Shown one piece after another: positions 1 through 64,000 of a stretch of 64,000 nt of DNA. This DNA is from Alphaproteobacteria bacterium SS10 (GTDB lineage Bacteria > Pseudomonadota > Alphaproteobacteria > TMED2): positions 191,893-255,892 of the forward strand of contig JAHCML010000006.1 of assembly GCA_019192455.1 (NCBI GenBank), written 5' to 3'. Position 1 is the first letter of the stretch. Every line of letters begins with the position of its first letter. A model generated the notes under the pieces. That model searched no databases, was not told where the DNA came from, and was given only the letters and a program-made list of their open reading frames with translations. Both the position numbers and the translations under genes were made by a program.

Positions 1-454
1 GCTGGAGCTGTTTGATGAGCCCTTTGTCTTGGTTCGGCCCCTAACCGATCATGGTCGCCCCGTACCAAACAGCGAGCGGCTGAAAGAAATGCGTATGCTG
101 CTGCTTGAGGAAGGGCACTGTTTCCGGGACCAGGCCCTGGCGTTCTGTAACATGCAATCGGCAACGCCGCGTGAGGTGCTCGATGCCTCATCACTTGCAA
201 CCCTGGTCCAGATGGTCAGCGCCGGGTTTGGCATCACCCTGATCCCGGAAATGGCGGTGCCGGTTGAAACCCGGTCAGCGGCCGTTGCCATCGACCGCTT
301 CCCCGAGCCCGAGCCAACGCGCAAGATCGGCATGGTCTGGCGGAAAACCAGCCCGCTTGCCGATGAGCTGACCGAGGTTGCCCAAGTTGTGGCCAAGGCG
401 GCCCAGGCGATGCAGACCCGGTCACGCACCCCTGCTTGCGCCGCTGGTTTTTAG
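1..454 (+). CDS. OxyR-type LysR-family peroxide regulator, C-terminal part (5' end outside window)
   Basis: This is the last 150 residues of a LysR-type transcription regulator; the DNA-binding half lies upstream of the window. What remains is effector-domain sequence. It holds EEGHCFRDQALAFC, in which two cysteines (residues 40 and 49 of the visible part) are nine positions apart. This matches the redox-sensing pair C199/C208 of E. coli OxyR in both spacing and surrounding residues. In that family peroxide joins the two cysteines and switches the protein to activate catalase, peroxidase and iron-control genes. The GFGITLIPEMAV segment is also typical of the LysR effector fold. The protein ends in a short alanine/arginine-rich tail. 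Its direct targets cannot be told from here, but the siderophore reductase downstream would fit an oxidative-stress or iron theme. Confidence 0.85.
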   Translation, partial: LELFDEPFVLVRPLTDHGRPVPNSERLKEMRMLLLEEGHCFRDQALAFCNMQSATPREVLDASSLATLVQMVSAGFGITLIPEMAVPVETRSAAVAIDRFPEPEPTRKIGMVWRKTSPLADELTEVAQVVAKAAQAMQTRSRTPACAAGF

Positions 455-530
455 CACCACATCAACTCGCGAAGCGGCGAATTCTTCGCTACAGTCCGCC
501 CATCACGCCAACAGGCAACCACCACCCTAG

Positions 531-1367
531 ATGCTGAGCCAACCCATGGGTCTAAACAGTAAGCCACGCGTCCCCGTGCCCGCGGATTTGAAACGGATCA
601 ACTGCATTCTGACGGTGACCAAGACCGAACAGATCACGCCGAACATGATCCGGGTTAGCTTGACCGGGCCAGAACTGACCGAGGTGCCCCTGGGCTGTGA
701 TGGTTCCCATTGTAAGTTGCAGCTGCCAGCGCCGGGCCAAAGCCGGGAAGCGTTCGAGGCTCAACTTACCGATGGCCCTAAGCCACCACGGCGCACCTTT
801 ACCGTTCGCCATGTTCGCCATAACCCGCATGAGATCGATATCGATTTCGTTGATCATGGCGATAGCGGCCCGGCCTCTGCCTGGGCCAACAATGCTGAGC
901 CAGGTAGTTTCCTGCACTTCTCCGGCCCCGGTAAAATCAAGGTCACCGAGTATTACGCCGATTGGTATCTGGTGGCCGCCGATATGGCCGCCCTGCCCCT
1001 TGCCTCAGCGGTGTTGGAAGCCATGCCGATTGATGCGAAAGGCCTAGCCCTGCTGGAGATCACCGATGAGAGTGATAAGCAGCCGATTGATGCCCCACCC
1101 GGGGTTGAGGTGCGGTGGCTGATGCACCCAAACCCGAACCAGCGCTCAACCGCGCAGGAAGACATCATGCGCGGCCTCGACTGGCCAACCGGCACGATCC
1201 AGACCTGCATAGCGGGGGAGAGCGGTACGATCCGCAGCATCCGTGACTATCTGCACAATGACCGCCAGATGCCCAAAGAAGACACCTACATCTCAGGGTA
1301 TTGGAAGATTGGCCTGGTTGAGGATGAGCATCAGGCCATGCGCAAGGCGGGCGGCCCAGCCGGTTAA
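531..1367 (+). CDS. Siderophore-interacting protein (FAD/NAD(P)H ferric-siderophore reductase, ViuB/YqjH-like)
   Basis: This 278-residue cytoplasmic flavoprotein should release iron from imported ferric siderophores by reducing it with NAD(P)H. The N-terminal half (about residues 25-130) is the FAD-binding beta-barrel of the SIP family, with the TPNMIRVSLTGPEL strand and the flavin-binding PPRRTFTVRHV motif. The rest is the NAD(P)H/C-terminal SIP domain, including LVAADMAALPLASAVLEAMP and the near-terminal GYWKIGLVEDEH that is characteristic of the family. Length is normal. The start at 531 has no clear ribosome site, and an ATG at 546 is an alternative. There is no siderophore gene nearby, so substrate is unknown. 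Confidence 0.88.
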   Translation: MLSQPMGLNSKPRVPVPADLKRINCILTVTKTEQITPNMIRVSLTGPELTEVPLGCDGSHCKLQLPAPGQSREAFEAQLTDGPKPPRRTFTVRHVRHNPHEIDIDFVDHGDSGPASAWANNAEPGSFLHFSGPGKIKVTEYYADWYLVAADMAALPLASAVLEAMPIDAKGLALLEITDESDKQPIDAPPGVEVRWLMHPNPNQRSTAQEDIMRGLDWPTGTIQTCIAGESGTIRSIRDYLHNDRQMPKEDTYISGYWKIGLVEDEHQAMRKAGGPAG

Positions 1368-1384
1368 AGCAGTAAAAACCAGCT

Positions 1385-1401
1385 GTTCAGGTGGCGTTCA
1401 G
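1385..1401 (-). promoter_or_regulatory. Tandem CTGAAC-N5-CTGAAC site before the PepSY/two-component operon
   Basis: On the minus strand two exact CTGAAC hexamers (1396-1401 and 1385-1390) are separated by five bases, giving the 11-base period typical of binding sites for OmpR/PhoB-class regulators. It lies about 90 bases upstream of the PepSY gene start at 1491. The same arrangement recurs at 3995-4033, after the kinase gene. I infer that the site is bound by the response regulator encoded at 1985 and mediates autoregulation. No binding data exist here. Confidence 0.55.
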
Positions 1402-1490
1402 GATAACCCTGCAACGATAGAGCGTGGGTGTCGGGGCATGCCCGTTATCCATTCGACCCATCGATAGGCATCTGGCAAGCTGCGGCAACC

Positions 1491-1984
<494 letters not shown>

Positions 1985-1988
<4 letters not shown>

Positions 1989-2644
1989 GAATTCTAGTCG
2001 TTGAAGACGAAGAGGCCCTGGCCAACCAGCTGAGCACAGCGCTCGGCGAGGCTGGTTTTACGGTTGATATTGCCGCCGATGGTGAAGAAGGCGCCCATCT
2101 GGGCGAGAGTGAGAACTACCACGCCATCGTGCTCGATCTCGGCCTACCAAAGCTGGACGGCGTCTCAGTGCTGAAGCGCTGGCGCTCTGCAGATAACAAA
2201 ATCCCTGTGCTAATCCTCACGGCCCGCGGCTCTTGGCAGGACCGGGTTGAAGGACTTAACGCGGGCGGTGACGACTACGTTGCCAAGCCCTTCCAGATGG
2301 AGGAGGTGGTCGCCCGCCTGCGAGCCCTTATCCGCCGGTCTAGCGGCCTCGCTGGAACAGAGCTAACCGCCGGCGCTGTGGTCTTGAACACGGTTAATGC
2401 AACCGTGACCCTGAATGGCCAGGCGGTCACCCTTACCTCACATGAATACAAGCTGTTGATGACCCTAATGATCCGCCCCGACCATGTGCATGGGAAGGCG
2501 GATTTGGCCGAGCAGCTGTATGGCCTCTATGAGGATCGGGACAGCAACACGATTGAGGTGTTCGTTGGTCGCCTCAGGCGGAAACTGGGCACCGGCATTA
2601 TCGAGACGGTCCGTGGCCTGGGTTATCGCATCGGCACGGCATGA
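1985..2644 (+). CDS. OmpR/PhoP-class response regulator
   Basis: This 219-residue two-domain transcription regulator pairs with the kinase that follows. The receiver domain (about residues 1-115) shows the acidic pair in VVEDEE, the phosphoacceptor Asp in AIVLDLGLPKLDG and the conserved lysine in YVAKPF. The C-terminal winged helix (about 125-219) has the family signatures LTSHEYKLL and NTIEVFVGRLRRKLG, with a GYRIG wing. It overlaps the PepSY gene by four bases upstream and the kinase gene by four bases downstream, so the three form a tight operon. Tandem CTGAAC direct repeats with 11-base spacing at 1385-1401 and 3995-4033 are its probable binding sites, which predicts autoregulation and control of the gene at 4117. 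Confidence 0.93.
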
Positions 2645-3966
2645 AGCGCTTATCACTCACGGCACGGGTCCTTATTGGATCATTCCTATGGATATCCATT
2701 GCCCTCGCAAGCAGCGGCTTTGGCATCCTTAAGGTATTTGAGGACTCCGCCTTCCGGCAGTTTGATGAACGGCTGGAGGCAGAGCTCGATCTGCTAATCG
2801 TCGCCATCACACGAAGCCCGGAAGCGCCGGGCCAACGGATGACCTCACCCGCCTTTGCCCGGGTCTATTCCGGTCTCTACTGGCAAGCAGTGCAGCAGCC
2901 AGATGCGTTATTCCGCTCACGCTCTCTATTTGATCAGGAACTAACGCTTACCCCACCAGAAGCCGGTATCGGGCGGGATGAGATTGCCGGGCCAGACGGC
3001 CAGCAGCTGCGGCTGCTATCCAGAACACTGCAAACGCCGGATGGCGCAAGCTGGCAGCTGGGCGTGGCCGCCGACCTTGCAACCCTGCGTGAAGAACTGG
3101 CGCTGTTCCAGCGCAGCCTTCTGGTCTCAGCGAGTTGGATCACGATCCTGGTTCTGGCGGCAGCGGCGATTGCCAACCGCGCGGCCCTATCCCCGCTTCG
3201 CTCCCTCCGCTCGGCTGTTCAGCAGCGTAAAACCGTTGAGACGGGCACCATTGATGGTGAGTTCCCGACCGAGATTGAGCCGCTGGTCACTGATTTGAAC
3301 ACCATGCTTCAGCGCAATACTCGCCTTAGGGAACGCGGCCGACTACAGGCCGCCAATCTGGCCCATGCGCTCAAAACCCCGGCCACAATCCTGAAGAATG
3401 AACTGGATACAGCCAAGGCTGGTGGAGAGATCAATTTGACCGTCGCAGCCGAGGCGGTTGAACGCGTCGCAAGCGCTGCTGACCAACACCTTCGCAATGT
3501 GGTCGCCGGGCAAGAGGCGATGGCCGCCGGATCCGTCATTGATGTGGTGGCAACAGCCAACGAAGTTTTACGTGCGCTTGAGCGGCTGTTCCCAGAAATC
3601 GCCTTCTCCGTTGAGGCGCCGGATCAGTTACCGCTCGCCATGCTGCGCGCGGATCAGATGGAGATCTTAGGCAACCTCGTGGAGAATGCCGCCCGGTTCG
3701 CCAATAGCCGGGTTGTGGTCTCCCTAAGCCAAGAGGCTGACGAGGCCATCATCGCGGTTGAAGATGATGGGCCCGGCATCCCGGAAGGTGATCGTGACCG
3801 GGCGCTGCAAGCTGGCGTCCGCCTGGATCAGAAAACCAGCGGCTCTGGGTTGGGCCTCGGCATCGTTGAGGCGGTCGTCGATCGGTATGAGGGGCAGGTA
3901 TCGCTTTCAGGTTCGGCACTTGGCGGCCTGAAGGCGGAAGCACGCCTGCCGACAACAAATAAATAA
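2641..3966 (+). CDS. Membrane sensor histidine kinase (PhoQ-like architecture)
   Basis: This 441-residue inner-membrane kinase is the partner of the preceding regulator. A first membrane segment lies at about residues 10-30 and a second at about 160-183, enclosing a periplasmic sensor loop of roughly 130 residues with no domain I recognise. The dimerisation/phosphoacceptor helix contains ANLAHALKTP, with His about residue 242. The ATPase domain has the N box LGNLVENAARF, G1 box DDGPGIPEG and G2 box GSGLGLGIV, so it looks fully active. The H box (AHALKTP) resembles those of the PhoQ-like group. The upstream PepSY protein may be its periplasmic accessory. The stimulus cannot be read from the sequence. 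Confidence 0.92.
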   Translation: MKRLSLTARVLIGSFLWISIALASSGFGILKVFEDSAFRQFDERLEAELDLLIVAITRSPEAPGQRMTSPAFARVYSGLYWQAVQQPDALFRSRSLFDQELTLTPPEAGIGRDEIAGPDGQQLRLLSRTLQTPDGASWQLGVAADLATLREELALFQRSLLVSASWITILVLAAAAIANRAALSPLRSLRSAVQQRKTVETGTIDGEFPTEIEPLVTDLNTMLQRNTRLRERGRLQAANLAHALKTPATILKNELDTAKAGGEINLTVAAEAVERVASAADQHLRNVVAGQEAMAAGSVIDVVATANEVLRALERLFPEIAFSVEAPDQLPLAMLRADQMEILGNLVENAARFANSRVVVSLSQEADEAIIAVEDDGPGIPEGDRDRALQAGVRLDQKTSGSGLGLGIVEAVVDRYEGQVSLSGSALGGLKAEARLPTTNK

Positions 3967-3994
3967 TTTCAAATACTTAAAACAATTTCAGAAC

Positions 3995-4033
3995 CTGAAC
4001 CCAAGCTGAACGAGGGATTCAGATTGGGTTCAG
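3995..4033. promoter_or_regulatory. Double tandem CTGAAC operator in inverted arrangement
   Basis: On the plus strand CTGAAC (3995-4000), five bases, CTGAAC (4006-4011). On the minus strand CTGAAC (4028-4033), five bases, CTGAAT (4017-4022). The two direct-repeat sites face each other, so the outer parts form a perfect 10-base inverted repeat CTGAACCCAA/TTGGGTTCAG. An OmpR-class regulator binds such 11-base-period repeats as a dimer. The block lies about 85 bases before the gene at 4117 and just past the kinase stop. A role as a terminator is less likely, because no T-run follows and the hexamers match the site at 1385-1401. Confidence 0.55.
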
Positions 4034-4116
4034 CACACCTCCCGTAAGCTTCTTCCATCAGCACCAAACAAAAGAGGGATCAGCCCTCACCGGCGAGATT
4101 AGGAAGGAGCCAGATC

Positions 4117-5106
4117 ATGACCACGCTACCAACCAAAACCGATGCACTATCCCTCGCTGGTGATCTGGCACACCCGATTGATGATCCATCCGTCGACTTC
4201 TTTGAGACGGTTGCCGCCCTCGACAACGCTGCTGATATCGCAATTGACCCAACGACCTGCATGACCGCCTGGGAGGTGGGGGAGCCAACTCCACCTACCA
4301 ACCGCCCAAGTCTTGATTTCGGCATCGCCCTACTAACTGACACGCCCAACGACCCCCAAACTGCCCAAGTGCGTTCCCCATCCACTTGGCATCCGTTGGG
4401 CTTTCCCCCGGCCCCAACCCCAGTCGCCCCCATCGGGCCGGGGGAACCCCCATTCCAAAACGACAATGCCGAGCTCGAGCCTATTGAAACGACTACCCTC
4501 CCCACCTCGTTTGAGACCGTGCTGATGCGTGAACATAATCGCTGGGTTGAGGTTCTGGAGCGTGAGAACCCGCATTGGAGTGACAAACAACTCTTCGACG
4601 CCGCAGCTGTACGGGTCGAGGTGGAAATCCAGGCCATTACCTTCAACGAATTGCTCCCCCTACTCTTAGGCGTTGAGGGCATGGCAATGGGCGCCACCGG
4701 CAATGCCGAGCTGACCACCGCCAAGGCAGTTCGTTTCATAACAGCCGCCATCAAGTTCATGGCCGACCCCGGCCTGCCAGCGCCGGTCGACATGCCACTC
4801 CACGATCAGGATGATTTGGAAGAACTGGTGGCCAATTTGGTGATGAGTGCCATGGCCGACGGCCTCTATGGTGGTGAGTACGCAACCACCATCGTCGACC
4901 AATTCCCCCGCCTCTTCGCCGGTGACGTGACGGTGAGCCATGAAAACGGCCTAAGCGAAGGTGAGCTGGCGGCACTCTGGAACACGCAACTGGCAGAACT
5001 GATTGCCGTTAACACCGATATTGATCGGGTGGATGATGATGTGATGCTGTTCATCGAGGAGCCGCTGGATGAACACTGGCGCACTCAAACGACCATTAAT
5101 GCCTAA
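4117..5106 (+). CDS. Shrunken animal-haem-peroxidase-like protein lacking the proximal histidine
   Basis: This 329-residue protein has no export signal that I can see. Residues 1-125 are proline/acid-rich and unrecognised. From about residue 130 it carries pieces of the animal-type (myeloperoxidase/peroxidasin) fold. VLMREHNRWVEVLERENPHW and EIQAITFNELLPLLLG match the core helices. FITAAIKFMADP stands where active enzymes have an F-x-T-A-A-F-R-F-G-H-S helix, so the haem-binding His is replaced. EYATTIVDQFPRLFAGD through IDRVDDDVMLF matches the family's C-terminal end. The segment between, which normally includes the LRNFLFG and QRGRDHG motifs, is absent, and active relatives are much longer (roughly 500-750 residues). 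It is therefore probably not a peroxidase; a binding or regulatory role is conceivable. The ribosome site (aggaagga, about 4102) is good. It sits beside the two-component operon, behind the CTGAAC operator. Confidence 0.6.
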   Translation: MTTLPTKTDALSLAGDLAHPIDDPSVDFFETVAALDNAADIAIDPTTCMTAWEVGEPTPPTNRPSLDFGIALLTDTPNDPQTAQVRSPSTWHPLGFPPAPTPVAPIGPGEPPFQNDNAELEPIETTTLPTSFETVLMREHNRWVEVLERENPHWSDKQLFDAAAVRVEVEIQAITFNELLPLLLGVEGMAMGATGNAELTTAKAVRFITAAIKFMADPGLPAPVDMPLHDQDDLEELVANLVMSAMADGLYGGEYATTIVDQFPRLFAGDVTVSHENGLSEGELAALWNTQLAELIAVNTDIDRVDDDVMLFIEEPLDEHWRTQTTINA

Positions 5107-5133
5107 TCTGGCTTAGTGCCCCCTAAGCCCTGC

Positions 5134-5162
5134 AATGGCGCCGCTGTGGCGCCATTTGCTTG
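5134..5162 (+). terminator. Rho-independent terminator after the peroxidase-like gene
   Basis: A perfect 9-base stem, AATGGCGCC (5134-5142) and GGCGCCATT (5148-5156), has a five-base loop and is followed by a T-rich run (TTGCTTGTTT). It lies 27 bases after the stop of the peroxidase-like gene. Confidence 0.7.
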
Positions 5163-5254
5163 TTTGGCCATAAGCCAAGCACCTATCCCAGCCAATCATC
5201 GACAAGAGGGGCCGTGCCTGGGTAACGTGCTGGCAGCAAAACGCCGGACACAGC

Positions 5255-7561
5255 ATGACCAATACGACAGACAAACCCACAGCAGAAGGCGACCAGAAGG
5301 CCGCCGGTGGCTGGGGTGCGTTAAAGAGTGTTGGTCGGCAATTGATGGGCAGCGGCCAGCCGGTCAACAACGCGCGCGCCCTCTTAAAAACCAATCAGCC
5401 CGATGGCTTTGACTGCCCCGGCTGTGCCTGGGGCGATCCGGAGCATGGCTCCTCCTTCGAGTTCTGTGAGAACGGCGTTAAGGCCGTCGCCTGGGAGGCC
5501 ACCAAGGCCCGCGTGACGGCAGAGTTTTTTGCGCAGCATAAAGTGAGCGAGCTACAGCAATGGTCAGACTACGACCTTGAGCATCAGGGCCGGTTGACCC
5601 AACCAGTTCGCTACAATGCCGAGACCGATCATTTTGAGCCCGCCACCTGGGACACCGCTTTTACTGAGATTGCAGCAGCACTAAACGCGCTTCAGAACCC
5701 AAACCAGGCGGAGTTCTACACCTCTGGCCGGACAAGCAATGAGGCCGCCTTTCTCTACCAACTCTTCGTTCGGCTGTTCGGCACCAACAACTTCCCCGAC
5801 TGCTCAAACATGTGCCATGAGGCAAGCGGCGTTGCCCTGACCGAGGCGATTGGCACCGGCAAGGGCACGGTGCGGCTGGAGGATTTTGAGCAGGCGGACG
5901 CGATCTTTGTCGTCGGCCAGAACCCGGGCACCAACCACCCACGCATGCTGACCGACCTGCGCGCCGCCGTGGAACGCGGTGCCCATGTGGTGGTGTTCAA
6001 CCCGCTGAAAGAACGTGGCCTCAAGCGCTTTGCCGATCCGCAGAACAAGGTCGAGATGCTGCAGGCCGGGCATAAGCCTACCTCAACCGAGTATTTCTGC
6101 CCCCGCCTAGGTGGCGACATGGCAGCATTCCGGGGCATGGCGAAAGTGGTGTTAGCGGAGGATGATGCCGCGCGCGAGGCTGGCAAGCCCCCCATCCTCG
6201 ACCATGACTTCATCGCCGAGCATTGTCATGATTTTGAGGCCTACCGCGCCCTGGTTGAGGCGACCGACTGGAACATGATTGAGGTGCAATCGGGTCTAAG
6301 CCAGGCGGAGATTGAGCAGGCGGCCAATATCTACATGACCTCTGACCGGGTGATCACCACCTGGGCCATGGGCATCACCCAACATCGGCATGCCGTGGCA
6401 ACGATTAAAGAGATTGCCAGCTTCATGATGCTGCGCGGCAATCTGGGGCGGGACGGCGCCGGGCTGTGCCCCGTGCGTGGCCACTCCAATGTCCAAGGTG
6501 ATCGCACCGTTGGGATCAATGAGCGCGCACCGAAAGCTCTGTTGGATGCGCTGGAGAAGGAGCTGGGCGTTGAGCTGCCGCGCGAGCCTGGGCACAACGT
6601 GCTGCACGCGATTGGGGCAATCCTCGATGGCTCAGCTAAGGCTTTCTTCGCCATGGGTGGTAACTTCGCGCGTGCGGTGCCGGACAGTAAGGTCATCGCC
6701 CAGGCCTTGCGCAAACTCGACCTCACCGTTCATGTGGGCACCAAGCTGAACCACGGCCATCTGATGGTTGGTAAGCAGGCCTATATCCTGCCCTGCCTTG
6801 GCCGCACGGAGATTGATCGGAACAGCAAAGGCGAGCGCCAGATTGTCACCGTGGAAGATTCCATGAGCATGGTGCACGGCTCCGGCGGCATTAACCTGCC
6901 CGCCTCTAAAGAACTGAAGTCCGAGGTCAGCATTGTCGCCGGTCTGGCCAAGGCGACGGTCGGCAGCAAGGTTGTGGATTGGGATGCGCTGGCGGAAAGC
7001 AACGACCTTATCCGGGATATGATTGCCCGGGTCTTGCCCATCTTCGGGGATTTCAACCGTACGGTGCGACAGCCCCGCGGCTTCCACCTGCGCAATCCGG
7101 CCTCGCACCGGGAATGGAATACCGATACGGGCCGCGCCAACTTTAACACCGCCGCGCTGCCAAGCCAGACCGATTGGCAGCAGGCACAGGATAGCGAGCA
7201 GCCGACCTTCGTCCTCCAAACCGTCCGGTCCCATGATCAGTACAACACCACCGTCTATGGCATGGATGACCGCTATCGCGGCGTGTTCGGCAAGCGGCAG
7301 GTGATCTTCATCCACCCAAAGGATCTGACCAAGCTCGGCATGGAAGCGGAGCAAGAGGTGGACGTCATCGGCTGTTATGAGGATGGGGTTGAGCGGATCG
7401 CAGAGGGTTTCCAGCTAATCCCCTACGATACGCCGCGCGGCTGTGTTGCTGGGTATTTCCCGGAGCTGAATGTCCTGGTCCCGCATCAGAGCTTTGGGGA
7501 GAAGAGTTTCACCCCTACATCAAAGTCGATCCTCGTCCGCTTCCGCGCCCATGGGGCCTAA
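5255..7561 (+). CDS. FdhF/YdeP-family molybdopterin oxidoreductase
   Basis: This 768-residue cytoplasmic molybdoenzyme is of the formate-dehydrogenase-like YdeP group. Near the N-terminus CPGCAWGDPEH and FEFCENG give Cys54, Cys57 and Cys71, the family's metal-binding cysteine region. Further on are FPDCSNMCHEASGVALTEA and the molybdopterin-binding segment VVGQNPGTNHPRML. The C-terminal part (from about 640) is the molydopterin dinucleotide-binding domain, with LQTVRSHDQYNTTVYGMDDR and the late CVAGYFPELNVLVP. The physiological substrate of this family is uncertain; E. coli YdeP has been linked to acid resistance. The next gene, fdhD, starts three bases after the stop and should supply sulfur to the molybdenum cofactor, supporting a working enzyme. 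Confidence 0.9.
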   Translation: MTNTTDKPTAEGDQKAAGGWGALKSVGRQLMGSGQPVNNARALLKTNQPDGFDCPGCAWGDPEHGSSFEFCENGVKAVAWEATKARVTAEFFAQHKVSELQQWSDYDLEHQGRLTQPVRYNAETDHFEPATWDTAFTEIAAALNALQNPNQAEFYTSGRTSNEAAFLYQLFVRLFGTNNFPDCSNMCHEASGVALTEAIGTGKGTVRLEDFEQADAIFVVGQNPGTNHPRMLTDLRAAVERGAHVVVFNPLKERGLKRFADPQNKVEMLQAGHKPTSTEYFCPRLGGDMAAFRGMAKVVLAEDDAAREAGKPPILDHDFIAEHCHDFEAYRALVEATDWNMIEVQSGLSQAEIEQAANIYMTSDRVITTWAMGITQHRHAVATIKEIASFMMLRGNLGRDGAGLCPVRGHSNVQGDRTVGINERAPKALLDALEKELGVELPREPGHNVLHAIGAILDGSAKAFFAMGGNFARAVPDSKVIAQALRKLDLTVHVGTKLNHGHLMVGKQAYILPCLGRTEIDRNSKGERQIVTVEDSMSMVHGSGGINLPASKELKSEVSIVAGLAKATVGSKVVDWDALAESNDLIRDMIARVLPIFGDFNRTVRQPRGFHLRNPASHREWNTDTGRANFNTAALPSQTDWQQAQDSEQPTFVLQTVRSHDQYNTTVYGMDDRYRGVFGKRQVIFIHPKDLTKLGMEAEQEVDVIGCYEDGVERIAEGFQLIPYDTPRGCVAGYFPELNVLVPHQSFGEKSFTPTSKSILVRFRAHGA

Positions 7562-7564
7562 CCG

Positions 7565-8659
7565 GTGAGTGAGCAAGAACAACTAGCGCCATTGGTTGAG
7601 CGCCTTTTGGCCGCTCATCCAGACATGCTGACACCCATTGGTGCGGGCCTCCTGGCCACCGCACATTTGGGCCTCAACAGCGATAGCCGAAGCTTCGCCA
7701 AGGATATGGATGTGGCCCATGCCCTGGTGATCCGGGAATGCACCTTGCTCGCTGAGGATCACGAGCTTCTTGTACTGGAAGACCGCGAGGAACCATCAGG
7801 TCGCCTTTTCTTCACCCTAGCGGATAAGGCGCTAGCCTTGCTGCTACCCCCAACCATCGATGTTGAGGCGGTTGCGATGCCGGGTGCCAAACCAGTGTCT
7901 CACACCCTGGTCGCCGAGGTGCCGGTCGCCATGGTGTTTGATGGCACTAGCGCTGCCGTCATGATGGCTTCCCCCACCGATATCGAGGATTTCGCCATCG
8001 GCTTTGCCCGGACGGAGGGCTTCATCAATAACCTCAGTGAGGTTGAGAGCTTTGAGGTCGTTACCCAGCAAACCAGTAAGGGGATGACCGCGATTGAGGC
8101 GAGGTTTTGGCTAGCACCGGAACGCAGCGAAGCAGTTGCCGCCCGTCGCCGCTCCATGGCCGGGCCCATCGGTTGTGGCCTTTGCGGGATTGAGAGCATT
8201 GAGGAAACAACCCGCCAGGTACCAACCCTGCCGCCGGGCGAACTACCCATGACCTATGATGAAATCAATCAGGCGACGGAGCAGCTGCGCGCCCATCAGC
8301 CGCTACATGATCAGGCTCGTGCGGTCCATGGCGCCGGGTTCCTACAACCGGGCAAGGGCATTATCGCAGCGCGCGAAGATGTGGGCCGCCACAACGCACT
8401 CGACAAACTCTTAGGTGCCCTGATCCGCCAAGGGATTAACCCGGCCAGCGGCGCCATCGTCATGACCTCCCGCCTATCGGTTGAGCTGGTGCAGAAAGCC
8501 GCCATCGCAGGCTGCCCCGCCATCATCGCCGTCTCAGCCCCCACCGCCTATGCGGTCGAGGTGGCGAACAAGGCCAACATAACCCTAGCCGCCCTAAGCC
8601 GCGGCGACGGGTTCACCATGTTTACGCATGGTGAGCGATTGGGGCATCTAAACACCTAA
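7565..8659 (+). CDS. fdhD: FdhD sulfurtransferase with an extra N-terminal domain
   Basis: FdhD transfers sulfur from cysteine desulfurase to the molybdenum cofactor of formate-dehydrogenase-like enzymes. The FdhD part occupies about residues 100-364. It has the essential cysteine pair in CGLCGIES (about residues 204-208), VAMVFDGTSAAVMMASP near its start, and the REDVGRHNALDKL motif late in the protein. The protein is about 95 residues longer than usual: the N-terminus is helical and contains LGLNSDSRSFAKDMDVAHAL followed by LLVLEDREEPSGRLFFTLAD, which could be a winged helix, but I do not recognise it as a named family. Translation appears to begin at GTG, three bases after the oxidoreductase stop, so the pair is co-transcribed. 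Confidence 0.92.
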   Translation: MSEQEQLAPLVERLLAAHPDMLTPIGAGLLATAHLGLNSDSRSFAKDMDVAHALVIRECTLLAEDHELLVLEDREEPSGRLFFTLADKALALLLPPTIDVEAVAMPGAKPVSHTLVAEVPVAMVFDGTSAAVMMASPTDIEDFAIGFARTEGFINNLSEVESFEVVTQQTSKGMTAIEARFWLAPERSEAVAARRRSMAGPIGCGLCGIESIEETTRQVPTLPPGELPMTYDEINQATEQLRAHQPLHDQARAVHGAGFLQPGKGIIAAREDVGRHNALDKLLGALIRQGINPASGAIVMTSRLSVELVQKAAIAGCPAIIAVSAPTAYAVEVANKANITLAALSRGDGFTMFTHGERLGHLNT

Positions 8660-8671
8660 GCCCAAAACGAA

Positions 8672-8704
8672 TAACGCGACCGGCGGTTGGGCACGGTCGC
8701 GTTA
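8672..8704 (-). terminator. Terminator between fdhD and nqrF, mainly for the nqr operon
   Basis: An 11-base perfect stem, TAACGCGACCG (8672-8682) and CGGTCGCGTTA (8694-8704), has an 11-base loop. On the minus strand it is followed by TCGTTTT, a fair T-run, so it should end nqrABCDEF transcription. It may also stop fdhD transcripts coming the other way. Confidence 0.65.
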
Positions 8705-8738
8705 CGTCTAATTAGCTTGTCAGCCTCTTTGCTTGAGC

Positions 8739-9959
8739 CTAGCCACCAAAGTCATCGAGCATGATGTCTTCGCGGTCGACGCCTAGGTCCACCAGCATGT
8801 CGATCACCGACTTGTTCATGATTGGCGGGCCGCAGAGGTAGTACTCGCAATCCTCTGGCGCTGGGTGCTCCTTCAAATACTGCTCAAACAGGACATTGTG
8901 GATGAAGCCGGTATGGCCCTTCCAATCATCCTCAGGCAGCGCGTCTGACAGGGCGACGTTCCATTTGAAGTTCTTGTTCTCTTCATCGATCGTGTCGAAA
9001 TCCTCGACATAGAACATCTCGCGCTTAGAGCGCGCGCCGTACCAGAAGGTGACCTTACGGTCGGTATGGATGCGGCGGAACTGATCGAAGATGTGGCTAC
9101 GCATTGGCGCCATGCCAGCACCACCGCCCACGAAGACCATTTCCTTCTTGGTCTCACGGGCGAAGAACTCACCAAACGGACCAGAGATGGTGACCTTATC
9201 GCCTGGCTTCAGGCTGAAGATGTAAGAGGACATCTGGCCAGGCGCGATGCCATCGCTGCCCGGTGGCGGGGTCGCAATCCGGACGTTGAGCATGATGACG
9301 CCCTTTTCCTCCGGATAGTTAGCCATGGAGTAAGCACGCTCAATCGGCTCATCCACCTTTGATTCATACCGCCACAGATTGAACTTATCCCAATCTTCTC
9401 GGTACTCCTCAGCAACGTCGAAATCCTTATAGGCAACGGTGTGGGATGGGGCCTCAATCTGGATATAACCACCAGCGCGGAAGGCAACATCCTCACCCTC
9501 AGGAAGCTTGAGCTTCAACTCTTTAATGAAGGTTGCCACGTTATCGTTGGAGACAACCTCACATTCCCATTTCTTAACGCCGAAGACTTCTTCCGGGACC
9601 TCCACTTCCATGTCCTGCTTCACCGTCACCTGACAGGATAGGCGGTCACCGCAGGAGGCCTCACGCTTGGTAATATGGCTTTCCTCGGTCGGCAGGATGG
9701 AGCCGCCACCGGAGTGGATCTTCACCCGGCATTGGGCGCAGGTACCACCACCGCCGCAGGCTGATGGTACGAACAGGCTTTGGCCGGCCAAGGTCTGCAA
9801 CAACTTGCCGCCAGCGGGAACGGAGATGGTCTTCTCACCATTGATGGTGATGTTCACATTGCCGGTTGAGACCAGGCGTGAGCGGGCGGCCAGAATGACC
9901 GTGACCAGCGCCAGAACAACGGCAGTGAAGAGCAAAATACCGAGGCTGAAGGTTTCCAT
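8739..9959 (-). CDS. nqrF: Na+-translocating NADH:quinone reductase subunit F
   Basis: NqrF is the electron entry subunit: it oxidises NADH with FAD and passes electrons through a 2Fe-2S cluster into the membrane part of the pump. One membrane helix (about residues 5-25) anchors it. The ferredoxin-like domain has cysteines 68, 74, 77 and 109 ([10 protein letters not shown] and LSCQV), the expected cluster ligands. The FAD-binding RAYSMANYP motif and the NAD-binding [11 protein letters not shown] follow, and the C-terminus carries YYLCGPP. Length (406) is normal. It is the last gene of the operon, 14 bases after nqrE, and is followed by a hairpin terminator. Confidence 0.97.
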
Positions 9960-9973
9960 ATCTGTGATCCCTC

Positions 9974-10581
<608 letters not shown>

Positions 10582-10585
<4 letters not shown>

Positions 10586-11235
10586 TGGGCCTCAACCGTT
10601 TGGATTTTGTACTCGCGCTCTTCGACCTGCTTTGGCTTCCAGGTACGGAATGCCCAGATGATCAGGCCAATGATGAAGAAGGCGGAAGGCGGCAGCAGCA
10701 GCATGCCGTTTGGCACGTACCAGCCGCCATTGTTCACGGTCTCAAGCACGGTGACACCGAACAGGGTGCCAGCACCGAACAGTTCCCGCACGAAGCCGAC
10801 CATCATCAGGATGAGGCCGTAGCCAAGGCCGTTACCCACCCCATCAATGAAGGAGGCAACCGGCGGGTTTTTCATTGCGAAGGCTTCGGCCCGGCCCATG
10901 ACAATACAGTTGGTAATGATCAGGCCCACGAAGACCGAGAGGGTCTTTGAAATCTCGAAGGCGAAGGCCTTAAGCAGCTGATCGACCACGATGACGAGCG
11001 AGGCAATCACAACCATCTGCACGATGATGCGGATTGAGTTCGGAATGTGGTTCCGGATCATCGAGATGAACATCGATGAGAAACCGCAGACAAAGATCAC
11101 CGCGAGCGACATAACCAGTGACACCTGCAGTGAGGTGGTCACCGCCAGCGCTGAGCAGATGCCCAGAACCTGAAGGGTGATTGGGTTATTGTCGACCAAC
11201 GGGTCGGTCAGCATCTGTTTGCGTGTTTGAGGCAT
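10582..11235 (-). CDS. nqrD: Na+-translocating NADH:quinone reductase subunit D
   Basis: This 217-residue membrane subunit is the partner of NqrE. It carries [19 protein letters not shown] at the N-terminus and [17 protein letters not shown] in the middle, which place the family cysteines within membrane helices. Roughly six helices are apparent. The gene abuts nqrC with no gap and overlaps nqrE by four bases, so the subunits are translated together. It is distinguished from the related RnfE by its neighbours and by the [14 protein letters not shown] signature. Confidence 0.96.
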
Positions 11236-12066
11236 TTAGATGCTCCCTGCTTTCAGCTTCGCCAAGAAGGGCTCATAGCCCTGCTCACCCATCCAAAACC
11301 GCACCATGTTATCGACGCCATTTGAGGTCAGGGTCGAACCTGACAGGGCATCCACATGGTAGTCCGCACCGGCTGGAGGCACAGTCTTCGCGACCGTAAT
11401 CTGCAGCTCACCGGCATCATCCTTCAGCCGCTTACCGCGCCACAGCGCCTTCCAGCGGGGGTTATCTACCTCACCACCTAGGCCTGGTGTCTCGGCATGC
11501 TGGTAGAACTGCAGGCCGAAGATATCGTTGCCATTCGCCTCAAGCGCGATGAAGCCATAGAGCGTGGACCAAAGGCCGTAACCATGGATCGGCAGCACAA
11601 CCTTGCTGAGGTCACCCGCATCATCACGCAGCAGATAGACCGTCACGAACTTTGATTGACGGCCAATTGAGGCCGGGTCATCGGTTAGGGCGATAGAGGT
11701 GGCCGGATCATCAGCGGCAGCCAAATCATCGAAATTGGTCGGATCGAACTGATCGGTGAATTCACCGGTCTCAAGCTCAAGCACCTTTGGCTCAAACGCA
11801 GCAAAGGCGTCCTGCACATCGATATCGGGGCTGTAAGTACCGGCAACCTGGAGGATGTTGACCTGTTTATCGCGGGCCGCGTTCTCCTGCTGCATCGGGC
11901 GGAGGGCAACGGCCACGGCAGAGACCGCCATGGAGGCGATCAGGCACAGGGTCAGTGCAACCGCAAAGGTCTTCGGCACGGAATCTGGTGGCAATGCTAG
12001 GAAACGGCCAATGGGCCCTTTTGGCTTCTCAGAATTGCCCTCGGGGTTTTGATTATCGTCAGGCAT
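11236..12066 (-). CDS. nqrC: Na+-translocating NADH:quinone reductase subunit C (covalent FMN)
   Basis: NqrC has one membrane helix (about residues 33-55, FAVALTLCLIASMAVSAVAV) and a large periplasmic domain that carries covalently bound FMN. The attachment motif is visible as DALSGSTLTSNGV; Thr245 is the expected flavinylated residue. Most homologues have SGAT here; this one has SGST, which still fits the ApbE target consensus. At 276 residues it is slightly longer than the Vibrio protein because of a charged, proline-containing N-terminus. It overlaps nqrB by eight bases. The ApbE enzyme encoded at 14842 should attach the flavin. Confidence 0.96.
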   Translation of the reverse strand: MPDDNQNPEGNSEKPKGPIGRFLALPPDSVPKTFAVALTLCLIASMAVSAVAVALRPMQQENAARDKQVNILQVAGTYSPDIDVQDAFAAFEPKVLELETGEFTDQFDPTNFDDLAAADDPATSIALTDDPASIGRQSKFVTVYLLRDDAGDLSKVVLPIHGYGLWSTLYGFIALEANGNDIFGLQFYQHAETPGLGGEVDNPRWKALWRGKRLKDDAGELQITVAKTVPPAGADYHVDALSGSTLTSNGVDNMVRFWMGEQGYEPFLAKLKAGSI

Positions 12067-13273
12067 TGGCCGCCCCCGCGAAGCGCTTCATCCGGCGCTT
12101 GATGTTGGCTTGCACCACGAAGTGATCAATCAGTGGCGCGAAGACATTGCCGAATAGGATGGCCAGCATCATCCCCTCAGGGAAGGCCGGGTTAATCACC
12201 CGGATCATCACCACCATCACCCCGATCAGCGCCCCATAGATATAGCGGCCCAGATTGGTGTGGGAGCCAGAGACCGGCTCGGTGACCATAAACACGAGAC
12301 CGAAGGCGTAACCACCAACGACCAGGTGCCAATACCAGGGCATGGCGAACATTGGGTTCGTCTCAGACCCGATCATATTGAGCAGGGTTGAGAAGGCGAT
12401 CATGCCGCCCAGGCAGCCGGCCACCATGCGCCAGTTCGCAATCCGCGTGGCTAGCAAGAAGGCGAGGCCGATAAAGGCCGCAAGTGTCGATGTTTCACCG
12501 ATGCTGCCCTGAACAAAGCCAAGGAAGCTATCCATCCAGGTAACCCCGCGGGCCACGATCTCTTGATAGCCATCAGAGGCTGCAACCGCCAAAGCGGTGG
12601 CACCAGAGAAGCCATCAACCGGGGTCCAAATGGTGTCGCCAGACATTTGCGCCGGATAGGCGAAATACAGGAAGGCACGACCAGTTAGCGCAGGGTTCAG
12701 GAAGTTCTTACCGGTACCGCCAAACACCTCTTTACCGATCACCACACCGAACATAATGCCCAGCGCCACCTGCCAAAGCGGTGGGTCCGGCGGCATGATG
12801 AGCGCATAGAGCATGGAGGTAACGAGGAAGCCTTCATTCACCTCGTGGCGGCGGATCGTGGCGAACACAACCTCACAGATACCCCCCGCAACCAGGGTCG
12901 TTATGTAGACCGGCAGGAAGTAGAGGAGGCCGTGGAAAAAGTTGGCGAAGATATTGGTTGGGTCAAAGCCAATGCCGAGCATCTGGATGATGTCGGCGCG
13001 CCAGCCCGAGGCACCAAGATCGGCAATCGCCGTATTGGTTTGCAGGCCGATATTATAGCAGCCAAGCAAGATGCACGGGATCGTCGCCAGCACCACATAG
13101 CTCATGATCCGCTTCATATCGACGTATGAGCGGGCATGCGGTGCCGCGGTGGTCACGGTCTTGGGCGTGTAGAGGAAGCTCTCCACCATCTCATAGACGG
13201 GGAAGTAGCGTTCCCACTTACCGCCCTTAAGAAAATGCGGTTCGATACCGTCGAAGAAGTTACGAAGGCCCAT
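12059..13273 (-). CDS. nqrB: Na+-translocating NADH:quinone reductase subunit B (covalent FMN, riboflavin site)
   Basis: This 404-residue polytopic subunit forms the core of the sodium channel and quinone site. The N-terminus GIEPHFLKGGKWERYFPVYE is family-typical. The FMN attachment motif is DGFSGATALAV, with Thr226 the expected modified residue. HVRSYVDMKR-type sequence (here HARSYVDMKRIM) and GTGKNFLNPALTGRAF are further signatures. About ten hydrophobic helices are present. It starts with ATG six bases after nqrA and overlaps nqrC. Confidence 0.97.
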   Translation of the reverse strand: MGLRNFFDGIEPHFLKGGKWERYFPVYEMVESFLYTPKTVTTAAPHARSYVDMKRIMSYVVLATIPCILLGCYNIGLQTNTAIADLGASGWRADIIQMLGIGFDPTNIFANFFHGLLYFLPVYITTLVAGGICEVVFATIRRHEVNEGFLVTSMLYALIMPPDPPLWQVALGIMFGVVIGKEVFGGTGKNFLNPALTGRAFLYFAYPAQMSGDTIWTPVDGFSGATALAVAASDGYQEIVARGVTWMDSFLGFVQGSIGETSTLAAFIGLAFLLATRIANWRMVAGCLGGMIAFSTLLNMIGSETNPMFAMPWYWHLVVGGYAFGLVFMVTEPVSGSHTNLGRYIYGALIGVMVVMIRVINPAFPEGMMLAILFGNVFAPLIDHFVVQANIKRRMKRFAGAANA

Positions 13274-13279
13274 CGGTGC

Positions 13280-14623
13280 CTATCCCTCTTTCTCGATCTT
13301 GGTCAGGCAGTCGCGTAGCGCCATGCCATATTCGTATTTGGCCGGGCAGGCGAAAGCCACCAAGCCCAGATCCTCTTCATCCAGCTCCAACGCGCCGAGC
13401 GCTTGCGCTGTGTCCGTGTCCATAACCAGCAAGGCCCGGAGTAGTTGGGTTGGCAGGTAATCCTGCGGCATCAGCTGCTCAAACGTGCCGGTAGGCACCA
13501 TCGCGCGGCGCCCACCATTCAGGTTCGAGGTCAGCGGAAATAGCTTTTTCGACAGGGCAGAGCCAAGCACTGGCTGGAATGCATACTTACTGGGCATGGG
13601 AAGGATCCAGCCCAGGGTGTTCTGCTTCTTATCTTCCTCAATCACCGTCACCTGGCGCGCGTAACGGCCGAGATAGGCGCTAACCCCCTCACCTGCACGA
13701 CCGCTAAGGATCGAGCCTGAGATGAGGCGGACGGAAACAGAGTTATCAATCTGACCGGCGGTCAGCTCATCCATTGAGGCGCCGGCCAGCGTGCGGATTA
13801 GCCGTGGCTCATGGCAGAGTGGGCCACCCAGCGCGATCACGCGCTCAGCGTCCAGATTGCCGGTTTCAAGCAGACGACCGATTGCGATCACATCCTGGTA
13901 CCAAATCGACCAGACGATGCGTTCAACCGATGGCGGCTCGAGGAAGTGCATATGGGTGCCGGGCAGGCCCGCCGGATGTGGTCCGGAAAAAGTGGCTGCC
14001 TGAACGCCATCGATGTCAGCGCCTGGGATCTCCGCGCCGCTCTCATGGCAAAGATAGGTGGTACCGTCGGTCAGCTTGGTGATGGCGGCAAGGCCCTTGG
14101 CGAAAGAGTCGGCTGCCTCACCAATGACGAGAGCGGGGTTGGGGGCCAGCGGCTCGGTGTCCATAGCGGTCACGTAAATCGCAACCGGGCGGGTTGTTGG
14201 CTCAGGTACCTTTGAATAGGGGCGGGTTCGGAACGCACCCCAAAGGCCAGCGGCACACAGGCGCTCGGTTAGACCCTCAGCGGTGTTGGCGTCACCAACC
14301 TTGGAGAAGTAGACCGGCTCTTTCGCGATCTCATCAACCTCAATCTCGATGCTGATCAGCGCGCGCCGGGCACCACGGTTGATGCCTTGGACACGGCCAG
14401 CAATCGGCGCGGTGATGACCGCATCCGGATTATCTTTATGGGCAAACAGCGGCGTGCCGGCGGCGACAACCTCGCCTTCCTCAACGAACACGCGTGGTTT
14501 GAGGTCGATATAATCCTCACCCAATACGGCCACGGTGCGAACGGCGGGGCCGTCCTGGATGGCCTGGGCAGGCGAGCCCTGAACTGGCAGGTTCAGACCC
14601 TTTCGGAGCTGATAGTGCTGCAA
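13280..14623 (-). CDS. nqrA: Na+-translocating NADH:quinone reductase subunit A
   Basis: NqrA is the peripheral cytoplasmic subunit (447 residues) that helps position quinone and links NqrF and NqrB. Recognisable segments are LRKGLNLPVQG at the start, SLSAFQPVLG-like KYAFQPVLGSALSKKLFP, and the late conserved stretch around LDEEDLGLVAFACPAKYEYG. The start is read as TTG, because no ATG in a suitable place precedes the LRKGL motif; this is less certain than the identity. As first gene of the operon it sets the promoter position: the control region must lie in 14624-14841, shared with divergent apbE. Confidence 0.95.
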   Translation of the reverse strand: MQHYQLRKGLNLPVQGSPAQAIQDGPAVRTVAVLGEDYIDLKPRVFVEEGEVVAAGTPLFAHKDNPDAVITAPIAGRVQGINRGARRALISIEIEVDEIAKEPVYFSKVGDANTAEGLTERLCAAGLWGAFRTRPYSKVPEPTTRPVAIYVTAMDTEPLAPNPALVIGEAADSFAKGLAAITKLTDGTTYLCHESGAEIPGADIDGVQAATFSGPHPAGLPGTHMHFLEPPSVERIVWSIWYQDVIAIGRLLETGNLDAERVIALGGPLCHEPRLIRTLAGASMDELTAGQIDNSVSVRLISGSILSGRAGEGVSAYLGRYARQVTVIEEDKKQNTLGWILPMPSKYAFQPVLGSALSKKLFPLTSNLNGGRRAMVPTGTFEQLMPQDYLPTQLLRALLVMDTDTAQALGALELDEEDLGLVAFACPAKYEYGMALRDCLTKIEKEG

Positions 14624-14841
14624 GCGAATTAATCCCGAATCTCAGTTACATAAGTCCCAGCGTTTTGCCGCCAGGACGACCGCCAATGGTTTGTCCACCA
14701 ACAGTCGGATTTGAATATCATACTGATATGCCAGCTTCATCTTATTTGCTATCCCATGCGGCAAGGAATCACGTTGGTGGGCATCAACTGGTGCGCCATG
14801 ATCCCGCAGTGCCGAAAAACAACCTCAAAAAGCCGCCCAAA

Positions 14842-15897
14842 ATGGCCCGAACCCGAACAATCTGGCTGGCCTGCCTTCTGCTGCTGGTAACTGCCTGCGG
14901 TGAGCAACAGCAGGTGTTCCGCCTAACCGGGGAGACGATGGGCACGACCTATAACATCGTCGCCGTCGATAGGGCCGGGCATATCGAGCTGAAGGACCTG
15001 CAAACGGCGGTGGGCAATACCCTGGCCCGGGTCAATCAGCAGATGTCGAACTGGGATCCAAGCTCAGAAATCTCACGCTTCAATCAAACGCGCAGCACGG
15101 ACCCCACCCCAATCTCCAGCGAGCTTTACGCAGTCATGTCGGCGGCAAACGAGGTTCATCGCGATAGCATGGGCCAGTTCGATGTGACCCTGGGGCCGTT
15201 GATTGAACTCTGGGGCTTCGGCGCAAGGACACCGGAGACGCCGGTGCCAAGCGATGCCGAGATTGCGGCCACCCTGGCGCAGGTTGGACAGGAAACGGTG
15301 TTGGAACTAACCGATCAGCCCCCGGCCTTGCGCAAAGCCCGCCCTGATGCATCGGTCTATTTGGCCGCTATCGCCAAGGGGTATGGCGTTGATCAACTGG
15401 CGCTGACCTTGGCCAGCTTTGGCCTAACCGACTACATGGTTGAAATCGGTGGGGATTTGGTTGCGGCAGGGCAGAACCCGGATGGGGAAGCCTGGCGCAT
15501 CGGGATTGAGCGACCGGTCATCGCCCCGCGATCAGTTCAAGAGATTGTCACGGTCAGCGGGCTCGGCATGGCCACGTCTGGCGATTACCGGAACTATTTC
15601 GAGCAAGACGGCACCCGTTACACCCATATTATCGATGCCGAGACGGGGCGCCCGATCACCCATCGCACCGCCTCGGTAACCGTTCTGGCGGAAAGCGCCA
15701 TGCTGGCTGATGCCTGGGCCACCGCGTTGTTGGTTCTGGGCCAAGAACGTGGGTTGGCGCTGTCAGAGCAGCATAATCTGGCCGCCCTCTTTATTGCGCG
15801 GGCGGAGCCCCCAAATGATAGTGAGGCAGATGAGACCGGGCCGCACTTTAAGGCGACGGCGAATTCTTACTTTGAAGCACTTCAGGCAACCAATTAG
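14842..15897 (+). CDS. apbE: ApbE lipoprotein, FAD:protein FMN transferase
   Basis: ApbE uses FAD to attach FMN covalently to threonines in target proteins, here NqrB and NqrC. The chosen start at 14842 gives a lipoprotein signal (about residues 1-19) ending in VTAC, which would anchor it on the periplasmic face, and a length of 351 residues like other ApbE proteins. Signatures include GETMGTTYNI, FDVTLGPLIELWGF, AKGYGVDQLA and the late RYTHIIDAETGRPI with SAMLADAWATALLVLG. A longer reading frame upstream (from about 14665) would put about 60 residues before the signal peptide and is unlikely. It is divergent from nqrA and followed by nqrM. Confidence 0.94.
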   Translation: MARTRTIWLACLLLLVTACGEQQQVFRLTGETMGTTYNIVAVDRAGHIELKDLQTAVGNTLARVNQQMSNWDPSSEISRFNQTRSTDPTPISSELYAVMSAANEVHRDSMGQFDVTLGPLIELWGFGARTPETPVPSDAEIAATLAQVGQETVLELTDQPPALRKARPDASVYLAAIAKGYGVDQLALTLASFGLTDYMVEIGGDLVAAGQNPDGEAWRIGIERPVIAPRSVQEIVTVSGLGMATSGDYRNYFEQDGTRYTHIIDAETGRPITHRTASVTVLAESAMLADAWATALLVLGQERGLALSEQHNLAALFIARAEPPNDSEADETGPHFKATANSYFEALQATN

Positions 15898-15980
15898 GCT
15901 AGCGCGTACGTTCGGATGGATTTATTTGCCTTTATCGCTCAACTTACTGTGCGGCTGACTAAAGCGCTGACCGAGATCAC

Positions 15981-16208
15981 ATGGAAATAACCACCTTCAT
16001 ACTCGCCTTTTGCCTGCTTCTGCTGGTCGTCACCGGCATGGCAATCGGGGCAATTTTGATGGGCAAAACCATCCAGGGCAGCTGTGGTGGCCTAAATGCG
16101 GTTGCTGGTGCCGATAAATGCCTGGTGTGTAAAAAGCCGATTGATCCGGATAGCCCACTTCGCGAGCGCCTGAACTGCCCGCGCGCAAAACAACGCGCAG
16201 AAGCCTAA
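15981..16208 (+). CDS. nqrM: NqrM, Na+-NQR maturation factor
   Basis: This small protein (75 residues) has one N-terminal membrane helix (about 5-28), followed by GSCGGLNAVAGADKCLVCKK. The three clustered cysteines and GSCGGL are the hallmark of NqrM (former DUF539), which is needed for assembly of the NQR complex and is thought to deliver iron to the NqrD/NqrE centre. It is 83 bases downstream of apbE and probably transcribed with it, so both accessory factors form one unit facing the structural operon. Confidence 0.93.
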   Translation: MEITTFILAFCLLLLVVTGMAIGAILMGKTIQGSCGGLNAVAGADKCLVCKKPIDPDSPLRERLNCPRAKQRAEA

Positions 16209-16218
16209 TTTTCTTAGG

Positions 16219-16419
16219 CTAGCCGGCTTCTAACGGCACGAAACCCAGCACCAAAAGACAGAACGCGGCAACCGACCCGAATAGCCAAGCCTGCCAGGCG
16301 GGCCCCTCTGCTTTCCACACCGCGCGATAGCGATATCCAGCCACAACGGCGATGACAAACAGCACCGTGGCGGTGGTCGGTGTCAGAACTATCCCAAGAT
16401 CGCCCACAAAGGCCCTCAT
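16219..16419 (-). CDS. Small predicted membrane protein, unknown function
   Basis: This 66-residue reading frame has two hydrophobic stretches (about residues 11-28 and 45-60) separated by a short charged loop, YRYRAVWKAEGPAWQAW. I do not recognise the family. It converges on nqrM, with a short hairpin (16202-16220, 7-base arms AGCCTAA/TTAGGCT) covering both ends. Whether it is expressed is uncertain; coding support comes only from its hydrophobic pattern and a tidy fit between neighbours. Confidence 0.4.
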   Translation of the reverse strand: MRAFVGDLGIVLTPTTATVLFVIAVVAGYRYRAVWKAEGPAWQAWLFGSVAAFCLLVLGFVPLEAG

Positions 16420-16534
16420 TCACTAAGTTGTGGGGAATTTCCCCGATCATCGCTAATGGTCTAAACTAATCACAAAAATAGAGCGCGCCCCCAAAACAAC
16501 CAATGGCGCTCACACATAAAGGGAGTGACCAACA

Positions 16535-17056
16535 ATGCCCTATTCTTATCAAGGCCCCACCCGCGACGATAAGCAGAGTGATCGCACCTATAGCCAGTCA
16601 ACTGAGGCCAACCTCTCAACCGACACGGCCACCGTCGCCAATCTGATTAGCCGTAAGGGCAATCAGGTCTTCTCAATCCGTCCTGAAGACACCCTCAGCA
16701 CGGCCGTTGAGGTCCTGCGGGACCGCCGCGTCGGCGCCCTGCTTGTTACCGATATGAAGGGTGCGCTAGTCGGAATCCTGTCTGAACGGGATATCGTCCG
16801 CAAACTAGCCGATGAACCGGGCCAAACCCTGCCCCACCGGGTGGATGAGGTGATGACCAGCAAGGTTGAGACCTGCGCCCCGACCGATACACTTGTCTCC
16901 GTCCTCCGCCGCATGACCGATGGCCGTTTCCGCCACATGCCGGTGATGGAGAATGACGGCCTGGTCGGCATGGTCACCATCGGCGATGTGGTCCATTTCC
17001 GACTAGCAGAAGTTGAGCATGAAGCGCTGCAGTTAAAGCAGCTGATTGTCGGCTAA
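16535..17056 (+). CDS. CBS-domain pair protein
   Basis: This 173-residue cytoplasmic protein is made of two CBS motifs after a 35-residue polar N-terminus. CBS1 includes IRPEDTLSTAVEVLRDRRVGALLVTD and GILSERDIVRKLA; CBS2 includes CAPTDTLVSVLRRMTDGRFRHMPV and GMVTIGDVVHFRL. A pair forms one module that usually binds adenine nucleotides and acts as an energy or redox sensor. No catalytic domain is attached, so it probably regulates a partner. The ribosome site AAAGGGAG is good. The gene stands alone. Confidence 0.88.
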   Translation: MPYSYQGPTRDDKQSDRTYSQSTEANLSTDTATVANLISRKGNQVFSIRPEDTLSTAVEVLRDRRVGALLVTDMKGALVGILSERDIVRKLADEPGQTLPHRVDEVMTSKVETCAPTDTLVSVLRRMTDGRFRHMPVMENDGLVGMVTIGDVVHFRLAEVEHEALQLKQLIVG

Positions 17057-17189
17057 ACCGCTTTATGGTCCGGCCAGCATCGTAGTGTTTGAAAAGCTGG
17101 CCGTGCCCCTCTAATAGCTTCGGATATTAGCGATTGCCCTCAAGCCCAAATGGCTTGAAACCCATCCACGCGCCCGGAGCTCAAACGAC

Positions 17190-17429
17190 ATGTCGATCGA
17201 ATTCAACAGCATCACCGAAGAAGACGGCCCAGACACCATCACGATCCTGGCTGAGGGCTTTACCGAAGCGGCGATGGAATATCACCGCCGTGAGATGGGC
17301 GCTAAGGGCTACAGCCTCGGCGGCCCGATCAAGCCGCAGACCTTCTTCATCACGGATGGGATGGGCGAGCCGACCCCGCTGCTCGAAGGTAAGCAATACT
17401 TCGCTGCCACCTTCACGCGGAAGAAGTAG
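17190..17429 (+). CDS. Small conserved-looking cytoplasmic protein, unknown
   Basis: This 79-residue acidic protein has mixed helix and strand character: SIEFNSITEEDGPDTITILA, then a helix around FTEAAMEYHRREMGAKGY and a C-terminal strand KQYFAATFTRKK. It has no signal peptide or membrane segment. I do not recognise it. It has its own leader with several short inverted repeats (17111-17130, 17140-17158) and ends seven bases before the converging membrane-protein gene. Confidence 0.55.
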   Translation: MSIEFNSITEEDGPDTITILAEGFTEAAMEYHRREMGAKGYSLGGPIKPQTFFITDGMGEPTPLLEGKQYFAATFTRKK

Positions 17430-17435
17430 CGCCAG

Positions 17436-17909
17436 CTACCAGCTGAAGATGTCGCCAATGTTTTCGATAATGGCGACCAGCAGCAACACGCCCAATATCA
17501 CCAGGGTCATCCACCATAGAAACTGGAAGATGATGGCCGCTGAACCCAGCGTCGCGCCATAGGCGGAAAAGCGCCAATTCTCGCGCATGATCCCAGAGAT
17601 TAGTGAGAGCACCAGCGCGCCAATGCCGAGCACGGGCGCCACAATGGCGAGGTAATCCCAGACCGATGCGGGCTCTGGCTCCACCTCCGGCTGCGGTAGC
17701 CCCATTAGGCTGCGCCAGGCTGAGCTTTTGATCTCCCCCGCAATCTCGCCAATCTGGGTTGCCGCATATGGCTTAGGCTCGAAGGTGGGGCCAACGATCT
17801 GGGCGAAAACCATCATGAGAGCTATAGCGCCCAGTAACACCCCCCAGAACCCAACTTTTCTCAGTATTTTTGGGCCTTCGGACGGCAGCGCATCAAGTGT
17901 TGGTTCCAT
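17436..17909 (-). CDS. Predicted inner-membrane protein, unknown
   Basis: This 157-residue protein has three hydrophobic segments: about residues 17-38 (GFWGVLLGAIALMMVFAQIV), 83-105 and 118-148. A proline/glutamate-rich loop (PEVEPEPASVWDY) lies after the first. The overall plan resembles small alphaproteobacterial membrane proteins without assigned function. The start at 17909 has a GGGAG ribosome site ten bases upstream; an ATG at 17930 would add seven residues but has none. Nothing nearby hints at its job. Confidence 0.55.
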   Translation of the reverse strand: MEPTLDALPSEGPKILRKVGFWGVLLGAIALMMVFAQIVGPTFEPKPYAATQIGEIAGEIKSSAWRSLMGLPQPEVEPEPASVWDYLAIVAPVLGIGALVLSLISGIMRENWRFSAYGATLGSAAIIFQFLWWMTLVILGVLLLVAIIENIGDIFSW

Positions 17910-18149
17910 CGATCTCTGGCTCCCGCGCATGGTTTCGGCACGCTTCTAGCCTGGTTGGACGAGCCAGACTGCCGATTGCTTGGGCCAGATTATACCCACC
18001 TGCCCATCTCCCCGCACAAGGCCTTAGCCCAGTTACAGGGAAGAACCAGCGAAAAGGGGGATTTCGCGGCAATGCGCTCCTGACAAGCGTAACGCTTGGA
18101 TATCCGCTAGATATGCAAGCACTGGCAGGCGCATCTCAGGGGATAATGG

Positions 18150-18899
18150 GTGGCAGATCAAACAACAACGGTGGCTGGGACAGAACCACGCCCACGATAC
18201 AGCGCACGCACGGCCCTCTTTGATGCGGTCTTTATCGTCTTCAATCTGAGCTATGCACTGTTCGCCTCAACCCGCTGTGTCTTGTTTGATGGCCGGTATT
18301 TACAGCGCGACCTACTGCGCTACAGCCAGCGCATTTCCTGGATGCTTGAGAAGATTTTGGGCATCACGGTTGAGGTGACGGGCGCTGAGAATATCCCGGA
18401 TGATCGCCCGGTCATCATGGGTTCCAGGCACATGTCCTGGCTCGATCCGATCTTAAGCCTGCAATATGCACGCGGGGTTCGCGGGCTGGCCAAAAAAGAA
18501 CTGTTCACCATCCCCTTTATCGGGTCGGTGTTCCGGCAAATGAAGAACATCAAGGTCGACCGTGAAGCGCAAAAGACTGAGATCGGCATTCACGAGATCG
18601 CTGAACAGGTGAACAGCAGCACCCGCCCACTGATGATCTATCCGGAGGGCACGCGCTGCCGCCAAGGTGAGGTGCGCCGCCTGAAGTCAGGCATCTTCCG
18701 TATTCATGAGGCGTCTGGCGTCGACGTGCTGCCAATCCGCACCAACTCAGGCGCCCATTGGCGTGGTCCGGGCCATGGCTCACGGCCCGGCGTGATCCGT
18801 ATCGAGGTCCTGCCACCACTGCCACGCACTGACGACAAAGACGCCTTTATGGAGGCACTCAGCACCACGATCACGAATGATCGCTTTGATGCTGAGTAA
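18150..18899 (+). CDS. 1-acyl-glycerol-3-phosphate acyltransferase (PlsC family)
   Basis: This 249-residue membrane-associated enzyme should acylate lysophosphatidic acid to phosphatidic acid in phospholipid synthesis. The catalytic HX4D motif appears as GSRHMSWLDP and the substrate-binding motif as MIYPEGTRCR; the block between, KKELFTIPFIGSVFRQM, is also standard. A hydrophobic segment at residues 21-40 should anchor it. Translation appears to start at GTG (18150). PlsC paralogues vary in acyl and acceptor preference, so the exact substrate is not certain. It converges on acnB. Confidence 0.9.
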   Translation: MADQTTTVAGTEPRPRYSARTALFDAVFIVFNLSYALFASTRCVLFDGRYLQRDLLRYSQRISWMLEKILGITVEVTGAENIPDDRPVIMGSRHMSWLDPILSLQYARGVRGLAKKELFTIPFIGSVFRQMKNIKVDREAQKTEIGIHEIAEQVNSSTRPLMIYPEGTRCRQGEVRRLKSGIFRIHEASGVDVLPIRTNSGAHWRGPGHGSRPGVIRIEVLPPLPRTDDKDAFMEALSTTITNDRFDAE

Positions 18900-18905
18900 C
18901 TGCGA

Positions 18906-21698
18906 TTAGTAGTGGACCGACTGGGTCGTCTCTGGCGCCTGAAGCGGCGGTGAGAACTTGGTCAGGTTGATACCCTCAACTGCTGCCTTGTACTCATCCA
19001 CGCTCGGCGTACGGCCGAGCACGGCGGACAGCACCACGACTGGAGTTGAGGCCAGGAGCGACTCACCCTTTTTATCAGCGGAGTCTTCAACGACGCGGCC
19101 CTTGAACAGGCGGGTTGAGGTGGCGAGGACGGTATCGCCTTTCGCGGCCTTTTCCTGGTTACCCATGCAGAGGTTACAGCCGGGCCGCTCGAGATACATG
19201 ATGTTCTCATACTCGGTGCGGGCGTCGTTCTTTGGGTTCTCATCGCTGAACTCAAAGCCGGAATATTTCTGCAGAACGCCCCAGTCGCCCTCTTCCTTCA
19301 ACTCTTCGATAATGTTGTAGGTGGGTGCTGCGACAACCAACGGAGCCTTGAACTCAACCTTCTCACCTTCTGTTTCCAGATTGCGGAGCATCTGGGCGAC
19401 GATTTTCAGATCGCCCTTATGCACCATGCAGGAACCGACGAAGCCAAGGTCCACCACCTTATCGCCACCGTAATAGGAGACCGGGCGGATGGTGTCGTGG
19501 GTATAGCGCTTGGAGACATCGACGTTGTTCACGTCTGGGTCGGCGATCATCGGCTCATCGATGATGTCCAGATCGACCGTGAACTCAGCGTAGTATTTGG
19601 CATTGGCATCGGGTGCTAGCGCTGGCTTCTCACCAGAACGGATCTCAGCAATCCGCTTATCCGCACGCTCGATCAGACCACCCAGGGTGCCAGCGGCATT
19701 CTCCATGCCCTTATCGATCATGATCTGGATGCGGCTCTTCGCGATCTCCAGGGACTCAATCAGCGTCTCATCTTGCGAGATACAGATGGCGGCCTTCGCC
19801 TTCATCTCCGCCGTCCAATCGGTGAAGGTGAAGGCCTGGTCCGCCAGCAGCGTGCCGATATGGACTTCAATCACCCGACCTTGGAAGACATTGTCACCGA
19901 ACTCCTGCAGCATCTGCGCCTGGGTGGCGTGAACCACATCGCGGAAATCGACATGATCTTTCAGCGTGCCTTTAAAGGTAACCTTGACTGATTCCGGGAT
20001 CGGCATCGTTGCCTCGCCGGTTGCAAGGGCCAGGGCGACGGTACCGGAATCCGCACCAAAGGCCACGCCCTTGGACATGCGGGTGTGGCTGTCGCCGCCA
20101 ATGATGACCGCCCAATCATCCACGGTGATGTCGTTCAACACCTTGTGGATCACGTCGGTCATAGAGTGATAGACGCCCTTCGGATCGCGGGCGGTGATCA
20201 GGCCGAACTTGTTCATGAAGCTCATCAGCTTCGGAATATTCGCCTGCGCCTTCAAATCCCAAACCGAGGCGGTATGGCAACCGGACTGGTAAGCCCCATC
20301 AACGGTGGGGGAGATCACGGTGGCGGCCATCGCCTCAAGCTCTTGCGAGGTCATGAGGCCGGTCGTGTCTTGCGAACCAACGATGTTCACCTTCACCCGG
20401 GCATCAGAACCAGCGTGAAGCGTTGTACCCTTTGGCACGCCAACAGCATTGGCATTGAAGATTTTCTCAACCGCCGTGAGGCCCTGACCCTCATGGGTGA
20501 TTTCCTTCGATGGGGCGAAGACCTGCGGTGCTTCAATGCCCAGGGTTTCGGCCGCTAGGTTCTGTAGCTTCTTACCAAACACGATGGCGTAGGAGCCGCC
20601 GGCACGCATGAACTCAGTCTTCTGCGGGGTGAAGGAGGCGGCGATATCAACCAGCTCTTCCTTGCCCTCTTCATCATAGAGCTTCTTGGTCTTGGTATTG
20701 ATGGTCAGGACCGTGCCGGTCTCAACCGAATAGACCTGTTCCAGCACCGGGTCGCCATTGTTGTTGATGATCGGCTTGCCATCGGCATCGCGCTTCTTAA
20801 CCCAGTTTTTAAGGTCAACCCCGATGCCACCGGTCACCCCAACCGTGGTTAGGAAGATTGGTGAGATACCATTGGTACCGCCGACAACCGGCGCGATGTT
20901 CACAAACGGCACATAGGGGCTTGCCTGTTTACCGGTCCAAAGCGCCACATTGTTCACACCGGACATGCGGGATGACCCAACGCCCATGGTGCCTTTCTCA
21001 GCAACCAGCATGACCCGCTTATCCGGATGCTGTTGTTGCAGGGCTTGGATTTCCTTCTGCGCCTCTTCTGAGATCAAGCAACGGCCATGCAGCTCACGAT
21101 CAGAGCGCGAGTGTGCCTGGTTACCCGGGGACAGCAGATCGGTAGAGACATCACCCTCAGCGGCCACATAGGTGACAACCTTCACCTCTTCCTCAACCGC
21201 TGGCAGCTTGGTGAAGAACTCAGCCTGCGCATAGCTGTTAAGGATATCGGTGGCGATCGCATTGCCATCGGCATGGGCCTTGGCCAGGCGATCGGTATCG
21301 GCCTCATACAGGAAGACCTGGGTCTTAAGGACTTCGGCAGCTTGCTTCGCGGTGGCGTCATCGTCGCCGAGCGCCAGATCAAGCAGCACCTCAACTGATG
21401 GGCCGCCCTTCATATGGGATAGCAGCTCATAGGCGAACTCGACGCTGATCTCTTCGACCACGCCCTTGCCCAGAATAATGTCCTTGAGGAAGGTCGCCTT
21501 AACACCGGCGGCACTCGTGGTGCCCGGCAGCGTGTTGTAGATGAAGAAGTTCAGGCTATCGGCGCGGTGCGGATGATCCTTATCGACAATCTGGGTGATT
21601 ATCTCAGCGAGGAGCGCGCCCTCTTCAATCGGCTTTGGCGCGAGGCCGTCTGCTTTGCGCTTCTCAATCTCTTCCAGATAGTCTGAATAAAGGCTCAT
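18906..21698 (-). CDS. acnB: Aconitate hydratase B (bifunctional with 2-methylisocitrate dehydratase)
   Basis: This 930-residue TCA-cycle enzyme converts citrate to isocitrate. It shows the AcnB order: the HEAT-like N-terminal domain (about 1-160), then the domain-4-like swivel region and the catalytic core. Cluster cysteines are seen in GSCMVHKGD and RPGCNLCMGNQ, and the active-site region includes GGDSHTRMSKGVAFGADSG. It is somewhat longer than E. coli AcnB (about 865), partly through insertions such as DADGKPIINNNGDPVLEQV. Many alphaproteobacteria rely on AcnA instead. A candidate promoter and a 15-base palindrome precede it (21753-21800). The C-terminus converges on the acyltransferase gene with a six-base gap. 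Confidence 0.96.
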   Translation of the reverse strand: MSLYSDYLEEIEKRKADGLAPKPIEEGALLAEIITQIVDKDHPHRADSLNFFIYNTLPGTTSAAGVKATFLKDIILGKGVVEEISVEFAYELLSHMKGGPSVEVLLDLALGDDDATAKQAAEVLKTQVFLYEADTDRLAKAHADGNAIATDILNSYAQAEFFTKLPAVEEEVKVVTYVAAEGDVSTDLLSPGNQAHSRSDRELHGRCLISEEAQKEIQALQQQHPDKRVMLVAEKGTMGVGSSRMSGVNNVALWTGKQASPYVPFVNIAPVVGGTNGISPIFLTTVGVTGGIGVDLKNWVKKRDADGKPIINNNGDPVLEQVYSVETGTVLTINTKTKKLYDEEGKEELVDIAASFTPQKTEFMRAGGSYAIVFGKKLQNLAAETLGIEAPQVFAPSKEITHEGQGLTAVEKIFNANAVGVPKGTTLHAGSDARVKVNIVGSQDTTGLMTSQELEAMAATVISPTVDGAYQSGCHTASVWDLKAQANIPKLMSFMNKFGLITARDPKGVYHSMTDVIHKVLNDITVDDWAVIIGGDSHTRMSKGVAFGADSGTVALALATGEATMPIPESVKVTFKGTLKDHVDFRDVVHATQAQMLQEFGDNVFQGRVIEVHIGTLLADQAFTFTDWTAEMKAKAAICISQDETLIESLEIAKSRIQIMIDKGMENAAGTLGGLIERADKRIAEIRSGEKPALAPDANAKYYAEFTVDLDIIDEPMIADPDVNNVDVSKRYTHDTIRPVSYYGGDKVVDLGFVGSCMVHKGDLKIVAQMLRNLETEGEKVEFKAPLVVAAPTYNIIEELKEEGDWGVLQKYSGFEFSDENPKNDARTEYENIMYLERPGCNLCMGNQEKAAKGDTVLATSTRLFKGRVVEDSADKKGESLLASTPVVVLSAVLGRTPSVDEYKAAVEGINLTKFSPPLQAPETTQSVHY

Positions 21699-21752
21699 AT
21701 TGCTGTCCGTAAGCTAGGGCTGAAACAGCGGCGAGGTGTGCGCCGCAATGCG

Positions 21753-21767
21753 ATTGTGCGGCACAAT
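21753..21767. promoter_or_regulatory. Palindromic operator candidate ATTGTGC-G-GCACAAT upstream of acnB
   Basis: A perfect inverted repeat with 7-base arms and a single central base lies about 55-70 bases before the acnB start, just downstream of a plausible -10 region. A dimeric repressor bound here would block the promoter. I cannot name the regulator; the motif does not match a site I know for aconitase control. Confidence 0.45.
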
Positions 21768-21769
21768 AT

Positions 21770-21800
21770 TTTATCAAATTATTGCTGGCAAGATCGTCAA
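21770..21800 (-). promoter_or_regulatory. Candidate acnB promoter
   Basis: Read on the minus strand, TTGACG (21800-21795) serves as a good -35 box, followed after 19 bases by GATAAA/TAAAAT (about 21775-21768). The spacing is slightly long for sigma70. The operator-like palindrome follows immediately. Confidence 0.4.
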
Positions 21801-22044
21801 CGGTCGCAGTCGCTTATCCGCTGATTAAGGCACAGAGTTTTAGGCCAAACAGGCGCGGGTTGCCGTCGATGTATTTGCCCCGGCGCTTAACCAATTGTGC
21901 GCCCGACCAACGCCCGACAGCCCCTGCGTCAAAAATTCCGGGGTATCAAAAATCAAATACACTAACTTTTTATTTACCTTTGCTGTTTTTTGCGTATTCA
22001 ATGCCGGCTACAGGCAGGACCAACTACGCACCGATCATCCATAT

Positions 22045-22491
22045 ATGAGCGCACCTCAACTCTCTGCGGTCAGCACCCTCGATAACCTGAGTTTTCTGGT
22101 TATCGATGATCATATGCTGATGCGAAAGCTAGTGACCCAGCAACTCCAAGGGGCTGGATATCAGCAGGTTCAAGAAGCCAAAACCGGCACCGAAGGGCTC
22201 GAGAAAATCGATGAAGCCCTCGCCGGCAATAAGCTGTTCGACGTCATCTTTATCGATTGGGGCATGCCAGAAATGGATGGCCTCACCTTCCTCAAAGAAT
22301 GCCGCCAGCGGCCGGAGCTGAATAAAACCGCGCTGGTTATGCTGACCGGCGAGAGTGAACGCAAAAGTGTAATGGAGGCTATCGGCGCCGGCGCAACGGC
22401 CTATATTGTTAAGCCCGTATCCGCTGAAGAGCTGACCGAGAAGGTCGAGAAGATCAAAGATTGGCTCAAGAAAAAGCGTAACCTGGCGTAG
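22045..22491 (+). CDS. Single-domain response regulator (CheY-like)
   Basis: This 148-residue protein is a stand-alone receiver domain with a short N-terminal extension. It has the acidic pair in FLVIDDHMLMRKLV, the phosphoacceptor in VIFIDWGMPEMDGL, a Thr in VMLTGESE and the lysine in YIVKPVSAEEL. There is no output domain, so it should act by protein contact, as CheY does, or serve as a phosphate shuttle or sink. The start at 22045 gives the usual length; frames open further upstream but are non-conserved in character. It opens a four-gene operon with CheX-like, FIST and CheA-like kinase genes, nine bases before the next start. Confidence 0.9.
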   Translation: MSAPQLSAVSTLDNLSFLVIDDHMLMRKLVTQQLQGAGYQQVQEAKTGTEGLEKIDEALAGNKLFDVIFIDWGMPEMDGLTFLKECRQRPELNKTALVMLTGESERKSVMEAIGAGATAYIVKPVSAEELTEKVEKIKDWLKKKRNLA

Positions 22492-22499
22492 GGCTGACA

Positions 22500-22988
22500 A
22501 TGACCACGACACAAACAGAATTCATGAAAGAAGTGTCAGACGTCATTGTTGAGAACGTCTGCCTTACCGTTAAAACCCTGTTCGAAGTCGACCTCAGATC
22601 GGAAGAGATCTTTGGGATCGATAAAGTCTGCGAGGCGGACTTCATCTGCTCTGTCGCGCTAAGCAATGGCGATGACACCGCCGTGGTTCGCTTTGGCTTC
22701 GACTACGTGCTGATGGAGCGCCTGGTGGCCAAGGTGTTCAGCGAGGAAGTGGCGGCCGACAAAACCGTCCTTCAGGACGCCGGGTCTGAAGTTGCAAACA
22801 TTGTATCCGGGCGGGTTAAGGAGTTCCTCAACAGCCAAGGCCACAACTTGAAAGCGGATATCCCGAACACGGTTGAAGGCCCGGTCACCTGCCACGACAA
22901 GAACACCAATATCGACATCATCTTCTATGACGCCGAGGACCATTTGGCGGTCGATGTGAACTTGGGCTCAATGGCATCAACGTCGTAA
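22500..22988 (+). CDS. CheX-like chemotaxis phosphatase domain protein
   Basis: This 162-residue protein resembles CheX/CheC-type phosphatases that remove phosphate from CheY-like regulators. The signature helix is DAGSEVANIVSGRVKEFL (about residues 97-114), with the Glu and Asn expected for catalysis in the E-x-x-N pattern. The N-terminal helix and beta strands (DDTAVVRFGFDY, NIDIIFYDAEDHLAVDVNL) fit the fold. Placed between the response regulator and FIST genes, its likely substrate is the receiver encoded at 22045. Confidence 0.75.
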   Translation: MTTTQTEFMKEVSDVIVENVCLTVKTLFEVDLRSEEIFGIDKVCEADFICSVALSNGDDTAVVRFGFDYVLMERLVAKVFSEEVAADKTVLQDAGSEVANIVSGRVKEFLNSQGHNLKADIPNTVEGPVTCHDKNTNIDIIFYDAEDHLAVDVNLGSMASTS

Positions 22989-23054
22989 TCGTGAGGACCA
23001 GAAAACGCGTTGGGGAAAGCGCGTTGGCCGCACGTTCTATTGGGGATAGGGGCA

Positions 23055-24215
23055 ATGAAAACAGTATCGTTTCAAGCCAAGGCTGACAGCCTCGGCAATT
23101 CTCTCTCAGCGCTGAATGGCAGCAAGCCAGACCTGGCCATCGTGTTTGGCCACCGTGCCCTGCTTGAGGATGCAAGCAATCTCAAAACCCTGCATGAGGC
23201 GATGCCAACCGCCAATCTGGTTGGCTGCTCAACCTCCGGTGAAATCTATGATGACCGGACGGCGGAAAACACCCTAACCGTTATGGCAATGCAGTTTGAG
23301 GCGACGCCAACCAAGGTTGCCACGGCGGCGATATCCGGAACTAGCGACAGCTCGAAAGCCGCGGGCCAATCACTTGGTGAAGCGTTGAAATCAGATGACC
23401 TAAACTCGATCATGGTCCTCTCGCCGGGCCTAAATGTGAATGGTAGCGCGCTTGTCGCTGGCATCCGCGAAGCCTGCGGGGAGAAGGCGACGGTCTTTGG
23501 CGGCCTGGCCGGTGATGGAACAGACTTCCAAAAAACCGTGACCGTGTTGAACGATAAGTCGTTTGAGGATCAGGTTGTCGCCATTGGCTTCTACGGCACC
23601 AATCTTCAGGTTGGCACCGGCTCCCGCGGTGGTTGGCAAGGCTTTGGCCCGATCCGGAAGGTGACCAAGGCCGATGCGAATGTCCTTTATGAGCTGGATG
23701 GCAAGCCGGCCCTCGAACTCTACAAACAGTATCTGGGGGACCGGGCGGATGATCTGCCCGCAAGTGGCCTACTCTACCCCTTTGCTATCCTCTCAGAGGA
23801 TCAGGCCGAGACCGGGCTAATCCGAACCATTCTTGACGTGAGTGAGGAAGAGGGCAGCCTGACCCTGGCCGGTGATCTACCCACCAATAGCCTGGTTCGC
23901 CTCATGCATGCGGATAACGACGCCCTTATCGATGGCGCTGAGGCGGCGGCGAATGATGCCAGCGTAGACGATACCGACAGCAACAGTGCCGCTATCTGTG
24001 TCAGCTGTGTTGGCCGTCGGATTGTGATGGGCAATCAGGTGGATGATGAGGTTGAGAGCGTGCGCGATATCTTGGGGTCGCAAATTCCGATTGTCGGATA
24101 CTACTCCTATGGCGAAATATGCCCGTTCCAAGAGAGCGGCTTCTCTGAGCTGCACAATCAAACAATGACAGTAACGGTGCTACGAGAAGATGCCGGAGCA
24201 AGTACGGCCGCGTAA
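23055..24215 (+). CDS. FIST sensory-domain protein
   Basis: This 386-residue cytoplasmic protein consists of FIST-N (about residues 25-215) and FIST-C (about 220-370). Characteristic stretches are LVGCSTSGEIYDD, FGGLAGDGTDFQKT, GFGPIRKVTKADANVLYELD, and SCVGRRIVMGNQ with VGYYSYGEICPF near the end. FIST domains are predicted small-ligand sensors (amino acids have been proposed) found next to signalling enzymes. The start at 23055 is preceded by GGATAGGGG; a longer frame from 23010 lacks support. Its last 26 bases overlap the kinase gene, which suggests that sensor and kinase are made in fixed ratio and work together. Confidence 0.9.
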   Translation: MKTVSFQAKADSLGNSLSALNGSKPDLAIVFGHRALLEDASNLKTLHEAMPTANLVGCSTSGEIYDDRTAENTLTVMAMQFEATPTKVATAAISGTSDSSKAAGQSLGEALKSDDLNSIMVLSPGLNVNGSALVAGIREACGEKATVFGGLAGDGTDFQKTVTVLNDKSFEDQVVAIGFYGTNLQVGTGSRGGWQGFGPIRKVTKADANVLYELDGKPALELYKQYLGDRADDLPASGLLYPFAILSEDQAETGLIRTILDVSEEEGSLTLAGDLPTNSLVRLMHADNDALIDGAEAAANDASVDDTDSNSAAICVSCVGRRIVMGNQVDDEVESVRDILGSQIPIVGYYSYGEICPFQESGFSELHNQTMTVTVLREDAGASTAA

Positions 24216-25908
24216 GGTTCAACGCCAGTTAAAGCGCAAACTCGGAGCCGATAACGCCGAAGATTTAATCAGTGATCTGGCGCAGCAAATCGCTGCCGGC
24301 AAACCCGTTGCTGATCACCCGGCGACCCCGCTACTCGGCAATTTCAGCAACTTCGTTAGCGATGTGGTTGAGACCTACAGCCACCACGACGAAACCGTTA
24401 AGCTGCATATCCGTAATGCGAATATCAGCTCGGATGAGTTGAACGAGGCGAATGAAAAACTCGCTTATCTGAACCATTCCCTCTCAACGATCATGGAGAG
24501 CCTTGGTGAGGGGCTGCTGTTCTTCGACAATCTTGGCATCTGCTCTGATGTCTACTCTGCCACCTGCGTTAGCATGTTCGGGCAGAGCCCAGCACACCGA
24601 CATATCTGTGAGGTTCTAGGCCTCGATGATTCCGAACGCAGCACGGTTGAGAACCTGCTCGACGTTGTGTTCACCGATACAACCGCCATGTCGTTTGATG
24701 ACCTGATGGATTTGATGCCGTCAGAGTATTCGGAGCAAGGGCGGAATGTGACGCTAAGCTATCGCCCCGTTCGGGATTCCCAGGATGCCATGCGGGCCAT
24801 CGTGATGGTGGCGATCGATCGCACCGACGAACTCAATGCGATGGAGAAGATCATTGAGAAGGAGCAGGAGGCGAGCAAGATCATTCGGATCAGCCAGAAC
24901 CGTAACTCCTTTATCCGGCTAGTGAACAATCTACGCATCCTGTTTGACCGGTTGGATGCCGTCTTGGTTGATGACGTCACCGCCAATGAGTTCAAGCGGG
25001 ACATTCATACTTTTAAGGGCTTGGCCGGATCGTTCTACCTCACCCAGCTAAGCGACTTCCTGCATGATTTGGAAACACGGTTGCGGGGTAAGTCTCATGA
25101 TGAAATTGCCTCGATCTGCCAATCGAGCCAACCAAAGCTATTAAGCCATTTGGACCACATCGCCTCAGCCGCTGGCGATTGGCTGGGCGCAAATTTTGAG
25201 AAGCTGGGCAGCATTCGCACCATCCCAACAGAACGGCTAGTTGGTTTTGAAACCAAGCTGATGGAAGCGATTGAACAGGGGATAAGTGCTACAGACATTC
25301 ACCAGCTGTATCTGGAGCAAATCTCCTCCGTCCACATTCTAGAAAGCCTCGCCGTCTTTGAGCTTCAGATGCAAGAGCTGGCGGATCGCATTGGCAAGCA
25401 ACTCCAGCCGTTGGTGTTCGAGGGCGAGAACATCTCACTCGTCCCAGAGGTTTATCAGGAGGTGATCGATGCGCTGGTCCATGTGGGCCGCAACATTGTC
25501 GATCACGGCATCGAACCACCGGACCTGCGGCGTGAGTTGAACAAATCAGATGGCGGCCAGGTTGTGGTCTCTGTGAACCAAACAACGCAGGATGCGGCAA
25601 ACTGGATCAAGATCGAGATCAAAGACGATGGCGCCGGCATCAATATCGACGCCCTCCGACAACGTCTGGTTGAGAAGGCGATCATCAGCGCGGACGAGAA
25701 TGTAGATGACCACGCCCTCATCCAACACGTCTTCCATGACGAGGTCAGCACCACCCACACGGTGACCCAAACCTCAGGCCGTGGTGTCGGGATGAGTGCG
25801 ATCAGGGGTGCCGTTGAAGATCTAGGTGGCACGGTTGAGATGTTCTCAACCAAGGAGCAAGGTTGCACCCTGGTGATCAACATGCCCTATATCTGGGCGA
25901 AGACCTAG
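24190..25908 (+). CDS. CheA-like histidine kinase with PAS-like, HPt and ATPase domains, no CheW-binding domain
   Basis: This 572-residue soluble kinase has a helical N-terminus (about 1-90). A PAS-like region follows (about 95-220, starting LSTIMESLGEGLLFFDNLG). Next is an HPt domain with DIHTFKGLAGSFY, phosphoacceptor His about residue 273. The C-terminus is a CheA-type ATPase with N box VHVGRNIVDHGIEPP (about 430-444), G1 box DDGAGIN and G2 box SGRGVGMSAIRGAVEDLGG. The protein ends right after the ATPase, so the CheW-like P5 domain that connects CheA to receptors is missing. Together with the overlapping FIST gene, this indicates a cytoplasmic sensor-kinase pair that should phosphorylate the receiver protein at 22045, with the CheX-like protein removing the phosphate. 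Confidence 0.85.
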   Translation: MPEQVRPRKVQRQLKRKLGADNAEDLISDLAQQIAAGKPVADHPATPLLGNFSNFVSDVVETYSHHDETVKLHIRNANISSDELNEANEKLAYLNHSLSTIMESLGEGLLFFDNLGICSDVYSATCVSMFGQSPAHRHICEVLGLDDSERSTVENLLDVVFTDTTAMSFDDLMDLMPSEYSEQGRNVTLSYRPVRDSQDAMRAIVMVAIDRTDELNAMEKIIEKEQEASKIIRISQNRNSFIRLVNNLRILFDRLDAVLVDDVTANEFKRDIHTFKGLAGSFYLTQLSDFLHDLETRLRGKSHDEIASICQSSQPKLLSHLDHIASAAGDWLGANFEKLGSIRTIPTERLVGFETKLMEAIEQGISATDIHQLYLEQISSVHILESLAVFELQMQELADRIGKQLQPLVFEGENISLVPEVYQEVIDALVHVGRNIVDHGIEPPDLRRELNKSDGGQVVVSVNQTTQDAANWIKIEIKDDGAGINIDALRQRLVEKAIISADENVDDHALIQHVFHDEVSTTHTVTQTSGRGVGMSAIRGAVEDLGGTVEMFSTKEQGCTLVINMPYIWAKT

Positions 25909-25929
25909 TTGGCGGTTCTGGCGCTGTGA

Positions 25930-28047
25930 TCAGGCCATTTCCTTGACCGAGAAGCGAATACGACTGGCTAGCTCATCAATCGCCGTCAGCAGTGTTGAAC
26001 GGCTCGCCGGTTTCATCAGGGTGATGGTGTTACGGCTGCTCTGCTTGTTCAACGCCGTCTGGTTCTCAGAGTATCCAGACAGGATGATGGCCGGCACATC
26101 GCCCATCAGATCCCGTGCCTTGATCAGCAGATCGGGCCCTTGGATTGAACCAGGCATCATCACATCGGTGACAATGAAATCGATCTTCTCCTGATCACCC
26201 TTGATGATTTCAAAGGCCTCATCACCATCGGCGGCCTCAATGACCGTGTGGCCCGCAGATTTGATCAGCAGCTTGATCCCTTTACGGACCAAATCCTGAT
26301 CCTCAACCAACAGGACGTTTAAAGCCTTGGCCGCCGCAACCGTCTTGAGCGGCAGCGTCAGAACATCATCGGGTGCCACTTCAACGCTGAACGTCGGCAG
26401 CAGGATGTCGAACCGAGTTCCTTCATTGAGTTTTGAGCTGACCTTAATCGACCCATTGGATTGCCTGACAAAGCCGTCAACAACAGCAAGCCCTAGCCCG
26501 GTGCCCTCCCCCTCCTCCTTTGTCGTAACAAAGGGATCAAAGATCCGGTCGATGACCTCTGGATCAATGCCAGAGCCGGTATCCTCAACGATGATATTCA
26601 CATAGAGGCCGGGGGTAAGATTATCCGCCAGCACCCGAGAATGATCATCGCCCAGGGTCACGTGATCCGTGGTGACGGACAGGGTGCCACCATCAACCAT
26701 CGCGTGACTTGCATTCACAAACAGGTTCAGCAGCGCGCTGTAAAACAACCCCTGGTCAATCTCTACATGGGGTTTGTCTGAGCAAAGCGCTGACTTGATA
26801 TCAATATTGGCGGGCAGCGTTCGCGTCGCCACCGAGATCACATCGTCGATGAATACGTTCACATCGATTGAAACCGGGTTCAGCTCAGACTTACGGGCAA
26901 AACTAAGCAAACGCACAGTCAGGTCCTTTCCGCGATAGGTCGCGGTCATCATGTTCTTAAGCAGCGTCTCCTGACTTTGGTCGTCCTCAGGCACGTCAAT
27001 CAACTCAACACCCGCCAGGATGACGGACAGGATATTGTTGAAGTCGTGGGCGATGCCACTGGCCAGCCTGGTCAGTGCGGCTTGCTTGCTCGCCTCCTGC
27101 AGGATCCGCTCATTCTCTTGTAGCTTAAGCTCGGCCTCCACCTCCGTGGTGATGTCGAGTGCCAGGGAGTTCCAAACCGTCTCACCCATTGGGCCGCGGG
27201 TGACCTGGCCAAAACCATCCAGCCATTTGATACGGCCATCTGGAAACAACAACCGCCAACGGTGCCGCCAGTCCGAGAGATTGCTTCTGGACTTAGCCAC
27301 TGATGCCTGCATGCTTGGGAGGTCGTCAGGATGCACCAGGTCCCAAAGCTTTTTTGGGTCGCGGCGGGCATCTTCGGCACTTACTTCCCAAAGATCCTGA
27401 CAACCCGGTGAAAGATACTCAACGGCATAGGTTTCGTCCGGGAATTCGGCGTAACGGAAGATCGCGCCCGGTACGTTCTTGGCAATATCCTCAAGCGATT
27501 TACGCGTGTATTCGAGGCACTTCTCAGTGCAGTCAGCACGCAAACCAGTGGTCAACAGATCTAGGTGGTTTGCTGCGACCCGCGCCACCTCCTGTACCGC
27601 GGCCAAGTCATCCGCTGACCAATGACGGGCGACCTGATCAATGGCACAGACGGATCCGACGGTGACCCCACCAACCACCAAGGGCGCCCCCAGATAGGCG
27701 CCAACGCCAAATGCTTCAATCGCCTGGTGGCAGCGATAGTGAACATGACTGGCCGCATCACTGATGATCAAACTGCAGCCCTGATCCACCACATCACGAC
27801 AGATGGATAGTTCCAGCGGTGACCAGGTATCATCAAACCCCTCAAGCCCGATGGCACTCTTGCCGATGAAGGTCTGGGTGTTCTCCCCCTCATTAACGAT
27901 GGTCACCAGAAAGATAGGGACGTTTAGCGATAAAGCTGATTTCCGAGCCAACCGGTCTAAGGACAGGCTTTTCAAATACTCAAGGAGATCATTTAAATCA
28001 ACATCATATGATGTGTTTTCAGAGGGTTCTGATAAAGAATACTTCAT
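25930..28047 (-). CDS. GAF-PAS hybrid histidine kinase with C-terminal receiver
   Basis: This is a soluble hybrid kinase of about 705 residues. A GAF domain (about 15-165, with GAYLGAPLVVGGVTVGSVCAID) is followed by a PAS domain (about 185-310, with FRYAEFPDETYAVEYLSPGC). The phosphoacceptor helix has GIAHDFNNILSVIL. The ATPase boxes are LNLFVNASHAM, EDTGSGIDPE and GEGTGLGLAVV. The final receiver (about 590-705) has LLVEDQDLVRKG, FIVTDVMMPG and LMKPAS. All catalytic residues are present. The start is uncertain: ATG 28047 has an AAGG ribosome site; in-frame starts at 28128 and 28140 would add about 27-31 residues. It faces the FIST/CheX operon and could feed phosphate into the same receiver protein, but that is a guess. 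Confidence 0.88.
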   Translation of the reverse strand: MKYSLSEPSENTSYDVDLNDLLEYLKSLSLDRLARKSALSLNVPIFLVTIVNEGENTQTFIGKSAIGLEGFDDTWSPLELSICRDVVDQGCSLIISDAASHVHYRCHQAIEAFGVGAYLGAPLVVGGVTVGSVCAIDQVARHWSADDLAAVQEVARVAANHLDLLTTGLRADCTEKCLEYTRKSLEDIAKNVPGAIFRYAEFPDETYAVEYLSPGCQDLWEVSAEDARRDPKKLWDLVHPDDLPSMQASVAKSRSNLSDWRHRWRLLFPDGRIKWLDGFGQVTRGPMGETVWNSLALDITTEVEAELKLQENERILQEASKQAALTRLASGIAHDFNNILSVILAGVELIDVPEDDQSQETLLKNMMTATYRGKDLTVRLLSFARKSELNPVSIDVNVFIDDVISVATRTLPANIDIKSALCSDKPHVEIDQGLFYSALLNLFVNASHAMVDGGTLSVTTDHVTLGDDHSRVLADNLTPGLYVNIIVEDTGSGIDPEVIDRIFDPFVTTKEEGEGTGLGLAVVDGFVRQSNGSIKVSSKLNEGTRFDILLPTFSVEVAPDDVLTLPLKTVAAAKALNVLLVEDQDLVRKGIKLLIKSAGHTVIEAADGDEAFEIIKGDQEKIDFIVTDVMMPGSIQGPDLLIKARDLMGDVPAIILSGYSENQTALNKQSSRNTITLMKPASRSTLLTAIDELASRIRFSVKEMA

Positions 28048-28520
28048 TCTTTTTATTACCTTATCATCTTTGAAAATTTGGGGACTTGAAGCGTCAGTAC
28101 GGTGGCGGGTTTGGCTTATTGCGAACATCGTGCCTAGCAATTCAAGTCTTGGTTATCAATAAAGGCGAGGGTGTGGACCAAAGCAGCCCTCGGAAGCCAA
28201 AGATGGCAAAAGTTCATTAATATCCAGTCTGTTAACAAAAAACTAACAAGTGATTAACAGTTAGAAGCAATCGCAAGAAACGAAAATGACGCCGCAAAAA
28301 AATCAATAAACACAAAAATATTCATTCGATTGTATGCAAAAATTTACAATAATAACCAGTTCAGAATGCACTAATATTTTTCGCAAATGGGATGTTTACT
28401 GAACCATTACGCTTTAAATTAGGATTTGTTTAATTAAGAAAAATACTAAGTGACGGGTTAACGACAAGATGCGATCTGTCATCTGACACTTAGCGATACC
28501 TGAAAAATTCGGAGATCCCG
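28048..28520. other. AT-rich intergenic region between the hybrid kinase and the BASS transporter
   Basis: About 470 bases carry no supportable gene (some of the left end may belong to the kinase if it starts further upstream). Base composition is clearly richer in A and T than the flanks, with many A-runs between 28230 and 28440. A 7-base inverted repeat CTGTTAA/TTAACAG lies at 28229-28260. The stretch must hold the promoters of both divergent genes and may bind an AT-preferring protein. I see no hairpin with a T-run and no RNA gene. Confidence 0.5.
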
Positions 28521-29399
28521 ATGGGATTGGTGGTTGATATCTTCCTGCCTCTAGCGCTTGCCTTCATCATGTTCGCGCTGGGCATTGGGCTGACGGTTGA
28601 GGATTTCACCTGGATTGCACGCCAGCCGAGAGACTTTCTAATCGGCGCCGCCTCCCAGATGATCTTACTGCCCCTCGTGGCGTTCACACTGGTGACGATC
28701 TGGCCCATGGATCCCAAACTGGCCCTGGGTCTCGTCATTATCGCCGCCGCACCGGGTGGCGTGACCTCAAATATCCTGACGTCGTTCGCGCGGGGTGATG
28801 TGGCGCTCTCGATCTCACTAACGGCGGTGACCAGCCTGCTGACGGTGATCACCATCCCGTTGATCGTCACGGCGGCCTATACCTACCTGATCGGTGATAC
28901 GGCCGATCAGGACATCTCCGTCACGAAGACTGCGCTCAGCGTGTTTGCCATCGCGACACTGCCCGTCCTGATTGGCCTTGCCGTTCGACGCTACGCAACC
29001 GGTTTTGCCTTGCGGTTTGAGCCGATCGCCCGTCGCCTCTCCACCGTGCTGTTCCTAATCGTCCTGGCGGGCGCCATCTATGGGGAGCGGAATAACATCG
29101 CTGAATACTTCGCCCAGGCTGGGTTAATTACCCTCACCCTGAACATCATCATGATGGCGCTGGCCTTCGGGCTGGCCGTTCTGTTCGCCACCGGACCAAC
29201 CCAGCGTATCGCGATCTCGCTGGAATGCGGCCTACAGAACGGCACCCTCGCTATCGCTGTCACCACGCTGCTTTTCGGCGGTGGGCTGGTGACAGTGCCA
29301 GCGGCGACCTACAGCCTGATCATGTTCGGTACCGGCCTGGCTTTCGTCGCGATCTTGCGCCGGGTTGCCAATAAAGCCGCCGAAACTGAAGCGGGTTAA
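28521..29399 (+). CDS. Bile acid:sodium symporter (BASS/SBF) family transporter
   Basis: This 292-residue integral membrane protein has nine to ten hydrophobic helices. Family marks are MFALGIGLTVEDF near the start, the APGGVTSNILTSFARGDVALS segment that forms part of the sodium/substrate crossover, and SLECGLQNGTLAIAV in the second half, matching the other crossover. BASS proteins move organic anions together with sodium; the substrate cannot be deduced. Sodium coupling would fit an organism with a sodium-pumping NADH dehydrogenase. Its stop overlaps the converging sulfotransferase stop by four bases. Confidence 0.92.
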   Translation: MGLVVDIFLPLALAFIMFALGIGLTVEDFTWIARQPRDFLIGAASQMILLPLVAFTLVTIWPMDPKLALGLVIIAAAPGGVTSNILTSFARGDVALSISLTAVTSLLTVITIPLIVTAAYTYLIGDTADQDISVTKTALSVFAIATLPVLIGLAVRRYATGFALRFEPIARRLSTVLFLIVLAGAIYGERNNIAEYFAQAGLITLTLNIIMMALAFGLAVLFATGPTQRIAISLECGLQNGTLAIAVTTLLFGGGLVTVPAATYSLIMFGTGLAFVAILRRVANKAAETEAG

Positions 29400-30274
29400 C
29401 GACCAACCTCGTAGCCATAGGCGGTCATCAGATCGCCGGCACGATCCACCACAATATCGACCACCTGCTGATCAGCCTCATCGGCCCAGCCCCCAACCTC
29501 ACCGCGGCGGTAATGTGAGGTTTGCTCCACCTCACCGATATCCCGCCCCTTGGACAATACCTTGAATGCTGATTGGTCGACCGCAACGCGAATATCGGCA
29601 AGGTCCGTTGAGACATCTAAGAAGCTGAACAGGCGCGCCGCCTGATCGTCGATATTTGCATGCAGATCCTCATACCGAACACGGATAGTCCGACCAGGGT
29701 CGGCATCTCGTTCAACCATCTGATTGCGCTTAACCCACTCATCGGCATAGACGGCCGCATACTCGGTCAATGTCATGGAGGCAGGCAGCTTTGATCGGAA
29801 GCGGTACCAGGCGGAAAACACGCCATCGCGACAATCGCGGACCACATGAACATATTTGAAGCCGGGAAACAGCTGCCGCAAAAGCGGTAGATGGTTGGTG
29901 TTCTCCGGCGTTTTCTCACCAAGCAGGGAGATATGGGCGAGATCTGTGTCAGCAGTGGCATCGAGCGCGATCTCATAGAAGGCACTGCGCAGCACGCGCT
30001 GTTTGGCGACATCGGAAATCTCGCCATGGGATGGCGCCCAGACCGCGGACGCCTCATCCCTCGTGTTCGTATACCGATCCAAGACACCGATGAGTGCTGG
30101 CGCCAGGCGACTGACAAATTGCGTCTCACCCATACCCAGTATTTGGGGATGGGCATTCAGCAACTGCTGAACCCAGGTGGTTCCAGACCGCGGCATCCCA
30201 CCGATAAACACCAGTGGCAGGGCCTGCAGCGCCGTTAGCCGATCTTGAACTGAACCGTTCATGTCTTCAGACAT
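29396..30274 (-). CDS. Sulfotransferase family protein
   Basis: This 292-residue soluble enzyme is of the PAPS-dependent sulfotransferase fold. The 5'-phosphosulfate loop is GGMPRSGTTWVQQLL (about residues 19-33). The 3'-phosphate-binding region is visible as YVHVVRDCRDGVFSAWYRF, followed by IRVRYEDLHAN. The acceptor could be a carbohydrate, lipid or protein; no neighbouring gene clarifies it. It is the gene next to tRNA-Ser and converges on the BASS transporter. Confidence 0.87.
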   Translation of the reverse strand: MSEDMNGSVQDRLTALQALPLVFIGGMPRSGTTWVQQLLNAHPQILGMGETQFVSRLAPALIGVLDRYTNTRDEASAVWAPSHGEISDVAKQRVLRSAFYEIALDATADTDLAHISLLGEKTPENTNHLPLLRQLFPGFKYVHVVRDCRDGVFSAWYRFRSKLPASMTLTEYAAVYADEWVKRNQMVERDADPGRTIRVRYEDLHANIDDQAARLFSFLDVSTDLADIRVAVDQSAFKVLSKGRDIGEVEQTSHYRRGEVGGWADEADQQVVDIVVDRAGDLMTAYGYEVGR

Positions 30275-30329
30275 AATCTTATCGATGCCAGGCCTTGGCT
30301 GAACTCTGCATTAAGGCCCCAAGCAATCT

Positions 30330-30419
<90 letters not shown>

Positions 30420-30580
30420 TACCTATCGGGGAGCGCTGGGATACAACGGTAGCGTGACCGCAATCAAGCCTTAAGCCGTCCATTGGCCACTATACAGCCA
30501 GGTTAATCCTCGACCGGTCATCGGGAAGTCTATAGCGTGCCGCCGCGTCTTGGCTTTACCCACCCATAGGAACCGAACCC

Positions 30581-31132
30581 GTGATCAAGCCAATCTTTAA
30601 AGCTTTCACCATTGCTGCCGTTGCAGCGCTTGCCCTAACCAGCCTTCCTCTCACCGCCAAAGCTGACTCTGTCGTTAAAGAGATGGTCGGCTTCCGTGAT
30701 GTTGAGGTGAAACTCGGTGAAGCAGCCGATGACTGCTACCTCGATGGCCAGGAAGAGGCGTTTAAGGCGGCCCTGATCGAAAAGCTTAAAGGTGCGGGCC
30801 TGCCGCAAACCGATAAGTCATTCGTGACCGTCGCCATGTCGGTTACCAACACCAGCTTCGGCCTGTTGGATGCTGAATGCGCCGTGCACGTCCTACTGTC
30901 CTTCCAGACCTTCGTGCCGCAAGACAAGTTCATCGGCCTGCCGGAAGCACAGGAAGCGGCCCTTATCCGCCTTGGTGGCCTGCCAACCAACCTGTACACC
31001 CTGGCCGGTATGGCCGTGACGACCAATGACCAGCCATCGGGCGGCGGCGCTAGCTCCAGCCCGTCAAAGATGGTCCTACAGATCGTCGATAGCGCGCTCG
31101 ATAAGTTCGAGGCTGAGCGCCAATCCCCATAA
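30581..31132 (+). CDS. Exported protein of unknown function
   Basis: This 183-residue protein has a clear Sec signal peptide (about residues 1-28, hydrophobic core AFTIAAVAALALTSLPL, cleavage near TAKA-DS). The mature part has mixed helix and strand, two cysteines (DDCYL and DAECAV) that could form a disulfide, and a serine/glycine-rich linker (GGGASSSPSK) before a C-terminal helix. I do not recognise the family. It stands between tRNA-Ser and the ribosomal protein operon. Confidence 0.65.
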   Translation: MIKPIFKAFTIAAVAALALTSLPLTAKADSVVKEMVGFRDVEVKLGEAADDCYLDGQEEAFKAALIEKLKGAGLPQTDKSFVTVAMSVTNTSFGLLDAECAVHVLLSFQTFVPQDKFIGLPEAQEAALIRLGGLPTNLYTLAGMAVTTNDQPSGGGASSSPSKMVLQIVDSALDKFEAERQSP

Positions 31133-31148
31133 ACGGGATGAATACAAT

Positions 31149-31180
31149 GCGTTGGGCCGTGTTTTGATGCGGCCCAATGC
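31149..31180 (+). terminator. Long hairpin after the exported-protein gene (no T-run)
   Basis: Arms GCGTTGGGCCG (31149-31159) and CGGCCCAATGC (31170-31180) pair over 11 bases with one G-U, and the loop is ten bases. It lies 17 bases after the upstream stop. No T-run follows, so it may be a transcript-end stabiliser or a Rho-assisted end and not a classical terminator. Confidence 0.35.
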
Positions 31181-31203
31181 ATGTTCTGCAAGCAAGCTAC
31201 GCG

Positions 31204-31232
31204 TTGACAGAAAGGCCTACCAACGGTATCAC
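31204..31232 (+). promoter_or_regulatory. Candidate sigma70 promoter of rplU-rpmA
   Basis: A perfect -35 box TTGACA (31204-31209) and TATCAC (31227-31232, four of six matches to TATAAT) are separated by the ideal 17 bases. This predicts a transcript starting about 31240 with a leader of about 200 bases before rplU. The leader contains no other gene that I can support. Confidence 0.5.
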
Positions 31233-31441
31233 CTGCCGCACTCAGGCGGGTTTTCCCGGCGGAGGTCTGTTTGCTGTCTGCATGCATGACCCCGAAAAAC
31301 GGCTGAAACCCTGGCCTGGAGGCATATTATTTGGCTTGCAGTTTTTTCGAAGCCGCTCATATGACGGCGGCTATCGCTGCGCTTTTGGGAAAGTTTCCTG
31401 ATGGAAGTTCCTGGCGGGCAGCAGCGATTTGATGGAGTAGT

Positions 31442-31759
31442 ATGGACATGTTTGCGGTTATCAAAACCGGCGGTAAGCAATACCGCGTGAAGAGCGGCGA
31501 CGTGATTAAGGTCGAGAAGCTCGAAGGTGAAGCTGGCTCAAAAGTGAACCTCGATCAGGTTCTGATGGTTGGCGAAGGCGACAAAACCAAAGTCGGCGCA
31601 CCGCTGGTTAAAGGCGCGAAAGTGACGGCCGAAATCCTCGGCCAGGATCGCGGCCCGAAGATCATCGTCTTCAAGAAAAAGCGGCGCCAAAACTATCGTC
31701 GTAAAAAAGGTCACCGCCAGGACATCACCGTCCTGCGCATCACGGATATCGCTGGCTAA
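31442..31759 (+). CDS. rplU: 50S ribosomal protein L21
   Basis: This 105-residue basic protein binds 23S rRNA in the large subunit. It shows [17 protein letters not shown] at the start and the family signature [16 protein letters not shown] near the end. Two in-frame starts compete: 31442 gives MDMFAV, while 31448 gives the commoner MFAVIKTGG; the GGAG at 31434 is four or ten bases away respectively, so 31448 is at least as likely. rpmA follows, as in nearly all bacteria. Confidence 0.97.
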
Positions 31760-31799
31760 TCGCTTAAGCGAACAGACGTTCAAGTAAGGGTTAAGGACA

Positions 31800-32075
31800 A
31801 TGGCACATAAAAAAGCAGGCGGTTCATCCCGTAACGGTCGCGATAGCGCCGGTCGCCGCCTTGGTGTGAAGAAGTTTGGTGGCGAAGCCGTTCTGGCTGG
31901 CAACATTCTGGTTCGCCAGCGTGGCACCAAATTCTATCCAGCAAACAATGTTGGCATGGGCAAAGACCACACCCTGTTCGCTCTGGAAGATGGTGAGGTT
32001 AAGTTCCACAAGATCCGCGGCGGTAAGAGCGCCGTGTCTGTGGTCGCCAACGCCCCAGCTGAAGCTGCTGAATAA
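31800..32075 (+). CDS. rpmA: 50S ribosomal protein L27
   Basis: This 91-residue large-subunit protein reaches toward the peptidyl-transferase centre with its N-terminus. It begins [20 protein letters not shown], directly matching the family without the cleavable leader seen in Firmicutes, and includes [20 protein letters not shown]. The C-terminal alanine/glutamate tail is slightly long. It is 40 bases after rplU and before a hairpin terminator. Confidence 0.98.
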
Positions 32076-32107
32076 GCCAGCCTCTAAGCTGTTAAACAGT
32101 TTCGATG

Positions 32108-32145
32108 AGCCCGTGGGCCGGTGGCGGCCCCGGGCTTTTCGTTTT
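32108..32145 (+). terminator. Terminator after rpmA
   Basis: A GC-rich hairpin with outer arms AGCCC (32108-32112) and GGGCT (32132-32136) and further GGCC/GGCC pairing inside is followed by TTTTCGTTTT. It lies about 30 bases after the L27 stop. Confidence 0.65.
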
Positions 32146-32182
32146 ATGGTCTGGGCACATCAAACCGTAAAGGGGTGCTCCA

Positions 32183-33519
<1,337 letters not shown>

Positions 33520-33626
33520 AACGCCGTAGCGCTGGTTCCAGATACTGCTCGCTTGATCATTCCCAAGCGGGGTGGGAACCACCAATAATAAGAACAGTAA
33601 CGTCTAAACTAGAGACGATCGCCCCC

Positions 33627-35318
33627 ATGGATTTTGCACGTTTCCTCCTCGGCATCGCCGTTTTGGTCTTCCTCGGCTATTTCGGCTATCAGGGCGCCGT
33701 CAGCTATATGGCTGTCGAGCGCAGTGAAGAAGCCCTCGCCGCCACGGTGCAGGATCTTGAGCGGGTGCCTGACCTCAGCGCCCAACTCCTCCGTTATGAC
33801 GAGGGTTATGGGGCTGTCGCCGATGTCTACGCATCGCGCGATTACTTCTATCGGCTGATTTTGGGCAATGAGCCACCCGCCGATGCGCTGGTACTGGATC
33901 AAAACCGCGATCAGGCAATTCAAGACTGCCTCGGCCGCGCTAAAGAGGATTGCCTCTACCCGCTGACCATTGCGGCTGGTGAAGCCGCCCGCGACCCCTT
34001 CCTGCGCGATGCGCATCTGGCTGCCTTGGCCCGCTATTTCCTCGAGAATGGGGAACTTGGCCAGGTTGAAGCGTTAGCACCATCAATCACCGCGCCGCAT
34101 ATCCGGGCCGGGGTCTATGAAGATCTAGGCCGCCGCCTGTTCGATCTTGGACAACGCGATATCGCCCTGACCATGGCCGCACGCGCCATTGCCTCCGTTG
34201 AGGAAGCAGAGGATAGCCTGCTGCGCGCGGTTGCGACGGCGGAGCTTGCCTCCATGCTGATTGAACTGGAAGAACCAGGTCGGGCCATCACTGTCCTACG
34301 CCAGACCCCAGCGATGGTCTTGGCTGATAGCGATGCCACTGCACCACTTGATCAGGTCCTAAGCCTCCTCCGTATTGCCGCGACCGCGTCTCTGGTTGGC
34401 GATACTGTCACCATCCAATCCGCAACCGGCGCCATCCGTCAGATCGATAGCGTTGATAGCGGTCCGGTTCCACGGGCGCGGGTTGAGGCATTGCTGATCA
34501 GTGAACTTGCCCGCATGCAGGGTGCTGAAGCGGCACAAGCTGCCTATGACAACCTCGAACGCGATATCGACCGCGCCCTGGCCTACATGCTTTGGGCCCA
34601 TAATCTGGCGGTTGCCGGTGAAGTGATTGAAGCTGACCGCCTACTTCAAGAAGGCATCAGCATGAGCCAAGAGTTGGGTGTCATCCTCCCAGCCGAGTTG
34701 CTGGTTGAGGTGGTCGGCGCCCAGGCTGCGCTGGGCTATTTCCCAGCGGCACAGGTGACATTGAGCAATATCGACATCCCAACCCTGGCTGATGAGGCGC
34801 GCTATCTTTTGGCCCGCAACTACTACCTTATTGGCCGGGATGAAGAGGCGGCCGCCTTGCGTCTTGAGGTTTTCACCGATCAGCTTGGCAGCGATCTAGA
34901 TGCCCTGGCCGGCCAGCCGCCAGAAACCCGTGAGGCACACTTTGCGAGTGTTGATATGTCTCGCCGCGTCCTGCGTTTCTTCCGACGCGGTTGGATCAGC
35001 CAATTGCAGAGTTTTGAAGACGCGCTCGCTGCTCGCGATACCTTCGATGGTATGGCGCCCTTGGCAGTGGTTCGCGATCAGCTGGCAAGCATGGACCCGG
35101 CCACCATAAGCCGTGACCAGGCTGAGCCACTGCTGGATATCAGCCTGTCCATTCGTGAGAACCTGTCCCCACTGCCGGTCGATACGATGCTGGCCCAAGC
35201 CTGTCGCGGCCAAGGCGATCAGTGTCGGGTCGACATCGGTTATCTGCAGGGATATGCGTTCCGGACCTTTACCCTGCCAGCGTTAGATCGCCTCGACCTT
35301 GCAGTTGCTGGCCAGTAG
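33627..35318 (+). CDS. Membrane-anchored helical-repeat protein, unknown
   Basis: This 563-residue protein has one N-terminal membrane helix (about residues 5-25, FLLGIAVLVFLGYFGYQGAV). The rest, probably periplasmic, is almost entirely short amphipathic helices rich in Ala, Leu and Glu. Repeats such as LGRRLFDLGQRDIALTMAAR and LASMLIELEEPGRAITVLRQ look like degenerate tetratricopeptide units. Two cysteine pairs occur at about residues 93-102 (DCLGRAKEDC) and near the end (ACRGQGDQC). No catalytic motif is visible. It lies between obgE and proB and may be a scaffold or assembly factor; I cannot assign a function. Confidence 0.65.
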   Translation: MDFARFLLGIAVLVFLGYFGYQGAVSYMAVERSEEALAATVQDLERVPDLSAQLLRYDEGYGAVADVYASRDYFYRLILGNEPPADALVLDQNRDQAIQDCLGRAKEDCLYPLTIAAGEAARDPFLRDAHLAALARYFLENGELGQVEALAPSITAPHIRAGVYEDLGRRLFDLGQRDIALTMAARAIASVEEAEDSLLRAVATAELASMLIELEEPGRAITVLRQTPAMVLADSDATAPLDQVLSLLRIAATASLVGDTVTIQSATGAIRQIDSVDSGPVPRARVEALLISELARMQGAEAAQAAYDNLERDIDRALAYMLWAHNLAVAGEVIEADRLLQEGISMSQELGVILPAELLVEVVGAQAALGYFPAAQVTLSNIDIPTLADEARYLLARNYYLIGRDEEAAALRLEVFTDQLGSDLDALAGQPPETREAHFASVDMSRRVLRFFRRGWISQLQSFEDALAARDTFDGMAPLAVVRDQLASMDPATISRDQAEPLLDISLSIRENLSPLPVDTMLAQACRGQGDQCRVDIGYLQGYAFRTFTLPALDRLDLAVAGQ

Positions 35319-35381
35319 GTCTAGGCACTGCTGAACGAGTTACGCGTTCACCAACGCCCCGAAGCCCTGAGTACGAAACCA

Positions 35382-36515
35382 ATGCATCGCCTCGATGCCG
35401 CTAAGCGGCTTGTGGTCAAGATCGGCTCCGCCCTGCTGGTTGATCCAGAGAGTGGCGAGCTGCGCGCCGAATGGCTGCATAGCCTAGCTGCCGATATCGC
35501 AGCGGCGCGCGCTGCCAAACGAGATGTGATCATCGTCTCATCCGGTGCGGTTGCCCTTGGCCGTCGATTGCTTGGCCTACCATCCGGACGGCTGAAACTT
35601 GAGGAGAAGCAGGCCGCCGCAGCGGCTGGTCAGGTCCTCCTAGCTCACCATTATCAGGCCAGCCTCGCCAAACATGACGTCGCTGCTGCACAACTTCTGC
35701 TGACCCCTGACGACACCGAGGATCGCCGACGGCATCTGAACGCCCGGGCCACCCTCTCAACCCTTCTGCAATTGGGTGCGGTGCCAGTGATCAACGAGAA
35801 CGATACCGTGGCCACCTCCGAACTCCGCTTCGGCGACAATGACCGGTTGGCAGCCAGGGTCGCACAGATGTGCGGGGCCGATACCCTAGTGCTGTTGAGC
35901 GATGTCGCCGGGCTTTATGAGCAGAGCCCCCACAAGGACCCCAACGCCGCCAAAGTCACCCATATTGACAAGATCACCCGAGAGATCGATGGCATGGCCG
36001 GTGCTGCCCTCCCCGGCGACAGTAGCGGCGGTATGGTGACCAAGATTGCTGCCGCCAAGATCGCCACAGCGGCCGGGTGCCATGTGCTACTCGGCGATGG
36101 TAAACGCCTAAACCCGCTACAGCAGTTTATGACCGCCACTGCGGAGGTTGATGGCTATAGCTGGTTTGAAGCGACCGCCGAGCCGTCCACCGCCCGCAAG
36201 CGTTGGATCGCAGGCCATGTCACCGTAGGTGGGGCTGTCCATCTCGACGCTGGGGCTGTGCGCGCCCTCCGTGATGGGCGCAGCCTGCTACCCGCCGGTG
36301 TGGCGCGGGTTGAGGGGCCCTTTGAGCGGGGCGATGTTGTGCGCGTGCTTGATCCCGATGGGGTTGAGCTTGGTCGTGGCCTAATTGCCTATAGCGATGG
36401 CGATGCCGCGCGGATCGCTGGACACCAAAGCCGCGAGATCGAAGACATTCTGGGCTTTGCCGGGCGGGAAGAGCTGATCCACCGCGACGACCTCGTGCTG
36501 GCGACCAACACATAG
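35382..36515 (+). CDS. proB: Glutamate 5-kinase
   Basis: This 377-residue enzyme makes the first committed step of proline synthesis, phosphorylating glutamate. The amino-acid-kinase domain (about 1-260) starts KRLVVKIGSALL, includes the VIIVSSGAVALGRRLL strand-turn and the FGDNDRLAARVA motif, and has GGMVTKIAAAKIATAAG. A PUA domain (about 275-370) follows, giving the full-length bacterial form that is normally feedback-inhibited by proline. proA, its usual partner, is not in the window downstream; a HAD hydrolase follows eight bases later. Confidence 0.96.
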   Translation: MHRLDAAKRLVVKIGSALLVDPESGELRAEWLHSLAADIAAARAAKRDVIIVSSGAVALGRRLLGLPSGRLKLEEKQAAAAAGQVLLAHHYQASLAKHDVAAAQLLLTPDDTEDRRRHLNARATLSTLLQLGAVPVINENDTVATSELRFGDNDRLAARVAQMCGADTLVLLSDVAGLYEQSPHKDPNAAKVTHIDKITREIDGMAGAALPGDSSGGMVTKIAAAKIATAAGCHVLLGDGKRLNPLQQFMTATAEVDGYSWFEATAEPSTARKRWIAGHVTVGGAVHLDAGAVRALRDGRSLLPAGVARVEGPFERGDVVRVLDPDGVELGRGLIAYSDGDAARIAGHQSREIEDILGFAGREELIHRDDLVLATNT

Positions 36516-36523
36516 GATTTTCG

Positions 36524-37300
36524 ATGCCAATCAAAGCCATCCTTTGGGACTGCGACGGCACCTTGGTCGATAGCGAGCCCCTACACAAACAATGCATCAG
36601 GGCTGTCGCCAATCAGTTTGGCGCCAACATCACCGGCGAAGACGTGGACCGCTTCCTGGGCCGCACCACCCAAGCGATCTGGGACTACCTCCATTCCGAA
36701 CAGGGCCTGACACTGACCTACGACGAATGGTGCGAAGAGGTGCATCGATATTACGAGGCCCATGTGCATGAGGTGGTGAAGCCACGACCGGGGGTCGAGA
36801 GCCAAATCCTGCTCTTCGCCGCCATGGGGCTTCGCCAGGCGATTGTCTCGAACAGCACACGGCGGATGGTTGATGCCAGCAGCCTGGTTATCGGGCCGCG
36901 CAACTTACTCGAATTCTCAATCAGCGTGGATGATGTCTCAAAGCCGAAGCCGGACCCCGAGCCATATTTCCGTGCAGCCTTGCGCATGATGTTGCCACCC
37001 AATCAATGCCTGGTGATGGAAGATAGCCCCACCGGCGCCCGGGCGGGTAAGGCGGCCGGTATGCAGGTCATGGCCTGGCCCCAGGTCGATGACCTGATCT
37101 ATGACGAGGTGGATTACATCACGGATGATCTCACCACCCCTGATTGGGTACGTATCTTACGGCGACGCCGGAAGCCCAAGCCGTTGATCGCGCGATCACT
37201 CGCCGCCGGTATTCCCAACACACCGCCAGAAGATGGTGATGATGGCCCGGACCCCAAAGAAGGGGAAGAGCACCCCACAGCAGCGCCAAAGGAGGAGTGA
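36524..37300 (+). CDS. HAD-superfamily hydrolase (phosphoglycolate/beta-phosphoglucomutase-like)
   Basis: This 258-residue cytoplasmic phosphatase is of the HAD fold. Motif I is LWDCDGTLVDSE, motif II is VSNST, and motifs III/IV are KPKPDPEPYFRAA and VMEDSPTGARAG. A helical cap follows motif I, as in the beta-phosphoglucomutase branch. A proline/glutamate-rich tail of about 35 residues (PNTPPEDGDDGPDPKEGEEH) extends past the fold and is probably disordered. It is co-transcribed with proB. Substrate is not predictable. Confidence 0.88.
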   Translation: MPIKAILWDCDGTLVDSEPLHKQCIRAVANQFGANITGEDVDRFLGRTTQAIWDYLHSEQGLTLTYDEWCEEVHRYYEAHVHEVVKPRPGVESQILLFAAMGLRQAIVSNSTRRMVDASSLVIGPRNLLEFSISVDDVSKPKPDPEPYFRAALRMMLPPNQCLVMEDSPTGARAGKAAGMQVMAWPQVDDLIYDEVDYITDDLTTPDWVRILRRRRKPKPLIARSLAAGIPNTPPEDGDDGPDPKEGEEHPTAAPKEE

Positions 37301-37316
37301 GCCGACGCTCACTTTT
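37296..37316 (+). terminator. Terminator overlapping the end of the HAD hydrolase gene
   Basis: Perfect arms AGTGAGC (37296-37302) and GCTCACT (37307-37313), a four-base loop and TTTT at 37313-37316. The upstream arm contains the stop codon. It should end the proB transcript before pepN. Confidence 0.55.
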
Positions 37317-37397
37317 ACGCTAGCGCCCTATGGGCTATGCCGCAAAACGCGGCTATGGTGACGCCTCGACATCCATTCGCCTCGAGGGATCTGGTTT

Positions 37398-40076
37398 ATG
37401 GCCGCCGAACGCCTTGCCACCACACCCGCACCACCACAGCCGATTTATCTGAAGGACTACGCGCCGCCGGCCTTCATCATTGAGCGGGTCGATCTCGACT
37501 TTAAGCTCTATGACGACCATGCGCTGATCACCAATAAGATGGTGCTGAAGCGGAACCCAATGGCCGCCGATCAGCCCAACACGCTGCGACTGGATGGTGA
37601 GGAGCTTGACCTCCTATGGGTTAAGCGCGATGGGGAGCTTCTGGACCCTGAGGATTACAAGCTGAGTGATAGCGCGCTGCGGCTTGAGAACGTGGCCGAT
37701 CAGATCACCCTAGAAATCCTGACCCGCACCAAGCCCCAGGACAACACCAGGCTTGAAGGCCTGTACCAGTCCTCTGGCAATTTCTGCACCCAATGCGAGG
37801 CCGAGGGCTTTCGGCGGATTACCTATTTCCTCGACCGCCCGGATGTTCTGACCCGTTTCACAACTCGGATTGAAGCGGACCGTGACACCTGTCCGGTCCT
37901 ACTAGGCAACGGCAATCTGATTGAAGAGGGCAGCGCCGATGCCGCCCGGCATTACGCCATTTGGGATGATCCGCACCCGAAGCCCAGCTATCTGTTTGCC
38001 CTGGTTGCCGGGAACTTGGTTGAGATTTCGGATCGGTTTACGACCCAGTCTGGTCGGGATATCCGCCTTGGTATCTATGTCGAGCCAGGCAATGAGGATA
38101 AGACCGCCCACGCTATGGAAGCGCTGAAAAACTCCATGCGCTGGGATGAAGAAGCCTATGGCCGTGAATACGATTTGGACGTGTTCAACATCGTGGCGGT
38201 TGGCGACTTCAACATGGGGGCCATGGAGAATAAGGGCCTGAACATCTTCAACACGAAGTACGTGCTAGCCAGCGCTGAGACCGCCACCGATGCGGATTAT
38301 GAGGGCGTGGAAAGCGTTATCGCCCATGAGTACTTCCACAATTGGAGCGGCAACCGCGTCACCTGTCGGGATTGGTTTCAGCTCACCCTGAAGGAAGGCT
38401 TCACCGTCTTCCGTGATCAGCAATTCTCCGCTGATCAAGGCGACCCGGCCGTAAAGCGGATCAGCGATGTGCAGGGCCTCCGCGCGGCACAGTTCCCAGA
38501 GGATGCGGGCCCCCTCGCCCATCCGATCCAGCCCGCCAGCTATATTGAGATAAACAACTTCTACACCGCCACGGTGTATGAGAAGGGTGCGGAGGTCATC
38601 CGTATGCTGCACACCCTGGTTGGGCCAGCAGCCTTCCGCAAGGGTACCGATCTGTACTTCGAGCGGCATGATGGCCAGGCGGTGACCTGCGAAGATTTCA
38701 TCGCGGCCATTGAGGATGCGAGCGAGACCGACCTCACCCAGTTCCGCCGCTGGTACCACCAGGCTGGCACACCAGAGGTAAAGGCGCGCGGCGAGTATGA
38801 TGAGAAGGCGCAGCGCTACACCCTGACGTTTGAGCAATCCGTGCCCGAGACGCCAGTCAACGCGCCGCGTGAGCCGCTGCAGATACCTGTCCGCATGGGT
38901 CTGGTCGCCCCCAATGGCTTTGACATGCCGTTGCGGGTGGACGGTGACGAAGAAGACAACGTCCACAGTGGCGCGACAGAGCGTGTGCTGACGCTGACCG
39001 AAGCCAGCCAGAGCTTTACCTTCACCGATGTGCCAGTGCCGCCGGTGCCGTCCCTCTTCCGCGGCTTCTCAGCGCCGGTCCGTGTCGATTTGCCGGTCGA
39101 TGATGCCCAACTGACCTTGCTGGGCAGTAGTGATGTGGACCCGTTCAACCGGTGGGAGGCCGGGCAGACCTTGGCCAGCCGTGTCATGCTGCGCCAAATC
39201 ACCCATGGGACCGAACCGACCGCCGCCAATGAAGGCGCGGTGATCGACCTGTTCAAAGCCAACCTCGCAGCACCCGAGGCGGCGCACCGCTTCAGCGCCA
39301 TGCTGCTGACCCTGCCATCGGAGGGATACCTAGCGCAGCTGGTTGAGGAGATTGAGCCAAGCCGCATCCACGAGGTGCGGGAGCACCTGCGCACCGCCCT
39401 GGCAGAGTCATTTGAGAGCCAGTGGTACTCGCTCTATGACCGGCTTAGCGCCGATGCCACGCCGCGCCCGCATATGGCGCAGATTGGGCGCCGCAAACTG
39501 CGCAACATTGCCCTGAACTATCTATTTGGCCTCCCCGATGGTCACGGCATTGCCTTGGCCAAGCGACAGTATCAGCTGGCCGATAACATGACGGACCGTT
39601 TATCAGCCCTGTCGCTGCTAGTGGATAGCGGCGGCCCAGAGGCTGATGCCGCCCTTGCCGATTTCCACCAAACCTGGCGCCATGATCAGCTGGTGGTTGA
39701 TAAGTGGTTCATGATCCAGGGCCGCTCTACCCATCCGGATACGCTGAACCGGGTTCGCACCCTGATGGATCATCCGGACTTCAACCTGAAGAACCCAAAT
39801 CGTCTGCGCTCCCTAATCGGTGCCTTTGCCGCCGGTAACCCGCTGCATTTCCATGCGGCCGATGGCAGTGGCTACAAACTGCTGATCGATGTGGTGATTG
39901 AGCTGAATGCCATTAACCCGCAAACGGCGGCGCGGCTGCTATCGCCGATGCGGCAATGGCGTCGCTATGAACCAACAAGGCGGGAAATGATGTCTGGCGA
40001 ATTGACCAGACTGTTGGACCAGCCCGATCTATCGCCAGACGTGTTTGAAGTCGCGAGCAAAAGCCTCAAGGGCTGA
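37398..40076 (+). CDS. pepN: Aminopeptidase N (M1 family zinc peptidase)
   Basis: This 892-residue cytoplasmic exopeptidase removes N-terminal residues from peptides. The exopeptidase motif is GAMENKGLNIFN; the zinc site is HEYFHNW (His310, Glu311, His314) with Glu333 in LTLKEGFTVF; and YEKGAEVIRML carries the conserved tyrosine region. The domain order (beta-sandwich, catalytic, small beta, C-terminal helical) and the length match E. coli PepN (870). The ATG follows GAGGGATC at good spacing. It stands alone between the HAD terminator and the converging kinase gene. Confidence 0.97.
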   Translation: MAAERLATTPAPPQPIYLKDYAPPAFIIERVDLDFKLYDDHALITNKMVLKRNPMAADQPNTLRLDGEELDLLWVKRDGELLDPEDYKLSDSALRLENVADQITLEILTRTKPQDNTRLEGLYQSSGNFCTQCEAEGFRRITYFLDRPDVLTRFTTRIEADRDTCPVLLGNGNLIEEGSADAARHYAIWDDPHPKPSYLFALVAGNLVEISDRFTTQSGRDIRLGIYVEPGNEDKTAHAMEALKNSMRWDEEAYGREYDLDVFNIVAVGDFNMGAMENKGLNIFNTKYVLASAETATDADYEGVESVIAHEYFHNWSGNRVTCRDWFQLTLKEGFTVFRDQQFSADQGDPAVKRISDVQGLRAAQFPEDAGPLAHPIQPASYIEINNFYTATVYEKGAEVIRMLHTLVGPAAFRKGTDLYFERHDGQAVTCEDFIAAIEDASETDLTQFRRWYHQAGTPEVKARGEYDEKAQRYTLTFEQSVPETPVNAPREPLQIPVRMGLVAPNGFDMPLRVDGDEEDNVHSGATERVLTLTEASQSFTFTDVPVPPVPSLFRGFSAPVRVDLPVDDAQLTLLGSSDVDPFNRWEAGQTLASRVMLRQITHGTEPTAANEGAVIDLFKANLAAPEAAHRFSAMLLTLPSEGYLAQLVEEIEPSRIHEVREHLRTALAESFESQWYSLYDRLSADATPRPHMAQIGRRKLRNIALNYLFGLPDGHGIALAKRQYQLADNMTDRLSALSLLVDSGGPEADAALADFHQTWRHDQLVVDKWFMIQGRSTHPDTLNRVRTLMDHPDFNLKNPNRLRSLIGAFAAGNPLHFHAADGSGYKLLIDVVIELNAINPQTAARLLSPMRQWRRYEPTRREMMSGELTRLLDQPDLSPDVFEVASKSLKG

Positions 40077-40086
40077 CTTGATTTGC

Positions 40087-42525
40087 TTAAGCTGACCCGT
40101 TGTTGAGCACCGTCGCGGCACCAGCGCCAGCGGTAGCATCTTCCATTTGGTTGCTAGCAAGGCCCATGATCGCGCGGGTCATGGCTTTGTGTGACACCGG
40201 CTTTTCAAGCAGGGCGTCAAAACCAGCGGCGGTAAGGAAGTCACGGGCTAGTGGGCTCATGTCACGCTCAACCAGGCCGATGACCGGCGGGTGACCTGCG
40301 CGTTCATCAAGTGCTTGCAGGATGGCAAGCGCCTGGCGCTGATCTTCCTCATCATTGCCAATGCCAATCAGCAGAAGATCGGCGGAGGCGTCCAGACGCT
40401 CCATCATCTTCTCCATCGAAGCGAAGGCGCTAACCTGCCAGCCATGGCTCTGCATCAGGCTGGAGAGGTGCTGACGATCGGCTGGGTTAGTCTCAAGTAC
40501 CACGGCAACTGACGCGGCGGAGGTCAGGGCCGAGGCGGCATCCAAACCGGTTACCTGGTTCATCAGATCGGCAATGCGCGCCTCAGTCAGGCGCAGGCTG
40601 TCATCACCCTCAACCGGGTCAATCACCCGCAGGCGCAGGACCGAGAATAGATCATCGGCGGTCATGGGCAGGGTCATCACATGGTCTGCAACCTCACCAG
40701 CCAGCGGGTCCAGGGCACTACCCAGGTTCTGGGCTAGCGCGATACGACGCGGTGCATTCCGACCCTCACGAAGGCGTTGGGCCAGTGAGAAGGCGCGGCC
40801 CGGATGTGGGCCGGAGGCGATTATCGCCATATCAAAGCTAAAGTCGCGGCCAGCCTTGTTGGCAGGGCTGTTGTTGTTCACAGCATCCATGGCCGCCATC
40901 TCATGATCGGCGAGGACCACATCGGCGCCAAGGGCACGAAGTTGGTCGGCCAGAACCTGACCACGAACCGGGCTCTGATCAACGATCAGATAGGCGCGAC
41001 CCTCAAGTTCATCAGCGGCGGCAACTGGCGCGCCCGGGCTTGCCAGCGGCAAGGTGACAGTAAAGCGGCTACCCAGACCCGGTTGGCTATAGGCGCGGAT
41101 ATCGCCGCCCATGGATTGGGCCAGATCGCGGGCGTCGGCAAGACCGCGGCCAACACCGCGTTGGGTTGCATCAAACGGCACGGCCATGGAGGCGCGGCCC
41201 GGTTGCACCTGAACCTGATCGTGGAAGATCAGCTCACGATCCTCGGCGGCGATGCCGATACCGGTATCCAGGACAGTGATGCGCAACTCACGGACAATCC
41301 CTTCAAAGGCAAGATCAACGGTGAGCACAACGCCGCCGCATGTGGTGAACTTGAACGCGTTACCCAGAAGCTGGCGCAGGATGATGCGGAGAGCATTGGG
41401 ATCAAGATCCAGGGAACTCGGCACACTTGGATCGACATAGATTGCGCTGACGATACCGCGCTGTGACAGGGCACCAGCAGCCTCAATCATGGCGGTGTCG
41501 AGCAGTGGCAGCAGATCGGTGATCTCACGCTGGATTGCTGCACTCAACCGTGGCAGGGCCGGAGCTGGAGCCATCGGACGGCGTGGGGTCTTTGCAACGG
41601 TCGGGGTGCCGCCGGTGTCAGAAGAACCCGGCATATCACCAATGGCGTCGGCCCATTCTTCCTCAGGGCTTGGCGCTGGCTTGTTTTGATCAAAGACATC
41701 AGCAACCACCTCACGGATCCGCTCCATACCTGCCGCGGTGCCCTTGGCAACCATTGGCAAGGCTGGGGTGGTAGGCGCCTTCTCTGGCGCAACCTCTAGG
41801 CCAAGATCAGGGTGGATAGCATCGGCCATCTTGCGATGCATAGCGGCCCGACGCTTCGCATATCGGTCATCGCCATCACGAGCTGGCTGGGCCCAGATTG
41901 CCTGGCGAATACCGAACCATTGCGGCAGATGCCAAAGCAGCATCAGACCAAGCGCGATCTGCGCCAAAACACTAATGCTAAGGGCAGAGAGCATCAGAAA
42001 TTGGTTCTGGGCTTGGGCATCCAAGATCTGACGCTGTCCGGTTTCAACATGCTCACGGCTATCGGCAACCAGGGCGTGCATCAGCGGCACAAAACGGTCC
42101 AGACGGGTGGCAATGCTGCTTGCAGTGCCACGGTCACCTTCGCTCAACAGGCGAATATCAGGATCAAGGGTGGTCAGCAGACGCTGCAAACCGTCGAGGG
42201 TGGCGCGGGCGCCAAACACCTTGGTGAAGGCATCTTTCAGCACCGCCTCTTCATTCAGGGCATTCTGTGCCAGAAGGCTGTCGAGGGAGGCATGCATCAT
42301 GGTCTGATGAACCCGGACCGGAGCGTTCACGCCGGCACCACGACGTTCAACCGCCGCGATCAGGTTCTTTAATTTTGCCTCTGTGGTCAGGGCCGCAATA
42401 TGCGGGTTGGCACGCCAGTCACGGGCCAAATCACCCACAAGCTGTTCCTGCCGCTCGGCAAGATGCGCCATGGCACCCAGGGCAAGCAAGCTGGTGACTA
42501 AAAGACCGCCAATCATCCGACGCAT
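40087..42525 (-). CDS. Hybrid-kinase-like membrane protein lacking phosphorylation sites
   Basis: This 812-residue protein has two membrane helices (about residues 5-22 and 178-202) around a helical periplasmic domain of about 150 residues. A proline-rich linker then leads to an ATPase domain of the histidine-kinase type: LLGNAFKFT (N box), LDTGIGIAAED (G1) and RGVGRGLADARDLAQSMGG (G2). The preceding dimerisation helix (LSAAIQREITDLLPLLDTAM) has no histidine. Two receiver-like domains follow (about 510-620 and 675-785), but neither keeps the phosphoacceptor aspartate: the matching strands read DMAIIASG and DLLLIGIG. It probably signals by nucleotide binding or protein contact. ATG 42525 has a good TAGGAG site; a TTG 45 bases upstream is possible. 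Confidence 0.75.
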   Translation of the reverse strand: MRRMIGGLLVTSLLALGAMAHLAERQEQLVGDLARDWRANPHIAALTTEAKLKNLIAAVERRGAGVNAPVRVHQTMMHASLDSLLAQNALNEEAVLKDAFTKVFGARATLDGLQRLLTTLDPDIRLLSEGDRGTASSIATRLDRFVPLMHALVADSREHVETGQRQILDAQAQNQFLMLSALSISVLAQIALGLMLLWHLPQWFGIRQAIWAQPARDGDDRYAKRRAAMHRKMADAIHPDLGLEVAPEKAPTTPALPMVAKGTAAGMERIREVVADVFDQNKPAPSPEEEWADAIGDMPGSSDTGGTPTVAKTPRRPMAPAPALPRLSAAIQREITDLLPLLDTAMIEAAGALSQRGIVSAIYVDPSVPSSLDLDPNALRIILRQLLGNAFKFTTCGGVVLTVDLAFEGIVRELRITVLDTGIGIAAEDRELIFHDQVQVQPGRASMAVPFDATQRGVGRGLADARDLAQSMGGDIRAYSQPGLGSRFTVTLPLASPGAPVAAADELEGRAYLIVDQSPVRGQVLADQLRALGADVVLADHEMAAMDAVNNNSPANKAGRDFSFDMAIIASGPHPGRAFSLAQRLREGRNAPRRIALAQNLGSALDPLAGEVADHVMTLPMTADDLFSVLRLRVIDPVEGDDSLRLTEARIADLMNQVTGLDAASALTSAASVAVVLETNPADRQHLSSLMQSHGWQVSAFASMEKMMERLDASADLLLIGIGNDEEDQRQALAILQALDERAGHPPVIGLVERDMSPLARDFLTAAGFDALLEKPVSHKAMTRAIMGLASNQMEDATAGAGAATVLNNGSA

Positions 42526-42728
42526 GGCAAACACTCCTAAAACTCCCGTTTTCGGCGCCGTTCTGGGCAAGTGGCCCGCCCCACCACCATGGTGAGCGCG
42601 GAATCTTTTGCCGACGGTTGAATGCCGAAACCGGTCTGTGACGGGAATGTCGCAAACAGCGTGCCAAGCGGGTTAAAACCGCCCCGGCAAATTGGTTAAT
42701 TTTTGAGGGTAAATCGGGCTTAGAGCGC

Positions 42729-43208
42729 CTAGCCCATGCGCTCTTTGATCATGCGGGTCAGCATGCGCCGAAGTGTGGCAGCGGAGCGATAAAGCTCACC
42801 ATCCAAGCGCTCACACTCCTGATAGACAAAGCTGCCATCTGGCTGTCGTTCAATCACCAGCGTTTCCTCACCGGTGGTGCCGATGACCAGTTGATTTGGC
42901 CCATCCACACCGCGACCTGGGGTTTGGTTTGCCGTGACCAGTGACGGCACCGTGTAGTTGCGATGGGGACGTGGCACATCTTCGGTGCCAAACAGCTGAA
43001 TACCGTTCCAGTTCAGGCCGTTAGCCAACCCCAGAAACATCGCAAAGTCTTCTGGGAGGGCGAATTTGCCAATACCATCCAGGGCCTGATTTGCCGCTGC
43101 AACCTCATCATCGGCCGCCGGTGGTTGGACCACGGCAAACTGGGCAATCCGCTCCAGCAATTGGGGGATGGTGGGATCATCATCGCGATGATGCGAGAGC
43201 TCAGACAT
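42729..43208 (-). CDS. SMI1/KNR4 (SUKH)-like protein, candidate immunity protein
   Basis: This 159-residue soluble protein has the SUKH-type core FALPEDFAMFLGLANGLNWNG followed by IQLFGTEDV (about residues 48-77), then beta strands LVIGTTGEETLVIERQ and SFVYQECERLDGELY. SUKH proteins commonly act as immunity factors that bind toxin nucleases in polymorphic-toxin loci, although the fold has other uses. It is 39 bases downstream of two HNH-nuclease-like genes on the same strand, which is the order expected for toxin then immunity. The assignment rests on pattern recognition and context. Confidence 0.6.
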   Translation of the reverse strand: MSELSHHRDDDPTIPQLLERIAQFAVVQPPAADDEVAAANQALDGIGKFALPEDFAMFLGLANGLNWNGIQLFGTEDVPRPHRNYTVPSLVTANQTPGRGVDGPNQLVIGTTGEETLVIERQPDGSFVYQECERLDGELYRSAATLRRMLTRMIKERMG

Positions 43209-43247
43209 GGCTTAGCCGCGTGGGTTTGGGTGCATCGATACGGCTAG

Positions 43248-44765
43248 TTAGCCGGGACTGACACCCGGATCAACCCGCCCTTGCCTGGCGTTTGATGGCG
43301 GTGTTGTTGGATCGATAACGGGATCGTCCTGACACTTCGGCGGGCCACTGCGCTGATACGGCATGGTCGGCTTAAACCAAGAGCCCTCAGGCATCAAAAC
43401 CCGCACGATGGCCGTCTCGTTCGGCTTCAACCGCTCGATCTGTGGGTCCAGATGCTGGTGGATTGCCAGGTGATAGGGCTGATTTGGGATCAGGATGAAG
43501 TTATCGAAATCATTGGCCCGGGCTGCCACGCGCGGGTCACCGGCACCGCCCAACGGATGCTTGTGGTGCACTGATAGCCCCTCGGGTGAGAAGCCCTGGC
43601 GCATCCCTTCAACTTCACAATCGGTGAGCTGATAAGCCTCTTTGATCTCATCGCCATGCTCTTCGACGAGCTTGCGAAGGAACTTACGCTTGGCCAACAA
43701 ACCCTCGTAGCGCAGCACATCAACCTTCTCGCCATCGACCTGTTTGAAAGTCTTAACCCGGCGGGTGTAGGCAATCTCAGCGATCGGCATGCCGTAGTTA
43801 TCGGATGCCGGACCGGAGGCGTAGATAATCCGGTTCTTAGGCTCTTGGCTCTTCTTCCGCCCTTTGCCACCTTTGCGGCGGCGCTCCATGGTTGGGTAAG
43901 CGCTCTCAAACTTGATCGCTTCGCGAATAGCGTCCAGGTCCCAGGAGCGGCCGTCATGATAATCATGATCTCCCGGCACCAAAATTTCTGGGAACTCATG
44001 ACCAGCTAACGCAGCCAACTCTGGCAGATGTTGGAAATCTGTCGCCTGGACGTACTTACCGCGCTGTTCTAACGCGCCCAGTTCCAGCAAGAGTTCTGCC
44101 CGTTCTTTGAGAGCGTCCTGAAGCGCGTCAGCGCGCAGCTTGGCTTGCCGAGCTTCTTCTTGAACCTCTTCGCGCTGAAGCTTTTCAGCCCGCCGCTGCT
44201 CCTCTTTAGCCTTTCGAGCAATCCGTTTTTCTTCCCGGATCTGGATACGACGGTCAGCCTCCGCCTGATGCTCAGCCTCAAGACGCAGGCGGGTTTCGGT
44301 AACCGCTTCAATACTGCGCTTAGGTATGCGGAAGATCGGACCTTTAAGCAGCGGTAGCTTAATGGTGCGCTGTCGGCTCGGCTTAACAGTGTCGATCTGT
44401 TGGTGGAGATACTGACCAACCTTGGCACCGAAAGGTTGCTTCGGGATCAGCACCATATTGCTGAACTCGTTCGTGCCCTTCTTGTCAGTTAGCGGAATAA
44501 CCCGACGGATCGCAAAACCGACCGGCGCATCGCCCTCGGCCATGGCGGCGATTTCGTCATCGGTAATGCCATTGCGCTTAAGCTGACCAGGTCTCGTCTC
44601 TGCCAAATGGGCGAGGAATTCCGCATCTGCCTGGCGCGCCTCGCGCCGCACTCTGTTCAGCTCCTTACGGCCACGATGCTGATAAGGATAGACGCTGTGG
44701 TTTAGGCCAAAGGGTGGATCTTCCTCTGGCATCTTGAAGGCTTGGTTCTTGCTGTTCTGGCTCAT
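43248..44765 (-). CDS. Two-copy HNH-nuclease-like protein: degenerate N-terminal copy, coiled coil, intact C-terminal copy
   Basis: This 505-residue protein has an N-terminal region (1-145) closely resembling the 188-residue neighbour, starting DPPFGLN and ending KLPLLKGPIF. In it the nuclease residues are gone: Arg87-Arg88 replace the HH pair, and Gly113 and Gly117 replace the two later His. A charged coiled coil follows (about 148-235, rich in Glu, Arg, Ala). After a basic linker (about 290-310, RRRKGGKGRKK), the C-terminal copy (about 365-475) retains SVHHKHPLGG (His400, His401), FDNFILIPNQPYH (Asn422, His432) and His436. No signal peptide or secretion domain is visible. Its start overlaps the upstream stop (ATGA) and a SUKH gene follows. 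Confidence 0.75.
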   Translation of the reverse strand: MSQNSKNQAFKMPEEDPPFGLNHSVYPYQHRGRKELNRVRREARQADAEFLAHLAETRPGQLKRNGITDDEIAAMAEGDAPVGFAIRRVIPLTDKKGTNEFSNMVLIPKQPFGAKVGQYLHQQIDTVKPSRQRTIKLPLLKGPIFRIPKRSIEAVTETRLRLEAEHQAEADRRIQIREEKRIARKAKEEQRRAEKLQREEVQEEARQAKLRADALQDALKERAELLLELGALEQRGKYVQATDFQHLPELAALAGHEFPEILVPGDHDYHDGRSWDLDAIREAIKFESAYPTMERRRKGGKGRKKSQEPKNRIIYASGPASDNYGMPIAEIAYTRRVKTFKQVDGEKVDVLRYEGLLAKRKFLRKLVEEHGDEIKEAYQLTDCEVEGMRQGFSPEGLSVHHKHPLGGAGDPRVAARANDFDNFILIPNQPYHLAIHQHLDPQIERLKPNETAIVRVLMPEGSWFKPTMPYQRSGPPKCQDDPVIDPTTPPSNARQGRVDPGVSPG

Positions 44766-45328
44766 GGCGCAAGCCCCCCAAGATCAGTCCGGGGTGCCGT
44801 TTTCGGCGCTGCCACACGAGGTAGATCATCGCCGCGCCGGTCTTGCCAAGCATCGCGGCGGGCAGCGGCAAAGGCAGCCAAATCGTTGGCTGGTGGTACG
44901 AATACAGGGCCCTTAACCACAGGCAGCTTGACCGTACGACCGCGACTAACCTTTAGGCTGCCAAGCTGGGGCGCCAGGTAAGCGTGGATCGCGTCGTGAT
45001 AGGGGGTTTGTGGCAGCAGGACCAGGTTATCGCGGTCATTGGTGCCGCCGGTGGAGTCCAATGGCTTGATGTGATGAACGGCAAAGCCTTCAGGCACGAT
45101 GCCCTCACGCATGCCCGCGATCTCTTTCGCGGTGATGCCAAGTGCGGCCAGCTTCGGGCCTTCGCTCTCGGCAATATCGGTGATGAAGTCGCGGCGGATC
45201 TTGGTGAACTTGCCCTTAATCTCGTCATAGTCCCGCCGAGCCCGCTTCACATAGCGGTACTCAATCCAATCCAACCCAAGGGGCGGATCATTCTTCGGTG
45301 GAACAAAACGGCGGCGGCGGCGCGCCAT
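44762..45328 (-). CDS. HNH endonuclease-like protein
   Basis: This 188-residue basic protein begins with MARRRRRF and carries a colicin/pyocin-like HNH core: FAVHHIKPLDSTGGTNDRDN then LVLLPQTPYHDAIH. His85-His86, Asn101, His111 and His115 are the probable metal-binding and catalytic residues. A helical segment (ITAKEIAGMREGIVPE) precedes the motif, and a shared tail (RTVKLPVVKGPVF) follows. The same unit occurs twice in the next gene. It is first in the three-gene operon. No trafficking domain is present, so it may act inside the cell (defence or phage-related) or use an unlinked secretion route. Confidence 0.78.
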   Translation of the reverse strand: MARRRRRFVPPKNDPPLGLDWIEYRYVKRARRDYDEIKGKFTKIRRDFITDIAESEGPKLAALGITAKEIAGMREGIVPEGFAVHHIKPLDSTGGTNDRDNLVLLPQTPYHDAIHAYLAPQLGSLKVSRGRTVKLPVVKGPVFVPPANDLAAFAAARRDAWQDRRGDDLPRVAAPKTAPRTDLGGLAP

Positions 45329-45547
45329 AGGGCAACTCCCTCACGGAATTCGGGCATCAAAACTAAGTGCCAATCTTCAGCAGGTTGGTTCGAGGGAGAG
45401 AACCAATCGCGGGGGTAGCGCGGGCTGGATGCGTCCAAACGCTGCTAGTTCATAGCGGTACCTAAACTTACCCAACCTTGACGAAAGCGTCAGGAATATA
45501 CTGACAAATCAACAGCCTGATTACGCAAGTAATGACCCAAAACGAAA
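45329..45547. other. Upstream region of the HNH operon
   Basis: There is no gene I can support in this stretch. It should contain the promoter of the minus-strand HNH/HNH/SUKH operon; I could not place convincing -35 and -10 boxes. The trxA terminator lies at its far end, so the operon is insulated from trxA. Confidence 0.4.
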
Positions 45548-45573
45548 CAGGCGCCGCAATAAAGCGGCGCCTG
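45548..45573 (-). terminator. Terminator after trxA
   Basis: A perfect 10-base stem, CAGGCGCCGC (45548-45557) and GCGGCGCCTG (45564-45573), with a six-base loop; on the minus strand it is followed by TTTCGTTTT. It lies about 50 bases after the trxA stop. Confidence 0.8.
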
Positions 45574-45622
45574 TCATCGATATCTCGTTTCAATTCTGAC
45601 GCCCAGACGGGGCGTTGAAGCT

Positions 45623-45958
45623 TTAGAGGGTGCCTTCGACCCAGCTGACCAGGTCGGTCTTTGGCATCGCACCAATCTTGGTGCCTGCAACCTGACCATC
45701 CTTAAACAGCATGAGGGTTGGAATGCCCCGCACACCGTATTTGGTTGGGATCATTGGGTTTTCATCGATATTGACCTTAGCAACCCGAAGCTTGCCACCC
45801 ATCTCCTGGGCTAAATCTTCAAGGATTGGTGCGATCTGCTTACAAGGGCCGCACCATTCGGCCCAGAAATCAACGAGCACAGGCTCGGATGATTGCAGCA
45901 CATCACTGTCAAAACTGTCATCGGTGACGCTTGCGGTCACGCTTTCCTCGTCGGCCAT
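45623..45958 (-). CDS. trxA: Thioredoxin
   Basis: This 111-residue disulfide reductase of the cytoplasm has the active site [15 protein letters not shown] and the cis-proline segment [14 protein letters not shown]. The short acidic N-terminus is slightly extended. It lies 218 bases after addA on the same strand, an order common in alphaproteobacteria, but the gap suggests its own promoter. A strong terminator follows. Confidence 0.98.
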
Positions 45959-46176
45959 GCTTGCCTCCGCTTTGCTCTGTTTTTCGGTTTAAAGGTGACT
46001 GTTTGTGTGGGGTCCGGTCTCAGCTCTGAGAGCCTGACCGCGGCGCCTTCATTCAGCGCTGTCGCTCCTTGGGCTAGACCGTAGCCACCCGGTACATTCT
46101 GGGTCAAGCCTCCTGCCAACCCATTGCTCACCGCTAAAGATGGGCGGCATTCAACCCCCATGCAAGAGGCTTCAAG

Positions 46177-49100
46177 CTAACCCTTTGACTTACCAGGAAG
46201 ATAGGGGGCGAGTGCCGTCTGATCAATCGGCATAAGACGCGGTTCAACCGTCCACAGGAGGGCTGATTCTACCGGCTTACCGCCGGAGATCCGCCCAACT
46301 AGATCGCTATAAAACGCCAATTGGCGCAGATAGGTAGCGGGAACCTGATCAACCAGCTTGGGCGGCGGGCGGTTGGTTTTGTAATCAACAATGATGATCC
46401 GGTCGGGCAAGGCGATCAGCCGATCAATCTGACCGTTAATCGTGACCAACTCCCCCTCCGCCGATCGAACACGCCCGGTTACCGACACCTCAGCGACGCT
46501 TCCTGGACCGAATAGCGGACTGAAGGCCGGATCATCGAGGATGTTCATTACCTCGCCCGCCAGCTCTTCCTGCGCGGCAAGCTCCAACCCATGATGCGGC
46601 TGGGCCAGATAGGCAGCGAGCCGGCGACGCCTTACCGCTTCTGGCGCGTCGGGCAGCCATTGCAACAGGGTGTGAACCAAACGCCCACGAACCAGGGCGG
46701 CGCTGGTCCCAATCTCAGCCAGTGGTGAGGCCGCCGCCGACCCAACCTCATCAGCACCGGGGCCGGATGGGGTTAGGGCAATATCCTGATCCCGCTCGGT
46801 GACCACGGCACTGACAGCCCAGCTCGGCAGCGGCTCTTTATGGGCAGAGATTGCTTCCCGGCGGCGATCTGGCTTTGCCGGTCGATCCTGCTGGGAGAAG
46901 TAGGTTTTGGCCTCAACCCCGGACATCAGCGTTTTGGAAACCGTCTCATGCTCCGCCAACTGATCAAGCCCAGCCTCAATCAACCGGTACCAACAATTGG
47001 CTGGTGGCGCGTTGCGCTGACCGTAGCCACAGACCAAAAGCCAGTCAGCCGCTCGGGTCATTGCCACATAGAGTAGGCGGTTTGCCTCCTCCTCCCGTCG
47101 CTGCCCCGCTGCAACCCGGCGATCCCGGGCCGCACCAACCAGCTCCGCTGATGATGGGGCCCATAGCGGTGGCCCAGCCTCAGCAATCTCAATTGGCCAA
47201 AGCGGTTTGGACGCATCGTTGCGGGCGGATTGTGCCGTGTCCGGCAGGATAACGATGGGTGCCTGCAAACCCTTGGAGCCGTGGACCGTCATGATTCGCA
47301 CCTCATCAGCGGCGGCTTCCTGATCCCGCTTAATCTCAGGTGCGCTGGTTAACAGCCAGTCCAGGAAGTACTGCAAGCTGCCGGGACGCTCACGCTCAAA
47401 GGATAGGCAGCGATCAAGGAATTCATCTAGCGGTTCAGCCGCGTCGAGGCCGAGGCGGGAGAGCATGGCACGGCGGCCCGTTGCCTCTGGCTTGGCGGGA
47501 CAGTTCTCGGCCAGCAGACCGGCGAACAGCTGATAGGGGCTAATGAAATCAACCCGGGCTAGCCACCGCTCGAGGTATGCGGCCACCTGGGCGAAAGGCG
47601 CATCGGAACGGCCGCGCAGAACCTGCCGCAGCGTGTCATCACCGCGACCGATTGCGAGTGTCGCAAGCTGTTCATCATCAAGGCCGATCAGCGGAGATTT
47701 GAGGACGCAGGCCAGTGTCAAATCATCTTCAGGCAACAGCAGGAACTCTGCGAAGGCAAGGAGATCGCTAACCGCCAGCTGGTCTGGCAGCACCATCCGG
47801 TCGGCACCGGCCACGGGAACGCCCCTTGCCTGCAGTGCCCGCACCATGATGGCGGGTGGGAAGCTGGCCCTGGAACGGACCAGGATCATGACATCGCCCG
47901 GTCGAACCGCGCGGCCATACGGCTCCAGCTCGGCCTTATCACGCAGCCATTCGGCAATCTGATCCGCGATCCGGTCAGCCAACCGCGTCTTGGCAGAGCG
48001 GGTCTCAACCGGCTCCATCGGCGGTAGGGCCCAGGGCTGTGGCCCATCGACCTTGCCATCATCCTCCCCCTCGGCAAAGGCAGGCTCCAACGGCCACAAC
48101 CAAACTTTGCCAGCATGGCCCTGCCGGGATGATCGGTGCTCTACCAACTGCCCGTCTGCAACCACGCCGGTTCTTGCGTGCCCCTGGGCAAAGACAGCAT
48201 CAACCAGCTGAAGAACCGGTGCCGAGGTTCTGAAAGACTGGTTAAGGCCAATGGCATCCCAGCGCTGCTCCGCCGCCTTGATCTGCTCCTCAAAATAGGC
48301 TCGCATGCGCTTGAAGGTTTCAGGGCTAGCGCGCTGAAAGCTGAAGATCGACTGCTTGTCATCGCCCACCACGAACAGGCTGCGTGTCGCAATATCGGCG
48401 GCGCCCAACCCGGCGAAGAACTCCTCAGCAATGGCACGAACAATATCCCACTGCTCTGGGTTCGTGTCCTGCGCCTCATCAATCAGTAGGTGATCGATCC
48501 CCTGATCCAGCTTGTAGAGAACCCATGCGGCTTTACCGTCGGCCTGTAGCAGGTCACGGCTAGTCAAGATCAAGTCGTTGAAGTCGAGATAGCCCAGCCG
48601 TTGCTTAATCGAGGCATAGGCAGCGAGGATGGCGTGCCCGACGATTAGGAGGTGGCAACTAGCCTCGGCCAGCTTGGCCGACTTCCAAGCATCGACCAGT
48701 TGGACCAGCCGTGCTTGCTCCGCCTTCAGGGCCTCATGATGGGCCTCATGCCCCTTAAGGCACAGCGTCTTTTCAGAACATGGCTCACCAGCCTTGGTGA
48801 AGAAACAGCCAAGATAGGCATCAAGATGCGGCTCCCGGGCTGTGCCTTCAGCCGCCAGGAAGGCCGCCATCGCATCGGCCATTTTGATAGCTGTTTTACG
48901 CGGCTGCTTACCCGTACCACCCGCATCAACCGAGAGGTCCGCGGTTGCGGCCCGCAACGCCACCAGATCACGGCGCGGATCATCCAGAATGTCTTGGCGA
49001 TACGTCTCTGGGGACCTGCTTCGGTCAACACCCATGGCCCGATGCACCTCACCCAGCAGGGCATCGATATCACTGCCCAGACGGCGCAGCTCACGGGCAA

Positions 49101-49731
49101 AGCGGCCCCGTTCATCGATCAGGGCACCGATGGTGTCGGCGAACTGATCCGCATTCTGCCGACCGGTTAGGAACTCAAGCGCGGCCGCAACCTCTGGCGG
49201 GTTACTGGTACCGGCTAACACTCGCTGCCGCGCCTGGGCCAGCGCGGCCTCAGCCGCCGCATCTTCAATCAGGCGGAACCGTGGGCTAACCCCTGCCTCC
49301 ACCGGGAAGCGGCGCAAGAGGCCCGTACAGAATGAGTGGATGGTCTGGATCTGCAAACCGCCCGGCGCTTCCAAAACCTTGGAGAACAGGCCGCGTGCCC
49401 GCAAGCGGTACATCTGTTCCGGTGGCCCATCGAGACCGAGCAGGTCGGCGAGGCTCTGGTCCAGCTTTGCCTCATCAGCGACGGCCCATTCGCCGAGCCG
49501 CTGCTGTAAGCGGATGGCCATCTCAGCTGCACCGGCCTTGGTGAAGGTAACGCAGAGGATCTTCGTCGGCGCCACCCCATCAAGGAGCAGGCGCAAAACC
49601 CTGTCGGTCAGGACCTTGGTCTTGCCGGTCCCGGCCGAGGCATTGACCCAGACGCTAGCGCCAGGATCGGCGGCGCGGCGCTGCTGAACATCCGCACTTT
49701 GAATGGCGGCAAGAGGCGTGTCAGGGGCCAT
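46177..49731 (-). CDS. addA: AddA, helicase-nuclease subunit for double-strand break repair
   Basis: This 1184-residue protein combines UvrD-type helicase and RecB-type nuclease domains and, with AddB, resects broken DNA for RecA loading (the alphaproteobacterial counterpart of RecBCD). Walker A is NASAGTGKTKVLTDR; motif II lies in HLLIDEAQDTNPEQW; later motifs include VGDDKQSIFSFQRA and VMTVHGSKGLQAP (here IMTVHGSKGLQAP). Near the C-terminus the nuclease core reads IIIVDYKTNRPPP. It starts three bases after addB. Confidence 0.97.
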   Translation of the reverse strand: MAPDTPLAAIQSADVQQRRAADPGASVWVNASAGTGKTKVLTDRVLRLLLDGVAPTKILCVTFTKAGAAEMAIRLQQRLGEWAVADEAKLDQSLADLLGLDGPPEQMYRLRARGLFSKVLEAPGGLQIQTIHSFCTGLLRRFPVEAGVSPRFRLIEDAAAEAALAQARQRVLAGTSNPPEVAAALEFLTGRQNADQFADTIGALIDERGRFARELRRLGSDIDALLGEVHRAMGVDRSRSPETYRQDILDDPRRDLVALRAATADLSVDAGGTGKQPRKTAIKMADAMAAFLAAEGTAREPHLDAYLGCFFTKAGEPCSEKTLCLKGHEAHHEALKAEQARLVQLVDAWKSAKLAEASCHLLIVGHAILAAYASIKQRLGYLDFNDLILTSRDLLQADGKAAWVLYKLDQGIDHLLIDEAQDTNPEQWDIVRAIAEEFFAGLGAADIATRSLFVVGDDKQSIFSFQRASPETFKRMRAYFEEQIKAAEQRWDAIGLNQSFRTSAPVLQLVDAVFAQGHARTGVVADGQLVEHRSSRQGHAGKVWLWPLEPAFAEGEDDGKVDGPQPWALPPMEPVETRSAKTRLADRIADQIAEWLRDKAELEPYGRAVRPGDVMILVRSRASFPPAIMVRALQARGVPVAGADRMVLPDQLAVSDLLAFAEFLLLPEDDLTLACVLKSPLIGLDDEQLATLAIGRGDDTLRQVLRGRSDAPFAQVAAYLERWLARVDFISPYQLFAGLLAENCPAKPEATGRRAMLSRLGLDAAEPLDEFLDRCLSFERERPGSLQYFLDWLLTSAPEIKRDQEAAADEVRIMTVHGSKGLQAPIVILPDTAQSARNDASKPLWPIEIAEAGPPLWAPSSAELVGAARDRRVAAGQRREEEANRLLYVAMTRAADWLLVCGYGQRNAPPANCWYRLIEAGLDQLAEHETVSKTLMSGVEAKTYFSQQDRPAKPDRRREAISAHKEPLPSWAVSAVVTERDQDIALTPSGPGADEVGSAAASPLAEIGTSAALVRGRLVHTLLQWLPDAPEAVRRRRLAAYLAQPHHGLELAAQEELAGEVMNILDDPAFSPLFGPGSVAEVSVTGRVRSAEGELVTINGQIDRLIALPDRIIIVDYKTNRPPPKLVDQVPATYLRQLAFYSDLVGRISGGKPVESALLWTVEPRLMPIDQTALAPYLPGKSKG

Positions 49732-49734
49732 GGC

Positions 49735-52700
49735 CTACCGATCCTCCAGCAGGCCCGGCGCCCACTCATCAACGCGGGATAGGTGGCGATAATCATCAAA
49801 ACGGGGCGCCAGCTTGGGCCTGGGCACGGCCAGATAGGGGCGCGCCGGATCGGCAAACGCATCCATCAGGGCAACGATGCCAGCCGCCGCATAATCCACC
49901 AGTGCCTGGGCATCATCACCGTCATAATCATTAAGCTTACCGCCAGCGCCCAACCCGTTTAACTGCCAGTACTCAAGCCGCGACTGGGCGGCAGCCGCGA
50001 CGCCCTCAAACCCACCATCGCGGGCCATGACAGCCTCCAGCGCCAGCTGTGGCTCAATCCCCAGATAGACTTGATTTCGATCCGGTACACCGCCGGTTTT
50101 GTAATCGATGACCGATAGGGCATCGGCATGGGCATCAAAACGGTCAGCGCGGCCACGCAGGCTGGTTTCGCTGCGCTCGCCCTTGATTGTCACCTTACCG
50201 GCCAGTTCAGTCGCCAAAGGCGCCCAACCCTGGGCCCGGCGCTCTTGCTCATAATCGACAAACCAGGCGGCGATGCGCTCAAACCGCGACCACCAGAAGC
50301 TGTGGATTTCCGGCTGCCCAGCCAACGGGGCAAACAACCCCTCCCCAATTTCCAACAGACGATCCAAGGCATCAGCCTCAATCGCCTTGCCATGCTGTTT
50401 GATGTAGAGGTTCAGCGCATCGTGGATCAGCTTACCGCGATCAGAGGCGCCGGGCGGTAGTTCCAAATCATCGAGGGCGTTAAGACCCAAGATATTGCGG
50501 GCATAAAAACCGTAAGGGTTCCGCATCAGCAGGCTAACATCAGTCACCCGCAAATCGGTCGGTCGCTGTGCCGCGGCCGGTCTGGGCTCAGGTGGCGCGA
50601 TTGGCTGCACCTGATCCGGGTCAGGGCGATCAAGCGCCAACGCCCAGTCGTGATAGCGCTTGGCCCGGTCCTTCATGGTCTCAAGCGGCTTTGCCTCTGC
50701 CCCCTCAAGACCCGACCAACGGGTCATCAAGACGTCGAGATACTGTAGCCAACGCGCTGGGATTGTTGGTGCGCCGCCCTGACGGATAGCCCTGAGCAGG
50801 AACACCTCATCAGCACCTAAAGCCTGGGCGAAATCATGGGCCTGTTGCCCCAACCGCCGCTCTGGGGTTGGCAAGCCAAGCTGACGCCGCATGGGCCGCG
50901 ATAACCACGGATCGGCGGTTGGCTCCGGCGGCCAGGTCCCCTCATTCAAACCGGCCAGGATTACCCGGTCCGCGCGAACCAGACGTGCCTCGAGCAAGCC
51001 TAGGATTGTTAGCCTCGGATGTGCCTGCTGACGTGGGCGCACAACCTGACCTTCCATCAGGGTCGCCAGGAAGGCGGCATAGGCAGACGGCGCCAAGGGT
51101 GGGAAGCCATCGCTGGCACCCATCAAATCAGTGAGGAAGGCCGCCGCCTGCTCCCCTGCCTCATCACACCAAAGGCGCTCTGAACCTTCCGTGTCTGGCG
51201 TTGCGGCCAAAGCTTCGGCGAGCTTGATATGGGCCTGAACCAGGCTGGCCAGCGGGCTTCGCGCATCCTCAAACACCGGCAGAGCATCTGCCAGATCATT
51301 AACGAAGCCCTGGCACAGTTTAATCATGCCGGGCGTTGCCTGGCGGCGTGGATCGCTGGCTGCCGCCTCAATCGCCCCATGCAGTCCTTCAACCCCAGCC
51401 CCTGGTGTCGGGCCGCGTAGGGCCAAACGCTCCAGCAGGCGAATACTCTCCCGGCACTGGGCCGTTGACCGGCCAAGGGCCGCAAAGGGGTGTTTGAAGG
51501 TGGCCAGAAGATCGCGCGGGCGGAGGTCACCCGCCATCAAGGTTGCGGTCATCCGCAGCCAGTTGCCAACCGGTGTCTCGCCCAGTGGCTGACCACCACT
51601 ATCGTTCACCGTAATACCGAAGCGGCCCAGAATACTGGCGACCCGACGGGCGAGGTCACGGTCCGGCGTCACCAGCATGACGGTCTGTGGCCCGACAAGT
51701 GCGTCGTTATCTAAGACCTCCCGCATGGCCAACGCCGCGACCGTCGCCTCATGCTCAGGGCCCGTGCAATCAACCGGTGTGATCCCCTCCACGGCCGCAG
51801 GCTCGGCCTCATCCAACATGCCCTGGGTCAATGCGCGGATCAGTCCATCGCGTTGCCGTACCACCAAGGGCGGCATGGCCGCTTCAGGATGTGGTTTGGG
51901 CCAAAGCGGCACATCCTCAACCAAATCCCGTGCTTCTGGCTTGAGTGATAGCGCCGCCCGCAACAACTGATGCTGTGGATGGCTCTCTGGCAAGTCCGGC
52001 ATATCGGCCGGGCTCAAAGACTGATCCAGGCCGGGCAGGATGACGGCACCGTGGTCCAACGCGCAAACCGCATGCATTAGGGCCATGGTGGCGGGGATCG
52101 ACCCGGTGGAGCCAACAATCAGAACTGGTTCTTTTGGTGCCTCACGAACCAGCCTTGCCGCCGCACGGCGCAACCACAGATCGCGATAATGCGCCGGGTT
52201 AATCGCCCCCAACTGTTCAAGAATACCGGGCCAATGCTGGCCTAGAATATCGAGAAAGGTCAGGGTCTCTTGCCAGTGCTCGGCATAGTCATCGGGGACC
52301 AGGCCGTGAAAGGCATCAAGCTCGATCCCCTCGGTATCCAACTGATCGAGCAGGCGGGCAAGCTCCGCCGCCAAATCGGCCGCAAGCTCGGGCGCGATTG
52401 GTTCGTCGCTTGGCTTCGCCAGGATCGCACGGGCCAGGCGCATCTGACGGTTCAACGCGCCAATCGCCGGCGGCAGTGGCTCCAGCCCCGGATCATCGCC
52501 GGTCAGGACCAACTCATCCTCATCAACATCACCGATGGGGCGCAGGATAGGAAGGAGGAGTGCGGCCTCTTCCCCCTCATCACCATCGGCGGCCAGCTCT
52601 AGGAAGGCGGCACGCATGGCGCGGCAGGCCCGGCGAGTGGGCAGCATAATGGTGATCTGGGCCAGGCTCATCGGCTCGGCCTGACAGCGCTGCCAGATAC

Positions 52701-52806
52701 CATGCGCAATGGTTTCAAGCATTGGCATGGTCGGCGGCAGGGTGAAAACCCCACGCGGCCAGGCGGCCCAGGGATCTATTACCTCGGGGTCGTCAGTCGG
52801 CGCCAT
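49735..52806 (-). CDS. addB: AddB, partner nuclease subunit for double-strand break repair
   Basis: This 1023-residue subunit has an inactivated helicase-like body (LPTRRACRAMRAAFLE near the start, ILVGSTGS-type segment LIVGSTGSIPAT, ILGLLEARLVRADRVILAGL) and an active PD-(D/E)XK nuclease at the C-terminus (LSVIDYKTGGVPD with the upstream GKLIHDALN). No iron-sulfur cysteine cluster is evident, as is usual for the alphaproteobacterial type. It lies eight bases after the nucleotidyltransferase gene and three before addA. Confidence 0.95.
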   Translation of the reverse strand: MAPTDDPEVIDPWAAWPRGVFTLPPTMPMLETIAHGIWQRCQAEPMSLAQITIMLPTRRACRAMRAAFLELAADGDEGEEAALLLPILRPIGDVDEDELVLTGDDPGLEPLPPAIGALNRQMRLARAILAKPSDEPIAPELAADLAAELARLLDQLDTEGIELDAFHGLVPDDYAEHWQETLTFLDILGQHWPGILEQLGAINPAHYRDLWLRRAAARLVREAPKEPVLIVGSTGSIPATMALMHAVCALDHGAVILPGLDQSLSPADMPDLPESHPQHQLLRAALSLKPEARDLVEDVPLWPKPHPEAAMPPLVVRQRDGLIRALTQGMLDEAEPAAVEGITPVDCTGPEHEATVAALAMREVLDNDALVGPQTVMLVTPDRDLARRVASILGRFGITVNDSGGQPLGETPVGNWLRMTATLMAGDLRPRDLLATFKHPFAALGRSTAQCRESIRLLERLALRGPTPGAGVEGLHGAIEAAASDPRRQATPGMIKLCQGFVNDLADALPVFEDARSPLASLVQAHIKLAEALAATPDTEGSERLWCDEAGEQAAAFLTDLMGASDGFPPLAPSAYAAFLATLMEGQVVRPRQQAHPRLTILGLLEARLVRADRVILAGLNEGTWPPEPTADPWLSRPMRRQLGLPTPERRLGQQAHDFAQALGADEVFLLRAIRQGGAPTIPARWLQYLDVLMTRWSGLEGAEAKPLETMKDRAKRYHDWALALDRPDPDQVQPIAPPEPRPAAAQRPTDLRVTDVSLLMRNPYGFYARNILGLNALDDLELPPGASDRGKLIHDALNLYIKQHGKAIEADALDRLLEIGEGLFAPLAGQPEIHSFWWSRFERIAAWFVDYEQERRAQGWAPLATELAGKVTIKGERSETSLRGRADRFDAHADALSVIDYKTGGVPDRNQVYLGIEPQLALEAVMARDGGFEGVAAAAQSRLEYWQLNGLGAGGKLNDYDGDDAQALVDYAAAGIVALMDAFADPARPYLAVPRPKLAPRFDDYRHLSRVDEWAPGLLEDR

Positions 52807-52814
52807 CGCTGGCC

Positions 52815-53645
52815 CTAAACCATATGGAGGGGGTCAAGCCACCGTGCGCGCTCTGGCGCCAGCTGCTCATCAGCGAGGTCCAGCCCCTCTGGCGTGCCGA
52901 CATGGAACCAGACGCCATCATGAGACATGCCGAACAACCGCTCATCTTCAATTGCCCGGTCCCAGAACCGGTTGAAGGAGAAAGATTCAGCCGGTGGATC
53001 GGTGATCAGAGAGGGGGACACCAATTGCACCCCGCCGTAAACAAAGGGGGCAATGTTCCAATCTTGACGGCGGATTAGGCGGCCATCGGGCGCCATCTCA
53101 AAATCGCCGCGCCCCTCATAATCGCCAAAGACACGAACCGTTGGCTGCACCATAAGCAGGGCATCCATCTCCCCAGGCACCCAAAGCTCGGCCATACGCT
53201 CAAGCAACGGGCTAGGCCCATCGAGCCAGAGGGTATCGGCGTTGATGACAAAGAACGGATCGTCGCCCAGATGCTCGCGGGCATTGTAGACCCCGCCGCC
53301 GGTCTCTAACCGCTCTGGCTCCGCAACGGTAATGAACTCTGCCTCATCCCGGTTATCCAGGTGGTCGATAATCTGCTCACCTAGATAGCTGGCATTAACC
53401 ACCACCCGCTCAATGCCAAAGGCTTGCAGGCGGTCGATCACCCAATCGATTAGGGGACGGTCGGCGACCTGCAACATGGGCTTGGGCGTATCATCGGTTA
53501 GATGACGCATCCGCTCACCACGGCCGGCCGCCATGATCATCGCGGTATGGGGCCGGACATGAGTTGATGCGGATGATGCCGGCGCGCTGCCAGACTCCGT
53601 TGCGGTGTCGAGAGTGTCGGCAACGGGTTGGGTGGCTGCGGTCAT
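52815..53645 (-). CDS. murU: Nucleotidyltransferase, probable N-acetylmuramate-1-phosphate uridylyltransferase
   Basis: This 276-residue enzyme has the sugar-phosphate nucleotidyltransferase signature MIMAAGRGERMRHLTDDTPK followed by VADRPLIDWVIDRL, and DPFFVINADTLW for the metal-binding aspartate. With the AmgK-like kinase next door it would convert recycled N-acetylmuramic acid to UDP-MurNAc, by-passing de novo synthesis; that pathway is known from Pseudomonas and relatives. A 35-residue unstructured N-terminus precedes the fold, so a start at the internal MIMAAG is possible. Product specificity is inferred from context. Confidence 0.85.
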   Translation of the reverse strand: MTAATQPVADTLDTATESGSAPASSASTHVRPHTAMIMAAGRGERMRHLTDDTPKPMLQVADRPLIDWVIDRLQAFGIERVVVNASYLGEQIIDHLDNRDEAEFITVAEPERLETGGGVYNAREHLGDDPFFVINADTLWLDGPSPLLERMAELWVPGEMDALLMVQPTVRVFGDYEGRGDFEMAPDGRLIRRQDWNIAPFVYGGVQLVSPSLITDPPAESFSFNRFWDRAIEDERLFGMSHDGVWFHVGTPEGLDLADEQLAPERARWLDPLHMV

Positions 53646-53668
53646 GATCGCTGCTGCTTTAGGTTAAT

Positions 53669-54769
53669 TTAAGTGACCAGATCGGCCCGGAACTCGGCCG
53701 GGACATTACGCTCAAACCAGGCACGGACACCGTCCAGCTCTGGCTCGGCCTCAAACGCTTCTTCAAGCAGGCGCCAACAACGCGGCACATACTTCATATA
53801 GCTGTCATCGCCCTCTTCCACCGCCATCTCAGCGAAGACGCCAAGAACGCGGACCATGCGCTGAGCTTTCAGCACGTTATAGGCGGTTTGAAACTGCTCA
53901 CGATCCAAGTCGGGGAAGATCTTAAGGTAGCCCTGGCGCATAGCCTGGGTCACCTCAGGCGCCAAATCGCGGCGCACATCCTCAAGCAGGGATACCAGGT
54001 CATAGATACCGGGGCCCATGCCGCCATCCTGGAAATCCAGGACGCCAACCCGTTGGAATGCGGAGGTATCGTTGATGTCGACGCCTTCCTCGGTCACCTC
54101 AAGCAACATGAGGTTGTCGAGGATGTAGTCACGCAAGATAAGGCTTTGCGGCATCTCACAAGCGGGGCCGAGGACGGCCTCCCAAACCTGGATGAACAGC
54201 TCCACCATCTCCTGAAGTTCCATTGGGTCTTCAGGTAGCAGGTCAGCACCGCGCATATAGGTATCGAGGAACAGGGCGGCCTGATCGGCAAAGGTAGCGG
54301 CGTCGAACACGCGCAAGCCGGTGCCCATTGGCGCTTCAAACCGCTTATGCAGAGCAATCAGAAGTTTGGTTGCACGGGTCAGCAATGGCTTCGCCTCGGC
54401 ACCGCCATCGATCAGGCTGCTGAAAGTCTCATTGCCAAAATCCTCAACCAGCATGAAGCCATGGTCGAGGTCGCGAGCCATGATCTCTGGCGCGGAGATG
54501 CCGACATTATGCAGCAGCTCTTGAATGCGGATGAAACGATTGACCACCGGACCCGGGGTCAACCAATCAACAAAAATGGCCTGGGATTCGGGATCAACGC
54601 CGCTATCGGTTAGGCGAATGATTGCTTTTTCAGACGCGCTGGCGGGAAGCAGCTCACGCTCGGCTTCGCTCCACCCGTACTTGTCGACAAACGCCTCAGC
54701 TAATGCCGAGCGGTCATCGGCCGCTGTGGTGTCAGCGGCGGTATCAGACGTGGCCTGATCGTTGTCCAA
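53669..54769 (-). CDS. amgK: AmgK-like sugar kinase (aminoglycoside-phosphotransferase fold)
   Basis: This 366-residue soluble kinase is of the APH fold. It has HGFMLVEDFGNETFSSL, the catalytic-loop region LILRDYILDNLMLLE (in which the usual His-x-D reads RDY, as in AmgK proteins) and the metal-binding VGVLDFQDGGMGP. Its position before the nucleotidyltransferase, with tsaE upstream, is the standard alphaproteobacterial order, supporting anomeric phosphorylation of MurNAc/GlcNAc. A 20-residue polar N-terminus precedes the fold. Confidence 0.85.
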   Translation of the reverse strand: MDNDQATSDTAADTTAADDRSALAEAFVDKYGWSEAERELLPASASEKAIIRLTDSGVDPESQAIFVDWLTPGPVVNRFIRIQELLHNVGISAPEIMARDLDHGFMLVEDFGNETFSSLIDGGAEAKPLLTRATKLLIALHKRFEAPMGTGLRVFDAATFADQAALFLDTYMRGADLLPEDPMELQEMVELFIQVWEAVLGPACEMPQSLILRDYILDNLMLLEVTEEGVDINDTSAFQRVGVLDFQDGGMGPGIYDLVSLLEDVRRDLAPEVTQAMRQGYLKIFPDLDREQFQTAYNVLKAQRMVRVLGVFAEMAVEEGDDSYMKYVPRCWRLLEEAFEAEPELDGVRAWFERNVPAEFRADLVT

Positions 54770-54826
54770 CCGGGGGGCCCTTAAGAATGCGTGTCGATAA
54801 ACTGGTCAGCGACATAGTGTTAGCTG

Positions 54827-55303
54827 TCAAAGCCCAGCAATCAAGTCCCGTATTCGGTTACCCCAGTCGCCGTGCCCGTGCAACTGAACCGAACGTTGAT
54901 CGGCAGAACTGCCCGGCGCGATCTGCAAATGCAGCACATTACCGGGTGGCATGGCGCCCAAACGCGATGGCCATTCCACCAGGGCGGTAACATCCGGGCC
55001 GCCCACAGCCTCCCATCCCAGCTCAATCAACTCACTGGGATCTTCCAACCGATAAAGGTCGTAATGGTAGAGTTCCCCACCCTTGGGCAGGGCATATTGC
55101 TGAACTAGGGTGAAGGTCGGGCTCGGCACGTTTTCATCCGATCCCAACAGCGCTTGCACCATGGCACGAGCCAGCGTGGTCTTCCCCGCCCCCAACGGTC
55201 CGTCGAGCAGGATGATGTCGCCACCTTGGCAGGCGGTCGCGAGGGCGGCACCAAACTGGGCCGTCGCCTGCTCATCCGCGAGGGTTAAGGTTGCCTCCGC
55301 CAT
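54827..55303 (-). CDS. tsaE: TsaE, ATPase of tRNA t6A synthesis
   Basis: This 158-residue ATPase works with TsaB and TsaD to make threonylcarbamoyl-adenosine at position 37 of ANN-decoding tRNAs. Walker A is LDGPLGAGKTTLARAMV; the family segments VPSPTFTLVQQY, YHYDLYRLEDPSELIELGW and ALVEWPSRLG follow. It heads the minus-strand cluster tsaE-amgK-murU-addB-addA and is divergent from the flavin reductase gene at 55362, 58 bases away. Confidence 0.95.
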   Translation of the reverse strand: MAEATLTLADEQATAQFGAALATACQGGDIILLDGPLGAGKTTLARAMVQALLGSDENVPSPTFTLVQQYALPKGGELYHYDLYRLEDPSELIELGWEAVGGPDVTALVEWPSRLGAMPPGNVLHLQIAPGSSADQRSVQLHGHGDWGNRIRDLIAGL

Positions 55304-55361
55304 GGTCGCTGTGCTTTCTCCACTGCTCTATTCCGGCGCCCAGCCATAGGACGAAACCGCC

Positions 55362-56384
55362 ATGAATGCGACCCCTATCCAAACAACCGATGTAACCATT
55401 ATTGGTGCTGGCCCGGTCGGCCTTTACGCCATTTTCCAATGCGGCATGCTGGGCATGAAGATTGAAGTGGTGGACGCCCTGCCCGAAATCGGGGGTCAAT
55501 GCACAGCCCTATACCCTGAGAAGCCAATCTATGACGTGGCGGGCTTCCCCGAGGTGGCCGCCGCCGATCTGATTGAACAGCTGGAGCAGCAGGCCGCACC
55601 CTTTAACCCCAACTATCACCTGAACCAATCGGTGACGGGGCTGGAGGAGATCGAGGGCGGCTATCGCATCACCACGGCCAAAGACACGGTGATTGAGACG
55701 AAAGCGATCATCATCGCCGCCGGCGCCGGTGCCTTTGGTCCCAACCGGCCACCGCTTGCGGGGATTGAGGATTATGAAGGAAGCGCGGTGTTCTACGCCG
55801 TGCGTCGCCGGGATGATCTCAAGGGCAAGCGCATCGTCATCGCCGGTGGCGGCGATAGCGCGGTTGATTGGGCCCTTTCCCTGCATGAGATTGCTAAGCG
55901 GGTCACCGTGATCCATCGCCGGGATAAGTTCCGCGCCATCCCCGACAATGTCGCCAAAATGCGCGCCCTGGCCGAGGCTGATAAGCTCGACCTGGTCATC
56001 CCCTATCAACTGCACGCGCTGGATGGCGACGGTACTAATCTGAACCAGGTGATCCTGAAATCCATGGATGGGGATGAGAAGGTGATTGAGGCGGATACCT
56101 TACTCCCCTTCTTCGGCCTCGCCACCGATCTAGGCCCGCTCAAAGACTGGGGCATCGCGTTTGAGAAGAGCCAGATCACCATCGCCCCCAGCACGGGCGA
56201 GACCTCAAAACCCGGCATCTTCGCCGTCGGCGATGTCGCGACCTATCCGGGCAAACTAAAGCTGATCGTCAACGGCTTCGGCGAAGCCGCCACCGCCGCC
56301 CATAACGCCTACGCCAAGGTATTCCCGGGCCAAGCGCTGCACTTTGAGTACTCGACAACCAAGGGCGTGCCAGGCGCGGCATAG
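55362..56384 (+). CDS. Ferredoxin/flavodoxin-NADP+ reductase, thioredoxin-reductase-like type
   Basis: This 340-residue flavoprotein has two Rossmann domains: FAD-binding IIGAGPVGLYAIFQCGM and NADPH-binding IVIAGGGDSAVDWALSL, and the C-terminal FAD loop PGIFAVGDVATYPGK. The redox-active CxxC of true thioredoxin reductases is missing, which identifies the YumC-type ferredoxin-NADP reductase. It would supply reduced ferredoxin for biosynthetic or iron-sulfur enzymes. A shared terminator separates it from ahcY. Confidence 0.92.
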   Translation: MNATPIQTTDVTIIGAGPVGLYAIFQCGMLGMKIEVVDALPEIGGQCTALYPEKPIYDVAGFPEVAAADLIEQLEQQAAPFNPNYHLNQSVTGLEEIEGGYRITTAKDTVIETKAIIIAAGAGAFGPNRPPLAGIEDYEGSAVFYAVRRRDDLKGKRIVIAGGGDSAVDWALSLHEIAKRVTVIHRRDKFRAIPDNVAKMRALAEADKLDLVIPYQLHALDGDGTNLNQVILKSMDGDEKVIEADTLLPFFGLATDLGPLKDWGIAFEKSQITIAPSTGETSKPGIFAVGDVATYPGKLKLIVNGFGEAATAAHNAYAKVFPGQALHFEYSTTKGVPGAA

Positions 56385-56416
56385 AAAAAGGCCCCAACCT
56401 TTCGGCGGGGCCTTTT
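56385..56416. terminator. Bidirectional terminator between the flavin reductase and ahcY
   Basis: Arms AAAAAGGCCCC (56385-56395) and GGGGCCTTTT (56407-56416), with an 11-base loop, give a stem with A-run before and T-run after, so it works on both strands for the converging genes. Confidence 0.85.
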
Positions 56417-56440
56417 CTGAAACCGAAGGGACTGTGTCCC

Positions 56441-57754
56441 TTAGTAGCGATAGTGCTCTGGCTTGTAGGGGCCGTTTTCGGCGACGCCTAGATACTCGGC
56501 TTGCTCTTGGCTGAGCTTGGTCAGCTTGGCGCCAATTTTGTCGAGGTGCAGCATGGCGACCTTCTCGTCCAGCTTCTTCGGCAGGACATAGACCTGACGC
56601 TCATACTGGTCGTGGTTCTGCCAAAGCTCGATCTGGGCGAGCACCTGGTTGGTGAAGGACGCACTCATCACGAAGCTTGGGTGGCCAGTGGCGCAGCCCA
56701 GGTTCACGAGGCGGCCTTGGGCCAGGAGGATCATGCGCTTGCCATCGGGGAAGACAACCTCATCAACCTGTGGCTTTACCTCTTCCCAAACGAGGTTGTT
56801 CAGGCTCTCAACCTGAATCTCGTTATCGAAGTGGCCGATGTTACAAACGATCGCCCGGTCCTTCATCTCCCGCATGTGGTCGAGGGTGATGATGTCCTTG
56901 TTACCGGTGGCGGTGACGAAGATGTCGGCCTTAGGTGCCGCCTCTTCCATGGTCACGACCTCATAGCCTTCCATGGCAGCTTGCAGGGCGCAGATCGGGT
57001 CGATCTCAGTGACCATCACGCGGGCACCGGCCTGACGCAGGCTGTCGGCGGAGCCCTTACCAACATCACCGAAACCGGCGACGACGGCGACCTTACCGGC
57101 CATCATCACGTCGGTGGCACGGCGGATACCGTCAACCAGGCTCTCACGGCAGCCATAAAGGTTGTCGAATTTCGACTTGGTCACGCTGTCATTGACGTTA
57201 ATCGCAGGCACGCGCAGCTGGCCAGCCTTGGCCATCTCATAAAGGCGGTGCACGCCGGTGGTGGTTTCCTCGGAAACGCCCAGCACGTCGTCGAGCAGCT
57301 GTGGGTATTTGTCGTGCATCAGCTTGGTGAGGTCACCGCCATCATCAAGCAGCAGGTTTGGACGCCAGCCATCTGGACCAGCGATGGTTTGCTCAACCGC
57401 CCACCAGTATTCTTCCTCATCCATACCCTTCCAGGCAAAGACCGGGATGCCAGCAGCGGCGATAGCAGCGGCGGCGTGGTCTTGGGTTGAGAAGATGTTA
57501 CAGGAGGACCAGCGGATCTCAGCGCCCAGGGCAGCCAGGGTTTCGATCAGCACGGCGGTCTGAATGGTCATGTGCAGGCAGCCGGTGATGCGGGCACCTT
57601 TGAGTGGCTGCTCAGCGCCGAACTCTTCGCGCACAGCCATAAGGCCAGGCATCTCGGTTTCGGCGATGGCGATCTCACGACGACCGAAATCGGCGAGACC
57701 GATATCTTTAACTTTGTAATCGGTGAAGTCGGCTTGCATGGCGGGTGCTGACAT
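56441..57754 (-). CDS. ahcY: S-adenosylhomocysteine hydrolase
   Basis: This 437-residue enzyme hydrolyses S-adenosylhomocysteine to homocysteine and adenosine, sustaining methylation. The NAD-binding core is [19 protein letters not shown]; the N-terminal domain has [18 protein letters not shown] and [15 protein letters not shown]; and the C-terminus ends KPEHYRY, which reaches into the neighbouring subunit. It is shorter than forms with the extra loop found in some bacteria. The upstream 200 bases showed no riboswitch I could recognise. Confidence 0.98.
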
Positions 57755-57965
57755 GGTGCTTCCTATGTGAGGCTCGGTTAATGGGGCGCCCTCAAAAGGC
57801 GATCACTAAATTCGTATTCCGCATCCGAAACGGTAGAGGTGACGGTGCGGATAGGTGGGGCTATAAATAGGGCGACGGCAAAGGGCAAGCAAAGGTGAAT
57901 TGCCGCATGGCCGAGACCCGGGCGCTGCAGGGCAGTCCTGGGGCAGGTTTTACGGCAAAGAACGT

Positions 57966-58244
57966 CTATTCATCCTCGCCAAATCGGCTTGTCACCAGGT
58001 TAATAAGGGCATCAACGGCGGCCCCTGCTTTCGCACCCTCGCCAGCAATCTCAATTTCGGTCCCCGGCCCGGCTGCCAGAACCAGCAAGCCCATGATGGA
58101 TTTGCCCGACACTTCGGTACCGGCCTTGGTCACGGTCACCTCAGCATCAAAGGTTTCCGCCAGTTTGACGAATTTGGCTGAGGCGCGGGCATGCAGGCCA
58201 CGCTGATTACAGATGGTGACGGTTTTTGAGATTTTGTCGGTCAT
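57966..58244 (-). CDS. ptsH: HPr, phosphocarrier protein of the PTS
   Basis: This 92-residue phosphocarrier has the active-site motif NQRGLHARASAKFVK and the regulatory-serine region GKSIMGLLVLAAGPG. The Ser follows the HPr-kinase-type pattern, although no hprK is visible here. With the EIIA-Man protein just upstream it forms the truncated regulatory PTS found in alphaproteobacteria, which controls rather than transports sugar. The start at 58244 gives the correct length; longer readings upstream overlap the EIIA gene in another frame. A six-base hairpin abuts its start codon. Confidence 0.94.
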   Translation of the reverse strand: MTDKISKTVTICNQRGLHARASAKFVKLAETFDAEVTVTKAGTEVSGKSIMGLLVLAAGPGTEIEIAGEGAKAGAAVDALINLVTSRFGEDE

Positions 58245-58266
58245 GGTGACGGGAACAAGCGTCACC
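58245..58266 (-). promoter_or_regulatory. Hairpin directly before the HPr start codon
   Basis: On the minus strand GGTGAC (58266-58261) and GTCACC (58250-58245) form a six-base stem with a ten-base loop, ending directly at the ATG of ptsH. No clear Shine-Dalgarno sequence is visible, so the hairpin could set the translation rate of HPr relative to EIIA. This is a structural observation only. Confidence 0.3.
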
Positions 58267-58278
58267 AGGCCCCAAAAA

Positions 58279-58698
58279 TCAAGTGGCGTCCTGCAAGAGG
58301 CTGGACGCCACGCTGATGTATTTACGGGCAGAGTCGCAGGCGGCGGCCACGGCTTTCGGCAATGTCTCGGTGGTTCGGACACTGGCCAGCTTGACCAACA
58401 TGGGCAAATTCACCCCGGCGATCACCTCAACCTTGGCGCCGGTTCTGGCCCCAACATCCATAATTGAGATGGCTAGATTCGAGGGCGTGCCGCCGAACAT
58501 ATCGGTGCAGACAATAACCCCGTCGCCGGTATCCACATCCGAGGCGGCCTCGATAATGTCCTGGCGCCGCTGCTCCATATCATCATCGGCGCCGATTGAG
58601 ATGGCACGCACCGCCTCCTGGGGGCCGACCACATGCTCCATCGCGGCAATCATCTCAGCGGCCATACGGCCGTGGGTGACAACAACAAGTCCGATCAT
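58279..58698 (-). CDS. PTS EIIA component, mannose/fructose type
   Basis: This 139-residue cytoplasmic protein begins MIGLVVVTHGRMAAEMIAAM, with the phosphorylated His in VVTHG (about residue 9), and has IVCTDMFGGTPSNLAISIM typical of EIIA-Man. With no EIIB, EIIC or EIID nearby it cannot transport sugar and is probably a regulatory phosphate acceptor from HPr. The start at 58698 is the one that gives a complete domain. HPr follows 34 bases downstream. Confidence 0.93.
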   Translation of the reverse strand: MIGLVVVTHGRMAAEMIAAMEHVVGPQEAVRAISIGADDDMEQRRQDIIEAASDVDTGDGVIVCTDMFGGTPSNLAISIMDVGARTGAKVEVIAGVNLPMLVKLASVRTTETLPKAVAAACDSARKYISVASSLLQDAT

Positions 58699-58795
58699 TT
58701 GTCTCGATGTTCCCCTAATCGACACGGCGAAATAAGTGCCGCAGCCGCATAGTGCCGCAATTGTGCAGAGCAGCAAAGCGAGAACCGTAAAGTAA

Positions 58796-60055
58796 CTAGT
58801 CGATCTGACCGATCAGATGCTTGGCTTGCACAAGCGTGGCCTCTCGGCCCGGCGCCCGCCCCGCATCAAACCACCACATTTCCAGGGCCTTCAGCACTTC
58901 ACCTAGCTTCGGCCCGGGTGCCAGTCCCAGCGCTTGAAGGTCCTGCCCATTCACGGGCAGTTCAACCGGCTGCCACGTACTTGCTGCTGCCAGGACACCA
59001 TCAAGGTCACTACTTGGGCTGCGACCAGTGGCGAAATCCAGCCAGGCACGATCCGTCACGGCCTGAACACCCAAACGGTGCATCGCCAACTCAAGATTAT
59101 CCGGCATATCGCGGAGCATGATGGTCAAGCGGCGGCGATCGGCATTGGAAAGCTTCAGGTGATCCGCCACCTGATCACGAACACCCTCATCCCCAGGCAA
59201 TGAAATACCAAGGCACAACACGGCATCGGTGACTGGGAATGCATCATGCCCATCGGCCGCCGCGAGGCATTCCGCCGACAACTCAACTGGCAGGGCATGC
59301 TTTAGAATACCGGTACCGGCCATCAGGGCGATCAGGCTCGCCCCCGATGCCTGGCCCAGAATGCGGAATAGCTCTTCCCGGATCCGCTCCCCCGACAAGT
59401 GTTCGATTAATGCGGCCTGGCCGATGCAGGCTTCCATCGCGGCAACATCGGGGGCACCGGCAGCAAACCGACCGTGGAACCGGAAGAACCTAAGGATGCG
59501 CAAATGATCCTCGGCAATTCGCTGGCTGGCCTCACCAATGAACCGGACACGACCCGCCTTAAGGTCGGCCTGACCATTGGTCCAATCCTCTAAAACGCCG
59601 TCACGGGTGGCGTTCAGGGCATTAATTGTGAAGTCGCGCCGCGCCGCATCCTCCCGCCAAGATTGGCTGAACGCGACCTCGGCATGGCGGCCATCGGTAC
59701 TGACATCACGGCGGAGGGTCGTGATCTCGACCGTGCCGCCGCCCTGCTCTTTCTGGGCCAGGGCGGTTATGGTCCCATGCTCAATTCCGGTTGGGATAGC
59801 CTTCAGCCCGGCGGCCTCAAGCAACTTGATAACGCCTTCGGGTTCAACCGCCGTTGCCAGATCGATATCGCTGGGTTCCTGGCCCAGCACGGCGTCGCGG
59901 ACGCAGCCGCCGACAAACCGTGCCTCAGCCCCTGCCGCCGCAAAGGCATCAAAGACGGCAATAACATGCCCAGCAGTTGCCCAGCCCGGCAGATCAATAG
60001 ACCCGGTAAGCGGCTCGGTTAGCAGGCGATCATTTGGTAGGGGGTCAGAGGGCAC
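58796..60055 (-). CDS. CCA tRNA nucleotidyltransferase / poly(A) polymerase family
   Basis: This 419-residue nucleotidyltransferase has the class II head FVGGCVRDAVLGQEPSDIDL, with the paired metal-binding aspartates in DID, the template motif EDHLRILRFFRFHGRFA, and ARRDFTINAL. It should add or repair CCA at tRNA 3' ends; separation from poly(A) polymerase is not certain from sequence alone, but in alphaproteobacteria this type usually acts as the CCA enzyme. The tRNA in this window already encodes CCA. It lies 18 bases after the small secreted protein gene and may be co-transcribed with the Nudix gene. Confidence 0.9.
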   Translation of the reverse strand: MPSDPLPNDRLLTEPLTGSIDLPGWATAGHVIAVFDAFAAAGAEARFVGGCVRDAVLGQEPSDIDLATAVEPEGVIKLLEAAGLKAIPTGIEHGTITALAQKEQGGGTVEITTLRRDVSTDGRHAEVAFSQSWREDAARRDFTINALNATRDGVLEDWTNGQADLKAGRVRFIGEASQRIAEDHLRILRFFRFHGRFAAGAPDVAAMEACIGQAALIEHLSGERIREELFRILGQASGASLIALMAGTGILKHALPVELSAECLAAADGHDAFPVTDAVLCLGISLPGDEGVRDQVADHLKLSNADRRRLTIMLRDMPDNLELAMHRLGVQAVTDRAWLDFATGRSPSSDLDGVLAAASTWQPVELPVNGQDLQALGLAPGPKLGEVLKALEMWWFDAGRAPGREATLVQAKHLIGQID

Positions 60056-60073
60056 GCGCCGTAATCCGTCGGA

Positions 60074-60448
60074 TTAGTTTTGGCACTGATACATCTGCTC
60101 AAACGCCTGAACGATTGAGATGATCGGCGGACCGACAATCATGAACGGGTTAGCCTGCCCCCACTCGAGGTAAGCCATGCGGGCCTGATCGGCACTGACG
60201 AATAATGGCGGGCAGAACAACGGGGGGGTCTGGCCCATCCGCACGGCATGGCGCTGCATGTCGATGATGCCACCCAGATAGTTCATGCAGCGATCACGGC
60301 CCGGGCCTGAACCCTGCTGGCAATCAAACTGGAATTGCTGCGCCTGATAGGTCGGCGGCGGTGGTAGTTGCTGTGCCGAGGCTGGGTTGGGGCCGAGCAG
60401 CGTTATCGCGCTGACAGCAAAACCGAGGGCCAATAGAAATCTAATCAT
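60074..60448 (-). CDS. Small exported protein resembling Rap1a/Tai immunity proteins
   Basis: This 124-residue protein has a clean signal peptide (residues 1-25, cleavage near ASA-QQ). The mature part shows the pattern C-x8-C-x2-Y-L-x-G-I, then FCPP, an SADQARMAYLEW helix, NPF and a final YQCQN, four cysteines in all. This resembles the Rap1a/Tai family, periplasmic immunity proteins that protect against type VI amidases, though the same fold pattern occurs in unrelated housekeeping contexts. No amidase toxin or type VI genes are present nearby. Confidence 0.5.
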   Translation of the reverse strand: MIRFLLALGFAVSAITLLGPNPASAQQLPPPPTYQAQQFQFDCQQGSGPGRDRCMNYLGGIIDMQRHAVRMGQTPPLFCPPLFVSADQARMAYLEWGQANPFMIVGPPIISIVQAFEQMYQCQN

Positions 60449-60494
60449 TACCGGTTACTCTCTCACCTGCCAGCGCCTGCCCATCGCTTGGGCG

Positions 60495-61085
60495 TCAGGA
60501 TGCGCTGCCGACCACCGTGCATAGGTTTCTTAGCATTGCGGCGGTGGCCCCCCAAATAAAACGACCGTCATAGGGGACAGCATAGAAGGCGCGGTGCCTA
60601 CCATCCACAACCCGGTCATGGCGCTCAAAATTCGCCGCATCCAGGAAGAAGGGCAGTGGCACCTCAAAGATTTCGGCAACCTCGCTGGGATCGGCCTTTA
60701 ACGGCCCTGGATCTTCAATCAGGCCAATCACCGGTGTGATCCGGTAGCGGGTGATGGTGCGGTACTGATCAAGCTCACCAATCGTTTCAACCCGGCTGGG
60801 CTGCAGCGCGATCTCCTCCTCCGCCTCTCGCAACGCGGCGGCGAGGGGGGAGGCATCATCGGCATCAACACGACCACCAGGAAAACTGATCTGTCCAGCA
60901 TGGTGGGTTAGATCGCTGGTCCGCTGGGTTAGGATCACGGTCCACCCCTCAGACCGGTTGACTAGCGGCACCAAAACACCCGCCGGTTTTAGCACCGGCC
61001 CCTCGGCATGTTCGGCCAATGGTCTCGGCTGATAATCGGCAAAGATGCGGCGGAGGTTGTGGTGGTCGAGAGTTGATAAATCCAT
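60495..61085 (-). CDS. Nudix hydrolase, probable CoA pyrophosphatase
   Basis: This 196-residue hydrolase has a Nudix box of the form G-x5-E-x7-R-E-x2-E-E, seen as GRVDADDASPLAAALREAEE. The upstream segment ILTQRTSDLTHHAGQISFPG is the family mark of CoA/NADH-type pyrophosphatases (NudL-like). It likely trims CoA derivatives. It overlaps nothing and lies 11 bases after the DUF1285 gene on the same strand. Confidence 0.88.
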   Translation of the reverse strand: MDLSTLDHHNLRRIFADYQPRPLAEHAEGPVLKPAGVLVPLVNRSEGWTVILTQRTSDLTHHAGQISFPGGRVDADDASPLAAALREAEEEIALQPSRVETIGELDQYRTITRYRITPVIGLIEDPGPLKADPSEVAEIFEVPLPFFLDAANFERHDRVVDGRHRAFYAVPYDGRFIWGATAAMLRNLCTVVGSAS

Positions 61086-61096
61086 GGCGGTCGCGA

Positions 61097-61672
61097 CTAA
61101 CCCTCACCCGCTAGGGCATCAACCTCACCGAGGGCATAGAACTCACCACTGCTCATCACGCCGAGCAGTGTCTTGCCATCGACCTCTCGCATCTCGCCAA
61201 TCTCAGCCAGCTGATAATAGACCGCGCGATTAATCAGGGCGGACAACCCACGATCCATGGCGATGTAAGGTGTTGGCTCGCCCGTCACTGGGCTGGCGGC
61301 CACGGTGATCGGGTAATCGGTGCCAGCCGTGACCTCTTGGTCCAGATTGGTGCGGAAGGTTAGCTCCTGATCGGCACCGCTGCCGGTGACCGACACCTCA
61401 ACAGCGAGGAACGGGGCATCCTCAACCTCAACCACGCCACGTTCAGCCGGTGTTTCAAGCCAGTACTGGCCATCCTCAAGGCGCTTCAACACGGTAGAAA
61501 ACAGCTTCACCAGCTTCATGCGGCGCATCGGACGGCCCTGATGAAACCATGTCCCATCGCGCGCAATTCGGATGTGATACTCGCGCGGCTGGGGCTTGCC
61601 GTTCACCTTACCGGCGGGCTTCTGCCCTTGTTCTCCGCCACTCTCAGACGGTTTTAACTCTTGGTCACCCAT
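61097..61672 (-). CDS. DUF1285 protein
   Basis: This is a cytoplasmic protein of about 191 residues. After a lysine/glutamate-rich N-terminus it shows IRIARDGTWFHQGRPMRRMK and LFSTVLKRLEDGQYWLETPAERG, the characteristic blocks of DUF1285. Function is unknown. The start is taken at 61672; an in-frame start at 61729 would add 19 residues. It is divergent from the MoxR gene and starts a likely DUF1285-Nudix-CCA enzyme operon, an order seen in many alphaproteobacteria. Confidence 0.85.
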   Translation of the reverse strand: MGDQELKPSESGGEQGQKPAGKVNGKPQPREYHIRIARDGTWFHQGRPMRRMKLVKLFSTVLKRLEDGQYWLETPAERGVVEVEDAPFLAVEVSVTGSGADQELTFRTNLDQEVTAGTDYPITVAASPVTGEPTPYIAMDRGLSALINRAVYYQLAEIGEMREVDGKTLLGVMSSGEFYALGEVDALAGEG

Positions 61673-61810
61673 GCCGTGTTTTCTTAGGTCCTGCTGCTCA
61701 CTCTTTAGTGAGGCAGGATGACTGCCCAATTCTCATCCGAAACAGTTGCTAAGCATGTTAGCCTGCAAATCTATATAGGACGACTAACAGCAAAAGTGGA
61801 TTGGTGAGTA

Positions 61811-62908
61811 ATGGGTATTGGAATGGGCTTTGCTGACATTTCGAGTGTTGCATCCGGTATTGGGCGCAGCCGACAGCCGCTGAAATCCCCGTCGGATGCC
61901 GGCACCGCCACGAAACCGGAAGAGATGACCGCCAATCAAATCGCAGATGAGGCCACCCGCCTTGGCGCGGTTTTGGGGGCTGCCCGTGAACAGGTGGGTA
62001 AAGTTATCTTCGGCCAGCGTGATGTGGTCGACCTGTCCCTCATCAGCATTCTGGCCGGTGGCCATGTCCTGCTTCTGGGCGTGCCTGGCCTGGCAAAAAC
62101 CCGGTTGGTTGAAACACTGGGCGCTGTACTGCACCTGGATTATCGCCGGGTTCAATGTACGCCAGACCTAATGCCCGCAGACATTTTGGGTTCTGAAGTC
62201 TTAGAGGAGACCAAGGGCGGTAAGCGTGAGTTCCGCTTTATCAAAGGCCCAATTTTCACCCAGCTGCTAATGGCGGATGAGATTAACCGCGCCAGCCCAC
62301 GCACCCAATCAGCACTGCTGCAGGCGATGCAGGAGAATAACGTCTCTGTTGCTGGTCATACCTACGACTTGCCGCAGCCCTTTTACGTGCTCGCGACCCA
62401 AAACCCGCTTGAGCAAGAGGGGACCTACCCACTACCGGAAGCTCAGCTCGACCGCTTCTTAATGCAGATCAATGTGGATTACCCGGACCGGGAAGCTGAG
62501 CGTGAGATGCTGCTCGCGACCACTGGTACGGCAAGCCAGACAGCGGCAGCCAGCCTGACCGAGGCGGATTTGATCACCGCGCGCCATGTGGTTCGCGCCC
62601 TGCCGGTGGGCGAGCAAATTGTTGAGGCAATCCTGGATCTGGTCCGCAGTGGCCGCCCGGAGGAGAGTGCCCTCGCCGAGGTGCAAAAGCATGTGGCATG
62701 GGGCCCTGGCCCCCGCGCTAGCCAGGCGCTGATGCTTGCCTGCCGTGCCAAGGCTCTGCTTGAGGGGCGCCTGTCCCCATCCATGGATGATGTGGCGGCG
62801 TTGGCGCGACCCGTCCTGCAGCACCGTATGGCGCTTAGCTTTGGTGCCCGGGCTGACGGTATTGTGCTTGATGATGTGATCGGCCGAATGGTCGAAGCCG
62901 TCGCTTAA
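61811..62908 (+). CDS. MoxR-family AAA+ ATPase
   Basis: This 365-residue chaperone-like ATPase has Walker A GVPGLAKTRLVE, Walker B LLMADEINRASPRTQSALLQ and sensor sequence ATQNPLEQEGTYPLPEAQLDRF. A MoxR C-terminal lid follows. It is the first gene of a MoxR-DUF58-BatA operon, a widespread arrangement thought to assemble or activate metalloproteins and VWA-domain membrane proteins. The first 40 or so residues are unusual, serine-rich and probably disordered. The ribosome site GGTGAG lies six bases before the ATG. Confidence 0.93.
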   Translation: MGIGMGFADISSVASGIGRSRQPLKSPSDAGTATKPEEMTANQIADEATRLGAVLGAAREQVGKVIFGQRDVVDLSLISILAGGHVLLLGVPGLAKTRLVETLGAVLHLDYRRVQCTPDLMPADILGSEVLEETKGGKREFRFIKGPIFTQLLMADEINRASPRTQSALLQAMQENNVSVAGHTYDLPQPFYVLATQNPLEQEGTYPLPEAQLDRFLMQINVDYPDREAEREMLLATTGTASQTAAASLTEADLITARHVVRALPVGEQIVEAILDLVRSGRPEESALAEVQKHVAWGPGPRASQALMLACRAKALLEGRLSPSMDDVAALARPVLQHRMALSFGARADGIVLDDVIGRMVEAVA

Positions 62909-62941
62909 GGGTCGCGAAACCAGAACTGCTTCACAGAGTTT

Positions 62942-63919
62942 ATGAGCGCCCCAAGCCAACAGAACGAGAGTAAGCCCAAGGCAAAGCTGCCCGCTGGTCG
63001 GCGGGTGCTGAACCGTGCGGCTGGCTTGGCCGAGCCGCTGCCATCGCTCTTGCTTGAGGCACAGCGCATTGCCGAGACAGTGCGCCAGGGTCTGCATGGC
63101 CGCCGCCGTCCGGGCGCTGGCGAAACCTTCTGGCAGTTCCGTGACTACCAGCAGCATGACGGCACCCAGCGGATCGATTGGCGCCAATCCGCCAAGGGTG
63201 AGCGGCTCTATGTGCGTGATGCGGAGTGGGAAGCAGCGCAGACAGCGTATCTTTGGACCGACCGATCCGCCTCCATGGTGTTCAGATCATCGAAGAACCT
63301 ACCAACCAAACGCATGCGGGGCATGGTTCTGTTGCTTGCCACGTCGACACTGCTTGTCCGTCATGATGAGCGGGTAGCGTTGATGAGCCGGTTTGACCGA
63401 ACCAAACCGGCCGCCGGTCGGGGTGGATTGATCAACCTTGCGAATGCGCTGATCCCAGCTGAAGGGGAGGATGAGCCTGACCGCAACGACGATAACCCCT
63501 ATGGCAACCTGCCACCGGCCCACCCACTGCCGCGCCACGCGCAGACGGTGTGGTTCGGCGATTTTCAGGCACCGCTTGAAGATATTCAGTCGGCCATTGC
63601 CCCCCTGGTCAATAGCGGGGTAAAGGGCCATTTAGTTCAGATATTTGACCCGGCCGAGGAGCAGTTGCCCTATCGCGGCCGAACCCGCTTCAAAGACCTG
63701 GAAAGTGGCGACCGCTTGATCGTGCCTAGGGTTGAGACCATCCGCGACATCTATCATGAGCGCCTGGAAGCCCATCGTGCGGGGCTTAATGCCCTCGCCC
63801 GCAACGCTGGCTGGGGTTTGACCCTGCACCGCACGGATCAATCGGCCCAATCTTGCCTGATGAGCCTATACACCGCCCTGGCCGAGGGTGGCACGCTGCC
63901 CGGTGAGGTGGCGCGATGA
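62942..63919 (+). CDS. DUF58 (VWA-like) protein
   Basis: This 325-residue protein has the DUF58 signature GAGETFWQFRDYQQHDGTQR followed by IDWRQSAKGERLYVRDAEWE (about residues 58-97), then a VWA-like core beginning with WTDRSASMVF. No membrane helix is obvious, in contrast to many relatives. It overlaps the next gene by four bases (ATGA), so DUF58 and the BatA-like protein are translated together and probably act in one complex with MoxR. Confidence 0.92.
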   Translation: MSAPSQQNESKPKAKLPAGRRVLNRAAGLAEPLPSLLLEAQRIAETVRQGLHGRRRPGAGETFWQFRDYQQHDGTQRIDWRQSAKGERLYVRDAEWEAAQTAYLWTDRSASMVFRSSKNLPTKRMRGMVLLLATSTLLVRHDERVALMSRFDRTKPAAGRGGLINLANALIPAEGEDEPDRNDDNPYGNLPPAHPLPRHAQTVWFGDFQAPLEDIQSAIAPLVNSGVKGHLVQIFDPAEEQLPYRGRTRFKDLESGDRLIVPRVETIRDIYHERLEAHRAGLNALARNAGWGLTLHRTDQSAQSCLMSLYTALAEGGTLPGEVAR

Positions 63920-64000
63920 TTGAGGCGTTCGGCACCACCATCGCCTTTGGTGCGCCCTGGGCCCTTGCTGGCCTCTTGCTGCTGCCTGTTTTGTGGTGGG
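63916..64000 (+). CDS. BatA/DUF4159-type membrane protein, N-terminal start only
   Basis: Only 28 codons are visible: a start overlapping DUF58, then IAFGAPWALAGLLLLPVLWW, a hydrophobic helix of the kind that opens BatA and DUF4159 proteins (first of a paired membrane segment). The rest lies past the window end. Position after MoxR and DUF58 supports the call. Confidence 0.75.
   Translation, partial: MIEAFGTTIAFGAPWALAGLLLLPVLWW

What the first reader, a model, noticed from the sequence alone, without database searches (positions are those of the whole stretch)
42729..45328. Three-gene operon of tandem HNH nuclease-like proteins followed by a SUKH-type protein
Two genes on the minus strand encode three copies of one roughly 100-residue unit: the helix-GI-x-E-x-x-x-M-x-x-G lead, an HH...N...H-x3-H core, then a K-L/V-P tail. 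A SUKH-like protein follows. Nuclease next to SUKH is the established toxin-immunity layout of polymorphic toxins, yet none of the proteins has a signal peptide, secretion or trafficking domain. This leaves a self-contained, perhaps intracellular defence or selfish module. The first two genes overlap by four bases and the third starts 39 bases on, so they are one unit. I do not know a described system with this composition.
Basis: partly seen in the sequence, partly recalled or inferred. Interest (0 to 1): 0.8.

Follow-up and report, generated by a model that had tools for sequence, protein, structure and literature searches.

The report
Orphan HNH nuclease and SUKH cassette
Three neighbouring genes of an alphaproteobacterium encode DNA-cutting HNH toxin-type domains (two intact, one dead) and the kind of partner protein that normally neutralises them; such pairs are known, but here no delivery machine was found, and a related pair in other bacteria sits next to the gate protein of a type IV secretion machine.

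Summary
Genes A (44762-45328), B (43248-44765) and C (42729-43208), all minus strand, form an operon. A carries one HNH domain, B carries two, and C is a SUKH protein. The first HNH copy of B has lost every catalytic histidine (HH to RR, H...H to G...G). C passes NCBI's YrhA-family SUKH cutoff, and its predicted fold matches YobK (2prv), the immunity protein of a Bacillus LXG nuclease toxin. The same HNH plus YrhA-SUKH gene pair is found with LXG/T7SS genes in Bacillus and Listeria, a T6SS cluster in Photobacterium and on IncHI2 plasmids (10 of 10 loci read). The composition is therefore a known toxin-immunity layout. Unusual here: no trafficking domain, no T6SS, T4SS or contractile-sheath gene found in the complete genome, and a dead copy fused to a live one, an architecture that recurs independently elsewhere. 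Outside the window I found a more novel relative: in uncultured Alphaproteobacteria a general-base-less HNH protein plus SUKH sits directly behind a VirD4-type T4SS coupling protein (26 distinct loci). Most likely the window holds a stand-alone SUKH-neutralised HNH nuclease cassette. Toxicity, binding and delivery are inferred, not shown.

The parts
44762..45328 (-). Gene A: 188-aa protein with one intact HNH nuclease domain (residues 26-145; HH, N, H-x3-H present)
   Evidence: ORF; Pfam HNH PF01844 22.6 bits, cut-off 21.4; family profile 2.7e-40; residues
43248..44765 (-). Gene B: 505-aa protein with a dead HNH domain (residues 28-146), a charged coiled linker, and an intact HNH domain (340-466)
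   Evidence: ORF; profile 1.5e-34 and 1.2e-34; catalytic residues
44328..44684 (-). B1: degenerate HNH copy (HH to RR, both later His to Gly), sister of A
   Evidence: tree (A+B1 95/80)
43368..43748 (-). B2: intact HNH copy with a short insertion, not sister of A
42729..43208 (-). Gene C: 159-aa SUKH protein, YrhA/YPO0640 subfamily; presumed immunity protein
   Evidence: NF038335 58.1 bits vs cut-off 55; AlphaFold2 model pLDDT 89.6; best PDB fold matches YobK 2prv, 2icg, Knr4, FBXO3
45546..45575 (-). Terminator-like hairpin behind trxA that separates the operon from the upstream gene
   Evidence: consensus match only

Best explanation
The operon is a stand-alone toxin-immunity cassette. A and the C-terminal domain of B are HNH (beta-beta-alpha-metal) nucleases that would damage nucleic acid, most likely DNA. 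C is their SUKH-type immunity protein and binds the HNH domains to block the active site. B1 arose by duplication of A, lost catalysis, and is kept as a non-cutting domain, most likely a docking or regulatory unit in an A/B/C complex. Shown by computation: the gene layout, the HNH and SUKH family membership and SUKH fold, the loss of catalytic residues in B1, and the conserved gene pairing in unrelated phyla. Inferred: toxicity, inhibition by C, the role of B1. Deployment is open. No T6SS, VirB4/VirD4 T4SS or contractile sheath was found in the genome, so the cassette is either exported by a route I did not recognise or acts inside its own cell.
For: Family and fold: profile matches Cas8f-HNH 1.8e-6, pyocin AP41 4.7e-4, colicin E7 2.5e-3; nearest fold YobK, immunity protein of the LXG nuclease YobL. 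Pairing: HNH gene directly followed by YrhA-SUKH in 10 of 10 phage/plasmid loci read, from Bacillus, Cytobacillus, Listeria, Photobacterium, Pantoea, Polaromonas and E. coli IncHI2, several with LXG, T7SS or T6SS genes around them. [quoted passage not shown] HNH/HNH/SUKH order also in L032; dead-plus-live HNH followed by SUKH also in L036 and L125.
Against: No secretion or trafficking domain and no matching secretion system found, so classical contact-dependent use is not supported. Most alphaproteobacterial homologues of the intact HNH genes have no SUKH beside them, and some sit at a fixed chromosomal place (next to prephenate dehydratase in three families), which is unlike mobile toxins. 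C is divergent (24-31% identity to its relatives). The HNH model of A had no significant PDB fold match. No binding or toxicity data exist.
Confidence: 0.6

Rival explanations
1. Exported effector cassette: A and B are secreted into competitors by an unrecognised route (for example a Sec-independent or vesicle route), and C protects kin.
For: The nearest annotated relatives are LXG/T7SS and T6SS-associated toxins. Stand-alone toxin-immunity cassettes are a described part of polymorphic toxin biology (PMC3482391).
Against: No T6SS VipB, phage-type sheath or VirB4 family, and only a weak 22.7-bit VirD4-type hit, in a genome estimated 100% complete. No full-length toxin with this domain anywhere in the genome to recombine with. 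A two-partner (TPS) search was inconclusive because its controls were silent.
Confidence: 0.3
2. Intracellular module: A and B act in their own cell under stress or phage attack, and C is an antitoxin released on a trigger (abortive defence or a selfish toxin-antitoxin unit).
For: No export features or secretion system found; a self-contained operon with one nuclease-SUKH partner set per genome.
Against: PADLOC finds no defence family at a meaningful score; the flanking genes are housekeeping genes and composition is native. No homologous SUKH pair known to me acts this way.
Confidence: 0.3
3. Domesticated HNH/SUKH pair: the genes descend from a toxin-immunity pair but now do a housekeeping or regulatory job, as suggested by the T4SS-coupling-protein-linked dead HNH plus SUKH pairs of other Alphaproteobacteria; B1 is a step on that path.
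For: A T4CP / dead HNH / SUKH triplet conserved in 26 distinct loci. The second His of HH is lost in 19 of 19 rows of that clade but HH is kept in 35 of 38 others. Other HNH copies lie at a fixed place beside prephenate dehydratase in several families.
Against: A and B2 keep all catalytic residues and fall outside the T4CP clade (99/92). The window genome has no such T4CP.
Confidence: 0.2

Closest known systems
Bacillus SP-beta-type LXG toxin (next to yokF, so apparently at the yokI position) with its YrhA-family SUKH partner (L021, L023)
   Same: Homologous C-terminal HNH domain (34% identity over 121 residues), SUKH gene close behind, same gene order
   Different: The Bacillus toxin carries an N-terminal LXG domain for T7SS export; the window proteins have no such part and hold three HNH copies in two genes, one of them dead
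YobL-YobK (LXG nuclease and SUKH immunity protein of B. subtilis)
   Same: YobK (2prv) is the best solved fold for C; HNH-type nuclease with SUKH antitoxin, tested in vivo (PMC8321402)
   Different: Sequence identity of C to YobK is only ~17%; the toxin has T7SS delivery
Tox-HNH / Imm-SUKH stand-alone cassettes of polymorphic toxin systems (PMC3482391)
   Same: Toxin gene then immunity gene, no trafficking domain
   Different: No full-length toxin or delivery system found in this genome; dead plus live HNH fusion
T4SS coupling protein / 'MWDWS' dead HNH / SUKH triplet of uncultured Alphaproteobacteria (L078-L093; not described in the papers found)
   Same: Same HNH family and same YrhA-SUKH subfamily, same HNH-then-SUKH order
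   Different: Directly behind a VirD4-type protein; HNH general-base His lost; window genome lacks this T4CP
Colicin E7 / pyocin AP41 DNases (Im-family immunity)
   Same: HNH nuclease domain, weak profile match over the domain
   Different: Immunity proteins are of the Im family, not SUKH; bacteriocin translocation domains (from general knowledge)

Membership tests
SUKH superfamily, YrhA/YPO0640 subfamily (gene C) | Score above the curated subfamily cut-off | tested here: met
   NF038335 58.1 bits vs 55
SUKH superfamily, YrhA/YPO0640 subfamily (gene C) | SUKH (Smi1/Knr4) fold | tested here: met
   Model pLDDT 89.6; the eight best PDB matches are SUKH proteins incl. YobK 1.8e-5, Knr4, FBXO3. 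Pfam SMI1_KNR4 18.2 bits is below its 25.4 cut-off
HNH nuclease | HNH profile match | tested here: met
   A over the Pfam cut-off; B only through the family profile built here; PDB profile matches to HNH proteins
HNH nuclease | Catalytic HH, N, H-x3-H residues | tested here: met
   Present in A and B2; absent in B1 (HH to RR, H to G, H to G)
HNH nuclease | Nuclease activity | not testable with these tools
   Needs expression and assay
Polymorphic toxin-immunity system | Toxin domain gene directly followed by an immunity gene | tested here: met
   Order A-B-C; pairing conserved in 10 of 10 phage/plasmid loci
Polymorphic toxin-immunity system | N-terminal trafficking or repeat domain on the toxin | tested here: not met
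   No other domain in Pfam/NCBIfam; the frame of A opens 4 codons upstream of its ATG
Polymorphic toxin-immunity system | A delivery system in the genome | tested here: inconclusive
   No VipB, VirB4 or sheath; VirD4 family only a 22.7-bit partial hit. TPS search uninformative because its controls were silent. T1SS, T2SS and other T5SS variants not tested
T4CP-linked dead HNH/SUKH clade | VirD4-type gene directly upstream | tested here: not met
   Upstream gene is thioredoxin; no match to that T4CP in the genome
T4CP-linked dead HNH/SUKH clade | Tree membership and loss of the second His | tested here: not met
   A, B1 and B2 lie outside the clade (99/92); A and B2 keep both His
Known anti-phage defence systems (PADLOC) | Match to a defence model | tested here: not met
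   Only scores of 10.9-14.8 bits to candidate PDC models

The most novel reading that the evidence does not exclude
HNH-toxin/SUKH-immunity pairs have been built into the substrate gate of an alphaproteobacterial type IV secretion system. A pseudo-nuclease and a SUKH protein, co-encoded with the VirD4-type coupling protein, recognise and load a family of intact HNH nuclease effectors (basic C-terminal tails, short N-terminal H-x-K-R motif) made by the same cells. The window operon, with its own dead HNH copy fused to a live one and a SUKH partner but no T4SS, would be an independent offshoot of the same principle: dead HNH domains used as SUKH docking sites.
Probability: 0.3. Interest if true: 0.75.

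Novelty: new variant of a known kind. Interest (0 to 1): 0.45.

Why it matters
The window genes show an HNH/SUKH toxin-immunity type set without any recognisable delivery part, with a dead nuclease copy retained beside live ones. The wider survey shows the same pair fixed behind a type IV coupling protein with its general base lost. A standard survey states that classical polymorphic toxins do not appear to use the T4SS (PMC3482391). If the dead HNH plus SUKH is a substrate receptor, it would explain how one T4SS selects its cargo, which is directly testable by pull-down.

Tried and rejected
A single-protein scan of genome contigs with A found no relatives, and the 20-row alignment was too divergent to scan with; a four-row alignment of the T4SS-linked copies worked. 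A viral-contig scan found none. C has no plasmid match by tblastn, although YrhA proteins sit next to all HNH plasmid hits opened; C is simply divergent. phmmer hits of C to encapsulin shells were rejected as chance: E 0.0064 at 19.7 bits, unrelated fold, and the model is SUKH. Antibody hits of A were rejected. Foldseek with the model of A gave nothing significant: a small beta-beta-alpha motif in a larger model, so uninformative. I considered that the operon is a T4SS effector set like its relatives: not supported for this genome. I considered recent horizontal acquisition: no compositional support. Paper searches for SUKH with coupling protein and HNH, for DotN with HNH, and for inactive HNH with immunity protein found nothing.

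Full report
**Check of the observation.** The three reading frames exist as described, all on the minus strand: A 44762-45328 (188 aa), B 43248-44765 (505 aa), C 42729-43208 (159 aa). A and B overlap by four bases and C starts 39 bases after B. Upstream lies thioredoxin, closed by a hairpin terminator match at 45575-45546, then an addA-like UvrD/PDDEXK gene. Downstream lie a histidine kinase and an M1 peptidase. GC (0.57-0.61) and GC3 (0.61-0.65) are those of the neighbours.

**The repeated unit.** An iterated profile finds one unit in A (26-145, 2.7e-40) and two in B (28-146, 1.5e-34; 340-466, 1.2e-34). In A and B2 the catalytic set HH, N, H-x3-H is complete. In B1 it is destroyed: RR for HH, G and G for the two later histidines. 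In the tree A and B1 are sisters (95/80) and B2 lies apart, so B1 is best read as a local duplicate of A that died.

**What the domains are.** A passes the Pfam HNH cut-off (22.6 vs 21.4 bits). A 20-row profile matches solved HNH proteins: Cas8f-HNH 1.8e-6, pyocin AP41 4.7e-4, colicin E7 2.5e-3. The model of A (mean pLDDT 80) shows strand-strand-helix at the motif but had no significant Foldseek match. C passes the NCBIfam YrhA/YPO0640 cut-off (58.1 vs 55) although it is below the Pfam SUKH-1 cut-off. Its model (pLDDT 89.6) significantly matches only SUKH folds: YobK 2prv 1.8e-5, Listeria 2icg, yeast Knr4, with FBXO3 next. YobK is the antitoxin of the Bacillus LXG toxin YobL (PMC6562991).

**Who else has the pair.** tblastn with A finds 7 phage and 459 plasmid records. 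In all ten distinct loci that I opened, the HNH gene is followed at once by a YrhA-family SUKH gene: SP-beta-type phage and a Bacillus plasmid (LXG toxin, counted once), Cytobacillus (two, LXG gene upstream), Listeria (T7SS gene upstream), Photobacterium (hcp and vgrG downstream), Pantoea (three), Polaromonas, and an E. coli IncHI2 plasmid. [quoted passage not shown] HNH toxins with SUKH immunity and stand-alone toxin-immunity cassettes are described (PMC3482391). The composition is therefore known.

**Alphaproteobacterial relatives.** In 385 genomes of the class, 28 hold the HNH family. Two groups appear. (i) A clean clade (99/92) of HNH proteins, most starting MWDWS or a close variant and having a linker rich in Pro, Gln or charged residues. 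Of its 19 rows in the tree, 17 lie directly behind a VirD4-type coupling protein (Pfam T4SS-DNA_transf 1.6e-56), and nearly all lie directly before a YrhA-SUKH gene (NF038335 64.1 bits); no row outside the clade is so placed. Counting all fetched loci, 26 distinct ones show the coupling-protein link. All 19 clade rows have lost the second His of HH, the presumed general base, while most keep the metal ligands; 35 of 38 other rows keep HH. Of 23 genomes with the close coupling protein, 22 have the HNH family, against 6 of the other 362 (shared ancestry inflates this contrast). (ii) Intact copies, up to eight HNH-family matches per genome, often with an N-terminal H-x-K-R-like motif and a basic C-terminus. 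Some sit beside prephenate dehydratase in three families. Only some are followed by SUKH: L032 (HNH-HNH-SUKH as in the window), L136, L046, L027, L036 and L125. In L036 and L125 one protein carries a first HNH with a damaged motif and a second with HH, then SUKH. The tree places these apart from B1 and B2, so the dead-plus-live design probably arose at least twice.

**The window genome.** It has only these three HNH copies and only this SUKH homologue. It has no VipB, no contractile sheath, no VirB4, only a weak 22.7-bit partial match to the VirD4 family, and no match to the clade's coupling protein. A two-partner (TPS) search was inconclusive because its controls were silent. Other export routes were not tested.

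**Mechanism.** Most likely A and B2 are nucleases that C neutralises by binding the HNH domain, as SUKH partners are thought to do for LXG nucleases; B1 is a non-cutting docking or regulatory copy. Shown: layout, families, fold, residue loss, pairing. Inferred: cutting, toxicity, inhibition. Whether the nucleases are exported or act inside the cell is open, and I rate the two about equal.

**Verdict.** The interpretation as nuclease plus SUKH partner is right. The claim of an undescribed composition is not. The window is a new variant of a known kind: a dead-plus-live HNH set with SUKH and no delivery system found. The most interesting lead lies outside it: the T4SS-linked dead HNH/SUKH pair, for which I found no paper and which would extend a survey statement that classical polymorphic toxins do not appear to use the T4SS.

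Noticed in passing
L078-L093, L028, L031, L034, L035, L038, L039, L041, L043, L045 (e.g. L080:5024-8930): Conserved triplet VirD4-type T4SS coupling protein / MWDWS dead-HNH protein / YrhA-SUKH in uncultured gut, rumen and other Alphaproteobacteria; the coupling protein often ends in an acidic tail.
   Followed up: partly
L080:2718-4892 and equivalents: Two unannotated membrane-anchored genes with HWxxIWNxW-like motifs sit directly upstream of that coupling protein in many loci; possible further coupling-complex subunits.
   Followed up: no
L027:15489-17403, L135:5731-7564, L128, L130, L134: Arrays of intact HNH genes with a short N-terminal [YF]xHxKR-like motif and basic C-termini (often ending GR) and mostly no SUKH beside them; several lie next to prephenate dehydratase in different families. 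Candidate T4SS effectors.
   Followed up: partly
L147:2808-4385 (IncHI2 plasmid of E. coli): The same HNH plus YrhA-SUKH pair lies beside a TraG-N conjugation gene on an IncHI2 plasmid; the plasmid hits are dominated by near-identical matches in enterobacteria, most predicted conjugative.
   Followed up: partly
L036:6507-7491, L125:4925-5925: A ROS/MUCR-type regulator gene lies directly behind the HNH-HNH/SUKH pair in two genomes of one genus.
   Followed up: partly
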